From positions 14,420,405 through 14,484,404 of the forward strand of contig OX422184.1 of assembly GCA_949130485.1 (NCBI GenBank): a DNA stretch of 64,000 nucleotides, in the 5' to 3' direction. Position numbers and translations under genes: made by a program. Shown here one piece after another: positions 1 to 64,000 of the stretch. Each line of letters begins with the position of its first letter. Position 1 is the first letter of the stretch. This DNA is from Agelas oroides (taxonomy: Eukaryota > Porifera > Demospongiae > Agelasida > Agelasidae). Under the pieces are notes generated by a model, which saw only the letters and a list, made by a program, of their open reading frames with translations, was not told the DNA's origin and ran no database searches.

Positions 1-2661
1 TCTGAGTTTGCCGTTTGAGGAGGCACGTGTGGTGGAGGTGACAAACTCGACGTAATCATGAATGATTAAACTGTCCATAGGATTTTTAAAGCATTTTACA
101 AGAAACTTCATATCCTGAAGTTCATACCAGTGCATTAGAGGGAGGAGGTTTAATGATAGGAGCCTGGTTTTGTAATCATGTGAATAGTCCTGCAAGATAA
201 ACTTGGTAGCATGACGTTGAATTCTTTCAAAGTTTCTGATATCTTTAATTAATCGTGGTCTCCAGAGTTGAGAGCAGTAGGAAAGTTTAGATTTTACTAG
301 AGATAGGTATAACTGTTTCCTGGTTGCAACCGAGGATGAGCTAGATATTGAACGATGAATCAGGTGAAGAGTGCGATAGGCTTTGGAACAGATGAGGTCA
401 TAATGGTTTGACCAAGAGAGATCACTTGAGGCAACAATGCCTAAGTCTCTGTGGCAAGGAAGGAATTGAATCATGGTTTCATCGACTTTGTAGACTGAGG
501 GTAGTGGGGTTTTGGGAGACAGAGAGAACCGAATAGCAGCACACTTGGCTGTATTTAGAGATAATTTCCATACTTTGCACCAGGCCACTAGTTGATCAAT
601 GTCAGATTGTAGGAGAGGATCTGAAGTGCTTGCAAGATTTGCAAGTATGGACTTGATGAATTTGGTGTCATCCGCAAATAGATAGATTGAGGCATAGTCA
701 ATATTATTAGGGAGGTCATTTATGTATACCAGAAAAAGTAAAGGTCCGACAATGCTTCCTTGGGGTACCCCGGATAGCACCGGGAGACTCTGAGATGAAT
801 GTTCATTGATGTTTACATAGTGTTGTCGGTTTGTTAGATAGGATTTAAACCAGAACCATAAAGGTCCAGTAATACCGATTGTCCAAAGTTTGTACAATAG
901 TTCTGCATGAGGTATGCTATCAAAAGCTTTTTTGAAGTCAAAGTAGATTGTATCGACTGCTTGTCCTTCTTCAATTGATGTGAAGATTTCGTTGAATGAT
1001 ACTAGTAATTGAGTCAAACAGGATCTGTTACGTAGGAATCCAAATTGGTGCTTAGAGAGACGTGGTCTGATGAAAGGGATGATCTTTACATAAATTATCT
1101 TTTCTAGTACTTTAGATAAGATACACAGTAAGGAGATAGGTCTATAGTTTTCAACATAGAGAGGATTTTCTTTTTTGAAAATTGGTCGAATTTTGTGGAC
1201 TTTCCATTCGGTTGGAAGCGATTGGTTTTGGATACAGGCTTGGAAAAGGTTTGTGACCGGTGTACACAGAGTTGCTGCACAGTGTTTTAGGATGTAGGGA
1301 TGAATATTATCACAGCTGACTGCTTTGGTAGGATCAATGCTGGAGAGAGCATTGTATACATCGGTAGGAGTTATGTCAATATGGCTTAGTTGGGAAGTGG
1401 GGGTTGGGAGACATTCGACTGTAGGCAGAACACAAGTACTAGAGGAGAAGGTGGAGTTGAAGAATCTGTTGAAGAGATTTGCTTGGATAATTGGATCATA
1501 GACTGGAGAAGTTTGATGAATGATGAAATTTGGTAAGGAATTGTTACACTTGTTTAGATTTTTAAGATGCCCAAAGAGCTTTTTGGGATCTCTGGAAAAA
1601 GTTGCAGTGAGATGAGCTTCGTAGTTTGCTCTAGCAGTTTGTATTAAGGTCAGTAGTTCCAATTCCATTGTTTCCAATTGTGAGATGGAGTGAGATGTTG
1701 CAGTTTTTCTAATACGACGACGGAGAGTGCGAATGCAGTTCAATTTGTGTCTAATGCAGGGTGTAAAGTACCTTGGGTATTTTCTGTGAGAATAATTGGT
1801 TTTTAGGACATGACGGAGACAGGCATTGGTAATGTCGAGTTTTAGGTCATACCAATAGGAATTCAGATCAGAGATGAAAACTGAGTAGTATAAGTCTGAG
1901 TTTGCAAAGTGTCTGTTCAATTCAGTTAAATTGGCTTTGGAGTAGTTTAAGGCACAAAAGGGATTTGTGGGAGATTTTCTTGAGTGCCTATTTTTGGATG
2001 ATGAGTGAATACAGTAAGATATAAGGTGATGATCTGATTGAGATGCACAAATAATACTGTCAACAGAAACATTTGAGATTCTAGATGGTGAATTTGACAA
2101 AACTAAGTCAAGAATGTTTCCACAACGATGAGTGGGCTGGGTGATCAATTGAATAAAATTTTTAGCACAGATTTGATCCACCAAGCGTGATGAAGAGGAG
2201 GATGAAGCAGAGAATGAGGACCAATTGCTGTCAGGCATATTTAGGTCACCAGTTATGATGATGTCACAATCAGTTGACAGTGAATTTATGAAGTCAACAA
2301 CTTCTTGTAAATACAAGTCAATGCTACCAGGTGGGATATACAAACAGATAAGTAAAATTTTTGGGGAGATGTATAATTCGACAGATATTAATTCTAATGA
2401 GGTAGAAGAGAAATGAAATTTAGAGGGTATTGTGTTTGAAACAGCTATCATGACACCTCCTCCACGGGAACCTCTATCACGGCGGTAGATGGTGTAATTT
2501 TCAGGTGCAATCTCATTATTGACAACAAATTCAGTTAACCAGGTTTCAGTGATACAAAAAACATCTAGCGATTTGCAATAGATTAGTGATTGGAAGAAGT
2601 GTAATTTATTGACTAAACTACGAGCATTCCACGTACCTGCTACTAGGCCCAGACCATATAG
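1..2661 (-). CDS. ORF2 of a non-LTR retrotransposon: endonuclease plus reverse transcriptase (partial)
   Basis: This frame is open for all 887 codons from the UGA at 2662-2664 to the left edge of the window, and I checked every codon. It begins with an apurinic-type endonuclease (WNARSLVNK, ITETWL, RGGGV, TGDLN, LDLVLS, QSDHH). A reverse transcriptase follows, with YRPISLL, YFDFKKAFDS, SGVPQGS and the catalytic FADDTKF near 660-700, and then the thumb and C-terminal region typical of CR1/jockey-type LINEs. The protein should nick the target and copy the element's RNA there. There is no AUG between the upstream UGA and 2451; the first in-frame methionine falls after the endonuclease WNAR and TETW motifs, so a conventional start would lose part of the active site. 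The C terminus and 3' end lie outside the window. The clade assignment is from memory of the motifs. Confidence 0.93.
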
Positions 2662-2664
2662 TCA
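2659..2664 (-). promoter_or_regulatory. Candidate UGA-CUA stop-codon readthrough site between LINE ORF1 and ORF2
   Basis: On the minus strand the ORF1 stop is UGA followed directly by CUA, and the same frame then stays open for 887 codons. UGA-CUA is the well-known leaky context of some RNA viruses and a few animal readthrough genes. No AUG lies between this stop and the endonuclease. A recent nonsense mutation in a once-fused ORF is the alternative. Confidence 0.55.
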
Positions 2665-3405
2665 TGACTGGGAGGAAGACTGGACTGGTGTCTTACTTTT
2701 TGAGGGAGGAGTACGTGGTTCAGGGAAATCAGGAGAAGGGTTCTCATTTGATAAATCATTAACTGAAGTCGAGTCTTCAGATGAAGCTGTACGATTTGAG
2801 TGCTGAGAATTGACTGGGTGTAGTACCGAGTTTATGACAGTGGCATGTTTCCGTTTCTTTACATAGATTGCACTACCTCTGATTTTGATATCACTGCGGT
2901 CAATACCTGAGTCAATAAGTGATCTACGTTCTTTTAGTAGTAGCGATTCAATGAGTTTTTCTTTAGGTGTGAGGTCAGCTTTTATGAAGATGCCGGGTTG
3001 AGATGTTAGTTTACGTCTGTTAGAGAGTATAGATGATACTTCGGAAGATCTAGTCATTTTGACTAGGATGGGTCTAGATCGGTCTGGTTGGTATTTTCCG
3101 AGTCGGTAGTTGTCGCGAATAGACAGTTGTGACACTTGAGTGTCAACTGAGGAGAGAATGTCGGCAACTGGGAACGAGACTTCGTGTGCGCATGCGTACA
3201 AAATTAGAAAATGGCGTCCTAAGCAACGGACAGCAGCCTCAGAGTGTTGTGAATGGCTTTTATTGACCAGGGTGAATTTGAAGCTATGAAGACGCCGAGT
3301 GGTCGTAGAGCTCCGCGCTGTGATAAGCATCAATTTCGTGCTAAAATGACCGTGAGTACTTAAACAGTTTGTGAGATATCGTTGTTTGAACAAAAGTCGT
3401 AACAA
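2662..3405 (-). CDS. ORF1-like region of the same LINE, in frame with ORF2 and ending in UGA
   Basis: The 247-codon open frame ends at a UGA at 2662-2664, in the same frame as ORF2. The recognisable part is the C-terminal two thirds: RLGKYQPDRSRPILVKMTR, then ILSNRRKL, DLTPKEKLIESLLLKERR and IKIRGSAIYVKK. This pattern is familiar from the ORF1 proteins of CR1/L2/jockey-type LINEs, which bind the element RNA. A serine/proline-rich linker of about 70 residues follows. Above about 3180 the frame runs antisense across a host-like promoter and first exon (3184-3351), so that part is probably not LINE sequence, and the copy looks 5'-truncated near 3130-3180. The true ORF1 start is therefore missing or uncertain. 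Confidence 0.75.
   Translation of the reverse strand: MLRLLFKQRYLTNCLSTHGHFSTKLMLITARSSTTTRRLHSFKFTLVNKSHSQHSEAAVRCLGRHFLILYACAHEVSFPVADILSSVDTQVSQLSIRDNYRLGKYQPDRSRPILVKMTRSSEVSSILSNRRKLTSQPGIFIKADLTPKEKLIESLLLKERRSLIDSGIDRSDIKIRGSAIYVKKRKHATVINSVLHPVNSQHSNRTASSEDSTSVNDLSNENPSPDFPEPRTPPSKSKTPVQSSSQS
3184..3252 (+). promoter_or_regulatory. TATA-less promoter with NRF1-like and YY1-like sites
   Basis: Just upstream of the ATG at 3253 are TGCGCATGCGT (3187-3197), which matches the NRF1 core, and AAAATGGCGTC (about 3209-3219), which is close to the YY1 core. CTAAGCAACGG follows. No TATA box is seen. This combination is common in housekeeping promoters of animals. It abuts the 5' end of the LINE. 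Confidence 0.45.
3253..3351 (+). CDS. Putative first coding exon, copy 1 (33 codons), product unknown
   Basis: The exon runs from an ATG to a phase-0 donor (ACC|GTGAGT). It encodes 33 residues that include GEFEAMKTPSGRRAPRC and HQFRAKM. A near-identical exon of the same length lies at 4781-4879, and the residues EFEAMKT.SG, RCD.H and FRAK are kept between the two. Equal length, an equally placed ATG and a donor at the same point argue for a real first exon rather than chance. I do not recognise the protein and cannot assign downstream exons. A 570-bp fold-back element starts 64 bp after the donor, within what would be intron 1. Confidence 0.4.
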
Positions 3406-3415
3406 GAAGTTGACT

Positions 3416-3985
3416 TAGTCTCGTGCGCAGACTATTTTTCGCACGCGGAGGGGAAAAATAGTCTGGTCAACTGCCAATTTTTGTTCCAAGCGCCACGATG
3501 GTGGCCCTCCAATCAGATTGCTTCATGCGAATGACGTCACGTACTGCAATAAATGGCGACCAAAGAAGGCCAGGCGCTATGCAGGCGACTAAGTCAGGTA
3601 GAACCAGGGAACGACGAGCGAAGGAATTCCAGGACTTCTGTGAACGGATAGTGTGTATTTCTGAGCTTGAAAACTGGCAGTGTGAAGTTCCTGAGCTTCA
3701 AATGTCGATAAGATTGTCTCGGGGCTTTCTCAGGGGTTGACAGAGGCTTCATGTTTTGTGAATCTTCGTTTCTTGGCGTTTGGAAGCTCCGAGAAGGATG
3801 ATTCCTGCAACGAGCCGTCTCTTTAGAGCTCTTTCGTAGTTTCATGCTTTGTGTGACGTCACGTAATACATTTTTAAAGACGTTGCGTCACCAATTTTTA
3901 AACCGCACGGAACAAAAATTGCATAGGCAGTTGATCAGACTATTTTTCCCCTCCGCGTGCGAAGAATAGTCTGGGCACGAGACTA
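3416..3985. mobile_element. Fold-back MITE (570 bp), TAGTCTCGTGC tips, 9-bp target duplication
   Basis: The left arm (TAGTCTCGTGCGCAGAC...) and right arm (...CTGGGCACGAGACTA) are inverted copies of about 75 bp. Each arm holds its own small hairpin built on CAGACTATTTTT and AAAAATAGTCTG. The element is bracketed by the direct repeat AAGTTGACT at 3407-3415 and 3986-3994. It has no coding capacity; the small open frames inside are not conserved features. It belongs to the same tip family as the elements at 10711, 11052 and 25840. Confidence 0.9.
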
Positions 3986-4010
3986 AAGTTGACTGTTGAA
4001 TTTATCATAG

Positions 4011-4764
4011 CAAGACTTAAAAAAATGTAAAAAGATGTAGGGATGGCATGCCAAAAAGTATGCAAACAAGGTAGGGATAATGCATGAAAGCAAAGGTCAA
4101 CATATTGGCAAAGCCCCATCCCTACATCTTGTTCACACTGCAGTTAGACAGTGCATGGGGGTCTTCCTAAAACGTACCACAAGTATACCCCAACCTTTCA
4201 TGGCTGTAGCCTCGTTCTCAGCCCACTTCCTACCTCCTCCTACATGGCCTGGGAACGAGGCTACAAGTTTCTCGTTCTCAGACCACTTCCTAGCTCCTCC
4301 CACATGGACTGGGAACGAGGCTACAAGTTCACCAACCTTTCTGCTGTAGCCTCGTTCTCAGGCCACTTCCTACCTCCTCCCACATGGCCTGGGAACGAGG
4401 CTAGTATGATCCAGCATTATGTCTTGTAGCCGTCGTAGGTACCTATCAGATAGCTACTAAGTAGCTTTACTGCCATCATACTACTTGTAGTGACAGTGGC
4501 ACCCTTTCTGATACAACTTAGACACTGAGCTTGAGTGGGCTGCAGACTAGTCATAGTAATCAGTGTGTAAACTCAAGTACTCATGCTAACTGCATGGATG
4601 GGTACAGATTCAGCTCTCAAGCACGCTGTCTAACTGCAGTGTGAAAAAGATGTAGGGATGGGGCTTTGCCAATATGTTGACCTTTGCTTTCATGCATTAT
4701 CCCTACCTTGTTTGCATACTTTTTGGCATGCCATCCCTACATTTTTAATGTTTTTTAAGTCTTG
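4011..4764. mobile_element. MITE with about 135-bp terminal inverted repeats
   Basis: CAAGACTTAAAAAA at 4011 is mirrored at 4751-4764. About 135 bp of each arm match, including GATGTAGGGATGGCATGCC and the GCAAAGGTCAACATATTGGC region. The core carries an unrelated cluster of short hairpins (4207-4403). No clear target duplication and no transposase are seen. The open frames at 4080-4429 and 4658-4891 are mostly read-through of the repeat arms. Confidence 0.85.
4207..4403. repeat. Three nested copies of the TAGCCTCGTTC hairpin
   Basis: Three successive units of about 57-60 bp each run from a CTCGTTCTCAG arm through CCACTTCCTA.CTCCTCC.ACATGG to CTGGGAACGAGGCTA. Each can fold into a short hairpin. 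The array sits inside the 4011-4764 MITE, so it inserted later or was amplified there. No 9-bp duplication flanks the cluster. Confidence 0.75.
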
Positions 4765-4780
4765 TTTCTGTACTTTTTTG

Positions 4781-4879
4781 ATGTTAATCTCAGTTACAGT
4801 TGAATTTGAAGCTATGAAGACGCTGAGTGGTTGGGAAGCTGCGCGCTGTGATGAGCATCCGTTTCGTGCTAAAATCAAG
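4781..4879 (+). CDS. Putative first coding exon, copy 2 (33 codons), product unknown
   Basis: This is a second 33-codon exon-like segment, from an ATG at 4781 to a phase-0 donor (AAG|GTGAGG). It contains VEFEAMKTLSGWEAARC and HPFRAKI and is paralogous to the segment at 3253-3351. Similarity continues into the putative intron (GTTTGAACAAAAGTCGTAAC in both). This copy lacks the NRF1/YY1-like promoter of copy 1, and the MITE ends only 17 bp upstream, so it may be a non-functional duplicate. The function is unknown. Confidence 0.35.
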
Positions 4880-5174
4880 GTGAGGGCTTGAACCGTTTTT
4901 AAGTTATTGTTTGAACAAAAGTCGTAACGAAGAAAGAAAGAAGACGAAAAATGGCACTTTTCTATCGCACACTTGCGTTTAGCTGTCTTCCGCGTGGCTT
5001 TTGGTCACTTGTATGAGTCTTGCTGATCACAAAGGCACTCAAAGAGGAAGCCTGGGCGCTTAAATAAGCTTTTAGCGTGTTTGTGGTGAAGTTATATGAC
5101 TTTTGCTTAAGTATTGCATATATTGCGCGTCGGCGCCGTCCCTACATAGAGAGTCTACCGACTCTCTGATACTA

Positions 5175-6030
5175 TACACTTCCGTGGATGTGAAACGTTT
5201 CCGCCCACTATGAGAATGTGTCTCATTGCAGCGGTAGTAAAACGGAGAGTAAACGGATTTCCGCCGGTGTCATTTTACCTCAGTTGAGTGGTGTGGCAGC
5301 AGCTGGACCAGAGAATAGAATGGACAAGGTACATACTCTACAGCTAGAAGGTTACAGGAAGTTTAATTTCATGTTGATTCGCGCTCATGCTGCTCCGTGT
5401 GGAGAATGCAGCTACTATGTAGACGCGACACGGTAATATCATACGCGAATCATGCGATTTTTCACCCTGTTTTTTAACTTGTACACGACACTTTCAATGG
5501 AATACTTATACTTTATCCCAGTGTACGTTCTAGTACAGTACACAGTTGTAACAGTCACTTGGTCTATAGACAGCTACGTCCAGAGATAATCTGACACAAA
5601 GTAAGTATCCTGAAATTTCGATCTTACCTGATTCTTGGGAAAACAAAAAGTGTCACAGCATTATCAGTACTTTCTCCCAGTAGACGGACCTACATTACAT
5701 TTGTATCAAGCCAACATCTGGAAAACATCTCCAGAGATAATCTCACACAACGATTGTAGTACAGTGCTCCAACGGATGCGAGGGTGAATACACTGAGTTA
5801 GATGCGAAATGTAGACTTCCTGTAATCATGAATCTGTAGAGTATGTACTTAGTGATCCTCTGAAATAGAATGTAGACTGCTATCACAGCGCTCGCGTGTC
5901 CCAAGACTGAAAGAGTGTCACGTGTACACGACACTTTTGGCCGCTCTGCCACGGTCTGGCGCTGCAGTGACTGTCTCATTAAATCTCCGTAAACTATCCG
6001 TAAACGCATGCCGTTTCACATCCACCTACG
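5175..6030. mobile_element. Degenerate inverted-repeat element (approximate bounds)
   Basis: GTGGATGTGAAACG near 5185 is mirrored by CGTTTCACATCCAC near 6010-6025. Inner blocks also mirror each other (GTACATACTCTACAG near 5330 against CTGTAGAGTATGTACTT near 5836; TTACAGGAAGT against ACTTCCTGTAA). The arms have diverged. Small open frames on both strands inside show no recognisable domain. Confidence 0.5.
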
Positions 6031-6059
6031 GTATGTATTATCTATGAATTTATATATAT

Positions 6060-6190
6060 ATATGTTATAGATAAACCACAGTAGACAGGGATTTATGGTC
6101 CATAAACCACCGGAGTCCGAGGGCGCAGCCTGAGGGCGAGGGTTGTTTATGGACCATAAATCCCTGTCTACTGTAGTTTATCTGTTATAT
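6060..6190. mobile_element. Short fold-back element with about 40-bp arms
   Basis: AGATAAACCACAGTAGACAG starts the left arm at 6069 and CTGTCTACTGTAGTTTATCT closes the right arm, with GGGATTTATGGTCCATAAAC repeated inverted between them. The loop is about 35 bp and GC-rich. Without the TAGYCTCG tips it belongs to a different MITE family. Confidence 0.85.
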
Positions 6191-7330
6191 TCTCCACTCT
6201 GATTGGTCCTTGTTGTTATTAGTAAATACACATGGTAGTTTTCACTGTAAACAAGGTATGTTATTAGTAAACATGTAAAGTAATTTACACTCTAAACAAG
6301 GTAGATAGGAAACATCATTTTACAACTTCCTGTGGTATATGGAACAGAATCTACAGAATGTACAACTTCCTGTCAGTATATGGAAAATAATACCCACCTG
6401 TTACCACAGAAACAAGGGTGAAGTGGAGTATATATATATATGTATATATATATTTTTGGGGGGGGTATCATTAGTCTTGCTTCCCAGGCCTTGTACAGTG
6501 TTCATTGCTTGCACTGTGACATTTTGTACAGCTAGCTGTGTGAGGCCTGGGAACAAGGGTAGGGCAACCCCCTGTATTATTGCATGTACATTGTATGAGA
6601 ACTATATAAAGGGGGTCTGGGGGGCTCCCCCTCAGGAAAAATGTTAAATTTAACACCCTCTGAGATCACTTTTCAAGTATCGTATCTATGAATGGAACTG
6701 GTTACCACATTTACTAGTATACTGATATTGCACTCTTGACTTAGTTCTGGGGAGGCGAATACTCCCCTTTGCTTCCCCAAATGAGCCCAGAATGTTAAAG
6801 CTGCTGCAGGATTTATGCATGTATAGTCACTCAAGTTGTCCAGTGAAACATAGTTTGCTAGCATTGCCTGAAAATCACCTTTCAAGCTGAGGTGACCACC
6901 TGTTAAAATAAACATCTGTCTGTCTGCCTGTGTATCTTTGATTCAGCTGAGCAGACTGAATGCAAATCAGTGAAACAATGATGTAGAGCTGATGTTAACT
7001 CAGTGATACGAGGTTGAACAAAGCATTATACAGTAGTTCTGTATAATATTTTCATGTCTTTTTCATTGTTTTGAAACAAAATAGCTACAATCCATAATCT
7101 TAGGCCCAGTAATGTAATAAAGTAGTGCACTTAGATTTGCAAGATTATGAACTAGCAGTTAATTTATGTGGCCATGTCCCTTAACTCAGACTGCATGTCT
7201 ATTGTCTCCTATGGCTTGACAACAGTTTCTGTTTCCTTTTACTTGTGTCATGGAGTGTAATGGACACATTTAGGCTGTTTGACTTATAGAATATTTGCTG
7301 CAGTGTTTTGCAGTGAATTAGTTGGTGATC
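6191..7330. other. No gene recognised; degenerate hairpin at about 6470-6565
   Basis: The stretch holds AT microsatellite sequence near 6428-6452, a G run, and a degenerate hairpin whose arms read CTTGCTTCCCAGGCCTTGTAC and AGGCCTGGGAACAAGG. Otherwise it is AT-rich sequence without convincing coding potential. Confidence 0.5.
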
Positions 7331-7449
7331 TAGCCTCGTTCACAGTCCACCGTCCAGTATTTGATCGCTTGCAGTATGCAAAAACAGAGGGTTATCAATA
7401 CTGCAAGCAATCAAAATCTGGATGGTGGGAAGGCCTGAGAGCAAGGCTA
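7331..7449. mobile_element. Fold-back MITE (119 bp), TAGCCTCG tips, near-perfect 9-bp duplication
   Basis: The arms run TAGCCTCGTTCACAG... to ...GAGAGCAAGGCTA, with an inner hairpin TTGATCGCTTGCAGTA against TACTGCAAGCAATCAA. The flanks are TTGGTGATC and GTGGTGATC, 8 of 9 identical. Arm sequence resembles the element at 26372-26977. Confidence 0.8.
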
Positions 7450-10299
7450 GTGGTGATCTATAGCAGGTGACTCTAGTGACTTGTGATCCACCAAGAGATG
7501 AGGTTAAGCTCCTCCTTACTTTTACGTTGCTTGTGTGCATGGTGATGAAGTGATAGTGACGAAGCAAGACAATAGAACAAGTAAAGAATATTAACATGAA
7601 GTGGTGCGAAGCCAGATAATACTCAAGTGCCAAGTGTAGTGACCATGCTTGCCACAAGGCTATGCACAAGTTATTTAACCAGTGAAGTGGCTGGAGACCT
7701 GATGCTACTCATGTGGTTAATGGTCACACAGTGGCAGAAGATACATGCATGAGGCACCTGCATGTTGCCATGCAGGCACAGATCCTTAGAAACTGTGCAC
7801 AAGGGTGAGCCTGTGCGAGGATGACGCATGAGGCTTACAATTAAATAAATCTACACATCAATATAAATCTACTGAATTTCAGCAAAACAACTCTTCTGAT
7901 TGGAGTCTCAAACTGTTGGATGAATGCTATTTGTTATCTTGCGACACTGCACTCCAAGTTCTTCCAAAGAATTGGATTGTAGAGGTCAGGGAGGAGTGGA
8001 CGATGTACACCTAGAGTAGGGCTCCCAACGAAAAAATTGAAGGTGCTCCGATTTCAAATCTGTTGTACTAGAACTAACTATCTATCTGAGATATATAAAA
8101 ACCGGACTATAAAAGTTGGTGCTGCAAAGCTATTTTCAGTCAATTCGTCTTGGACTTGAAAGGGTTAAGTGCCAAAAATTGGGGGCAGTTCGGTTCAAGT
8201 GACTTTTGAAGATTCGCTGTGAAACTAGTGGTACTGATGGATTTCACTTGATGCATCTTGTGCAAAAATGCCTGGACCAATCAAGTTTATACCTGTCAAG
8301 AGACTATATTAGCTGTTATTTTATGTTGCAATACATTTCTCCCATAGAAGAATAATTGATGGTTTGAAGTGACTTTTGAAAAGTAAATTTAGCAAGCACC
8401 AGTGTAATTGATTATTTACCATTGGTAGAGTATTAAAATAGCTGGACCACTCGCGTGGATATCTGTTAAAGGTATGTTCATATATAATCCCCCATATGAA
8501 ATCAAAAATCCCATAATGGCCATATTTTGCCAAATAACGCTCTGTTCGCTTTATTTATTTTCGGAAGAACGAAAGTCACAGAAACTATTGTAACTGTATA
8601 GTTTACAAACAAGGTCACTTGGTTCTTGGATTTCAGCATACTTGAGTCAAGTTTGTTCGTTCTTGGATTTTTTGTTGGGACCCCTACCTAGTCTACTATG
8701 TCACGTGGGATCTTCTTCTCAAGCACAGCAGTTTCACTGCAACAATAACTGGAAGAGCAGTCGCCTTGGCTGCTGCAGAATCATCTTGTTCACCTAAATT
8801 TAATACTCTCCTATTTCTAAGATGGATTGCCACTTCCCACGATCCATCCTTCATCTCCACCTGCATGATTTGTTTGTTATATATAAGTACACAATTTAAG
8901 TTAATAGCACAATACGAACTTGACTACTGAAGGGGTTGTCACCGTTGAGATGGAGGAATGGGGGAAACATCTACAATATATGTTCAGATTTCATCTAGAA
9001 ACCAGAAAACATGCAAGGACAAACGTACATAGAAGCACGACTGCTAAGGTCGGACCTTTATCACTAAAACTAAAACCAGGATTAACATCCTAGTAGTTGG
9101 TTATAGTTTAGTTACCCAATTTTGTTTGAAGGTTACTAAAAGTGGTTTCGGTTTTAGTTATGAACAACGCTGGCCGTTGATATTCTATGTGTTTACTTGA
9201 TGCAAAAATGGTGTGTTGATGGAGATTGCTTGTAAACAGGATTCTTGTCTCTCACATTCCGCACGTACAGTCAGTCAGAGCTTGGAGACGTTAAGGTGTG
9301 TCTCAGAAGTGGGACCTATGATGTGCTGGTGATCATGACCTCAGAGTTGCTCCACAGGGGGAGATGTAGCGACATTTCCAGACCCTTTCAGTTATATGTT
9401 CTTCCCTGGGCACTAGACCATCTCAGTTCGTGCCATGGATTGCAGTTCTGTTTCAACCTCGTATAGTTCTTGTTTTTTTTTGTGGCAACTACGTTCTGCA
9501 AGGAATGACTCATGCAAACTGTACAACGTGAATCACACTGAGATTTGGAATCTGAATAACATGTTTGCCTGAGTCAACCCTTGAAGACATGCAATGCATG
9601 TAGTTGCTGCAAAAACTCACACTGCAAGGAGATATGCATGATGTTCAAACGAAACTGCAATCCACGATATCTGCTTGTTGATGCTTATCTTCATGACTGA
9701 TGTTTACACTGTGACCACCGTATACTATCACACATGCATCCAGTTTTAATAAAATGTGGTGTGCACATGTGGACATTACAAACAATTAAGTTTACTGCAA
9801 CCGAAAAATTATATAATAATGATGCATGACTATTGGCATAACTTAGTATGCCAACACGTAGTTCCTGCATTAGTTATAAAATCAAAAGCACTTGTTGTCA
9901 GATTCACAAACAAATACAAAGCCATGTTAGTCTATAGCTATGCCCCAAAACAGTTCACTTCTGTCATGCAGGTCCCAACTTCCAAAGGAGTGGACCAACT
10001 CAACAGATATGTGGAAAACTGCAATACCATTTTTACCCCATTCAGTTACATGTAGCTACATCCGCATAGTCTCCACTGACACAGAGCACTTCAGGACCAC
10101 TGAACTCACCCTTGCCCTGCCCTCTCTAGCCAGTACGTTGCAGTCTCTGCAGATGACAATCAAAGCAGCACAGCTTTAGTAACTCTCCCTCATGTTCCTG
10201 GCAGGGCGAGGTAGGGTTCTTCAGTTTGCCAAGCAATCTCATTGTGCTCTGCTTTTTGTTATCTTAAATGGTTGAATTGATGTTGAACATGGTGTGAAT
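7450..10299. other. Long interval with no recognisable gene
   Basis: I see no open frame with a familiar domain, no long repeat and no RNA gene. Open frames are at most about 110 codons and look random. Promoters, UTRs or short exons of an unseen gene could be missed. Confidence 0.5.
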
Positions 10300-10354
10300 T
10301 AGCCTCGTACCCAGGCCGTTCATTAAATAAATGGCCTGCATGGGTACGAGGCTA
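10300..10354. mobile_element. Minimal fold-back element (55 bp), TAGCCTCG tips
   Basis: The element is TAGCCTCGTACCCAGGCC...GGGTACGAGGCTA with only a short loop. Flanks GGTGTGAAT and GGTGTGTGG match at 6 of 9 positions, so a decayed target duplication is possible. Confidence 0.7.
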
Positions 10355-10710
10355 GGTGTGTGGTGGACTAAGTGGGAAGAGAGCTGGGGTCATTGCCTGT
10401 TAAGGTAATGACACTGTGGCACTAGGAACACTCCACCTCTTGGTGTCTCTGCTGTTGCACTAGCAGCTGCTGGCTGCACTCTAGTGCCTAATTTTAGTTC
10501 AATTTGTGTACACGTGTCTATGGTTATGACGTCATGCAAATTATGCAAGCTCAGCAACGGGGGGGCTGCATGCTGCAGGCAAACTTAGCCAACCCCCAGC
10601 TAGGATAGCACCCAAACACACACTTAGTCAAGTGTGGCTTGCGAGACTACACATACACTAAGGTTCTGCGGACCCAGGCTCCTCCCCATGGTACGAGGCT
10701 ACACTAAGGT

Positions 10711-11029
10711 AGTCTCGTGCCCAGACCCCACCCAGCTCACGCGAGGAGAAGGGGTCTGGTGTCACAAGTCGGAATGCTTGGGCTAGCTCCAGAAGCTTGG
10801 AGCGGCCAATGAAATTGCAGAGCAGCGTTTATTGGAATAATGCGGAAGCGAGAACAAGTACTTCAATCGTACCGCTCAAAGCGTGTTATGAGATTCATTA
10901 TCCAACACTGATCAATTTGTAATTCTACACTAACAATTGCAAGGCTTCAACACTTCCGCAAGCCCAAGGATTCAGGCTTGTGACACCAGACCCTTTCCTC
11001 GTGAGGGGTGGGGTCTGGGCACGAGACTA
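10711..11029. mobile_element. Fold-back MITE (319 bp), TAGTCTCG tips, perfect 9-bp duplication
   Basis: The arms run TAGTCTCGTGCCCAGACCCC and, inverted, GGGGTCTGGGCACGAGACTA, and the match extends through GGTCTGGTGTCACAAG. Direct repeats ACACTAAGG lie at 10702-10710 and 11030-11038. It sits 22 bp from the left end of the 10.3-kb transposon, in target sequence that is itself partly repeated at 10666-10684. Confidence 0.92.
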
Positions 11030-11051
11030 ACACTAAGGTTCTGCGGACCAG

Positions 11052-11101
11052 TAGTCTCGTGCCCAGCCGGAAATAACCTACGGAAAATCCGTCTGGTAAC
11101 A
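11052..11101 (+). repeat. Left terminal inverted repeat of the KDZ-like transposon
   Basis: About 50 bp from TAGTCTCGTGCCCAGC to GTCTGGTAACA. The inner block CCTACGGAAAATCCGTCTGG matches the right arm exactly and contains the small palindrome ACGGAAAATCCGT. Confidence 0.9.
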
Positions 11102-11370
11102 TTGCGCGCCTTTCTTGGGCTTTTGCACACGTCAGCAGGGTTTGAACGCGGCCATATATGGACGTTCTCACCTCTACATGGCTTCAATTATCACCAATTA
11201 GCATCCGCACAAGCGCTAGGGCGCCAGTGGGGAGCCATCCCGGGGTACCTTTTCTAAGGTCTCTCCTGATTGGTCAAAACAGCTAAAGTGTGACATGCAC
11301 GTGACCTTTCTAAGCTGTAATTTGATTGGTCAACCAGCTCCATAGATATAACAAACACAAGCAACACAGC

Positions 11371-12130
11371 AAGTGCAAGAAACACAAGAAACAGAGAAAC
11401 ACAAGAAACAAGAGAAACACGAGAAACACAAGAAACACGAGAAACCAAAGAAACACGAGAAACCCAAGAAACACGAGAAACACGAGAAACCCAAGAAACA
11501 CGAGAAACACGAGAAACCCAAGAAACACAAGAAACACGAGAAACACGAGAAACACGAGAAACACGAGAAACACGAGAAACCCAAGAAACACGAGAAACCC
11601 AAGAAACACGAGAAACCCAAGAAACACGAGAAACCCAAGAAACACGAGAAACCCAAGAAACACGAGAAACACGAGAAACACGAGAAACACGAGAAACCCA
11701 AGAAACACGAGAAACACGAGAAACCCAAGAAACCCAAGAAACACGAGAAACCCAAGAAACACGAGAAACATGAGAAACCCAAGAAACACGAGAAACACAA
11801 GAAACACGAGAAACACGAGAAACACGAGAAACACGAGAAACACGAGAAACCCAAGAAACACGAGAAACACGAGAAACACGAGAAACACGAGAAACCCAAG
11901 AAACACGAGAAACACGAGAAACCCAAGAAACACGAGAAACACAAGAAACACAAGAAACAAGAGAAACACGAGAAACCCGAGAAACCCAAGAAACCCAAGA
12001 AACACGAGAAACACGAAAAACAAGAGAAACACGAGAAACCCGAGAAACCCAAGAAACCCAAGAAACACGACAAACACGAGAAACACGAGAAACACTAAAA
12101 ACAACACGAAACACGAGAAACACATGAAAC
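11371..12130 (+). repeat. Minisatellite of 9-bp units in the left arm
   Basis: About 80 units of GAAACACGA, interspersed with GAAACCCAA variants, fill 760 bp. The unit length is a multiple of three, so all frames stay open and give lysine/glutamate/histidine/proline or RNT-type repeats on one strand and VSR/FLV/CFS repeats on the other. These long open frames are artefacts. The same motif occurs inverted in the right arm. Confidence 0.95.
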
Positions 12131-12239
12131 ACAGCAAATATGTGAATTGCAACAAATTCTTCAACATATGCATAAAAACAAGAAGCAAAAAGCAACTACT
12201 GAAAGTTTCAGATACAGAAACCAAAAACAATTAAAACGT

Positions 12240-14074
12240 CAATAATGAGCAACCCTCAGAACTGACATGTATGTGTAATTGTTATCTGACATGTATACAT
12301 ATGAAAAGTTTTTGCAGCATGTCAATACATCAGGATTCCAAGCAGCACAGTAACGTATTGTACTGTGATTGCACATGAGAGTGGATAACGTCAGCCAACT
12401 TCTGTTCACTTAATTGGGGGAGGTTGTTATTTCAAAGGTGATGTGCTCTGTGAGATGGACTTGATAACTCAACCAGACCTTTCTATTACCACCGAAAACT
12501 GGTTGAAGTATGGTGGCGTTGCTGTGAAGTAGGCATGTGAATTGCTAGATGATGTAATCATCACAGAACATGTAACAGCAGAAGTACCCGGTTCAGGCAT
12601 CATCACTTAGGTGCAAGTTTGCACAGGAGAGTTTGTACAAGTTTTCACCAATCCTCACCAGCTTAACACGGATAGTACTTCATACAGTACATGGCTATTG
12701 CAGCTCACCATCTACCACTTGTCATTCTCATCATTGCCACTTGACTTATGCTCTCCCTGCAACATACTTTTCCTCATCCTGCCACCTCACCCTTCACTTG
12801 ACTTGTGCTAACCACTGCCACCTCACACCCACCACGTACTTGACTTATCCTTACCACTGCTGCATTACTTATGCACCTATCAATGTTATTCCAGAAGACA
12901 TTATAGTCAGGGATTTGATTATCTCTGAAAACATCAATATGGCAATGTTTTCCATATACTCCATAGTTGGGTTAAGCCTGAGTGAGCCCCACACTACCGT
13001 GACTGCACTGTGCACGTTTGTGTATGCTTGCTTGTGGCCATACATGTATCTTAATGAGCGCATTAAGAGACCCAGAGCAAAGCCGACCCAAGTTGAAGCA
13101 CGCACTATTAAATGAGCGTTGTGCTGCTCACTCACGCACACCCCGAGATGATGAATCTTCTGCCTAGTTACACTGTATGTGTCAAATCCCCTGTTTTGCA
13201 GAATTCCATCTGACGTCATCACTGCCACACTTTCCGCATATACCGGTATACACGCCACCATGTTGGAAGGCAAGTGATTAAAACGTATGCAAAATTTATA
13301 TGGCTATTCCACAGGCTGGCTTTGAGGTATGGAGCATGTGTTTAGCATTAATTTTAGACTACGCAGAGAGCTAGTATGGACATTCAACACACCTGTACGA
13401 AAGGAATGTTACTTGAAGAAACATTGCTATAGCTGAAAACTGCCATTTTGCCTTCTAAGATGGCAAACACTATTTCTATAACATACCTCTGTTCTGGGTC
13501 AACTGGACAGATTTCAGTACTCAAACCCTCGCCTTGCCCCACTGTAGTCCGTACTGGGGGCAAGTGGATCGTAACATTGATAGGTGCATTACCCTCACCA
13601 CTGCAACCTCACACCTGTCACTTGGTTTATCCATAGATAGACTCCACTATCTATGGTTTATCCGAGGGTTTATCCTCGCTACTGCCGCTTGACTTATCCC
13701 CACCAGTACCACTTGCCACGCAACTCAGTGTCCCGATCACCCCTGGCATATGCAACTCTCCTGTGTGTAATAACCTGGTCAACTAGGAGTCCACACCTGG
13801 CCAGATTAGTAGAACAACGCGTTTCTCTTCCAAGCACAACTCAAATTGACAAACACCAGCTGCAAGGAGCTGAGTTCGAGTCTGGCCATGGGCCATGGGC
13901 CATGGGCATGGGTCCTGGGAGATCTAACGTGGTTCGGGGCGGGCGCGGCGCGGTACATATACGCCGGGCCGGTTGTGTTTCCGTTACGCAAGGTTATGTG
14001 AGTATATGCACCAAATTATATGAGAATAGCAAGTTGTTTGGTTCTCCGTAGCTCTCCATTGAGTCATGTGGCAG
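12240..14074. other. Left subterminal non-coding region of the transposon
   Basis: No conserved coding frame is visible between the minisatellite and the ATPase stop codon. A diverged fragment of the CGAGCCTGAGCAAGCCCC repeat family (see 29372-29836) occurs at about 12968-13075. A GC-rich patch lies near 13930-13975. Confidence 0.5.
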
Positions 14075-16441
14075 CTATATCCGCTGTCGTTTAGACAGGG
14101 GCTCCTGGGCACTGGTAGCCCCACCTGTGGTTTCACCCATGCCAGAAGCCGGATCAACTTCAGTCTGTGGAGTTGTGTATGTCTGAATGTCATCTTCAGA
14201 CTCTTCTCGATCCTCACTGTCTGCCATTGCTATTGAAAATCGAAACGGATATGCAATGCTAAAACAAACTTTGCTGACTGAGTAAGATATAAATTTGTTA
14301 CATACCTTGACGAATGCTTGTTAGTTGCTCATCAGCGATGATTGACTGAGCAATGATGTGGCAGTGTTGTCCAGCTGTATTACCACCTTGTCCTTTTCTC
14401 GCCTTGCAGATCTTGGTGTCAGCACTCCCAGGGTGAAGAAACTTCTGCTGGGATTTTCGGCACTGTGGACTAGCATTCAGTGCTGTTTCCACTTGTGCAG
14501 CGCTGATTTCCATCCTTGGCAGCAAAGCCATCACCTTTGTCACTCGGACAGCCAGACACAATTGTAGGTGGCACTTTGTTGAAACGTCTACACTAACAAC
14601 CTTGAGCAGCTAAAATAGGAAAAGATGTATATTTGCATCCAGGTGATTACTACGCACCTTATTGAAACAATTGCAGTCAACTACATACAAACCTCATTTC
14701 TGGGAATATCAGCAACATTTTGGGCCAGCACAGAAATGAAGCTATCCACCACTTCTCCAGGATTTGAAAGCTGGCTATTGGAGTTGGGGGAGCCTTCCAT
14801 GGCCAGTGGCACCATCTGACTGGATACAAAATCCCAACATGTATCCTCAGCAACTTCACAGAGGTCTGCAAGCTGTAAAAAAACAATGTGCAGTATATGC
14901 ATGGATAAAACAACTACTGGCAGTCTATATATACCTTGAGGAAAAAGTACATGAAGATTGTCATCATCGTTTTGAATCGTGCGTGGGCATTCTGATAGAG
15001 TGCAGACGTGTTTGTGAACAGGTCACCACGCAACAACATCTGTGCATCATTGGTAGTGAACCCAGTACTCAATCGAATGAACACTCCTGCTGATGCTGAT
15101 GCTTTTATGCGACATTCCTTTAGGTTGCTGTAGAGCTGTGGTGCATTTGGCTCATCTTTATGCTCAATAAATGGGATTGAGATGCAGCGAGTGAATGCCC
15201 TTCCCTTTCCACTGGGAAACCGCCAATTTGCTGACAGGATGGGAATTGTGGAAAAACTCTCAACACTGTAGGATCTTGTTCCTCGAGCAGTGTTATTGTA
15301 AGCATCAATGATCAGCTCTTCCCAAATATCTTGGGTTTTCTCATTGATGTCATCCACTGCTATGGGAATGGTGGTACGCTTCAAGGCACCAAAGAGGTAG
15401 GATGCTGTAGTCTGGCTGTTCAAAAGGTGTGTATCGTGTGCACCAAACAACGCAAGACCACACAGGATAGCTTCTGTCTTACAGGATCCAGGCTCTCCAA
15501 ACAGGAATGGTACACCAACGTGACCACATCTAGTGATGATCTGCTCATAAGCTGCTCCCATTATGCATGAAGCCATGGTAGCAAGCCAGGCTATGGCATT
15601 ATCAGGCATAAAAGCCTCAACAGCAGCATAGAGGTCTTTCAATGCTTCACCATCATCGAGTGGCATGCAGATAGTGCAATGTAGTCGTTTTTCACCCTCA
15701 AGACCATTTGCACTTGGTAACCAGACAAACCGTGAGTTGTTGCATTCTACCCAATTACCATCTCGATCAAGCTGTGTGCTTGGAGAAAACATCCACACTT
15801 CATCTCCATCCTGGGTTGTGTTTCGACCAATGACACTTACTCCATTGACAATGCGATGGTTTCCTTGCAGAAATGCACACGTCAGTTCCATGAACAGTCT
15901 CTTGAACTCAACATCATTGCACACCAGGAATAGTGCCCCACCAGGAAACACAAGGTTGATGTGAGCACTGAACTGTTTTAGGTTGGACAGCTCAGACATA
16001 GGTAGAAAGCACTCTCTGTGGAAATAATTGTCCTGCAAATTAGTAACATTCTGTATATGTGATTAATAACTCGCGCTTGCTAGTCTTTTTGCAGATACGA
16101 CATCCATGGACGCATGCCATACAATAGTTATGCTGCATATATTCATGAGTATGCATGTTGGTGCAGCGCGTGTTACCAGGTATTACCAAGCGGGCATGCA
16201 TGCATGCACTATATAATACTCTGCATTAAGATGTCCTTAAGCAATTCCAGCATATATACACTCACCTCTCGACGCCGTCAGGAATGCGCTTTATTAGCAC
16301 CAGAAAACCGGAATCTGCATTCTCAACTGAAGCTGTTAGCTTCAGGGTGAAGTTGGAAACAGGCTCGCTGGTGTTATTGCGCTCATTGCTTCGATGTATT
16401 CCGTCCTCTTTTACGCAGAGAGAAGTGACCGGCATTTTCAT
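14075..16441 (-). CDS. P-loop NTPase of the KDZ-like transposon (5 exons, 631 aa)
   Basis: Exons, in order of translation, are 16441-16266, 16015-14935, 14872-14693, 14609-14306 and 14229-14075. All introns are GT-AG, and the exons sum to 632 codons with the stop. The core has a Walker A motif (GEPGSCKT, roughly residues 225-235) and a candidate Walker B strand (IPIAVDDI). It continues with ILSANWRFPSGKGRAFTR, which looks like sensor and arginine-finger territory. This suggests an AAA+ or helicase/primase-type ATPase, perhaps DUF927- or SF3-like, but I cannot place the family. The tail is acidic and ends SKRQRI, a possible nuclear signal. The gene is divergent from the transposase and shares a 191-bp promoter with it. 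A second ATG (16435) is possible. A role in transposition is inferred from linkage. Confidence 0.75.
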
Positions 16442-16632
16442 ACCTTTGCAACAACTGTCACAAATTGTAGCTAAGAAACCACGGTTGTGAAGACGTTGCT
16501 CATAGCCAATCAGAGCCTCTGATGTTAGAATGAAATACTATTGGCTAATATTTTGCGTACTACGGCGTAGCCATGACATTACGAATAGCAGTAAAGTTTA
16601 CTTTATAGGTGGGCAAAGAGTAAATATACAGT
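16442..16632. promoter_or_regulatory. Bidirectional promoter between ATPase and transposase genes
   Basis: The 191 bp between the two start codons hold CCAAT at 16506-16510 and its inverse ATTGG at 16540-16544, one facing each gene. An AT-rich TAAATATA lies near 16620, just before the transposase ATG. Shared control would make both proteins together. Confidence 0.5.
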
Positions 16633-19600
16633 ATGTGGCGTCTTCCTTCTATTGTGCGAAAAAGAGGTTGTTCGGTGTGTGTGCACTGTGGATGTAGCAA
16701 TGGCAACCGTGCGTTGACTTGCAAGGCATGCAAGAACCAGTTACCCGGTAAAGCAGTGAAACGTCCAAAGCGGCTACTGTCTGCAGATGTGTCTATTCTT
16801 CGCAACGACTCCCAGGAAACTCCAGCAGGAACAAAGATATTTTCTACAAAAGTGAGGAGAGACGGCCCCGACTACCGGACACTTGTGGTTTGCAACGAAG
16901 GCAAGTGGAAATGCTTTTGCAAAGAATGCAACACTGCTCAGGACGCTAGAGAAAGGTCTGCTAGTACCTCCAAGTTGGAGTGTACTTGCCAACACATAAC
17001 CACCGTGCAAGAGGAGTTGCAGTGGCACGACATTGACCAGCTCTCACTCGATACTGATGCCCTATCAAACCTGCCTATTCCGCGTTCTATCAGACAGGAG
17101 CTACAGGCGATGAAAGAAGAAGCCCCAGCTTTGGTTCAGAGAGTTTCCAGTGATTCCTTTGTGGTTCGAAATAGGGAATGCACTCAGGAACATCCGCTAG
17201 GACTCCTGCACGTTCGATTCCGAGCGCAGCAGCCCCTCCCCGAAAGCGGTTGTGAGCCCCGCCCCTTCTTTTATTGCCCTTGTCACACCTTTCAGAGGTT
17301 TTCTTCCCTGCTCCCTGGCCCCGCTACTACGCCAAAGCTCTCTCGCCGGTGTCTGCATTTCTATGTATGCCTGTGGGCCTTTGCAAGCAACAGAAGTCTC
17401 AGAGATGAGTTCTCCTTTTACCTTTCAGGCATAAACAGTGAAGGTGAGGGTGCACGTACTGTATAACAGTTTTATAATATTAACATATAATCATACTGAT
17501 GTTTAGCCACTGGAGACGTGCTCACACCCTTGGAGAAATCACCCACAGTACATTGTGACAGATTGAAAGGTATTGATTTGTTTGTCAATTTTCACCTGAT
17601 TTTTGTTGTAGTGCCAACGTTGACCCGAGAAGCGGCCGTGAAGAACACCATAAGTGCATTTTTGTGTGTTTCTGAGAGCATCCCTGAAGATCCAGAAAGC
17701 ATTTCGAATATACTACAGCACATTGCTACATGCAATGCTCAGGCAGTTATTGGCACACCAGGTGGCACTACCCACTGGCCTGATTTGTTTTATCCCACCA
17801 CCACCCACTGTGTGCTCTGCAACCAAGAGCTTTCTTCTCCCATCCATCCAACAGGCTCAAACAGAAAATCCTACCTGCTGACAAAGGTGCAACTATTTCC
17901 AGTGACAGCAAAAATCAGGAAATGTACCAACCAAGACTGTATGGCAAGATACAGTTACAGTACATGGAGGGAAGGTAACATAATTTTTTTTATTGTGCAT
18001 GTGTTTGTGTTTTGTAGTACAGTTGCATGCAATCATTACACAGTTGCATGCAATTATTAGACAGTTGCATGCAATTATTAGACAGTTACATGCAATCATT
18101 ACACAGTTGCATGCAATATTACACAGTTGCATCAATCATTCCTTAGGTATTTTCAACATCTCGAACAAGCTGTTTGTAACCCTTGACATTCTGTACGACA
18201 TGAGAAACCATGTGGAGAAAGGAGAACCTCCAGGAAACTGCGCAAATGCTATGCTCAAGAGCTGCTGCCTCAGTGTCAATAAGGTTGAGCTTGATGAAGG
18301 CGAGTTCAGGTACCTGGAGCAGAAGCTATATGATGGGTACTATGCATTTGAGGCCATGACAGAGCGTGACTGGAACGAAAGCATCTGTGGGATTTGTGGT
18401 GTTGCCCCTGTTTTTGAGAGTGGAGATGGTAACTGTAAAAACTGCACACCACTACGGATAGGCTAATTAACTTATAATAGATTTGTACTGCACTGTTCTG
18501 TTATTTCCAGTGTGTGTGGTCTGAAACCTTGCCTGCTGATGGCACTGGAGCAGTTGATATGGACGGGTGGTGGAAAGCAATTGAGGACAAAATGATTGAG
18601 GCTGCAGTGTACTATAGTGCTACACCCATCCACCTTAAAGCCGACAAAATTGCTCCATGGATCCCCCCTGCATGCAGAGGAAGAGTGGTGTTAAACACGG
18701 AGCATTTGAAAGGTATGCATCCCCATGTGGAATACTTATCAAGCAGCCTAAAAAGGCTTACAAAACACATTATAGGTTAGTTTGAAAGTGCAAAATATGT
18801 TTCTCAGTACAGTATACAATAAAACTTTTGAGGGGAAGCCAGGGAAAAGGGAAAAATGAGTGAGAAAAGATACTTGTAGCTGAGACAGTTAAACGTTTCT
18901 TGAATTCTGTGTAGGAGGAAACCAACACCACCACCACTCAGGAGATACTCCCACTGGTTGTCCCAAAAAACTTGCTGAAGTTATAAGAACAGGACAATAC
19001 AACCCTGCCAAGGTTGGCAGTACCAGCGCACCTGAACTGAGAGCAGTATGTGAAGCAGTTGACATCCCTGTTGGATTACATCCAACAAAGGTGCTTGAAT
19101 ATTTTTATCTCGACTTAATATCAACCCTTTTCAATTTTAATCCTAGCCTCGTTCCCAGGCCCGTAGGGGTTAAAACCGCGGTTTTAACCCCTACGGGCCT
19201 GGGAACGAGGCTATTTTAATCCATGCTACATGTTTTAAATTTTGCAGCCACAGATGCTTGTTCTTTTGGAGAAGTTGCATTCATTCGTGCTTCAGGGCAA
19301 GAGTGAATGCCACGTATTTGAAGCGGCTCCATCCTGCACTGGTGGGAAAGTCTTCAAAAACTGTAACCACCAGGTAATTTGCATTACTTCAGATGTAGCA
19401 TACATTTATAGTAGTTTACACCACCATGCTGTACATGCAGGTTATATCTGCCACAAAGTACATTGTGCGGAAGGAAAGCACCAGAGATCATGTTGACCTC
19501 CTCCTTTCTTCACGATGCTGGCCTACAGTGTATGCTGTAGACATGGCGTGTGATGTGGTTGCACACATGGAAGTCCGTGAGCCGCAACTAGCAAGTGCCC

Positions 19601-20241
19601 TGTGGGGAGACAGACGAGGATGTTTTGAGGTACCATCAGCAAGTACTCCACCAAAGGTGAGCTACATGCACAAAAGTATAAGTGGTCTAATCTTATTCAC
19701 GCATAAAATATGTTTGCATTTACAGATCATACATGTACAACAGTTGAAAAGCCCCCACTCCTTACCAACTCCATCTGATGTTGCATTGCGAGATCACAGT
19801 TACTGTAGGCAGGTTTTGCACCCTCTCACCCAAACAACAGATAGATACATTGTTGGAGATCGCTTCCATGATGGCCCACGAACATCAGGACACAAGAAAC
19901 CCACATGCAAGTTCCATAACATGCGACTTTGCCCGGAAGTGACACAGTATCAATCAGTGGTGTCAGAGGTGATAAACTCTAAAATAAAGACAGTACGACT
20001 GCAGTCCAGTTCTCAGCAAAACATGCAACATTACTTCTTTTATAACCGGTTAATGGACTACTGGCACAACAAAAGCATCATAACGAAACAGCTACAGCAG
20101 ATGAAAGCTAAACTCCAACAAGGCGAGACTGTTGTTCGTGACCGTCTACACCGCTTTGTGTATGCATGTTCACTATGCAAAACTCCTGGTCATACTCAGC
20201 ATACATGTCAACAACTACCAGACTACATGTCACCACAATAG
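16633..20241 (+). CDS. KDZ-superfamily DDE transposase with cysteine clusters (9 exons, 903 aa)
   Basis: Modelled exons: 16633-17443, 17507-17569, 17612-17974, 18147-18428, 18554-18712, 18915-19090, 19248-19373, 19441-19656 and 19726-20241, totalling 904 codons with the stop. The N terminus has CVHCG...CKACK, then a SWIM-like cluster (WKCFCKEC...LECTCQH), more CxxC pairs, a HHHHSGDTPTGCPKK loop and an RNase-H-like core. Likely catalytic acids are D in VYAVDMACDVV, D in VGDRFHDG (followed by C..H and C) and E in SEVINSKIK. The end is cysteine/histidine-rich (CSLCKTPGHTQHTC). This order recalls KDZ transposases and the transposon-derived part of vertebrate HMGXB3. The exon 4/5 junction is least certain: a stronger acceptor at 18510 would break the frame. 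Intron 3 holds a small tandem repeat and intron 6 a palindromic MITE. Confidence 0.82.
18012..18135 (+). repeat. 21-bp tandem repeat in transposase intron 3
   Basis: About six units of ACAGTTGCATGCAATCATTAC, with ATTATTAG variants, lie just before the exon 4 acceptor at 18146. The palindromic core TTGCATGCAA recurs in most units. Confidence 0.9.
19144..19213. mobile_element. 70-bp perfect palindrome with 9-bp target duplication
   Basis: The 70 bp are self-complementary over both 35-bp halves, start TAGCCTCGTTCCCAGGCC, and centre on CCGCGG. The flanks TTTTAATCC (19135-19143 and 19214-19222) are identical. It lies in intron 6 of the transposase gene, so it inserted after the large element existed. 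Confidence 0.95.
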
Positions 20242-20419
20242 CATAATTATAGACAGCCAAAAGGATGTCAGAAACGAGCAGTGTAACAATGTTAAAATTA
20301 TGTATCAGTATGCATCGTGATTGTAGCATTGTATTTTTCAAACTTTGTATTTCGAGCACCACAAATGCCTCAACAGCATCTTTATGCCATTATAGTCATA
20401 AACTTGCATGAGTCCTAAA

Positions 20420-20545
20420 TCCCACCATAGCCATAACCCTCAGACCTAAATTGTCATAAGTCATAACCATAACTAAATCTAGCCCTAACCCTAACCTTAG
20501 CCCTATTCCCTAACCCTAACCCTAACCCTAACCTTAGTCCTATTC
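20420..20545. repeat. Degenerate CCCTAA (telomere-type) repeats in the right arm
   Basis: Runs of CCCTAACCCTAACC, broken by CCTTAGCCCTATT variants, occur 180 bp after the transposase stop. They match the TTAGGG telomere repeat of most animals, read on the minus strand. Confidence 0.8.
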
Positions 20546-20772
20546 TGAAACCCTAAATCTAAAACCTCCATCAGCCCCACCCTCCTCCCTAACTAACCCT
20601 GTTGGACGATTCTTACCCACCAGTCACTATGTGTGGTTCTTGCATAATGCAAGACCACACACATAATGCAAGACCACACACACTCAGGGTAAGGCTGAGA
20701 AATGTGTTCTTAGCCTTACTCAGTTACTATGTGTGGCTTCTCATGCTTCTTGCATTTCTGAACACCACTCGG

Positions 20773-20999
20773 CAGTTGCTGTGACGGTGTTTCTCAGCAA
20801 CACTCTCCAGTTACTGTGACCGTGTTTCTCAGCAACACTCTCCAGTTACTGTGACCGTGTTTCTCAGCAACACTCTCCCGTTACCGTGTTTCTGGGGTTT
20901 CTCGTGTTTCTCATGTTTCTCAGCAACACTCTCCCGTTTCCGTGTTTCTTGGGTTTCTCGTGTTTCTCAGCAACACTCTCCAGTTACTGTGACCGTGTT
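20773..20999 (+). repeat. 35-bp tandem repeat in the right arm
   Basis: Units of CAGTTACTGTGACCGTGTTT followed by CTCAGCAACACTCTC recur about five times, some shortened, and grade into the GTTTCTCGT minisatellite. Confidence 0.85.
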
Positions 21000-21092
21000 T
21001 CTGGGGTTTCTCGTGTTTCTCGTGTTTCTCGCGTTTCTTGTGTTTCTCGCGTTTCTTGTGTTTCTCGCGTTTCTCATGTTTCTTGTGTTTCT
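20884..21092 (-). repeat. Right-arm minisatellite, inverted partner of the left-arm array
   Basis: GTTTCTCGT/GTTTCTTGT units are the complement of the left-arm GAAACACGA units, so the pair extends the inverted-repeat structure of the transposon. This array is much shorter than the 760-bp left one. Confidence 0.9.
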
Positions 21093-21290
21093 GTGACTTT
21101 TGTTGCTTGTACCTATGATTATTAATGACATCATAATGACATCATCCCTTCTGACCAATCACATTAAGTCTTAGAAAAGCCACTCCGGGACTGTAGCCAG
21201 TGGGCCGCCCGAATAATTGGACATACTACAATTTGATTGGCACGTTCAAATAACTCCGTCGTAAGTAGAAAAGCCCCAGAATCGAGCCCA

Positions 21291-21340
21291 ACGTTACCAG
21301 ACGGATTTTCCGTAGGTTTTTCCAGCTGGTCACGAGACTA
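21291..21340 (-). repeat. Right terminal inverted repeat of the KDZ-like transposon
   Basis: This is the inverted partner of 11052-11101, with a few substitutions next to the tip (GACCAGCTGG for GCCCAGCCGG on the same reading) and a perfect inner block of about 28 bp. Confidence 0.9.
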
Positions 21341-21474
21341 GCGGACCAGAGACTAGATGTATTTTCTAGCGTGAAGTCACGTGGTGTTGCTTAGCCTCGT
21401 TCCCAGCCCTGGGAACAAAACTAGCGCATAATTTGTCAGATATCCCATTCCAGAGACCAGACCAACTTCATGCT

Positions 21475-21824
21475 TAGCCTCGTTCCCAGGCCCGTACCCA
21501 GCCAGAGGAGGTCGGACATGGTTGAACTTTACTAATTAAAATGGCTGAGGTCACACTAATTGATTTTTCGTATCTCAACAGACTAGCTCTCTCGGCTTTC
21601 ACTGAGGTGGGCCCCAGTTTTCAAATCAGGATCCAAGGCTGGATCCAGTCATAGAAAAAGCTAAAAAAAACTTTCTACCTTGCAATATCCAAGATCAATT
21701 AGTGTGACCTCAGTTGTCAATTAGCAAAGGTCAACCATGTCCGACCTCCTCTGGTACCCAGCTTCCCGTCGCTTGCAGTACTGCAAGCGACGGGAAGCTG
21801 GGTACGGGCCTGGGAACGAGGCTA
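21475..21824. mobile_element. Fold-back MITE (350 bp), TAGCCTCG tips, perfect 9-bp duplication
   Basis: The arms run TAGCCTCGTTCCCAGGCCCG to its inverse, with GAGGAGGTCGGACATGGTT and GAGGTCACACTAATTGA mirrored. The flanks CTTCATGCT (21466-21474 and 21825-21833) are identical. The right arm alone carries a 43-44-bp hairpin (about 21756-21800) that interrupts the otherwise matching arms. Confidence 0.93.
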
Positions 21825-21833
21825 CTTCATGCT

Positions 21834-24758
21834 GTCAGTTGACACGTGGCTCAAGTTTTTCAGTCAGTTGGTTGTGTAGTCCTAACGGCGTGTGTCGCGG
21901 GTCTGTTCTCTTTCGTCGTCCGCTGAGATCCGTAAGTTGTTTTTTTTTTTTTTTTGGCTCTACAAATGTATATGTCAGACCCTGGGACTAGATAGATCCA
22001 TCTACCTGCTTACTGGTCTATTGTGACTGTTTGCTACGTCTGTTTGCTATGTCTGTTGTCTGTTACTGTGTTCTTATAGTGTTTTGCGTGTTCTTAGGCA
22101 AATTCTGTGGCTGACCAAAGAATGCGCGATTTGCCGGATTCATTGGGATTGGTCAGCCGAATAAAGAAACGGCAATAGCGGCACTTTGTGAAGCAGTAGG
22201 ACTACCGCAGCGTGTCAGAGGCCCGAAAGAGGACGTACGCATAGCTGCATGAATGCTTCTTGTGATGTTGCCCATGGAGCGCGCTGCCATCACAGGGATG
22301 TGGGTTCTGATTCGCTTTACGCTAATTTGGTGCAGTATTTGTGTCTCGATTGTATTGCTCCTTGTTATATACTGGCTCCTAATTTTAATATGACGCTATA
22401 TTTTAGAGTAGTAAGTTAAGTTTGGTTTCACTCAACTCACATGACTCACCAGTTAATTCAAAATCCTAACTACTGTATCGGCATTTGTGGGATACATGCT
22501 TGTACTAACTTATTTCACTTTCATACCTTCAATTGAAATCGTTGCCTGACTAACTTTGGACATAAGCGAGCTGGGTGCTAGTTCTTAGTCATTTGTTGCT
22601 TGCAGTTAGCTTGTTGTCTAGGTCTACTTGAAGGCTCACACGAGCGAACTTGAGGAACATGTATGGTCACACGTCAGTTCACTAGCCATCATGAATGTTC
22701 AGGGAAGTGCTCAGTTATGTGGCCCACCTCTTGAGAGCATTCTTCTCATTGCTAATACCATGTCAGTGAGAGCGAGCCTTTTCTTTTCGATATCCAGCAT
22801 CACTACCAGTGTAACGGCTGGATAGTAACTGATATGTTTTATTTTATATGGAAATTCGGCTGTCCATAACTCACGGGGTGAATTCAATTTCCTCTGTATT
22901 TATTTTACAACACCTAGAGTTAACCTGCTCATATCTTTGTTAGCTAAATCATGGAAAAATTTCCAAGTGGAGTATGTTAAGACAGAAGATTTCATTGTCA
23001 ATGGGAGAATAACTATCAAGCATTTTTGATTAATAACAGCTTTAATTATATAAGTTCTGGCTGTAACTCAACATTTTTAGGTTGCCTGACGAAGCGATCT
23101 ACATTCTCTTATGTATCCAATTTCAAGTCAGCTGTATTTATGTTACACACCGAGTTGATGGCTTCATTCATTCATCTTGGTGGTAACTTGATTCCCTCAG
23201 GTCACCTGCTAGCTGTTGCTGTCTGTTCAGAGTTTGTTGGCGACCACAAGGGGCCCTCTTGTTTATCATCTGTCAAATTAAGGTGAGTCTCACCTCATCT
23301 CCCCTTCCCATTGAAGGCCTGGGTGTTGTTGACTTTCCCAGACTTGGTCACACCTTGCATGTCTAAGACCTCCCTGTCAGCTTAATCAGCATCTTCTAGA
23401 GTTGGTTTTGTGGCCACAGGGTCTGTTAACTGAGTGTTTTATGTAGCCATGGCAATGCTAGCCAGCATAGCTAATCTCTTCTTTTAGATTTTTTGTGACC
23501 ACAGTGTGCTTGAATCCGTGTCCTAGGCCCAGCTTACTTCAAATGAAATTCCCCCTCCCTCAGCTGCACCCCCGTGTAATGAAGGCAATGTGCTACTTTA
23601 CGGATTGAGTTCATATGGACGGTTACTGTGAACAGCGCGATCTTTTGTGACAAAGTGTGCAGCTAGGAAGTTACAAGGTACGTATGTACAGTTATACTCT
23701 GACTGGCAGGTTATTTCTTGTTCAACTAGAGTAGTATACTGCAGTCTTTCAGCTGTACAGTTTATTGTCTCTCATGAGCTACGTATACCCTTAGCAACTA
23801 TCCTGAATGCTTTTTTGCATGCGATGGAAGTAGCTGCGCTAGCTACTATCCAACTATTACACTAGTGGATTTTTCTGAGTCTAATAAATACAGTTTCATT
23901 TGAAATCTCTCCCGTAAAGTTTTCAATTGCTTCCTGTTTCTTGTTCTGAAAAAGACAATAAATTCGGTTGGCCTGTGTTTAAAGATTCAAATTCAACAGA
24001 ATAGTCCAGAACAACCTCTAACCTCTCTCTTCACTCTATAGCTAGTGGTAGCTTTGCTGGCACACATGGAAAACCTCTCTTGGGAATTTCTGTTGTTTTA
24101 CTTTCCTAATCATATCTGAGTCACACCCTTAGCTTGTCTAGAGCCACCTTGTCAGCCTAGCTAATCTGCAGACTTGTGTTTGTGACTGGACTAGGCCAGC
24201 CTTGTGATTAGTTTATTATTTGTCAATTAATGTAAGAATCTCCTATTTCTCACAGCTGAACCCGCTCTTGCAATAAACACATCATGAAACACGCCATGGA
24301 GGACCATATCTTGTGATGGAGCATGCGGTGGACAGGGCATCCAAGAATCCAGGAGGTATGCACAGTTAAGCTCTAATTTTTTGTTCAAGTGCAGTCTTTA
24401 TAGCTATCTCAGGTGGCCTAGTTCATTTTCCCAGATTAGGTTACACCCTATATTATCTGTGGCTAGGACCACCTCATCTTTACTTTTTGTGACCACAAAG
24501 TTTATTAGCTTTGATTGGGTATTGGTATCCATAGCAATGATGTTCTGCTACTTGTAGTGTGAAAAAGGGTCTGGGTGGAAACCACAATTGATTCACCACA
24601 TATGAATCTGGTTATCTTTCCTGCCTCAGCATGCCCTTCCTCCACAGTAAATCAATTGTGGTTCCACAGTCAGCTAAGTCTTGGGAGCCAGACCGAGATG
24701 CAAGTTTACCAGACCCGTGTGAGAGGGTCTGGTTTTGAGACTACTGTTGTACTGCTTG
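21834..24758. other. Interval without a recognisable gene
   Basis: There is a T run near 21940-21955 and scattered short open frames. A phrase near 22150-22250 reads like decayed coding sequence (AALCEAVGLPQRVRGPKEDV) but has no partner I recognise. Nothing else stands out. Confidence 0.4.
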
Positions 24759-25344
24759 TAGCCTCATACCCAGGCCGCATGGGAGGAGAAAGACAGCCTT
24801 GTATCGACTGCTTGCGCATGCGCGATCATTCCCAGAAAAACCTGGGAATCCGTTTATGTTTGGAAATTGTCGGTAAAATCAATATGTATACTTCCTATGT
24901 GTTTCCGTATCATCGAATTACCTTCAACTCCATGAATGTAGAGGATAATCGCCGTGTATACGAAGGCAAAGATGCTTTCTTGCAGCTAGCAACTAGTTTC
25001 GATAAGTCAGTATGCTACGAGGTGCTGTCATTTGCGTGCTTGAGCGTAAGTAAAGTGAGTTGGGTACAGGGTGGGGTAGCTACGCCGTTATCTTGTTAGT
25101 CTCGCCGTTGGTATCACGATTGCCAAATTTAACGGCGTGAGTTTGCATTGTTTTGTTGTAGCTCATCTTCAGCTTTGTACGTATACTACTTTCGAATATC
25201 TTGTCCATATATTATTGCACATGGACAATCTACGTAAACGTTACAATTTTACGGAAATATAGCAGAAACGGCCGCGCATGTGGCCGCAGTCGTTACCAGG
25301 CCGTCTTTCTCCTCCCACGCGCACGCGGCCTGGGTACGAGGCTA
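24759..25344. mobile_element. Inverted-repeat MITE (586 bp), TAGCCTC tips, decayed 9-bp duplication
   Basis: TAGCCTCATACCCAGGCCGC is mirrored by GCGGCCTGGGTACGAGGCTA, and GGGAGGAGAAAGAC by GTCTTTCTCCTCCC. Flanks TACTGCTTG and CTATGCTTG agree at 6 of 9 positions. A direct repeat (ACAGTAAATCAATTGTGGTT) lies on both sides, near 24640 and 25381. Confidence 0.75.
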
Positions 25345-25839
25345 CTATGCTTGTTGCATGCCCTTCCTCTTGGTTCATACACAGTAAATCAATTGTGGTT
25401 TTCCACTGTCATCTGCTTGTCGCAAGACTTTGCGTGTATTTGTTTGATGTCACACCCTTTGCTCAGAGGAGGTAAGGCACAAATCTTGGAGCTGGTCAAC
25501 GAAAGCTTGCTGGTAGTTCTGTTATGATCTCAGCCTGGTCCTCGCCTGGCACACAGAAGCTGATCCCAACCTGTTCCCCAGGCGAAACTCAACAGGATAG
25601 CAGAAAAATGAGGCCATGCATACTAGGGTGTCACGTGACGTATATTGGAGCCAGTGATGGCCAAGCCAATTTCAGCCAAAAACCATTTTAGCAAAACTCC
25701 AACAGAAAATGATGGTTTTAGTGTGCTTAATTGGCTCGGGAATGTAATTAAACGTTCACCTAATTCCCCGTCATGTGTATTGAAGCTACCCTTGACCTAG
25801 TCTTGTTCCCAGACCCTCAGCAGTAAAGAGGGGAGGAGG

Positions 25840-26253
25840 TAGTCTCATGCCCAGCCCCTCCCCGCATGTGCGAGAAAAAGGGTCTGGTGTTCTGAGCAAC
25901 TTTTCTTGTCACATGGGGCAGTGTAGCTCTCCGATCTGAGAGCTCGAATCAGTTTACAGAACACATAATTATATGTGCATGATGTAAGCGATCGTATTTT
26001 GAGCGGAATTACAACTAGAAAACACTTATCTCGCAGCTCATTCTCGGCTTTCTCAAGGACTTTTGTGGCCTTATCCAGTTTTTGTATACTGTACCGTGCA
26101 GCATTGGAAGTTATCAGAAAACTCGAGTCCGGATGTAAAATGCAATAATGACATTCTTTATGCTTTAGGCCCCGCCCCATGTGACAAGAAATGTCGCTCA
26201 GAACACCAGACCCTCTTTCCGCTTTTTGGGGGAGGGGTCTGGGCACGAGACTA
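25840..26253. mobile_element. Fold-back MITE (414 bp), TAGTCTC tips, perfect 9-bp duplication
   Basis: The arms run TAGTCTCATGCCCAGCCCC to GGGGTCTGGGCACGAGACTA, and AGGGTCTGGTGTTCTGAGC is mirrored. Identical flanks GGGAGGAGG lie at 25831-25839 and 26254-26262. Open frames across it are repeat read-through. Confidence 0.92.
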
Positions 26254-26371
26254 GGGAGGAGGGTCTGTTGAATGTAGTACAAAAATTGTTGAGCATGGAG
26301 GGATAACAATCTCATTGGCCAATTGTATGTACTGGGCTTCCTGACCACAAGTACTCATCACACCTTTACAA

Positions 26372-26977
26372 TAGCCTCGTTCCCAGGCCTTCCCCGGCTC
26401 CAGTTTTTGATCGCTTGCTGTATGCAAAAACGGAGGGAGAAGGCCTGGTGAATCTTACCACGTGATCCGTGGCACAGGCGTCACATGTCGTCACGCTTAT
26501 ATGTATAGCCATGCTAGGGAGAAGACCAATCTTGCGTTCTGTACTAGCTACGAAGACGAGACAAGCGCCGACGGAGAACAACATCAAGCGTAAAAAACAT
26601 ATCCGAGCTAGAAGGAATAGCTCCAAAGGGTTGCCGAACAACAAGCGTGAAATATCCGCAGTGACAAAATTTAGCTAACGTAGCGAAAAAGAAGCCGCTT
26701 TTGGATTTGCAACGCTTGCAGCAGAACCATCCTTCAGCGGTTCTGCTGATTCGGTTATGTTATAGAGGTAGGACTTGTCTCTCGGCTGGAACTTGTCTTG
26801 TTTCTCTAGCTTCTCTGTAGCTGGAGATATAAATGTGAATATGTCTTTGTGTCTAGAACCTGTGACATCATGTGTGCCGCGGATCACGTGGTAAGATTCA
26901 CCAGGCCTTCTCCCTCCGTTTTTGCATACTGCAAGCGATCAAAAACTGGAGCCGGGGAAGGCCTGGGAACGAGGCTA
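26372..26977. mobile_element. Inverted-repeat MITE (606 bp), TAGCCTCG tips, perfect 9-bp duplication
   Basis: Arms of about 100 bp start TAGCCTCGTTCCCAGGCCTT and contain TTTTTGATCGCTTGC and GGTGAATCTTACCACGTG, mirrored at the right end. Flanks CCTTTACAA (26363-26371 and 26978-26986) are identical. Arm sequence is shared with the 119-bp element at 7331. Confidence 0.93.
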
Positions 26978-27548
26978 CCTTTACAAACCTACTTATCACA
27001 CTTCCAATTTACTGAAGCCCAGCAACCAACTTCAAAGGCTTAACTTTAGTGAAATTCAATATCAATTAATGCTAGCTTATGGTGGGGTTATGTATATTTT
27101 GGTGTATGTGTGTACTGTACCACGGGTCTGGGAACGAGACTACCTTTGGCCAGCTCTAAGATTTGATCTCTTATGTATGAGAGCGTGCAATGTCTGACCT
27201 TTCTACCCAGTAGTCTTGCAGAGTATTTAGATTTAGTGAGACACCAAACTGGACTTTAGTAAAATAGAACAGTAGTTTACCTGCTCATTTGTAAATGTAT
27301 TCATGCAAAGATTAACAGTTGATTTCGTGGGAAGTTGATTTAATGGGAGTTGACCAGGTGGGAAGTTGATCTATTGGGAGTTAATTTAGTGGAGTTGATT
27401 TCATGAGAGTTAATTGATCTCGTGGGCCTAACTCGTCCAGAAAGAAGCAAGTCTTGAAAGCATTGAAACTGTATGCTTTGTTCTCTCTCTAGTTGAGTAC
27501 ATGACTAGAAGTTGGTTCCCCTTTTTTGCTCCCCCCTCCTCTCACTCC

Positions 27549-27815
27549 AGCTACACTCTACCATGGCTCTACTGCACTCTACCATGGCTCTGCTTGGCTC
27601 TACCTTACTCTACTGCACTCTACCATGGCTCTGCTTGGCTCTACCTTACTCTACTACACTCTACCATGGCTCTGCTTGGCTCTACCTTACTCTACTGCAC
27701 TCTACCATGGCTCTGCTTGGCTCTACCTTACTCTACTGCACTCTACCATGGCTCTGCTTGGCTCTACCTTACTCTACTACACTCTACCATGGCTCTGCTT
27801 GGCTGTACTTGACTC
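27549..27815 (+). repeat. 41-bp minisatellite
   Basis: Units of CTCTACCATGGCTCTGCTTG followed by GCTCTACCTTACTCTACTGCA repeat about six times. Because 41 is not a multiple of three, the same peptide repeats appear in all three frames, so the overlapping open frames are not genes. Confidence 0.95.
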
Positions 27816-28028
27816 TCAGTTGTTGTTACCATGGTGATAGTGAGGGACCACACCCACTGAGGAAAAGAACGACAAGCCGACCATCAGCAAATGAGAGAGC
27901 GAGGTGAGTCATACACTTGAGAGGACTTCAACACAAGAAATGTTTTCTTCACTTCATAACCTAGCTGTGCAAAATATGAGTCAAGTCTACATGAGTCATA
28001 TTTTGAATCTGAGACTGTACGTTGGTGT

Positions 28029-28440
28029 ATTATGGTGGTATATTTTCAGTATTCTCACACCACACTAACTGGACGTTGGTGTATTATGCTGGTATAGTTT
28101 CAGCATTCTCACACCACACTAACTGGTCGTTCGTGTATTATGCTGGTATATTTTCAGTATTCTCACACCACACTAACTGGACGTTGGTGTATTATGCTGG
28201 TATAGTTTCAGCATTCTCACACCACACTAACTGGTCGTTCGTGTATTATGCTGGTATATTTTCAGTATTCTCACACCGCACTAACTGGACGTTGGTGTAT
28301 TATGCTGGTATATTATCAGCGTTCTCACACCACACTAACTGGACGTTGGTGTATTATGCTGGTATAGTTTCAGCATTCTCACACCACACTAACTGGACTA
28401 TGCTGGTATATTTTCAGTATTTTCACACTGTGCGCTGTAC
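28029..28440 (+). repeat. 54-bp minisatellite, in frame as 18-residue repeats
   Basis: About seven and a half units of a 54-bp sequence beginning TTGGTGTATTATGCTGGTAT. Two variants (AGTTTCAGC and ATTTTCAGT; ACG and TCG ends) alternate, giving a 108-bp higher-order period. A 158-codon frame (28022-28498) reads VYYAGI.S.FSHHTNW repeats without a stop. I treat it as satellite; coding use is unproven. Confidence 0.9.
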
Positions 28441-29118
28441 TAACTTAGTTCAATTTCTTTTAGTGATTGTCCATCAATGTATTGTGTTCTGTCTATAGTA
28501 ATGCCTTCTGCAATCACTGTCTCTGTGAAGGCCTAAAAGTCGTGGTTTATCTGTGTCAATCTGGTTTTATTGTACTTAGCTGCTGGTTAGTTATAGGCTA
28601 TAGTTGTTTATTTCACTCAGTAGTGGGCATACCTTTAAACTTAATTTGTTCACCAAGAACTGGAGAAGATTCTAGGAGCATATTTAGTCCCTAACATGGC
28701 CTCTGATCTTATGTGAGATTGTTTGAACCCTATATATATTAAAAAATAAACGTCTGTGGAGAAAAATTTTGTCATCTTAAAAGTTTTGTGTTATAATGTG
28801 TTTATGTTTGTTGAAAAGAATGCTTTGGAAGGCTCGAAAGGTAACCTGATCTACAGTTCTTAAGTGTTTCTCGACAAACTATAACAAGAAACCCTCACCT
28901 GCTACGCACCACCACCCAGCCCTATTTTCTGCTTATGGATTAAGACTGGACTAAAGGCCCCGCAATAGTTGGAGCAGATAACTCATAATTTTAGGCCCTG
29001 AAAGCAACAATGTTTAGTGGCAGTGATGTCTTGAGTGTAATGAAACATTTATGATTTGTAGTAGTAGCAGTTTTGTATAGAAATGGTATATTATTTAATT
29101 GCGTATTTCAATTGTATC

Positions 29119-29250
29119 TCCGCATTCAAAGTGCTGTATTGCCAAACTTTCGTTAAGGGTGGGGCTCGTACAAACTTTAGATGTTGATGTACCTTTGAAG
29201 GTCGTGTGAGCCCCATCCTTTAACGGAAGTCCAGCGATACAGTGCTTTGA
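29119..29250. repeat. Degenerate fold-back repeat
   Basis: ATTCAAAGTGCTGTATTGCC with TTTCGTTAAGGGTGGGGCTC is mirrored by GAGCCCCATCCTTTAACGG and GCGATACAGTGCTTTGAAT. The arms are about 55 bp and 80 percent similar by eye. The surrounding 28,500-29,370 holds no recognisable gene. Confidence 0.7.
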
Positions 29251-29371
29251 ATCTAGTGATGTGATCGAAATAGGCTCTTCACGAGATGTCGCATCTGTCA
29301 TCTATCTTTCTGGAAGTGATGTGAACATGCAGGTAAGCCCTTTAGCCTGAAGTGTGCTAGTGCATATTTCA

Positions 29372-29836
29372 TTGGGGCGAGCCTGAGCAAGCCCCACACT
29401 AGCGTGACTGCATTGCAAGACGCGTGTGTATGTTTGCGTGAGGCCATTATACCTTAAATTTTAAATGCGCATAAATATTTCCCGAAAATTGAACGTCCTC
29501 GTGCACTTCGTATAGGTAACCTCAATAGGTGAAGGGCAATTGCTGGGCTACTGCCAGAGTGCAGCGTCGACAACCGTAGTGGAGACTGGCGCCTCAAGTT
29601 GAAGCAGGTACGGCACCTTACTTCTTGTTTGTCACGGCAGCTATGGACCGACCATCAATGGCAGGCTGCTCGCAGACCGTACAAATTATACACGCCGGTT
29701 TGAGACCGTTTCAGGTAAGGCCCGTGCATAAACGGCACTCATAAATGCTAGCGATTCAGCTCATGATTTCAGCATGAAGCTTAGTCTAGTCATGTGTAGC
29801 CATAATAGCTGCTGGCTCAGGCTCGCCCCCACAATG
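29372..29836. mobile_element. Non-autonomous element with GGGGCGAGCCTGAGCAAGC ends, copy 1
   Basis: GGGGCGAGCCTGAGCAAGC at 29372 is mirrored by GGCTCAGGCTCGCCCC near 29814-29829. The interior (GTGACTGCATTGCAAGACG, TTTCCCGAAAATTGAACGTC, ACCATCAATGGCAGGCTGC) recurs inverted at 61326-61782. Similarity runs past the right tip into CACAATGTTCTACGTTTTCTAG, so the true boundary is wider. No transposase is seen. Confidence 0.75.
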
Positions 29837-30184
29837 TTCTACGTTTTCTAGTATTCCAACCATGTGACTTTCATGCATTTTAGTTGCTATATGCATGAAA
29901 TCATAAGCAACCCTGTGCCATGCTATCGGCCAAATTTTAACTTTTGCACACATCATTGTGCATGTGAGCATGCAAGTACAGTCCATAGTGTGAAGTATAC
30001 ATTAAACTCTGCATGTTTCATGTGCAAGTACTAACTGTGTAACTTTCATGCATTTTACACTAAGACCCCAATGTTTGTTTGTGTATGTGGTATTTTGAGT
30101 GTGCAGGTAAGCTCTGAAATGTGTACGTTGTCATAATATTCCGAGATTAACTATAATTTTCATGTACTTCTCTATGTATGAGGT

Positions 30185-30566
30185 CATACGTAAGTCTGAT
30201 ACAGACCTCGTATTGGTGTAGACATGATCTACGAGTTAATTTCTTGAGGTCATAAGCAAGCCTGATACAGGCCTCGTATGGTGTAAACATGGTCTACGAG
30301 TTAATTTCTTGAGGTCATACGTAAGCCTGATACAGGCCTCGTATTGGTGTAAACATGGTCTACAAGTTAATTTCTGGAGGACATGAGCAAGCCTGATACA
30401 GGCCTTGTATTGGTGTAAACATGGTCTACGAGTTAATTTCTTGAGGTCATACGTAAGCCTGATACAGGCCTCGTATTGGTGTAAACATGGTCTACGAGTT
30501 AATTTCTTGAGGTCATACGTAAGCCTGATACAGGCCTCGTATGGTGTAAACATGGTCTACGAGTTA
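30185..30566 (+). repeat. 66-bp satellite array, left part
   Basis: Units of GAGGTCATACGTAAGCCTGA TACAGGCCTCGTATTGGTGT AAACATGGTCTACGAGTTAA TTTCTT with small variants. The array is interrupted at 30566/36188 by the 5.6-kb tyrosine-recombinase retrotransposon. Confidence 0.95.
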
Positions 30567-30679
30567 CTCCCGGAACATGCACCCTTGCATGCAGGTACCA
30601 TGTACCGGACAAACTTCACAGAATGCAATACGGCCTGCTGTGCACGCCACAAACCATCATCAAATAAAATGACAATAGG
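30567..30679 (-). repeat. B2 split direct repeat (113 bp)
   Basis: Starts CTCCCGGAACATGCACCC and ends GACAATAGG on the plus strand. It is the outer copy of the B repeat, identical by eye to 31192-31304. Confidence 0.92.
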
Positions 30680-31015
30680 AATATATAACAAGCAACAAGT
30701 GATGCAATGACAGCCAGCAACAAAAACAACATAGCAGAACCAGAGCCGGGGGCCAAAATAAAAACAAAAAAAAAATAAAGGGAAATTTAGGGGGCCAGTG
30801 GCCCATAACCCCCAAGGAAAAAACCCTGAGAAAAAACCCCTGCCACATGGGGAGAAAAACTCAGGGAAAAACCTAACCAAAAAAACCGGCTCAAACAAAA
30901 AATGGATACAAATTAGAAGAGAATGTTCATGGAGGGATCTTGGAACAGTAGAATCGATATCTGGAAAATCACAGATGAAAGGAAAACATGTACCCAGAAG
31001 TAGGGAGGGGGAGGG

Positions 31016-31304
31016 GGGGCAGTGCAAATAGTGGCTGGGAGTGCACAAGCTAGGAATGACTTTATCACATACGTGGCTGAAGATATAGACTACAGCCACG
31101 TGCCACCGCGACAAAACCATGCAACATCACACATACTTCCGGGAGCGTATTTTCTGTCTAATTCCCACAGTCAAACGACAGAAAAATACATCTCCCGGAA
31201 CATGCACCCTTGCATGCAGGTACCATGTACCGGACAAACTTCACAGAATGCAATACGGCCTGCTGTGCACGCCACAAACCATCATCAAATAAAATGACAA
31301 TAGG
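31016..31304 (-). repeat. Joined A2-B1 repeats
   Basis: A2 (31016-31191, 176 bp) abuts B1 (31192-31304, 113 bp) at AAATACAT|CTCCCGGAAC. This junction is what a circular replication intermediate would carry at its recombination point. Confidence 0.9.
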
Positions 31305-31334
31305 GTCACAAAGAACGGGCAAGGATACAGCCAG

Positions 31335-32333
31335 TCACAGACCAAGCTGTCTGGAGACTGACAGCAAGGAGGAAACAGAATCCTTAACGTACCCGTCTTT
31401 TGCAGACTCTGACCGCCAACGACCGTGGCGTTTGAAAAGTCTGTCAGGAACCCCCGCATTAGCAGCAGCCGTAGCCCCACCAGACCTCAAGCTATGCACA
31501 CCAAATGACTTAGCATTGAAACCTAGACTAGAGAGTTTAGCAAGGAGAAGTTCCCTCATACGAGTATAGCTCAAAGAACCCGAGGCTCTAAGGCGGCCAC
31601 CCTTCTTGGTATGGACAATCCCACGGAACAAGCGCAGCTTAGAGCTATGAGAGAGACCTGCGAGAGAGAAATACCTCTCTAACATAGCAACAGGGCATAT
31701 TGAAGATCCTGTCCTGGCCACAAGAACGGAAGCACCTTCACGATACTGGTCAGTCTTGCTAGAGGTGATGTGGACTGACATACTTTGAGCTGTAAAACGC
31801 ACGTCACAACAGCGCAGCTTAGCAAGCTCATCATAGCGCAAAAATGCAGCAAACGCCAGAAGACAGGAGGCAGCCAGGCGGATGTCAGCAAGTGTGGGAG
31901 TGGGACCCAGGCTATCAACTAGCGCGACCAGGATGTCAGTAGTGATAGGTTCCTTGGGGATTTTGGGCTTAGCCAGTTTCCGTTGCAGACCAGCAAGCGT
32001 AGCACGCACAAAAGGAGATGCGACAATAGGTGGGTGACCGGCAAGCTGGTGGACCCATCCAATGGCATTAACAGCTTCCTCTACTGCTGCTTTAGACTGC
32101 ACTGCTTCACCCAGATGTTGGAGGTAGAGGGCAAAATGCACTTCCTGAACCCGGAACACAGCAACCTCCCGACGTGGGCCTGCCCACTCTCTCCATCGCT
32201 GGAAGGCATACAAGTACTTGGTAGCAGTGCTGCCAGCACGACTGTGGAGCACAGTGTCGGACAAGGAGCTTGCAAGTCGCTTCAATTCCGGATCCTGCAA
32301 GCCACTAAGGGTCTGCCAAATGCCCACAGACAT
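31335..32333 (-). CDS. Tyrosine recombinase of the Ngaro/PAT-type element (332 aa)
   Basis: This enzyme would integrate the circular DNA copy without making a target duplication. The N-terminal half (about residues 1-120) is the SAM-like core-binding domain. The catalytic half carries the arginine in FLRYDELAKLR, HSLRSG for the HxxR box, HGRW for the second histidine/tryptophan position, and the nucleophile tyrosine in DGYVKD, so the R-H-R-H-Y set looks complete. The length suits the family. It lies downstream of the RT gene on the same strand, separated by about 750 bp that contain a 24-bp repeat. The start at 32333 (MSVGIWQTL) is the first ATG of the frame. Confidence 0.92.
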   Translation of the reverse strand: MSVGIWQTLSGLQDPELKRLASSLSDTVLHSRAGSTATKYLYAFQRWREWAGPRREVAVFRVQEVHFALYLQHLGEAVQSKAAVEEAVNAIGWVHQLAGHPPIVASPFVRATLAGLQRKLAKPKIPKEPITTDILVALVDSLGPTPTLADIRLAASCLLAFAAFLRYDELAKLRCCDVRFTAQSMSVHITSSKTDQYREGASVLVARTGSSICPVAMLERYFSLAGLSHSSKLRLFRGIVHTKKGGRLRASGSLSYTRMRELLLAKLSSLGFNAKSFGVHSLRSGGATAAANAGVPDRLFKRHGRWRSESAKDGYVKDSVSSLLSVSRQLGL

Positions 32334-32710
32334 AACATCTACAGGAAACCAAAGTACCCAACATTAAGACACTAATCAAAAAGGAATTGCTAGCTAATCT
32401 ATGAGAATACAATGAAGGAGACTGCAGGAGTATTCACAACAACTGGGCTTCACAGGAGTAATCAGGATTGAAAAGGAAAAAGAAAAACCACTAAAAACGT
32501 ATCAGCACACAATCTAGTTCGGCGAGCTATCAGCTAGACTGACTCAGCACCGCTATACAAATTACAGAACTAGCACCCACAGCTCAATAGACATCCATAA
32601 CCACAAATTGAGCTAAGGGTGGCCCTACAAGGGCCCAACTTTGAACTCTGCCTCAATCATGAGGGCTTCCCAATCAGCCACTGCTGAGTCCTAAGCCACC
32701 AACCGGCCAT

Positions 32711-32845
32711 GTCACCAAACAGGCTGTGCAACTAGCCACCAAACGGGCTGTGCAACCAGCCACCAAACGGGCTGTGCAACCAGTCACCAAATGGGCTGTG
32801 CAACCAGTCACCAAACGGGCTGTGCAACCAGCCACCAATAGTGCT
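32711..32845 (-). repeat. 24-bp tandem repeat between RT and recombinase genes
   Basis: About five and a half units of CACCAAACGGGCTGTGCAAC CAGC. Translated, they give (AR)LV(T/A)GCTA repeats on the minus strand, without sign of a real protein. Such arrays lie in the untranslated spacer of this element. Confidence 0.9.
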
Positions 32846-33085
32846 GGATGTGGCCAACTGGCCTGAACTCTGAGCCACTGCACAAGTTACGCTACCAGTC
32901 ACCACTGGGCTAGAGCTGGCTAACTAGCCGGAACTCCGAACCGGTGCGAGGGGTGCACCCACAGTCACCCCAAGGCTGGTGCAATGTCTGCCTTATTCCA
33001 ATGCACAAGCCCAAACAAATTATATAAAAAAACAAAAACATCAATGAATACAACACATGGGTATCAGGGTGACTTACAATCAAGG

Positions 33086-35902
33086 CTAAACTTGAGTGCT
33101 AGTCCCTCCAGCCATAGGACAGCTAAAATCACATCTCAGGGCCAAGACCCTGGTGTTTGGCTTACAGCCATTGAACAGAACTGACCCTGACAGGCCTGGG
33201 AGAAACAATGACTCTACCTGTGGTAGGTCCCAGAAATCAATAACAAACAGAGCAAACTGGCCGTTGCCAGGGCAAAGGAGAGGCCAGAATGGCGCTGATG
33301 GCCAACATGGCACCACCAAAGTCCCAACGGCTGCACAAACCTGAGCATGACGAATAACTCTGGGGATGAGCCCAATTGGGGGACACCACCAATTGTTCTG
33401 GCCCCCCCAGTTCACTGTAAAGGCATCAACTGCCTCTGAACCTGGGTTCCAGCAGCGACTGTTGAATCGAGGCAGTTGGGCATTGTGGAAGCTGGCAAAA
33501 CGATCAACAGTATGGGGCCCCCACATGGCATCAATGCGTGCGAATATCGCAGGGTCCAAAAACCAGTCATCATGGTCAACTATGCGGCTCAAAAAATCGG
33601 CTCTTACATTGAGATCCCTGAGTATCCATTCCGGTTCTAAATGGAGCTGGTACTGCACCGAGAGTGCAAATACTTTCAGAGCTATTGCATGAAGCTGAGG
33701 CTTCTTACTTCCTACTTGCAATATGCGGGCAACGTTCTGATTATCAGTAAACCAGCGGACACGTGTATTTGCGAGTTTGCATGCTACAGCCAAAAGGACT
33801 TGGTACACTGCAGAGAGCTCCCGCCACGTAGAGCTCTGACTGGCTTCCTCAGCAGTCCACTGTCCAAATGACACACATGGACCATGCTCTACAACATACC
33901 CCCCATATCCCGTTTCGCTTGCATCGGAATACACAACCCTCAAAGCTGATGGGGAGCGCCATATTGGCTGGGAACTGTACTCGGATAAGCTGGCTGACCA
34001 GAACCTGAGTTCAGCTCGGGCCTCTGGAGAAAGCCTGAGGAGGTCACACCAGGTCTGCCTGCTCTCCAGGGCTGCATACAGACTGCGAGTCATAAAGCGA
34101 CTCACTGGCCCAATGGCCAAACCCATGGAAATAATTTTTCCCACAATGCTGGCTAACTGCTTAGCGGAGATCAGGGCCAATTGACAAGCTTGATCGAGCC
34201 TATGTTGGAGAGCTACTAACTTCTCCTGAGGAACCTCAACCTGGCCTAATGCCAGATCAATCACAAAACCAAGCCATGGCAGCCTCTGGACAGGGTCCCA
34301 TATGGACTTGACAGGGTGGTCCAAAAAACCAGCTTTAGCAAGGGTGCTACGTACAAACTGGCTGGCCTCTATGGCCTCTACTTTCCCTGCCACTGCACAC
34401 AAACCATCATCAAGGTACACTAGAATTCTTAGACCCCCGGCACGCCAGTAGCGCACAAGAGGGCGGAGTAACTTGGTAAACATGTAACATGCAGTGGCCA
34501 GACCAAAGGGAAGCACTGTGAATACATAGAAATGCCCATCCCAAGCAAATCCCAAGTACTTGCAGTGATGATCGGCGATATCAACATGGTGATATCCTGA
34601 TTTCAGGTCGAAAGAAAACAGGTAATCACCCTGCTCAAACAATAGCATTGCAACCCGCAAATCTTCATATTTAAATCTTTGCTTCCACAGAAATTTATTC
34701 AGGTGGCGGAGGTTGATCACCAACCTCTTTTTCTTTCCACTACCCTCTACCACTGATAAGCTAGGCTTAATGCACAGTTCGTGCACCAGAGTGTTACTGA
34801 TTTGCTGGCAGGAGGGTGCATTAAAGAAGTACCTGAGCGAGGCTTGATTCTGCTTGGAAAATGGGGTGGGCTCTGATTTGAGAGGTAAGATGTATCCACT
34901 CTCAATGGTACTTAACACAGAAGCAGGGGCTTCAAGTTCGGATTCCCAAAACTGGAGGCACTTTTTAAGCCTACCCTTTACAGAGATAGGATCTAACTGG
35001 GTGTGTGGCTCTGTAGCCTCCGCCTCCCAACAGCGCGCTACTGACTCATGCTCAGTACCTCCCAGAATATCGGGGACAACAGATTCTGTGTCACCAGGAA
35101 TTTCCCACTCACTACTCCGAGAATGGTCTACATACTCTCCCGCCCCCAATGCATTCAAGCACAAAGGATACCACTTCCTGGTCTCAGCTGACGCTGTCTT
35201 GGGGCAGTAGCTTCTCAGATGCCCCATCTCTCCACAAGCGAAGCAAGGGCCAGCGGCCCGCATTGGCGCCGGGAGCAGCTGCGACCGTTTGGGCGGGTAC
35301 GTCGTGCCGGCAGCCGCAACTGGGGCTGGACCGGACGTGGCTGGTTGTAGCGTACTGTAGCGCCCCTTTCCAGTCTTCACAGACGGCTCGGCTCTCTTCC
35401 TCTTTCGCTTGGCAGCCTTCCTCTCAGCTGCCTTCTCGGCTTTCTCTAAGCGCTTTTCGTCGTCGCTGTCATCCGCAAGCTCGTCGGCTGTATACTCCAC
35501 TACGACTCCCCAACCATATTCAGAGCGGTCGGCAATCTTATTGAGCTTCTGGCGCTCTGCGAGCAGTTTCATACCTTTGGCCAGAGCTTCCTGGGCTCTC
35601 TCAATGACTGGCGCGCTGCCGTCCCCGGATAAGTGGATTTGTGCTTCGGCGATCGCATCCTCGACCTTCTCGTTGAACCCCGCCTGCTCTTCGTTGCCTT
35701 TCCGCTTGAAACTGTACGGCTTTTCGTGCCGCACCTTTTTGACTGCCTTAGCAGCAGCATCTTCTTGTCCCTGCCGCACTTCTGCGCGGAATTCGGCAAA
35801 CTTGTTGTCGAACCTCTCCTGAGAGGCCTGGATTGCCGCCATCAGTTGCGCGAACTGATCGCTCGACACTGCCATTGGCGGGTCACCGTCGGTAGACATC
35901 AT
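33086..35902 (-). CDS. Gag-reverse transcriptase-RNase H polyprotein of the Ngaro/PAT-type element
   Basis: The open frame extends to 36064, but the MM at 35902/35899 (followed by STDGDPPMAVSSDQFAQLM) is the likelier start because the A1 repeat lies upstream. The N-terminal part is gag-like: a charged coiled-coil stretch, a lysine/arginine-rich segment (AAKRKRKRAEP) and a CCHC knuckle (CFACGEMGHLRSYC). Reverse transcriptase follows, with VINLRHLNKFL, FDLKSGYHHVDI, LPFGLATACYMF and the catalytic LVYLDDGL. RNase H begins at VVYSDASETGYGG and includes WFTDNQNVARIL. The C-terminal region (DRFASFHNAQLPRFNSR, VNWGGQNNWWCPPI) is shared by DIRS and Ngaro elements. I see no separate adenine methyltransferase, which favours Ngaro over DIRS1. 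The protein copies the element's RNA into DNA. Confidence 0.93.
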   Translation of the reverse strand: MMSTDGDPPMAVSSDQFAQLMAAIQASQERFDNKFAEFRAEVRQGQEDAAAKAVKKVRHEKPYSFKRKGNEEQAGFNEKVEDAIAEAQIHLSGDGSAPVIERAQEALAKGMKLLAERQKLNKIADRSEYGWGVVVEYTADELADDSDDEKRLEKAEKAAERKAAKRKRKRAEPSVKTGKGRYSTLQPATSGPAPVAAAGTTYPPKRSQLLPAPMRAAGPCFACGEMGHLRSYCPKTASAETRKWYPLCLNALGAGEYVDHSRSSEWEIPGDTESVVPDILGGTEHESVARCWEAEATEPHTQLDPISVKGRLKKCLQFWESELEAPASVLSTIESGYILPLKSEPTPFSKQNQASLRYFFNAPSCQQISNTLVHELCIKPSLSVVEGSGKKKRLVINLRHLNKFLWKQRFKYEDLRVAMLLFEQGDYLFSFDLKSGYHHVDIADHHCKYLGFAWDGHFYVFTVLPFGLATACYMFTKLLRPLVRYWRAGGLRILVYLDDGLCAVAGKVEAIEASQFVRSTLAKAGFLDHPVKSIWDPVQRLPWLGFVIDLALGQVEVPQEKLVALQHRLDQACQLALISAKQLASIVGKIISMGLAIGPVSRFMTRSLYAALESRQTWCDLLRLSPEARAELRFWSASLSEYSSQPIWRSPSALRVVYSDASETGYGGYVVEHGPCVSFGQWTAEEASQSSTWRELSAVYQVLLAVACKLANTRVRWFTDNQNVARILQVGSKKPQLHAIALKVFALSVQYQLHLEPEWILRDLNVRADFLSRIVDHDDWFLDPAIFARIDAMWGPHTVDRFASFHNAQLPRFNSRCWNPGSEAVDAFTVNWGGQNNWWCPPIGLIPRVIRHAQVCAAVGTLVVPCWPSAPFWPLLCPGNGQFALFVIDFWDLPQVESLFLPGLSGSVLFNGCKPNTRVLALRCDFSCPMAGGTSTQV

Positions 35903-36011
35903 GCACGAATCGGCGTAGACTAGTAGGACGGACGCACGCACGCAACGGGAATATACAGATGTGAGATGGCGGTTGAATACCGGATCCAACAACAACGGTT
36001 GGCAGCCTGAA

Positions 36012-36187
36012 GGGGCAGTGCAAATAGTGGCTGGGAGTGCACAAGCTAGGAATGACTTTATCACATACGTGGCTGAAGATATAGACTACAGCCACGTGCC
36101 ACCGCGACAAAACCATGCAACATCACACATACTTCCGGGAGCGTATTTTCTGTCTAATTCCTACAGTCAAACGACAGAAAAATACAT
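36012..36187 (-). repeat. A1 split direct repeat (176 bp)
   Basis: From GGGGCAGTGCAAATAGTGG to GAAAAATACAT. It matches A2 (31016-31191) except for one substitution near 36162 (CCTACAG against CCCACAG). Confidence 0.93.
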
Positions 36188-36775
36188 ATTTCTTGAGGTC
36201 ATACGTAAGCCTGATACAGACCTCGTATTGGTGTAAACATGGTCTACGAGTTAATTTCTGGAGGACATGAGCAAGCCTGATACAGGCCTTGTATTGGTGT
36301 AAACATGGTCTACGAGTTCATTTCTTGAGGTCATAAGCAAGCCTGATACAGGCCTCGTATTGGTGTAAACATGGTCTACGAGTTAATTTCTGGAGGTCAT
36401 AAGCAAGCCTGATACAGGCCTCGTATTGGTGTAAACGTGATCTACGAGTTAATTTCTGGAGGTCATAAGCAAGCCTGATACAGGCCTCGTATTGGTGTAA
36501 ACATGGTCTACGAGTTAATTTCTGGAGGTCATAAGCAAGCCTGATACAGGCCTCGTATTGATGTAAACGTGATCTACGAGTTAATTTCTGGAGGTCATAA
36601 GCAAGCCTGATACAGGCCTTGTATTGGTGTAAACGTGGTCTACGAGTTCATTTCTTGAGGTCATACGTAAGCCTGATACAGACCTTGTATTGGTCTACGA
36701 GTTCATGTCTTGAGGTCATACGTAAGCCTGATACAGGCCTTGTATTGGTGTAAACATGGTGTATGGGTTAATTTC
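36188..36775 (+). repeat. 66-bp satellite array, right part
   Basis: About nine further units, resuming exactly where the left array stopped. One unit near 36680-36700 is shortened. Diverged single units may persist near 38873 and 39065. Confidence 0.95.
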
Positions 36776-36867
36776 TTAGAACTGTCGGTAGTTCACAGAT
36801 TAGTCAATGTGTATGTGCCTAGTTAAACTGAATTGCTCGTGCGTATGAGTCCAGTCGATCCTGGGGT

Positions 36868-36890
36868 GGGGGGGGGGGGGGGGGGGGGGG
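36868..36890 (+). repeat. 23-bp G run
   Basis: An uninterrupted run of G follows CTGGGGT. Its length is likely unreliable in any assembly. Confidence 0.9.
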
Positions 36891-37084
36891 CGAGTGCAAA
36901 GTGTGAGGCGGAGAGATGCTCCCGACGCTAGTGGTAGGCTGGCGAGCTTCAACATTGAGGGGTGAGGAAGCAGGGTGGCTTCCGCGAAGTAGCTGACGTG
37001 TCCATCGTTGCTGCGGGCGGTCCGCGGTAGACACTTTAACAGTAGACAGCTGAGTGGCTTAAATAAAACTTCTCTATCTCTCAG

Positions 37085-37337
37085 CACAGGCAACCTCTGT
37101 GAAGCTCTCCTGGCCCTCTCGAACCAGGCACAAGATGGAGGAGAGAATTCTCAGACAGCTGCACCCAGTCAGCTGTACAAGCCCTACAACAGCAACAACA
37201 GCAATCTTCTCCCACGACTGAAGATCGGGTATAGATGTTACATAGTGGTATTATTCTTCTTGCAGACTGTCAGAAGCCATTTGCACTTGTGATCCTGACC
37301 AAGAATGAGCTCATTGTTCATGACCTGCAGAGTTCAG
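37085..37337 (+). CDS. Two possible host-gene exons (tentative)
   Basis: The second segment is the better one: TTCTTGCAG|ACTGTCAG at 37266 to GTTCAGG|GTAAGC at 37337, encoding (D)CQKPFALVILTKNELIVHDLQ. This faintly resembles the hydrophobic LVVLTxxELVVIDL strand of the Lgl/tomosyn family. The first segment begins after CTATCTCTCAG at 37085 and is open in one frame (TGNLCEALLALSNQAQ, then glutamine/asparagine-rich). I could not join the two with a good donor in the right phase, so only the splice signals and the open frame support the pair. No other exons of the gene are identified. A Penelope-like remnant lies in the following intron. Confidence 0.25.
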
Positions 37338-37690
37338 GGTAAGCAGTCAAAACTTTTAGTACAAGCGATTGATCCTGAATCCAAGTGGGCAGGTGGGTTA
37401 AAAGCAAACTCTCTACACTTAATCTCAATATTTCGACTTCGGGATGAGTCTTCTTCAGGAGATGACTGGTGACTGTGAGGTGAGTCTTGATATACTGTGG
37501 CTGTCTGACAAGAGATGATACATGAAAAGAGGAAAGAAAGCTTTGATACAAGACTATACATGGGACAAGAGTACTAGAAGGAAAGAGTGGAGGAAATGCA
37601 ATATATTGTTGGTGGAAGCACCTACCTCGGGGAATCAATCAGGCCAGGAACTTGGTTTCTAGCCTAGATGCTCATGCTACTCTGGGAGGC

Positions 37691-38480
37691 CTATGCTATA
37701 GAGTATTGGGAATTAAGACCAAAGGGGAGGACTGTGTTAAGTGCCCTGATCCAATGTATCTCAGGAGGTAGGAGCTGGTTTGGGGGGCAGTGTTCAAGGG
37801 GCAGGATTCTCGCATGCGTCTCGAAGCTGTGTCCTCTGGAGCTGAAGTGGTGGTAGAAGGGCCAGGTGCTCTTCCTCTTCTCCTTTGCTGCAGATGTATG
37901 ATAGCCAAAGCGATTAAGTAGAGATTTCGAAGTTTGTCCTACATACATTTTGGAAATTTAGAACAGATGATGCAGTAGATGAGACTGGTACTTTTACAGG
38001 TGAAGGTATCAGTGAGGAAGAAGGGTTGATGTGTAGTGCTGGAATGGATGACGTCGTAGGAAAGTAGTTTAGGGCAGGTGAGACAAAGTGGGTGATTACA
38101 TGGTTTTACTCTTTTAGCGGTTGTATTTGCAGTGGAACATCGGCTGTAGGGGGAGGGTGTCTTCCAAGTGTCTTTGCAGAGACTAGGTGGTTGGAGACTG
38201 CCTTTTCTCGTCTGAAGTGCAGAGAAGAGTTGTGAGAGGTTTGTGTCCTTAGAGATAAGGTCCCAATGATGAGTTAGAGTTTGATAGAGGTTAGTAAGTG
38301 AGGTGTGGGAGTAAGGAGTGATGAATTTGGGGGTGATGGGGTTAGGTATGATATTAAGGCTAGAGGAGTGGTTGAGGTTAGGGGTAGGAAGAGGTTGGAT
38401 GTAGTTGTTTCTAAGGGAGTATGGAACTGTGGAGAGGAGTGGAGTGGGTCAATTAGGATACCCTCTACAGAGTAGGTGGT
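37691..38480 (-). pseudogene. Penelope-like element 3' fragment with GIY-YIG endonuclease
   Basis: On the minus strand the upstream part reads as the RT-to-endonuclease linker (TRKGSLQPPSLC, NHPLCLTCP, FTCKSTSLIYCIICSK). The GIY-YIG domain follows as MYVGQTSKSLLNRF...HFSSRGHSF...EIHWIRALNT and PFGLN, the usual end of Penelope-like proteins. Near 37946-37950 the frame shifts between the cysteine-rich linker and MYVGQT, so the copy is broken. The reverse transcriptase itself is absent. The 3' flank contains ATTTCGACTTCGGGATGAGT at about 37430, like the tails of such elements. Confidence 0.8.
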
Positions 38481-39435
38481 GCATAAAAGTTGAGATTTGT
38501 TCTTTCGTAGTTATCCTGGCTTGAGTTGGACCTAAATTGCTCGTGCATAAGAGTTCAGTGGATCAAATGCTTACAGGGTTGCATACAGGATTTTTTCCTG
38601 GGAGGGGGGGATGTAGATGTCTGCAAAGGGTGCATGCGCATATCAGTGAACCCGCTAGGGTTTTGTAGATCTGCTCATGCATAAGAGTCAACTACATTAA
38701 GTGCTTGAGCACTACCCTACTGTGACATTGACCGGGTAAACTTGGTAGTCTGATGTATGCCTATAGTTGTGCATATTCCACTCTCCAATACACTAATTGC
38801 ACGACATGTATTTTATTCTCCTGTCGCATGGAACAATGCAAGGAAGCAGAATGGTGGGAACGTGAAACCATAAGGAAGCCCGAGGCAGGCCTGGTATTGG
38901 CCAAACATGTCCTACATTTTAGTGACTTCGAGTCTTACAGAACCAACTTCCTCAGCTGAACACTCTCAGCAGTTGACATCATCTGACAGATATGACACAA
39001 CCAATTTCTCACTCTCAGCCAGATGTGTTGTCTGCCTCTGTACTTGCCAACATTTTTTTTTTTATGCCCGAGGACTTACCTGCGGGTATTGGCCAAAACA
39101 CGTTCTACACCTCAGTGCACTGCACAATGATCAAAAATGGGAACTAGAATTTTAGGACTGGAGAACTAGCGAATACAGCAATGAACCTGAATAACCATGG
39201 AAATCTAAGTAATAGGATAATTATTGAACAAAGTCATAAAGTACTCTACTGGTGTTCTTCTTAGGGACAATAAGTCAAAACGTTGATAAACTTTTTTTTC
39301 CAAATTTTGCTTTTTGCAACACATTGTACTTGAGTTTCACAAACTTTGGTGGGTATTCTGTGAACAGTAGAAATATCTAACTTGTGCTGTATGCTATTTC
39401 CTTCCTAAATTTCTCACTGCCAGACGATCTTTTGA

Positions 39436-39765
39436 TCATGTATCTGTGATTTCTTTTTGATTCAATCCAAAATCATACATTTGATATTCGAAATCGTAGA
39501 AGTCTACTTGCAAACAACCTCCGTTCTGCAGAGATAAACTTCTCATGTACTCTCCGGGTTTATCTTTCTCCACACTAGCCACCAGCACTCGGGCTAATTG
39601 GGAAAGCTTCGTCACCCGAATGGGATGAGCAGGACGATCTCCCACCCGAATGCTGTTCACTTCCCAGGGGTTCAATTGATCGAACTGATCTCTCATGTGT
39701 CCCTTCCTGTCCATTCCCACTTTCTGGAGTGGTTTCAAAGCTCTGGTGATTGCTCCCTTGGACAT
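39436..39765 (-). CDS. Hypothetical protein of the virus-like island (109 aa)
   Basis: The protein starts MSKGAITRALKPLQKVGM and has a basic first half, then SQLARVLVASVEKDKPGEY and an aromatic C-terminal part (VDFYDFEYQMYDFGL). The composition looks like a real folded protein, but I do not recognise it. It is the last gene on the minus strand, with another open frame (39575-39886) overlapping its start in a different frame; that one is serine/glutamate-rich and probably not coding. No promoter is evident. Confidence 0.45.
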   Translation of the reverse strand: MSKGAITRALKPLQKVGMDRKGHMRDQFDQLNPWEVNSIRVGDRPAHPIRVTKLSQLARVLVASVEKDKPGEYMRSLSLQNGGCLQVDFYDFEYQMYDFGLNQKEITDT

Positions 39766-39822
39766 CTTTAGAATCCTTTTCTTCCCTTTTCAAAATGGAA
39801 TACAACAGGGGAGCAGTTGTTG

Positions 39823-40128
39823 CTAACGATGGTTGCTCTGCAAAATTCTCTCCCTCTCCGTCACCGCTGCCAACTCTCTTTTCCACCCACGCTTTTTCGT
39901 TTTCGTGGCAATAGTTCTCCTATTCCGCTGATGCGACGATGGAATCGAAGAGAAATTTTCGTATGCCGAATCGAAAGAAGGAAACGACGAACCCACCAAA
40001 TCGTCCACCTGATTCAAAAAATAGAATGCCCTATCCAAACTCGCTTGAAAGGTGATTTGAGCTTTTTTGGCAGTGTTCAATTCTTTCCTCAATTGGTGAA
40101 CTACCAGGACGAATCTGTTTTCCATCAC
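39823..40128 (-). CDS. Possible small protein overlapping the methyltransferase 3' end (101 aa)
   Basis: The open frame begins MMENRFVLVVHQLRKELNTA, overlaps the last 98 bp of the methyltransferase in another frame, and continues alone for about 200 bp. The amphipathic start and DRAFYFLNQVDDLVG segment could form helices; the end is basic (TKTKKRGWKRE). No family is recognised. Short overlaps of this kind are common in viral genomes, but chance cannot be excluded. Confidence 0.35.
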   Translation of the reverse strand: MMENRFVLVVHQLRKELNTAKKAQITFQASLDRAFYFLNQVDDLVGSSFPSFDSAYENFSSIPSSHQRNRRTIATKTKKRGWKRELAAVTERERILQSNHR

Positions 40129-40831
40129 ATTGAACTACCCGTCTTTCTTCTTCTTCGATTTCACTCACCAACTCTTCCACCAATCGTTCGGGAATGATTC
40201 CCATCAAATAAGCTTGTCTGGTAGGCAAATTATATCGTTTTATACCCTTCTTGTCATAACTGACATTCATCAACGACACGTGACATCCCGTCTGACGACA
40301 CGTGGGTTTGGGTTTCCAAGATTCTAGATTTGTCCATATGTCCGTGGGTTTCTGTGTTTTTCCTCCGTAACTGCAATAGGTAATGGTTCTTCTCACCACA
40401 CCTTCTACTTCAAATCCTTCCTGTTCGAATAAATCGTCTATCAGGTGACGTAATATGTTTCTCGAATTTTCCACAAACCAATAAGTGGGTTGAAGAGCAC
40501 GAATCACTCGAAGGGTCTGACGCACGTTTTCCAATCCCTTTTCGCCTTTGGCATTGGGCGTGTATTCTCCCCTGCCCGTCTTGGTGAAGTAGTGTCTCCA
40601 AGACAAGTTCGAGAAGAAGTGACAAGGAGGACTCGCCCACAACACTTTCACCGACGCGTGAGGATAAGTTTCCGTGGGAAAATCGTGGACGTCGCGTGTC
40701 TTCAATCCCTCTATCTGGGCCTTCTTCACCACCTTTCTATCGTTCTCCCAGCAATCCACCGAGTAACCGTGTTCTCTGAAGATCCGACTGACTTGACAGC
40801 TACCTGCAAAGAGTTCTACCAGATGAGGCAT
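40031..40831 (-). CDS. C5-cytosine DNA methyltransferase of the virus-like island
   Basis: The protein should transfer a methyl group from S-adenosylmethionine to cytosine in DNA. From the chosen start (MPHLVELFAG) motif I is LVELFAGSCQVSRIF with the acidic end of the next strand in VDCWEND. Motif IV is WASPPCHFFSNLS with the catalytic Pro-Cys. Motif VI is FVENSRN. At about 266 residues it is short, with a small target-recognition region, like viral and phage enzymes. The frame stays open to an ATG at 40903, but the extra 24 residues precede the usual start of the fold and overlap the divergent plus-strand gene. It lies on the same strand as the polymerase. It may mark or protect the replicon's DNA; that role is inferred. 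Confidence 0.85.
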   Translation of the reverse strand: MPHLVELFAGSCQVSRIFREHGYSVDCWENDRKVVKKAQIEGLKTRDVHDFPTETYPHASVKVLWASPPCHFFSNLSWRHYFTKTGRGEYTPNAKGEKGLENVRQTLRVIRALQPTYWFVENSRNILRHLIDDLFEQEGFEVEGVVRRTITYCSYGGKTQKPTDIWTNLESWKPKPTCRQTGCHVSLMNVSYDKKGIKRYNLPTRQAYLMGIIPERLVEELVSEIEEEERRVVQCDGKQIRPGSSPIEERIEHCQKSSNHLSSEFG

Positions 40832-40901
40832 TTTCGGCAGCAGACTTAAAAATAACACGATTCTACTCCCATTCTGCTCGCGCGCGAGTTTATATACTAC
40901 C

Positions 40902-41102
40902 ATGGAAGAGGTACCGGATACTTACAAACAACCACCCATCGTAAACACCATAGAAGAATCTTATTTCATGGGATTGAACAGATGCAGATGGTGTGGTCAA
41001 ATCTACCAGTTACGAGTAAACAGAGATGTCATTCCCGTTCGCATAACTTGGTTTTTGTGTCAATATTGCAGTATTCGAAATTTCACACAATACAACAAAT
41101 GA
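40902..41102 (+). CDS. Small zinc-ribbon-like protein (66 aa)
   Basis: The 66 residues include CRWCGQIYQ and FLCQYCSIRN, two CxxC pairs about 27 residues apart, as in a zinc ribbon. The gene diverges from the methyltransferase; TTTATATA at about 40890 lies only 12 bp before its ATG. Similar pairs occur in small viral transcription or recombination factors, but no family can be named. Confidence 0.5.
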   Translation: MEEVPDTYKQPPIVNTIEESYFMGLNRCRWCGQIYQLRVNRDVIPVRITWFLCQYCSIRNFTQYNK

Positions 41103-41113
41103 ATGGAACGAGA

Positions 41114-41485
41114 TTAGATTTGATGATGAAACCAAATTAGATATTCTATGACGAGTAATAACAAGGTGTTGTAAAAGTTCACGACCAAGTTCACGTCTCG
41201 GTGAAGCTCTCCAAGCAGATGTTCCTGTTCTTGGTTTATTGGAATTGGCACCTCTTCGGCTAAATCGAGATTGGAATCGTCGTAGTCATCGAATTCTTCC
41301 CACCAGTATCCTTCATCACTGATGCTACTTGCTGTCGTGGTAGTGACACTTTCCGAGAAGTCGTCGTCCTCTTTCCCCTCGTCCCATTCCATCCAACAAC
41401 CCACGTTGTCATCCAGTTCCACTCCCCATTCTTCTTCACATTCTAACTGCATCTCAGCTACTGGAAAAGTCATGAATGGTGACAC
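41114..41485 (-). CDS. Acidic protein of the virus-like island (123 aa), copy A
   Basis: The protein is strongly acidic (WMEWDEGKEDDDFSES, WWEEFDDYDDSNLD) with a hydrophobic C-terminal stretch (NTLLLLVIEYLIWF) that could insert in a membrane. A second copy at 42885-43181 shares the first 91 residues but is cut by the duplication junction, so this copy has the original end. A plus-strand frame starts at the opposite end of the same DNA (41476) and may be a chance mirror. The function is unknown. Confidence 0.5.
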   Translation of the reverse strand: MSPFMTFPVAEMQLECEEEWGVELDDNVGCWMEWDEGKEDDDFSESVTTTTASSISDEGYWWEEFDDYDDSNLDLAEEVPIPINQEQEHLLGELHRDVNLVVNFYNTLLLLVIEYLIWFHHQI

Positions 41486-42910
41486 TGGAATGTGTGAAAG
41501 ATGCAGACGCCCTTTTTGTTTCTGCCGAAAAACAGTGTTACGTTATCTCCTGTCTGGATCACCCTATCCCCAACAACCCCAAGAACCCCAAGAACGAGAG
41601 AAATTACAACGTACTCGTAGTTGATAATGTAGACGTTATATTTACAAGTCATGATACAATCATTATTCACAACACATACATAAAACTATGAATTCAATTG
41701 TAACGTGTAAGGTTGTAGACAGTTCAACTTGAGTCCAGCCCGTCTTGTATCCTCGTTCGTCCCGAGACGAAGTCACTCCCCCGTCTATGACGGATTGCAT
41801 GCGAGTAGTCTCCACCTTGTTGCCACAGCTGATCGACTGGAAGATGAGCAAATGCATGAGGGCAAAAGGGGGTTGGCTCTTGATGGACCAACCCTTGGCT
41901 GTTACTTTTTTCTGCCACGTGTGGTTTTCCAAATCTCTCGCAAAGTACAATTTCAACTTCTTTTCCAAAAAATACCCCATCACCCCCACACCGTCTCCAC
42001 CCTGGATGGTGTCATTTTTGAATTGACCCAATTCCGACCCGTAGAGCCCTCGTTGTTTCCATTTTCGCACGATGTCAATGCAATTACAATTAGAATCGGT
42101 ATCTTGGTAGAACATGCGAGAATGGGAATGACTGGGTCGAGCCAAGATTTCTCTGCCCATGGCCAGGTGCATGATTGCTCGTGCACCGCTGGTACAGGCA
42201 TTCCCCAACTGTTGACAGACCGTGGTGTACCTTCCTTTCACACTGGTGTAGACCACACTGGTATCACCCACTGCATTACTGAATGCCACGTCTTCCAACC
42301 GAGCCTCGTCCAAATTCACACAACGGGTATCACGATCGACGTCCTTCATAGCGAAACGACCGTAACTCGAATTCATGAGTAGTTTCAGACAGTCGGCACC
42401 CAGGGGATCTTCGTCTCTGATCCGCCGTCTTTCCGTGAACAATTCCCTGTAAGCTTTTCCAATCTCGAAAGAACAATCGTACTGAAACCCCTGATAGATC
42501 CGTTGGAGAATCCATCCTTGAATACGAACGGCTACCCAGAGAGTAAAAGAATCGACAAATGCACGTCTGAGAGGCTGGAAATTACACCAATCGATTTTGT
42601 CTCCTTCCCCCCTCTGAGGAATGACAGACGTCAACAACTCGGATCAATTGTCGGGAGGGTCTAAATCCGCTTTGTAGAGGGCATAATTTCTCACGGGGAA
42701 AGGCTCTCCCCACGGCATGGGAGGGGTGTCGCGAGCTGGCCTTTCGAACAACCAATCGGCAATACTGCCATCTTCTCTGAAACGACCTTCCGTTTCCCCT
42801 AGGGGGAGGGGGCAATACACCAAACTGGTGGGGTAGAGCGAATTGGCATCGTCTTCTTGGAAGATGGACACGTCCAATTCGGGGTCAGTCACCGCGAATT
42901 TTGCATCCAA
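41213..42910. repeat. 1.7-kb tandem duplication, left unit
   Basis: This unit and 42911-44606 agree almost base for base at an offset of 1695-1696 bp. It carries the polymerase 3' third and the acidic gene. The junction at 42908-42911 joins polymerase coding sequence to the acidic gene through the shared bases TCC. Differences include a one-base indel near 41751/43436. Confidence 0.93.
41663..42910 (-). pseudogene. Duplicated 3' part of the polymerase gene, broken
   Basis: The fragment begins inside the polymerase just before motif A (DANSLYPTS) and continues through motif B (KLLMNSSYGRFAM) and motif C (YQDTDSNCN). It lacks the exonuclease and the N-terminal half. A tryptophan codon of the intact copy is a TGA stop here (about 42643-42645), which splits the frame into 42644-42910 and 41663-42637. 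Its C terminus also differs from the intact copy by a one-base indel. It cannot make a working polymerase. Confidence 0.9.
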
Positions 42911-43181
42911 GCAGATGTTCCTGTTCTTGGTTTATTGGAATTGGCACCTCTTCGGCTAAATCGAGATTGGAATCGTCGTAGTCATCGAATTCTTCCCACC
43001 AGTATCCTTCATCACTGATGCTACTTGCTGTCGTGGTAGTGACACTTTCCGAGAAGTCGTCGTCCTCTTTCCCCTCGTCCCATTCCATCCAACAACCCAC
43101 GTTGTCATCCAGTTCCACTCCCCATTCTTCTTCACATTCTAACTGCATCTCAGCTACTGGAAAAGTCATGAATGGTGACAC
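42885..43181 (-). pseudogene. Acidic protein, truncated copy B
   Basis: The first 91 codons match the acidic protein at 41114-41485, then the duplication junction replaces the hydrophobic tail by six unrelated residues and a stop. Confidence 0.8.
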
Positions 43182-44606
43182 TGGAATGTGTGAAAGATGC
43201 AGACGCCATTTTTGTTTCTGCCGAAAAACAGTGTTACGTTATCTCCTGTCTGGATCACCCTATCCCCAACAACCCCAAGAACCCCAAGAACGAGAGAAAT
43301 TACAACGTACTCGTAGTTGATAATGTAGACGTTATATTTACAAGTCATGATACAATCATTATTCACAACACATACATAAAACTATGAATTCAATTGTAAC
43401 ATGTAAGGTTGTAGACAGTTCAACTTGAGTCCAGCCATCTTGTATCCTCGTTCGTCCCGAGACGAAGTCACTCCCCCGTCTATGACGGATTGCATGCGAG
43501 TAGTCTCCACCTTGTTGCCACAGCTGATCGACTGGAAGATGAGCAAATGCATGAGGGCAAAAGGGGGTTGGCTCTTGATGGACCAACCCTTGGCTGTTAC
43601 TTTTTTCTGCCACGTGTGGTTTTCCAAATCTCTCGCAAAGTACAATTTCAACTTCCTTTCCAAAAAATACCCCATCACCCCCACACCGTCTCCACCCTTG
43701 ATGGTGTCATTTTTGAATTGACCCAATTCCGACCCGTAGAGCCCTCGTTGTTTCCATTTTCGCACGATGTCAATGCAATTACAATTAGAATCGGTATCTT
43801 GGTAGAACATGCGAGAATGGGAATGACTGGGTCGAGCCAAGATTTCTCTGCCCATGGCCAGGTGCATGATTGCTCGTGCACCGCTGGTACAGGCATTCCC
43901 CAACTGTTGACAGACCGTGGTGTACCTTCCTTTCACACTGGTGTAGACCACACTGGTATCACCCACTGCATTACTGAATGCCACGTCTTCCAACCGAGCC
44001 TCGTCCAAATTCACACAACGGGTATCACGATCGACGTCCTTCATAGCGAAACGACCGTAACTCGAATTCATGAGTAGTTTCAGACAATCGGCACCCAGGG
44101 GATCTTCGTCTCTGATCCGCCGTCTTTCCGTGAACAATTCCCTGTAAGCTTTTCCAATCTCGAAAGAACAATCGTACTGAAACCCCTGATAGATCCGTCG
44201 GAGAATCCATCCTTGAATACGAACGGCTACCCAGAGAGTAAAAGAATCGACAAATGCACGTCTGAGAGGCTGGAAATTACACCAATCGATTTTGTCTCCT
44301 TCCCCCCTCTGAAGAATGACAGACGTCAACAACTCGGACCAATTGTCGGGAGGGTCTAAATCCACTTTGTAGAGGGCATAATTTCTCACGGGGAAAGGCT
44401 CTCCCCACGGCATGGGAGGGGTGTCGCGAGCTGGCCTTTCGAACAACCAATCGGCAATACTGCCATCTTCTCTGAAACGACCTTCCGTTTCCCCTAGGGG
44501 GAGGGGGCAGTACACCAAACTGGTGGGGTAGAGCGAATTGGCATCGTCTTCTTGGAAGATGGACACGTCCAATTCGGGGTCAGTCACCGCGAATTTTGCA
44601 TCCCCC
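42911..44606. repeat. 1.7-kb tandem duplication, right unit
   Basis: This is the unit that stays continuous with the full-length polymerase gene. It ends at the left where the acidic gene is truncated against the second unit. Confidence 0.93.
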
Positions 44607-46588
44607 CCGTAAGTCGCATCCAACTGCCCACCCCACTCTTCCACCACCCTCTGCAGTTCTCTCAACTCTTCCAACTCTTCTTGCAATCCTCTCCGTTCCA
44701 ACTCTTCCAATACACGTTCCCTTTCCATCCCCTCCAACCAACAAAGAAATTTGTGTATGGAAAAACTGGAATCGATCAAACTCACAGCCATCGTTCGTTC
44801 CCATTCCCACTCTTCCCATTGTTTGTACTGCCTGGCGAAGTTTTCACACACTCTCTCACCCCCTCCCTCCTCCTCCTCCTCCTCCTCCTCTCCCCCCTCT
44901 GCCATCAACTCCGCAAAGAGAAGCATCTTCTCTGCCTCTTCCGGAAAAGCACCCAAAATAAAACATCTCTCTCGCCGAAAATTTGCCGCCTTCTCCTCCT
45001 CCTCCTCTTCCAAACCACTTTGCCAATGGGGTAAACGCTGCAACCACAGAGGTTCTCCTCCCCCCCAGTCTTTCCAACCCAGTTCGCTCTTTCGATGAAG
45101 CCACACCGTCTTTCCACCGTAAAACAAGTTCTTCAACAGTTCCTTGCCCAGACTGTCCCTGTACAGAGTACAAGCTACTTTACTCCTGCGATAAATGTAG
45201 CTTTCTCCCAACTGAGCAGCCGTCATGTAACGAAAGACTCCAAAAGGACAATTGAAATAAACCCTCACTCCAGCCACCACATAATCCTCTTCCACGGGCA
45301 GGCCCAACAATTCGCTCGTTACCTTCCTTCTGCTTCTGTCGCACGCTGCAACGATCCAAGCCGTAGAATGGACATCGTTGTGCACGTAAGGCTGCCACTC
45401 CCCCCTCCATCTCTCCACATCTTCCCAAGTCCTGACCTTGAAAAAATTGAAATCTCCCTTTTCTATGCAAGTTGGCACTCTGAAACTGATACAGGCTTCC
45501 TTTAAACTACAAGGAGTGAGATGGGAACGAATGTCGTTTACTTTGAAAGTGCCTGGCAATCCAGTTTGCTGACGCACGTAACGAAACTCCAACTGTTTAT
45601 ACACGTTACCCTCGACAAAGCACTGATGTGAGACTACTTTAAACTCGGCCAATCTTTCCCCTTTGATTTCTGCTATGGCCAATAAAGCTTGCAAATTAAA
45701 CTGCATGAGAAGGCACGAATCGAATCTACTAGAATTAAAACCGTACACTTTCAAGTGAGGAACCTGCATGGCAAAACGAGTCATGTAAACCAGAGCCTGT
45801 TCGATGCAAACCACACCTTCAAACAGAACCGGTCCAGCCCCGTCCACCATTCCACCTCTCACATCCAGAGCCACCGTGCATGCATCAAATTCCTCTTTCG
45901 TTGCTTGCTCTCCCCTCACAGCTATCAAATGCTGTAACAAAAACACTTTGTAAAAACAGACACTAACGGCGTAAGGAGTGCAATGCGGTCTGCGCTCCGA
46001 TGCCATCGTCTCGAAATCGAAAACACCAAAGTGAGTGACATAAGGCCCTTCGTAAGACTGGGTGAAAACCGTCCTCGCACCTATCAATTTACCGTTTCTC
46101 GATTGCAATCTGTGCTCCCTCGCAAAACGAGATACGTCCACAGTCGTCGCATCGTAACCTTTCACACCTTCCGGTTTACTCAAATCGAATAAAGTGAGAG
46201 ACGAAAAAGGTGTGATCGAAGAAGGACTACGGTTCGTTGCCATCGGTGGTGGAGTGTTTTGAACAAAACGAAGCACTTGTACCTTTCTTTCCCACCATCC
46301 TCTCTTCGTTGCCAAGCACCACCATCCTCGTTCCTTGGAAAAATGCAAATCAGAATAACTCAATCGAGCCACTAACTTCAACCATTCATCGAAACGTTTG
46401 CCCTTGGCACTAGCCACTCCACACAACCCCGTTTTCAGGTTATTCACGTTTTTCAAAAGAATCACCTGTTTTTTGCACTGTCTGAAATTGACAGTCTTTT
46501 TCAAAAAGGAAAAAAGCACTTCCTCCGGTCTTTCCCCCACCACCACCACTCCACCACCAAAGGTGTGTATCTCTCCAAACGACGACAT
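43382..46588 (-). CDS. polB: Protein-primed family B DNA polymerase (1068 aa)
   Basis: This polymerase would copy a linear DNA that carries a terminal protein. The 3'-5' exonuclease is shown by FGVFDFETM (Exo I), YGFNSSRFDSCLL (Exo II) and YVHNDVHST (Exo III). The polymerase palm has DANSLYPTS (motif A), KLLMNSSYGRFAM (motif B) and YQDTDSNC (motif C, catalytic DTD), with a lysine-rich KKVTAKG further on. Between the domains lies a glutamate-rich low-complexity insert (about residues 520-600). All key residues are present. The type is that of Polintons, adenoviruses, bidnaviruses and linear plasmids; I cannot say which is closest. The divergent proline-rich gene starts 374 bp away. The last 19 residues differ from the duplicated copy because of a one-base indel, so the native C terminus is uncertain. 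Confidence 0.93.
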   Translation of the reverse strand: MSSFGEIHTFGGGVVVVGERPEEVLFSFLKKTVNFRQCKKQVILLKNVNNLKTGLCGVASAKGKRFDEWLKLVARLSYSDLHFSKERGWWCLATKRGWWERKVQVLRFVQNTPPPMATNRSPSSITPFSSLTLFDLSKPEGVKGYDATTVDVSRFAREHRLQSRNGKLIGARTVFTQSYEGPYVTHFGVFDFETMASERRPHCTPYAVSVCFYKVFLLQHLIAVRGEQATKEEFDACTVALDVRGGMVDGAGPVLFEGVVCIEQALVYMTRFAMQVPHLKVYGFNSSRFDSCLLMQFNLQALLAIAEIKGERLAEFKVVSHQCFVEGNVYKQLEFRYVRQQTGLPGTFKVNDIRSHLTPCSLKEACISFRVPTCIEKGDFNFFKVRTWEDVERWRGEWQPYVHNDVHSTAWIVAACDRSRRKVTSELLGLPVEEDYVVAGVRVYFNCPFGVFRYMTAAQLGESYIYRRSKVACTLYRDSLGKELLKNLFYGGKTVWLHRKSELGWKDWGGGEPLWLQRLPHWQSGLEEEEEEKAANFRRERCFILGAFPEEAEKMLLFAELMAEGGEEEEEEEEGGGERVCENFARQYKQWEEWEWERTMAVSLIDSSFSIHKFLCWLEGMERERVLEELERRGLQEELEELRELQRVVEEWGGQLDATYGGDAKFAVTDPELDVSIFQEDDANSLYPTSLVYCPLPLGETEGRFREDGSIADWLFERPARDTPPMPWGEPFPVRNYALYKVDLDPPDNWSELLTSVILQRGEGDKIDWCNFQPLRRAFVDSFTLWVAVRIQGWILRRIYQGFQYDCSFEIGKAYRELFTERRRIRDEDPLGADCLKLLMNSSYGRFAMKDVDRDTRCVNLDEARLEDVAFSNAVGDTSVVYTSVKGRYTTVCQQLGNACTSGARAIMHLAMGREILARPSHSHSRMFYQDTDSNCNCIDIVRKWKQRGLYGSELGQFKNDTIKGGDGVGVMGYFLERKLKLYFARDLENHTWQKKVTAKGWSIKSQPPFALMHLLIFQSISCGNKVETTRMQSVIDGGVTSSRDERGYKMAGLKLNCLQPYMLQLNS

Positions 46589-46639
46589 CCACCAATTCTT
46601 TTTTCTATGCAGTTAACTTCATTCCAACTACCCTTTAAA

Positions 46640-46962
46640 GGGCTTTCACACACCTGACACACAGACGCACCGACTAGCCAGCTAACCACTTGTCACAAAA
46701 CCTCCGTCTATCACCCAATCCATCATGTCCGAGTCTATATGTCGTCTAAATCTGGTAAGTACATACTGATGTTCGCAAAACAAGACCCCCAACTACCACC
46801 CAACCCATCATGTTCGAGTCTATACGCCGTTCCGACTAGCTAGCTAACCACCCATTACAAACCTCCCCGACTATTATCCAACCCATCATATTCGAGTCTA
46901 TACACCGTCTAAATCTGATAAGCACACACCGATGATCGCAGTACTGCTTCCAAACGTATGCA
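46640..46962. promoter_or_regulatory. Divergent intergenic region with three direct repeats
   Basis: CACCCAATCCATCATGTCCGAGTCTATA at 46713, its variants at 46798 and 46875, and CCGACTAGC.AGCTAACCAC at about 46670 and 46831 repeat at intervals of roughly 80 and 160 bp. The region separates the polymerase from the proline-rich gene and could hold both promoters or a replication origin. Confidence 0.55.
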
Positions 46963-47937
46963 ATGACTACCAGCCCCATTCCCAATCTACCCGATCGTAA
47001 TCTCGATGTTCACTACTATTTTACGGAAGATCTCTACACTGGAACGCGCCCCAGCCGAACTGCCAGCCGTGGAAACCCCACTCTACTACCCACCCGGGTT
47101 TTCTATTTGGACATAATACCCATCCTGTTACGAGGAGGAGCAATCCATCTCTTTGGAAATCCTCATCTCTATAACGAGAAGTTGGACAGTGAAGAGTTTG
47201 ACGAAGAAGAACTTCTCCTCTGGTACAATCGTGTGCTTAGTCTCGAGAGCTTAGCTAGAGATCTATCCACAAGAGGTATTCCCATCACTAGCTGGCAAGA
47301 TGATCTTCTCATACGAGGTCGTTATTCGTACATTCCTAACCCCGTGGGTATGTACGGAACGGCTTCTTCGTGGATGAGTGTCACAGATGTTTTTAATCGA
47401 CACAGGAACAACCCCACAACTGGAAGTGGAGTGAACGTGACTTACACAGAATTATACCTAGCTCCTCCCCCATTCACCAATTTGGGTAAATTTCACTCGT
47501 CTTTCCGCATAGTCTCTTCCCTACTGGGAGGAGCTGGCCCTTCCGGTCTGAGAGCACCTCCTCCACCTTCACCACCCTCACCTCCCTCACCACCCTCACC
47601 GTTCTCTCCATCACCACCACCGTTCTCTCCACCACCACCGTTCTCTCCACCACCACCACCGCCGCCGCCACCGCCAGCGCCACCACCCGGTCGACGAAGA
47701 CGTACCCGTCGACCACTCCCCCCTCCCAGACCTCCCTCCACTCGGATCAGAAGACCTCCAGTTCGTTTCGGCATGCCAGTTCCTTCATCGAGAGCTCCCT
47801 CTACCATCCCCCCTCCTCCACTCCCACCTCCACCTCTTCCCCCATCTGCTCCCCCTCCTCGCCGCAACCCCCCCCCGACTCCGACGTCCTCCCAGAAGAT
47901 ACGATCAATTTCAGAGATTCTAATACAAATCAAATGA
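46963..47937 (+). CDS. Proline-rich protein of the virus-like island (324 aa)
   Basis: The first about 190 residues look globular (DVHYYFTEDLYTGTRPSR, VFYLDIIPILLRGGAIHLF, WQDDLLIRGRYSYIPNPVG). A long proline/serine tract follows, then an arginine-rich patch (PPPGRRRRTRRPLPPPR) and more proline runs. I do not recognise the fold. A tail rich in proline and arginine could bind DNA or act in a virion, and a terminal or structural protein is one possibility, but this is speculation. The gene is divergent from the polymerase. The opposite strand is also open over the repeat tract (47493-47933), as expected for such composition. Confidence 0.6.
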   Translation: MTTSPIPNLPDRNLDVHYYFTEDLYTGTRPSRTASRGNPTLLPTRVFYLDIIPILLRGGAIHLFGNPHLYNEKLDSEEFDEEELLLWYNRVLSLESLARDLSTRGIPITSWQDDLLIRGRYSYIPNPVGMYGTASSWMSVTDVFNRHRNNPTTGSGVNVTYTELYLAPPPFTNLGKFHSSFRIVSSLLGGAGPSGLRAPPPPSPPSPPSPPSPFSPSPPPFSPPPPFSPPPPPPPPPPAPPPGRRRRTRRPLPPPRPPSTRIRRPPVRFGMPVPSSRAPSTIPPPPLPPPPLPPSAPPPRRNPPPTPTSSQKIRSISEILIQIK

Positions 47938-48003
47938 ACAAATTTTAATAAATGAGTTTACATGCTTTACAATACATTTCACCTATCTAAATTGAATCTC
48001 TAA

Positions 48004-48375
48004 TTACATGTTCTTTCTTTGCCATACACTACTGTCCAAATTGCGATAAACACGGTCTCTAACACCTTCGTTAAAGAAACACAAGCTGTCACAGTCGATT
48101 CCATCTGCGAAAAAACACTCCTTTGTCTGCCACATCAAATGCTTTTGCAAACAATGCATGTATGCTAAAGCTATATCGTTTTCCCTAGCTAAACCTAGTG
48201 CATGTTGATAAATGGTTTTCCACCATCTCTTTGCAGTAGGGTTAGCAGCTTTATCCAATTCAGCTTGAATAGCTTTTCCGAAACTGGTATCCACTTCGAT
48301 GTATATCTGCCTCAGCACCCACACGTCAACTCCCCTTTGCCTCTGCAACCATTCGCAGTCCTGACGGAATGCCAT
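48004..48375 (-). CDS. Hypothetical protein at the right edge of the island (123 aa)
   Basis: The protein begins MAFRQDCEWLQRQRGVDVW and is mostly helical by eye, with aromatic and cysteine-rich parts (ALAYMHCLQKHLMWQTKECFF, DGIDCDSLCFF). It converges with the proline-rich gene, ending 67 bp from it. No family is recognised. Beyond it, 48,400-48,560 holds two copies of a CTAAGNGGGACGGA motif and no gene. Confidence 0.45.
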   Translation of the reverse strand: MAFRQDCEWLQRQRGVDVWVLRQIYIEVDTSFGKAIQAELDKAANPTAKRWWKTIYQHALGLARENDIALAYMHCLQKHLMWQTKECFFADGIDCDSLCFFNEGVRDRVYRNLDSSVWQRKNM

Positions 48376-48610
48376 GAAGTGCTTCTTCCCTCAACTTTTT
48401 AACTTGCGTAAGTGTACACAACTTTTTGTAAACGTAAATGCACTCCTAAGAGGGACGGATGTTTGCGCACAAGCCACACCTTTAATTGCATTCCTAAGCG
48501 GGACGGAAGTTGGAGCCACACTCCGCCAACCGAGAACACGCACTGCAAGATTAGTAGCCTTGTGCTAAGGCGCTAGGCAATGATGGTTGTCTGCTTGCTT
48601 GATATCTGCA

Positions 48611-49236
48611 TTAACCCTTTAACCCCTACGCGCATGCGCAGAAATAGATCGCGTGGTTACGAGAGAAGCTGATAAAAAATGGCGATTTTGTGAAGTGTTG
48701 ATTCATTGCGTTATATCTTGTAAAATAGCTGAGTTCAGGCAATGATAGTTAGGCTTAGCTTAGTTGAAAACAAACCTGCTTTACTCAGAACGTAGTCACA
48801 AGACCCGCTAGTGAAGTCCGAAGAAGCTACAACGGTGGAAACGTAGGTACCCGCTGTGTACCTGAAAATGACCGATAATACACGGCAAAAGTTGGCAGAC
48901 AGTTTCAGCGAAGGTACGTTTCAACTGTCTCTGACACGATTAGATAGTATATAGACGATAGAACAAGTAGCGTGTGGATATAAGCTGTACTGAGGCTAAC
49001 TACGATCGGCAGGCAAACTTCGAACGCGATTTTGAGGGGAAGTCCCTATAGGACACCGCAGCTAATTCTGCTTCGATTGACTTCCTGTTACACGTAATAA
49101 CTAACTCCGAGTCCAAAAAGGCGCAGCGATCACAATAAATAGCGGAAGCGAAGTGCGGGCGCATTTGGCCGCTATCGGGTGTAACGGACAAGAATTTCAC
49201 GGGCGCATTTGGCCGCTATCGGGTGTAATGGGTTAA
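48611..49236. mobile_element. piggyBac-type MITE (626 bp), TTAA target, copy 1
   Basis: The element begins TTAACCCTTTAACCCC and ends GGGTGTAATGGGTTAA, with the TTAA duplication and CCC tips typical of piggyBac. GGGCGCATTTGGCCGCTATC is directly repeated before the right end. It has no transposase. A related, inverted copy lies at 58110-58731. Confidence 0.85.
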
Positions 49237-49458
49237 AGATCCGGATTGTAAAAATGACTGTTGTATATACCAAACTTGTTATTGTGACACATTTTCAACA
49301 CGTCTTCCCATATTCCTCCACTTGCCCCCTCCCCCTCCCTCTCCCTTCACTTCCCATCCTAACTCTTTTTTGCGGCTTCTGTCTCCCCCTCTTTTTCCTC
49401 TTCCTCTTCCTCTTTCACACAACACATAGCACAAAGCATACAATCATAGCAGATGGCT

Positions 49459-49845
49459 GCAGATACAAGTGATTGTGAGAAGACCTGGAGATTATGTAGC
49501 AATCTACTTTCCATTGCTCGTTTTGCACAAAACTTGACTGAGGCTAAGGGTTTTATAAAATGACAAGAATGAAGTCACCCTAGAGTTTCATCAGGGAGAG
49601 AATATCCCTGGGTCCCAGTTCCGCAAGGAGTTGGTCTGTGTCTTGTCTCTTCTCTCATTCTGTGTAGATGCCAAACCTGCATTCGAAATACCACTCCGAG
49701 AGGTTAAGGAAATTCTGCTTGATAGATACAAGTGATTGTGAGAAGACCTGGAGATTGTGTAGCAATCTACTTTCAAGTTTCCAGTGCTCGTTTTGCACAA
49801 AACTTGACTGAGGCTAAGGGTTTTATATACAGGTTCATGAAAAAT
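49459..49845 (+). repeat. Two direct copies of a 110-bp sequence
   Basis: GATACAAGTGATTGTGAGAA...GGCTAAGGGTTTTAT occurs at 49461-49556 and again at 49724-49828, with small differences. No gene is recognised here or in 49,850-51,600. Confidence 0.85.
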
Positions 49846-51608
49846 GATTGCAGGTAACAGTGGGAGGGTCATAGCAGCTATTGCACATGCGCAGAAGACT
49901 GCTGCAGAGTGCCAAACTAGTTAGTGAGCTAAACCTGCATTTGAAATTGAAGATCTTTAAGTGTTTTTACAAATATGCCTTGCTCGGTCTAATGAGGGTG
50001 AAAATGGTTTGGAGCATTCTTTTGCTAGTGTGTTAATATCCTTGAATGGAGTGGAAAGTTTTCCATACGAGAATGTCTTGGTACATCCAGGGTATTGCAT
50101 TGGTAGCAGCAGGGAAAGAATTTGTTGAACATTGCACTTTTGACTGTGCTCAGAAGCTGTGATTGTTTGCACGTTTCTCAACGTGGACAGGAGGGACCAA
50201 GAAACATCTTGTTTTCTTTACCATGACAGTTGCACTGCCAAAAGGGGAAGAAGGAGGAGGTACACATACGTTACTTTCAAGGGTAATGTGCAAGATCTAG
50301 ATTATCTGTACAGCTGTTTTCACATATGCAAACATAAGACTTCTGTAGATAAACTGAGCTGCTATTGTGCAGCAATATCCTTGTGCTGTTCTTCTAACAG
50401 GCATTGGTGCAACGTTGGTGCGCCCATCACGTTCTGATACGAACTATTTTCACACGACGTAATGAGTAATACTTCTCCTGGAAGCGTGCACTTACCCTCT
50501 CTCTAATTATGGTACTCAGATAGGAACATTTTGCTCCACTGAAGTTCTAAATTGATATACTTACAATTGTGCTTCTTATCCATGTGGCCCAAGTATCCAT
50601 TAGCAGAAAGATGTGGCTTCTGACAAATCTTCTCCACTGAAGGTTATGAGTCTTGTCTGTGTATTTGAGGTGATGCGAATGACATGGCATGAGAGTGCTC
50701 CATCTTCCCTAGTTCCATCTTCCAAGATTTCTTCACCGGTTCTTTTGCGCTTTCTAGTTTTCAATGAAGTCTCACCTGTGAAGTGAAAATGAAAGAGAAT
50801 ATAGTGCACACAGTTGGCATAATGGTGAAAGTCAACAATAGCTAAGGAAAATATTTGTAGTGAGTATACTAGTTTGTATTATTTTTTACCTATTGGTGGA
50901 TATGACTACTCAGTTTATAGCACACAGATGGTTCATTTGGTATTTTACAAAAACAGATTGAATTTCATACAGAAAGAACCCTGAAATATCCTCCTCAGAG
51001 ACCATGCCCCTTCCTCTTAAAATTTTGATAATATCCCAGGTGTTCTCCTTGCTATGAGCACTTGAATGTAGCATGTGCAATACAGATAGAGATTTTCGAG
51101 TTGCTTGTCAAATGGCACGAGCAATATGCAAAGTCCACTTGTTTAAACTAAGCACTAATTAAATTGTTACACCCCAAGATGCAATTTAAAGGATCTGTGT
51201 AATATAATATAATATATATACCTAGTATACGCCCCAATAGTATTTCCCATAGAGCAACATGACTAATATTTTTCCATATTCGATAGTCCGTATTCAATAG
51301 CCCGCAGGGTGTATGCTGCATAGCAACCGCGGCGTGTGCTTTAATTGGAATGCACTCGCAGCCGCTGCTGAAACAACAAATAAGCTTTCATTACGGATGA
51401 AGACCGCATTATTTACTAACTTACGGTACTTTCTTCCACTGGTAGAGGGATCGGTACGCGTGCTGGTGTCGTCCAAAGCTAGAAACAGGCCAGCAGCCTG
51501 AAGTTCATTAAATTGCACACGGCAACGACCTTTGTATTGCGCATGCGCAGTAGCTGTCTATAGTCTAGGACTAGGTGCTGCTAAATGATAGTAGTATATA
51601 ATAAATCT
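49846..51608. other. Interval without a recognisable gene
   Basis: Only short open frames occur. There is an AT repeat near 51200 and nothing else that stands out. Confidence 0.4.
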
Positions 51609-51746
51609 ATTATTTGATGTGTGAGAAACCAATATGGCTGGATATTGCACTCTTGTGCTGTATTTTCACTCGCCTGCGGCTCATGAAAATACGGCTGCAC
51701 ACTCGTGTAATATCCAGCCATATTGCCTTCTCACCCATCAAATAAT
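51609..51746. mobile_element. Fold-back element (about 138 bp)
   Basis: ATTATTTGATGTGTGAGAA with CCAATATGGCTGGATATT is mirrored by AATATCCAGCCATATTG and TTCTCACCCATCAAATAAT, leaving a loop of about 50 bp with its own smaller hairpin. TATA-rich sequence flanks it. It is not of the TAGYCTCG family. Confidence 0.88.
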
Positions 51747-52379
51747 ATATATATGAACCAATATGATACGCAGGGCGGAGGAAGCGTTGGACATCCAATC
51801 TGAGTTGATATTTGTTAATGGCGTGGTGCACTTACCCCAGGAATGAAACTTTGGTACACCAACAACTCTCCCTTCACCAGCTACACCACCGTCACCCCTC
51901 ACAGCGACTCCCGAAGCGATTTTTCTGCTTACTTGACGTCACTCGTTCAATACACATACGTATAAAATCATTGCTACGTGTATTGAGCGTGCTACCGTGC
52001 TGCGGGCTAATATTACGCATGTAAAGCGCGCGGTGGAGGCGTGCGTTGCTATTCACGATCGATGAACTGGTGTCTGGCTCCTCCGTTGAGGGTAAGTCTT
52101 TTTTAAGAAGCCACAAATATCTGAACTCTAAAGGCTTTCTACTTCAGGTAAATTTGCAGCTCAAAATCCTGATCTCTAAATCCTTCTACTTCAAGTCTTG
52201 TAGCTAAGTAATTGTAAAGTTTGTTTTCCTAAAGCCTACTAACAAACATTTTACCTACGTATAGCACTGAACTCGAAAGTGTTCGAGCCAAGGTAAACCT
52301 GCAGCACTAACCTCTTATGAGCATCTTGGGGTGCGGTTACTTTGCTCGTTACACAAGCAGGCTTTACTGAACAGTAGTT

Positions 52380-52510
52380 CAGTATTTTCAGTGGCTTCTC
52401 AGTTGGCTTCTGCATAAATGAAAAGAAGGTTATCTGTTACCAACTTGAGCTCGGAAAATAACTTGCTGACGTTTCGACTGAATGCTCCAGTCGTCATCAG
52501 GGCGAAAGTG
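52380..52510 (+). repeat. Dispersed repeat, related inverted to about 59974-60110
   Basis: GTTATCTGTTACCAACTTGA GCTCGGAAAATAACTTG continues into GACGTTTCGACTGAATGCTC CAGTCGTCATCAGGGC, a phrase typical of Penelope-like element ends. The first part recurs inverted near 60048-60095. The linked phrase GGAAGCGTTGGACATCCAAT occurs at 51779 and 60004. Confidence 0.6.
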
Positions 52511-52849
52511 AAGAGGTGCGAACAAACGTTGCTATTTATAGCCATGCACTACTGGGGATACATGTCATTGGAGGTCAAAGGTCGGTGAGGATTGCGCTCC
52601 TCCTCCCTGCCTCCTCATCACAGCGGTCCAGCAACCAGGGACTTCCAGTCCTCCATCTCGGTTGAAGCGCTCCTCTGATGGTGTCATCTGGATGTGCAGG
52701 GCCTCTTAGTTGTCCCTATATTGTGTGTATAGAGGTAATCTGATAGCAAATCTTATTGTGGACAGATGACCTGCACACCTCAGTTTTCAGCGCCTGCAGC
52801 TCCCTTTCAAGCTCTTTTATCTGTTGTTTTGATTTGAATTGAATTGAAA

Positions 52850-53718
52850 TGATTTTATCTCAAAGAGAAAGGGTTACACAAAAGGAATTCCTATATAAAA
52901 GTGCTCCCCCTAGCGAACAAGCCAAAAACAAACATTCTAGTTACATGAAATAAGGGCAAAAGTAGAGAAACAAAGATTCTAGTCACATGACGTAAGGACA
53001 TACATTACGAAAAATAGAAATGTGACTATAATTACAAATTCTGCTTGAGTTTACATTTAAAGCTATAATATGAGTTACTTTGTACAACATCTAGAAGTAG
53101 AGTATTCCATAGAAAGGGAGCATTCACGAAAAATGAGTGTCTAAAGGTATTTACTCTTGACTGTATGTAATTTATACAAAAGTGATGACATCTGGTTACA
53201 GTACTGTTAAAGGACAGGAAGTCTTCAAAAACCAAACAATCAAGATGATTCACCATTTTGTATATCTGACAGCAACTGAGTAGATCTCGTCTCTGCACAA
53301 GGGTTTGCCAACCAAGCTCATGTCTGCAATCACTGTATGATTTTGTCCATTGGAAGCTATTTCTGTCCCACTTCGCAGCACACACCCATCTTGATGCTCT
53401 CTTCTGGACATTTTCTAGAGCATCGATGTACTTCCTTTGGTATGGAGACCACACAGGAGCACAGTACTCCAGGAGGGGACGGACGAGAGCAGTGAACGCT
53501 TTCTTCTTAGTGTCTTCATGGCACCCATGCATTGTGCGTCTCAGAAGATTCAGCACTCTTGAAGCTCTGGATGACACTTCTTTCACATGTTCACCCCAGT
53601 TAAGCTTGTTGTGGATCTTCACCCCAAGATATTTGAAGGTGTCCACCCATTCCACAGCACTGTTGTTGATATGATAAGTGTAGGCAATGGGTTTCTTCTT
53701 GTTGGTGATGCACATCAT
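52850..53718 (-). pseudogene. 5'-truncated LINE: C-terminal reverse transcriptase region and 3' tail
   Basis: The open frame (53032-53718) begins in the RT thumb (YHINNSAVEW, TFKYLGVKIHNKLNW) and runs through ALVRPLLEYCAPVWSPY and ENVQKRASRWV to FRHSFFVNAPFLWNTL, the usual end of CR1/jockey ORF2. The 3' tail ends in GAATTGAATTGAAAT repeats near 52840-52855. The palm and endonuclease are missing, so this is a dead-on-arrival copy, and not the same family as the LINE at 1-3180. Confidence 0.88.
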
Positions 53719-53929
53719 CTTTTGTTGGTACCTGGTTTAACAAATCAAATGTTAGCAAATGTAATTTAAAGCTGATAACAAGGAACAAGACTAGATGCAA
53801 CAGATACTCACTCCTGCTCTCTCTCCTCCCATAGCTGCTGATCAATACCTTGTTGAGGAGATTTACACAGCAGTCACACATGTACTCTCTTAGTGTGTAA
53901 GATTGGTACAGTGTATGTATTATCCACAC

Positions 53930-55670
53930 ACTAATGCCAATAATGAAACATGCTGTGGTGAACTAAGCCACTACATGAACTATGCACAGTGTTTTGTATC
54001 TTGTAAAGGAAGGTAGTGAAGGTGGGTAGGAGGGAATTACACATGCAGTCACTGAGCCATTGTACGTGTACTTTAGTATTCCAAGACATGTGGATAGATA
54101 ACATGCCACAGTGCACTGTCAATACGTCCACCGTGAAAGGGCTGGGCGTAGCGGAAGTCCCCTTCCAGCTATCCTCCCCCAAGCTGGGATTAAGGACCAT
54201 AATTAATAAATGAGAGAAGTAAAGGAAGGGACGGGCAAAGCTAAAGGCAGAAAAGTGGCAGCTACGCCCACCCAATACCTGACCCACCAAACCTCATTAG
54301 AGTTTTGGAGGGAATTAATGTTGGCTACATCAGGCAAGGTTCTATACCGTACCTGCTTGCCTATATAAAGATCACTAATGCAAATACTGTCTCTGACTTA
54401 AATACGGTTGGTTTCTTGGTGAGATGACACTGGTGTGACAGGTTGGCTTCTTGGTGAGATGACACTGGTGTGACAGGTTGCACCTGCTGTTAGCCACTGC
54501 ACATATTATGCACAATGCTTACCTCCTCTCACATCTTGTGGTGGTGAAGAAGGAGAGTGGAGGAGAGGAGGGGGAGGAGAGGGGCCTAGGGAAGAATCAC
54601 ATGCAGTCACTGTACATGTACTTAGCATTCTAAAGACATTATGGCAGACATGTGGCTAGCAGACATTACAGCAGACATGTAGCTAGCAGACATTATGGCA
54701 GACATGTAGCTAGGCGGTTACACATGGACAGTGCACTGTCAAACTTGCATATGAAATGGCAGCAAATGCACAGGAGCAGAATGGTGGAGTACCTTATATA
54801 CTAGTACCTACTTTACATTAATGCTTACTTCTCGGCTCCGTGTCAGTGTCCTCCAGCACTGCAATGACTAATTGTGGAGATATTGTGAATTTTACATGGT
54901 GAGATATTTATTTCTGTGCGGTACAAGTACAAAACACTGTCTGCACATGTGCAATGTGTTGTCATGCACAGAAACTGGTGTAACAGCATATCCACAAGTT
55001 TGAGGTTGGAATAAGGGAGAACGGAATTCTAACACTATGTACAGCTGTAAACATTAAACTTTGAGACTCCAAACTTTCCACCATTGTTGGCGGTAGTCTG
55101 CCTGATGGGATGGTGCAGCATGTCATCTGCTTACCCCTATCTTCACATTCTCCCCTTTCGTTCCACCACTCCGAACAATTGCTGTCATCAGCTTCCTTCT
55201 GTGTGTCCCCCCTAATTTTCCCAAGCAAACACTACTTACTATCCCCGTGCTTTTTGGAGTTGTAGATTGCATGCCTACAGATCAGTCACTCACAAAAGAC
55301 ACAGGATGTAAATATGGGGCAGCAACACAAATTCACTTACTTGTTCCGATTGTAGTGTGACTAGCTTCTCCAAAAAGGATAGCATATCATCTAGATAAAA
55401 CAAACAAGCAAAATTAGTGGAAAAAAAAATATGTAGTAAAGCATATATACTATGTACGTATGCTCAGGACTCTCAGCATTCCTACTTTGGCTGCACGTAG
55501 AAAACAACTCAAATTTGTGTACCTTCTTCAGCTATGTGAATGGATTGCCTATTGCTCCTATTGCTTAGTAATCTTATTCACTAGACACATACATGATCTC
55601 TCTTGTTTGTCCAATTGCTCGTACCAATCAATTCTTTCCCCCCCATACAATTTATTTGTCTATTGCTAAT
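53930..55670. other. Interval without a recognisable gene; small duplications
   Basis: A 38-bp direct duplication (GGTTGGCTTCTTGGTGAGAT...) lies near 54405-54480, and ATTATGGCAGACATGTAGCT repeats three times near 54638-54715. No convincing coding frame is seen. Confidence 0.45.
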
Positions 55671-55679
55671 CTGTCACGT

Positions 55680-56265
55680 GGACAAAAGTGCTGAAAATTT
55701 CGATCTAGCAAATATACCGAAGGAGCTATACTTATTTGATGATGGTGGTATGGCCGAGTGGATTGGAGACGAGGTCTCAGCAGCGAAGAAGACAAAAGCA
55801 ATGAGTGATGTAACTAGCAGATTTGGGAACAAGTTGAATTGAAGACGAAGTCGAAGGGGTTCGTGCCAAAAAACAGAGAGAAAAGCACGATTTGGGCCGT
55901 GCACAATTTCCAGTCCTGGTGTGATTGGCGAGAGAAGCAAGGACCCAGTGCCTGAAGATTTACTTAAATGTAACGATGGAGAAATGTTGAATTGATGGCT
56001 ATTGCTCTTTGTGAAGGAGACGAGATGGCAAGTTATTTCCCTCAAGGACCATTGGTATGCTGTTATCTGGTCTCATGTGTTATCGACTGGAGAAAAATCC
56101 AGTTTCCATTGACATTCTAAGCGAGAAAGATCCCGTATTTGCTGGTATTTGGGGAATTTGAGATACTGTTGCTCAACAGCTTCGAGAAGCAGGTGTTGGT
56201 GCCTCTGTGAAGTACCAAAGAAGAAGAAAGTTTCACCAAAGAAAGTATGACCTTTGTGGTGCGCT
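55680..56265 (+). pseudogene. Crypton-like (DUF3504) tyrosine recombinase remnant, copy 1
   Basis: Pieces in shifting frames read SAENFDLANIPKE...MSDVTSRFGNK, then STIWAVHNFQSWC, then LFVKETRWQ and ILSEKDPVFAGIWG..DTVAQQLREAGVG. These match, in order, the N-terminal half of the recombinase copy at 56415-58080. Several stops and frameshifts interrupt it, and the catalytic half is absent. A TGGCCGAGTGG in it resembles a tRNA A box but is part of this coding remnant. Confidence 0.7.
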
Positions 56266-56311
56266 AAGGTGCTCGAGTAATATTTAGAATACCACCACAA
56301 AGAGTTTATGG

Positions 56312-56421
56312 GAAATACACAAGGTCAGTATAGATATACTGACCTTGTGTATTTCAGGTCAGTATAGATATACTGACCTCGTGTATTTCAGGTCAGTATA
56401 TCTATACTGACCTTGTGTATT
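56312..56421. repeat. Tandem near-palindromes between the two recombinase remnants
   Basis: AAATACACAAGGTCAGTATA and TATACTGACCTTGTGTATTT alternate in three head-to-head units over 110 bp and can form stem-loops. They may be decayed ends of the Crypton-like copies. Confidence 0.85.
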
Positions 56422-58080
56422 TGCTATGTGTTGCTAAGTGTATCCAATGCAGCACGAAAGCTGATTGGTCAAGGGACCTAAACGCATTCTACTCTTGCCA
56501 GTCGCTGGTACAAGTAAGGATGGCTGCAAGGAAGGTTTTTGCTGAGTTTTGCCTTGGCGATCCTGATTTCTGTAGCTGTGAAAAGTGTGGGGACAAATGC
56601 CCTGAGTATAGCCCTAGTTTTCGAACTGCTAGAGATGCCTTGAGGAATTTGGAGCCTGATAGTATGGACGACTTTCAAGTACCAAAGAAGCGCAAGAGTA
56701 CTGATAGCGCGAGTGGAAAAAAGAAACCATCCCCTAAGAAGGGGTGTCTATCACTCAAGGGCAAAAGAGAAGGCAAGATCTGAAGATCGCTTTAGTAAAG
56801 TGACCACCGACGAGGTGCTTGCTGAACTATCAAAAGGTTACGTCCGCCCAACACTGAGAAGAATACTGGATGGGCTATGCGAGTGTTTGAGCAGTGGCAA
56901 GAGTCACGCAGAGCTCGAGGAAATCCGGTTCCAGAGATTTTTCAAAAACCGTACGATTATACAGCACTCTCTCACTGGCTAGCTCTGTTTGTAACTGAAG
57001 TGAGGAAGATAGATGGCGAGCGGTATCCACCGAAAAGCATTTATCAGCTGCTTTGTGGGATTTTGCGTTTCATGAGAAAGCAGGATGCCTTTGCTCCTAA
57101 CTTTTTGGACCAGAAAGACGGCCGCTTTCGCGAACTGTAGGGCACGTGTGAGTCGGTGTTTCGACAACTCCGTCAAAGCGGCATTGGAGCAAATCCCAAG
57201 AAAGCTGCTGTAATATCTGAAGAGAATCACCTTTGGGCGTCAGGAATACTAGGATGTTCATCTCCAACCGCCTTGCAAAGAACTGTCTTCTTCTATTTGG
57301 GCAAGAACTTCTGATTAAGGGGTGGAGAGGAGCAGTGGGAGCTCAAACCATCACAGCTGATCCGTAAGAGAAATCCTGACCAGTATGTTTACGTTGAAAC
57401 AGGAAGCAAGAACAGGAGTGGTGGATTGAAGGAGTTGAATGTAGATAACAAAGTGGTGCCGATCTATGCATGTCCAGCTGCTGGTGAGAGGTGCTTGGTG
57501 TATTTGTTAGATTTATACCTAAGCAAACTGCCATCTATTGCATTTGAGAAGGATGTGCTCTACTGGAAGCCAAAAAATGACATTCCAAAGAGTTCAAAGG
57601 AACCATGGTACCATTGCCAGCCTGTCGGGAAGCATAAGCTTAGTGGCATGGTGGCGTGGATGTGTGAGGAAGCAGGCCTGAGCGAGCGTAAAACCAACCA
57701 TTCTTTGTGTGTAACTGGTGCTACATCTCTTTATAAAGGCGGCGTTCCTGAGCGAGAGATCCAGCAGAGAACTGGTCACTGTTCGATTGAAGCACTTGGG
57801 AAGTATGAGTGCACTGGAGAAGAGCAGCACCAGGCTGTTTCAAGTATGCTTTCTTCACCTGTGGAAGTGCCTTACTCGTCTCATTTGGTCCCTGTTTGTT
57901 GCGCAAGTACACCAAGTGACCCACAGCAATCTAGTAGTGTTTCACTACCCCATATACGCCCTCCTGTTTTGTATCATGGTCCAAGTGTTTCATCACATTC
58001 TGTAAGAAATCAGTATTCTGTGCAATGTCCACCTGGCCTGAACCTTCAAAGCCTATTTCAGGCCAGTGGTGGTGGTACAT
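56415..58080 (+). pseudogene. Crypton-like (DUF3504) tyrosine recombinase, copy 2, broken
   Basis: The order is an N-terminal region ending in a basic KKKPSPKKG patch, the core-binding domain (NTGWAMRVFEQW, YDYTALSHWLALFVTEVRK), and the catalytic domain with KNRSGGLKELN, NHSLCVTGATSLYKGGVPE, RTGHCSIEALGKYE. A serine/proline-rich tail follows. It matches the DUF3504 domain also found in host proteins such as ZMYM and KCTD1/QRICH1. The breaks are a frameshift near 56850, an in-frame TAG at 57138-57140 and an in-frame TGA near 57314, and the HxxR arginine reads cysteine (HSLC). The catalytic function is lost. Confidence 0.85.
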
Positions 58081-58109
58081 TGAACATTAACCCTCATGGT
58101 AACTTTGTT

Positions 58110-58731
58110 TTAACCCTTTATACCCGAATGACGACTATAGTCGTCATGAATATAGGTACGTAAATTCCGAATGACGACTATAGTCGTCATGGCCACTATC
58201 GAGCGGTTAGCGCTCTATACCCCGCGGCTACGTAGTATACAGTTAGTATGTGCCGCAGGAAGTCGAATAAAGCATAATTAGCTGGGCCGTCCTATAGGGA
58301 CTTTCCCCGGAAATCGCGTTCGAAGTTTACCGTTCGATCGTGTTGTACTTAGTATTGCCACAGAACAGCTGGTTTCCCACGCGCTACTGGTCCTACCAAA
58401 TTTGTTCTCGCTAATCATCTAAACAACAGTGAAAACGTACCTTCGCTGGAAGTTTTGCCACGGATTTCCAGTCATTTTCCAATACGTAGCGAATACCCGC
58501 GTTTCCACCGCTGTATCTTATTCGGATTTCACTGCCAACTCGTACGACCACTTCCCGAGTAAAGCAGGTTTGTTTTCAACCAAACTAAGCCTAACTACCG
58601 ATTGTTGAACTCTGCTAGTTCACAAGATATAACGCAATGAATCAACATAGTACAAAATCGCCATTTTTTATCTTGCTTCTCTCGTAATCACGTGTTTATT
58701 GTGCGCATGCGCATCGGGTGTAAAGGGTTAA
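58110..58731. mobile_element. piggyBac-type MITE (622 bp), TTAA target, copy 2
   Basis: It begins TTAACCCTTTATACCCG and ends CGGGTGTAAAGGGTTAA. Two copies of the perfect 20-bp palindrome ATGACGACTATAGTCGTCAT lie at 58128-58147 and 58171-58190. The interior matches 48611-49236 in inverted orientation (for example AAAATCGCCATTTTTTATC). It adjoins the end of the Crypton-like copy. Confidence 0.88.
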
Positions 58732-61325
58732 ATGTCCAGTTTGGAAACAGGTTACAGTCCGAGTATGACAATTGTGGTGCTTTTGACAGTCTTGTAAAAG
58801 ATGCAAATTTTGAATATTGCACAACACTAAATAGCACCCTGTAGGTAGTCTGTGAACAATCTTTGTTATTTAGTAGTCCATAAAATCAAGTGTACGATTC
58901 AAGGTGAGTGGCCACAAGCAAACACACACACACACACCCATGCAATTCAGCCCCTGTACTGTACAATTAGTTAGAAAATGCATGGTGTAATATATTGGTA
59001 TATAGCAACATCTCACATACCATGTATTCAATCGCTCCAATCCTCCTCCCAAAAATCCTTCAATGCACCCTTTACAACTGTTCCGTCATTAAAGTAGACA
59101 TCCTTGCCCCCACACTTATGCATCAGGTCCCGAACCCAGTCAAAGAAGTTTCGAACAATCTCTGCATTTGGGAGCGGATCTGTGGAAGAGAAAGAGGTCA
59201 TGAGAAGAGTAGGTGATCACTCAGCAAAAGTTAAGTTATCGAGCGTACTCGACCGATTATCGGCATACACCAATTATCGGCACCCTACTGTATCTACTAT
59301 CGGCACCCTACTGTATCTACTATCGGCAGCTTTACGTACGCCGAAATATACGGAAAAAGCTACACGTGTTCTACCCGCACCCTGACTAGCTGCTCTCTTG
59401 CTGCCTTTGCCTTGATACTGGTAGGCAGCTGTCTCAAAAGCATGTTGTCAAGGATACCAGTGATTTGCAGTCCTCATGACCATGCAGCCTGCAGCATCCC
59501 CACAACAGATCAAACACAAACACTATGCCTTAGGGAAGCATCACCGATGCAGACATTTGGTTGAGCAAGACAGCTTGGCTTACAGACATGCACCATCCTT
59601 GGTGCTGCACCATTTGTACTGAAGAGCATGACTCCTGCTGATGGATTCCTTCCAGTGGAACCTGTCCACAGCAAAGAGAGGGTTCTGGAAGAAATGAGGT
59701 TCTCTGTTCTAACAATATTGATGAAGGTTACATGTGTTATTACTCTGGGTGGGGTCTGAAAGCGTGATTGGAAGATCTGGAAAGGGTTTCGTGGTGATTC
59801 ACAGGTTTCCATCACCTCAAAGCTATAACATATACACCATGATGGCAAAAGATGGTGAATATACCAGGGCAGAGAGAGGAATGGCCATAGGACTCTTAAT
59901 GTTCTCCAGAGACGTACGACAGAGTGGATGATTAAGTGATGTAACTTAAAGCGTAATATATATAATTATTATAAATAAACCAATATAATACACAGGCCGG
60001 AGGAAGCGTTGGACATCCAATCTGAGTTGATATTCCCTTGATATTCGGCAAGTTATTTTCCGAGCTCAAGTTGGTAACAGATAACTTTCTCTTCAGTAGT
60101 TCAGTATCTTTTAGTTTTTGTCCATGAATTAATGAAAAAGGAATGAATGGCAATAAAATGTTCTGGCCAATTTACGCAGCTTGTACAGCTTGACAAACGA
60201 CCTGAAAACCTCTGTGTGCATGGTGTATTAAAGTTTGAGCATTAAACTTTGAGCTTGTGTAAACGTTTTATTGTTTACCCTAAGTGTTCACAGTTACATT
60301 TGTCCTATGGAAGAGGCAATTTGAAACCAAACTCACCTTCGTCTTCCATCTTCTGCCATTGTCGTTGCACGCACGTGTGGCATAGCATCATCACGTGAGC
60401 AGAAGGCATGCAAATCTTCTCCATTCAAAGCTCTTGAGTCATGCTGTAACGTCAGTGTAAGGCATGAACTTTATGCAGGTGGCCTGAATGAAGAGTGACT
60501 TACAAACGGTTCTTTACAAGCATACTTTGTAGCCTAGCCCTACTTATACACTAACTACTAGCCATCGGTTGATGCCTCCAGATTCCTGTTGTCTTGTCCA
60601 CATTTGACTGACACCAAATGGCAGCATGAACTGTGGAATGTTAATTGTATAGTGTACAAATACGAGGAAGGGACACACTCACCACCATCTATGTCAAGTA
60701 CACTTCTCACATTGCATGTCACGGTTTCAACAGATTGCAGGAACGCGCTTGGTTTCTTTCTCAGGAAATCTGTAAATTACTGCACGTTTTAGCGTGTTTT
60801 ATTTTGTTAACCAATCAGATTGTGGAAGCTAACATGGTCAGCACATGTCATTGTATGTATGCCAGTTACTGCTATGTGCTGCTGCAGTGATGGCACATTT
60901 TTCTGAGCAGTTGCTTGGATACACAACACACCAGCTCTGTTTGTTTGTTGTTTCATTTCTGGTTGCAGAATTGCTTGGTTGTAGTGGTGCTGAGGAAATA
61001 CTCAAGACTTTATTGAGTGCATAACACAGTTTGAGTGTACTATACTATACCTTTGTGAAATGAAGCTTTATCATAGCTAGTGATTGGCATGGAATCTACC
61101 AAACGAAACCATTGTGCAATATAGAAATCTGCTTTGTATTGGAGAAGTCACTCACAAAAGAACACATACACCTACTTGCCAACTCCTCGATGACACAGTG
61201 TGCACTAGTGACAGTGATAGTGATGCCTCCAGATTTCTGTTGTCCATATTTGGCAGAGACTGAATGACAGCATGAACTGTGGAATGTTGATAGTTTGGTA
61301 CAGTGTAACTAGAAAATGTAGAACA
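58732..61325. other. Interval without a recognisable gene
   Basis: It holds a CA repeat near 58920-58937, a short CTATCGGCACCCTACTGTAT duplication near 59280-59325, and the inverted partner of the 51.7-52.5 kb dispersed repeats at 59974-60110. Open frames are short and unremarkable. Confidence 0.4.
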
Positions 61326-61782
61326 TTGTGGGGGCGAGCCTGAGCAAGCAGTTAACATGCACATGAATAGACTAAACTTTACGCTAAAATGATGAGCTGA
61401 ATCAGTAGCGTTTATGAGTGTCGTTTATGCCCTGAAGCGATTTCAACCCGGCGTGTATAATTTTGTACGGTCGGCGAGCAGCCTGCCATTGATGGTCTGT
61501 CCGTAGCTGCTGTGACAAACAAGAAGTAAGGTGGTGTGCGTGCTTAAACTTGAGCTGTCTCCGCTACGGTTGCCAACCCTGCACTCTGGCAGTAGGCCAG
61601 CATTGCCACGCCATGCCCTTCAGTGCACGAGGACGTTCAGTTTTCGGGAAATATTTAAACGCACATTTAAAATTTACGGTATATGGCCGCAAGCAAGCAC
61701 GTACGTACGTACGGTTGTATATACACACATCTGCGCAATGCAGTCCCGCTAGTGTGGGGCTTGCTCAGGCTCGCCCCAATGA
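61326..61782. mobile_element. Non-autonomous element with GGGGCGAGCCTGAGCAAGC ends, copy 2
   Basis: Inverted relative to 29372-29836: GGGGGCGAGCCTGAGCAAGC at 61331 and GGGGCTTGCTCAGGCTCGCCCC at about 61757-61778. Shared interior blocks include GCAGCCTGCCATTGATGGTC and GACGTTCAGTTTTCGGGAAA. Similarity extends leftward through ACTAGAAAATGTAGAACATTG. Confidence 0.75.
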
Positions 61783-62416
61783 TATAGTACGTCCCGAACG
61801 TCCTTGAAATCCACATGGCCTGGTTTAGGCAGAGATGCAGTGGTTCAGTGTCAAACAAAATTATTGTATGGCTGGTGGTGCAACAAGGTGAACTTCTACA
61901 AAATCCTCGTCAAAACTGTCAACTCCCAGAGCTCACTGCCCCACTGTGTTTTATTTCTGACCAGGTTACAGGGTGCTCTGACAGCCACTGGAATGATATC
62001 CCACCGTTTGTGTTTGGCATCACACCTCTGCTCTTGGAAGTTTGGTACTGCAGTCAAACTTACAAGACTTGCAAGGCATTGTGTCACCTACATGTATGCA
62101 AGCTAGCTTCCCCTCCTCTTGACTCTCATTTTTAAATCCAAGCCACAAGATGGGTAGCTGCATTCTTTTACTTATACAAACTCAGTCTTAAGCCAGCTTG
62201 ACTTAGCTCTGGCTTTTTTGTCTGGTGTCAAGTTCACCAAGCAACTACATGTGCATCACTGACATGCTTTTCTAGTATTGCAGCTCATCTACAACTACTC
62301 TAAGCTACTGAACTAAGTATTCACGCTCATTTAGCCTGTTAGCGAGGCCACATGCTACATGAGAAAATGTATGGAAAATTACATCGAATGCAAAGTGTAC
62401 CTTTTCAGAGGCATCA

Positions 62417-62612
62417 AATATTAGGCAGGTAAATGACCCTACCTCCACCTCTTGCTTGGACTGAGTGCTTGCAGCCTATGGAGTCAATTTTAGTCAGTGA
62501 TTGAACCCAACCACAATATTAGGCAGGTAAATGACCCTACCTCCACCTCTTGCTCTGAGTGAGTGCTTGCAGCCTATGGAGTCAATGTTAGTCAGTGATT
62601 GAACCCAACCAC
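62417..62612 (+). repeat. About 100-bp tandem duplication
   Basis: ATATTAGGCAGGTAAATGAC...GTCAGTGATTGAACCCAACC occurs twice in a row with few differences. A second tandem pair (AAGTAAATATAACTGTTCAA CTAACAGTT) lies at about 62812-62910. Confidence 0.9.
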
Positions 62613-62910
62613 CATATTAGCACACATGATGCTCCCTTACCTCTTCCTTTTCAGCATCATCAGTCTGAGGTGAATGAACTCAAGATTATTAACAGTGGTC
62701 AAATAATGGCATTATGTGATAAGCTAACCTTTTCTTCCCTGGCATCTGTCATCTCAGTAGTACTGCAAGCGGCTGAATTTACGTACATTTTATTTACACA
62801 GGATTATCAAAAGTAAATATAACTGTTCAACTAACAGTTGGCTGCATGTTTCAGTGAAAGGGACCATGTTTCAGGCAAAAGTAAACATAACTGTTCAACT
62901 AACAGTTAGC

Positions 62911-64000
62911 TGCAAATGCCAATCAGAAGGGCCAGGGGCCGAATGAATAAGTACAAGGGACACATCTGGTCAGCACGGATTGAGCGACCTAAATAAGCGC
63001 TATTTTCAACTCGAATTTTCTTGAGAACCATGTGGATCACAGCAAAGCGGTTTGTGCTAGATGGTAGCTGAAAGCATTGTCTTTCGAACGAATCTTGTTA
63101 TAAACATGCAGAGTGAAGTGCTGGGTTTTAACAACGGGAAATATCAGCCTCCTCCAAATCGCAAGGCAGCGATGTGGTCACAGAAGCTACTGCAGACACC
63201 CAGCTCACAGCAGATATGGGCTGTTTGTGCCCACATATGTTTAGTACATGGGTGGAAGGCTTCACAAGTCTGTGTCTCTAGTTTAGTTAGGAAACTAGAG
63301 ACGGTGAAATTTTGATAAATTTACAATGTTTACTGTATACAACTTCAATTGTATTGACTGCCGTTGTATGGAGATAAAATACTTACAAGTCTAGTAATTC
63401 ATCAATTTCTGGATCATCCACCTCCAGACACTGTCAAGGGCTAGTCAATCATAAAATTCTGTTGCCTGAGAAGCATTTGCGACCAGATCAAGATTTTTGA
63501 TTGGCGAAAATGCGCTTCAATGCTTGATTGTTCCCTTCCGAAGCTCTTGATCGCTTCATTACTGTGGCTCAAAGGCCAAATTGGCAGCCGTGTGTTCTTA
63601 GTGTCATTGATTTGTTGATTTTGCAGTTCGTTTAATCCATTGATCAGCTCTTAAAAAGACGATCACTTCATTCCATTTTGATCTCGGTTGCAAACGCTAC
63701 AACAGGGGAAATACAAGTGACTACCTCTTCATTGTATCTCATTCTCCTCACCATCACGTTCTGAACTCATCTCCTAAGGTGTTGTGTGTATTCACAATTT
63801 GAGTTTATCTATTTAGGTAGCCACATAATCAGGCTCTTCCCACTGAAAAGGGAGAGAGCCTGGTATTTTTTATCACATGCATGATGGTAGACTAGTCTCG
63901 CAAGCCCGACCCACTTCTGCAAGAGAAGGGGGCTATTTACAATGGTTGAGTAATTTTGTGTAATGGCATTGTGATAAGCTAGCCTTTCCTTTATTCTCTA
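62911..64000. other. Right end of window: no gene; partial fold-back element at 63892 onward
   Basis: A small hairpin (CAGGCTCTTCCCACT against AGGGAGAGAGCCTG) lies at 63830-63864. TAGTCTCGCAAGCCCGACCC from 63895 looks like the left end of a TAGYCTCG-family element that continues outside or is truncated. No coding sequence is recognised. Confidence 0.4.

Follow-up and report, generated by a model that had tools for sequence, protein, structure and literature searches.

The DNA investigated was from the sponge Agelas oroides (Porifera; Demospongiae), assembly GCA_949130485.1, contig OX422184.1, positions 14,420,405-14,484,404 of the forward strand. The window, meaning the whole 64,000-nt stretch analysed, corresponds to C2:14420405-14484404 in the 259-Mb genome, and this same genome was the target of the copy searches. 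An Rfam scan of the window returned no matches. The locus is a nested insertion, in which a two-gene transposon lies inside a smaller element, a MITE. The two elements and their ends are arranged as follows.

11043 to 11051, no strand: left 9-bp target duplication of the outer MITE (GCGGACCAG), from the sequence.
11052 to 11231, + strand: left part of the host MITE (316 bp in total), split by the nested element; DNA search and alignment.
11224 to 11231, no strand: left 8-bp target duplication of the nested element, CCAGTGGG; end alignment and duplication count.
11232 to 21196, + strand: nested two-gene transposon, 9,965 bp; DNA searches, end alignment and sibling comparison.
11232 to 11279, + strand: left end, imperfect terminal inverted repeat (GAGCCATCCCGGGGTACC...), from aligning the element's ends with each other.
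11378 to 12132, + strand: left subterminal array, ~84 units of AGAAACACG; tandem-repeat analysis and unit count.
20994 to 21092, - strand: right subterminal array, inverted units CGTGTTTCT; tandem-repeat analysis and unit count.
21149 to 21196, - strand: right end, imperfect terminal inverted repeat (...CCGGGACTGTAG); end alignment, the terminus being common to family 2.
21197 to 21204, no strand: right 8-bp target duplication of the nested element, CCAGTGGG; end alignment and duplication count.
21205 to 21340, + strand: right part of the host MITE; DNA search and alignment.
21341 to 21349, no strand: right 9-bp target duplication of the outer MITE (GCGGACCAG), from the sequence.

The original prediction had treated 11052-21340 as a single element, complete and perhaps active, that encodes a 903-aa transposase and is flanked by a 9-bp duplication; the GCGGACCAG repeats at 11043-11051 and 21341-21349 are indeed present with matching ends. 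However, a DNA query made from the left kilobase was split, bases 1-180 matching short elements at 97-100% and different places matching from base ~181, and the right-end query was split in like manner at window position 21196. When 11052-11231 and 21205-21341 were joined, the resulting 317 bp aligned to all 15 fetched MITE copies at 96.5-99.7%, and all 15 alignments were free of gaps for 10 bases to either side of the join. The 317th base is part of the duplication, the MITE itself being 316 bp. A perfect 9-bp duplication was found in 12 of 16 MITE copies (the 15 fetched and the window), an 8-bp match in two, and no perfect match in the other two, one of which was identical at 8/9 positions. 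As the joined flanks align without gaps near the join and the MITE copies have 9-bp duplications of their own, the outer structure is a 316-bp MITE within which the large element is nested; the ends and 9-bp duplication are the MITE's, and the transposon occupies 11232-21196 with a duplication of 8 bp. That the whole is a single element is scarcely credible: the 9-bp repeats and the exon sums exist, but the outer ends recur as an empty MITE in 15/15 fetched copies, the inner ends are the ones present in fetched relatives of the inner element, and the splice donor of the 903-aa model interrupts codons that four other loci conserve.

The nested element begins with GAGCCATCCCGGGG and finishes with CCGGGACTGTAG, giving GA..AG ends. 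Ends were surveyed at 26 loci (24 places counted once and the joined sibling described below; L041 and L061 overlap). Eight fetched loci (L036, L040, L041, L051, L058, L059, L060 and L061) had one end only and were excluded from the duplication count, and from the duplication list of 22 copies L049 was left out owing to a damaged right end. The 21 both-ended copies, 19 of the window's family (window included) and two of family 2, had an 8-bp duplication that was perfect in 17, carried one mismatch in two and was missing in two. A 9-bp duplication for the nested element was rejected, the ninth base agreeing in 6/21. Further copies sharing both ends and both genes exist in the genome, with duplications of 8 bp rather than 9, so that the refuting condition set by the original prediction, an absence of such copies, did not arise. 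At C5:2276300-2277200 (L040) and C18:3785650-3786950 (L053) the right flank is common to both copies; as this identical flank lies on different contigs, one or other may sit in a duplicated stretch.

Arrays were surveyed in 18 copies of the window's family (family 1) plus the window, counting units with up to two mismatches. In 18/18 measured copies the forward AGAAACACG arrays, of 31-165 units, start ~120-160 bp in from the left end; the inverted arrays, of 11-40 units, stop ~80-105 bp short of the right end. The right array of the window copy has 11 units by TRF, and 16 units with up to two mismatches lie in the last 300 bp. Sixteen of the 18 measured family-1 copies are 890-2,264 bp in length and contain mostly ends and arrays. 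Array units of a different kind occur in two other families, ~61 copies of CAGCAAACA in one and 20-22-bp units in another. The subterminal arrays are kept across copies, and may represent binding sites. Like MITEs in general, both the outer 316-bp unit and the array derivatives of 0.9-2.3 kb are short elements with ends, but the ends of the outer MITE are different and its duplications are 9 bp long.

Two divergent genes lie between the arrays.

14075 to 16441, - strand: predicted Cch/MCM-like helicase gene, five exons, 631-aa model.
16441-16266, 16015-14935, 14872-14693, 14609-14306 and 14229-14075, - strand: exons of the helicase gene.
16633 to 20241, + strand: KDZ-related, HMGXB3-like transposase gene, nine exons in the 903-aa model, intron-4 junction defective.
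18425 to 18433, + strand: DGN codons, conserved and proposed to hold the first catalytic Asp, which the donor of the 903-aa model interrupts; exon-4 and motif comparison.
18457 to 18458, + strand: junction of an 18-bp deletion removing the intron-4 splice donor; sibling comparison.
19540 to 19542, + strand: proposed second catalytic Asp (VDMACD), conserved in alignments and placed from sequence.
19858 to 19860, + strand: Asp of the conserved GDRFH...H...C motif; alignments and motif comparison.
19966 to 19968, + strand: proposed catalytic Glu (SEVINSK); alignments and motif comparison.

The exons sum to whole codons as had been predicted, the spliced models being exactly 903 and 631 aa, but the claim that the frames are intact did not hold for the transposase. 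The sibling of the window copy, at C2:9.17 Mb, is 96.6% identical over 9,152 aligned bases. In this sibling and in three other families exon 4 appears to continue through GDGN(C/A)K(N/K)CTPL to a likely splice donor, intron and donor positions being read from DNA comparison. The window copy is without 18 bp that the sibling carries after 18457, and the donor is thereby missing. The donor of the 903-aa model is a GT within the GDGN codons, so that conserved sequence is dropped, and the model was rejected because four other loci conserve the codons that this choice interrupts. The unspliced window frame stops soon after, ahead of the second Asp and the Glu. The transposase gene of the window is probably broken, and the suggestion that this copy may be an active autonomous element is not supported. 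A cryptic splice could yield some product from it; most likely, the window copy depends on other copies, which appear to retain the intron-4 junction. The sibling is damaged in other ways: it retains only 78 of 282 exon-4 bases, an insert interrupts its exon 9, and its main helicase exon contains a 179-bp inversion. A 79-bp stretch at window positions 19134-19212, within intron 6, forms a long inverted repeat (CCTCGTTCCCAGGCCCGTAGGGGTTAAAACC...) that is absent from the sibling and looks like a tiny fold-back insertion; pieces similar to it, CCTCGTTCCCAG, lie near 21395 and 21479. Intron 3 contains ~6 direct repeats of 21 bp, ACAGTTGCATGCAATCATTAC, at 18019-18140.

The 903-aa model matched Pfam CxC4 PF18717 ('cysteine cluster associated with KDZ transposases') with an E-value of 2.2e-8 and 34.5 bits, above the cut-off of 26.9. 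Pfam KDZ PF18758 was unmatched at E up to 10 by this model and by three sister-family proteins in which the DGN region is present, yet it matched three of three canonical KDZ proteins of the same genome; CxC5 was also present in one of the three canonical proteins scanned. Pfam searches with nine single exons or frames gave weak hits only. The order DGN - DxAC - DxFH - Glu, in motifs chosen after the sequences had been seen, was found in 3/3 sister-family proteins and in 2/3 canonical KDZ proteins, those long enough for all four. Comparison with the canonical KDZ proteins by hhalign aligned the DGN motif with a non-significant probability of 0.2, at Neff values of only 1.5-2.5. The genome contains 34 Pfam KDZ matches (on C1, C2, C3, C5, C6, C8, C9, C10, C11, C14 and C21), and none of the 34 lies inside the elements described here.

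A CxC-type cysteine cluster, motif order and multi-exon transposase are held in common with the KDZ transposons (Zisupton, Dileera and Kyakuja), from which the nested element differs in the Pfam KDZ non-match and in its Cch-like helicase gene. In the available part of PMC12730594, Zisupton and Dileera are given an 8-bp duplication, like that of the nested element, and Kyakuja a 7-bp duplication with CA..TG ends and no inverted repeats; the nested element, with 8 bp, GA..AG ends and imperfect inverted repeats, does not conform to Kyakuja. Owing to the absence of a Pfam KDZ match, the non-significant profile comparison and the 0/34 KDZ matches in elements, the transposase is described as KDZ-related on its sequence, rather than as a KDZ member, and is not assigned to Kyakuja, Dileera or Zisupton. 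Of the earlier label 'KDZ-like', the CxC4 match, the motif order and the 8-bp duplication are retained, and KDZ membership, for which the profile search of the 903-aa protein gave no match, is not. That the element is a DNA transposon with two genes, one of them for a DDE-type protein with a cysteine cluster, is borne out by CxC4, the KDZ-like motif order, the 8-bp duplication and the partner gene; the transposase is proposed to act by DDE catalysis.

Residues 330-903 of the model found five proteins, with E-values down to 3.3e-74 and 30-32% identity over 93%; three, from fishes, are named HMG domain- or HMG box domain-containing 3 and the two others have HMG-box domains. With 93% of residues 330-903 aligned, the homology to HMGXB3 is collinear beyond single domains. 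Vertebrate HMGXB3 has CxC4 and a similar zinc-ribbon-like N-terminal motif in common with the transposase, but differs in having an HMG box (Pfam) and in being without DGN, DxFH and mostly the Glu. HMGXB3 is regarded as a host gene and is not known to be flanked by transposon ends. In ten HMGXB3-type proteins (four of them unnamed, without HMG boxes and placed by sequence), DGN and DxFH were each absent from all ten, the second Asp was kept in ten and the Glu in two. The predicted structure of one such protein had a pLDDT of 43.9, too low to judge an RNase H fold. Searching with a profile of four families from the sponge's own genome produced 15 hits, among them an HMGXB3-like protein of a ray and a protein from a coral in which GDGN is retained. 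The simplest reading of these alignments is that HMGXB3 may be a domesticated, catalytically dead relative of the transposase, which the decay of its catalytic motifs fits. Homology by itself gives no direction, and HMGXB3 could instead be an ancestral host gene captured by the transposon; the motif decay in ten HMGXB3-type proteins and the GDGN still present in the coral protein make such capture very improbable. No paper on a transposon origin of HMGXB3 was among the literature matches listed. The mouse mutant formed part of an embryonic-lethality study, with DNA-repair and cell-cycle genes changed, according to the available part of PMC6594971.

The P-loop ATPase of the original prediction was found beside the transposase in many copies and can be described more specifically, with a predicted Cch/MCM-like AAA+ helicase fold. 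The best fold matches (Foldseek) were the replication initiator helicases Cch and SaPIBov1 Rep, across most of a 360-residue exon, at 12% and 8% identity respectively in the structural alignment, and the predicted structure appears to have the AAA+ initiator-helicase fold in common with them. Poxvirus D5/E5 helicases, which are of SF3 type, came directly below Cch with E-values from 4.4e-6, so the assignment to a helicase branch is tentative. The P-loop and Arg-finger-like residues are invariant in the helicase protein alignment. Cch and SaPIBov1 Rep are DUF927, MCM-like proteins, but the 631-aa protein shows low identity to them and matched no Pfam family, DUF927 included, at E up to 10. Cch was absent from a PDB sequence search with the helicase profile. 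Four helicase-type proteins gave weak hits only in NCBIfam and in PHROGs (phrog_8841 primase/helicase, E 0.057 and 0.27), and profile scans resting on two short patterns found no relatives in 25 prokaryote genome stretches or 46 viral contig stretches. In SCCmec the partners of Cch are the Ccr site-specific recombinases (PMC7581432, available part), whereas here the partner is a DDE-type transposase. More distant helicase relatives, at 23-33% identity (C16:2787245, C7:9044590, C22:5103793, C17:4291038 and others), had no transposase detected nearby in these lower-bound searches, and are either other element families or host genes.

Pairing of the two genes was assessed by protein searches of the sponge's own genome, in which 70 of 110 and 50 of 156 candidates were scored, so that all counts are lower bounds. 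Thirty-eight of 79 helicase matches and 27 of 91 transposase matches (one or two per place) were used, the rest, 41 of them for the helicase, being further exons of the same places. At least 13 of the best 14 helicase places (the first 14 of the helicase search, window included) lay no more than 12.5 kb from transposase exons, in divergent orientation every time; the exception, at C1:27.36 Mb, had no transposase partner in range. Among the best places are the sibling, a pair of copies on C14 and C18, and five similar copies on C6, C7, C11 and C19. Of 24 weaker helicase matches at least two lay within 20 kb of transposase exons, which belong to the C2:10.01 Mb copy. The helicases of the paired families are 45-64% identical to the window's, and the persistence of pairing and divergent orientation across such families suggests that both genes have long been kept together. 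The helicase gene could instead be passenger cargo, dispensable for transposition, like the TET/JBP genes that KDZ and other fungal transposons have acquired several times (available part of PMC12730594). Six of the 27 transposase matches, which had no helicase within 20 kb in these searches, and the fungal KDZ precedent speak for cargo, but the divergent pairing kept across these families makes it unlikely.

Two family-2 copies, C14:5301345-5315156 and C18:4210062-4223856, were compared in stretches near both ends. On the helicase side the stretches compared include 4,107 bp and 2,056 bp without a difference, and at the opposite end identity is 99.4% over 3,264 bp. Their 8-bp duplications differ (CGTCTGGG and CTCTACCT). 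Near-identical copies with different duplications are direct evidence that the two-gene unit of this sister family transposed recently. Five similar two-gene copies with 20-22-bp subterminal arrays (C6:10.16, C7:10.40, C11:8.71, C19:0.69 and C19:1.22 Mb) are another young family, three being 98.85-99.7% identical over ~2.4 kb beyond the helicase gene and, for two compared at the transposase-side end, the two longest matches being 94.0% and 97.7% identical.

Taken together, these data make it probable that a 316-bp MITE was hit by a 9,965-bp KDZ-related transposon in which an HMGXB3-like transposase and a divergent Cch/MCM-like helicase lie between inverted arrays, and which would work as follows. 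The transposase would recognise the terminal repeats, probably together with the arrays, and would insert the element with an 8-bp stagger, the insertion and duplication being visible in the copies. The helicase may load on or near the iteron-like arrays and open or replicate the element, or may remodel the transposase complex; for a replicative or unwinding role our confidence is near one half. The short derivatives, with little beyond ends and arrays, would be mobilised in trans by intact copies. The helicase-fold protein might instead be a target-choice or assembly ATPase, as TnsC, MuB and IstB are, acting without unwinding or replication. Several bacterial systems likewise place an ATPase next to a DDE-type transposase, and the invariant P-loop and Arg-finger-like residues would be needed for any AAA+ role; but the best fold matches are initiator helicases rather than target-selection ATPases, and iteron-like arrays at both ends would suit an initiator, leaving a target-choice function rather unlikely.

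Beyond the element working as proposed, it is conceivable, and put forward tentatively, that these transposons are a separate superfamily, sister to KDZ, which moves by means of its own MCM/Cch-like helicase on terminal iteron arrays and is perhaps copied while excised, with HMGXB3 as a domesticated, dead descendant. No KDZ or Zisupton element with a helicase was among the literature matches listed. KolobokH is also a eukaryotic DDE transposon with a helicase, but differs in its RecQ helicase, Kolobok transposase and TTAA 4-bp target (PMC9587614, available part). If true, a eukaryotic transposon of cut-and-paste type with a replication-initiator-like helicase would represent a new way to move or multiply, and its lineage would give a likely origin for HMGXB3. 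The near-identical copies within one genome make a helicase-dependent transposon testable. In both family-2 copies much of the transposase gene is tandemly duplicated, at C14:5308310-5313837 and C18:4211364-4216891.
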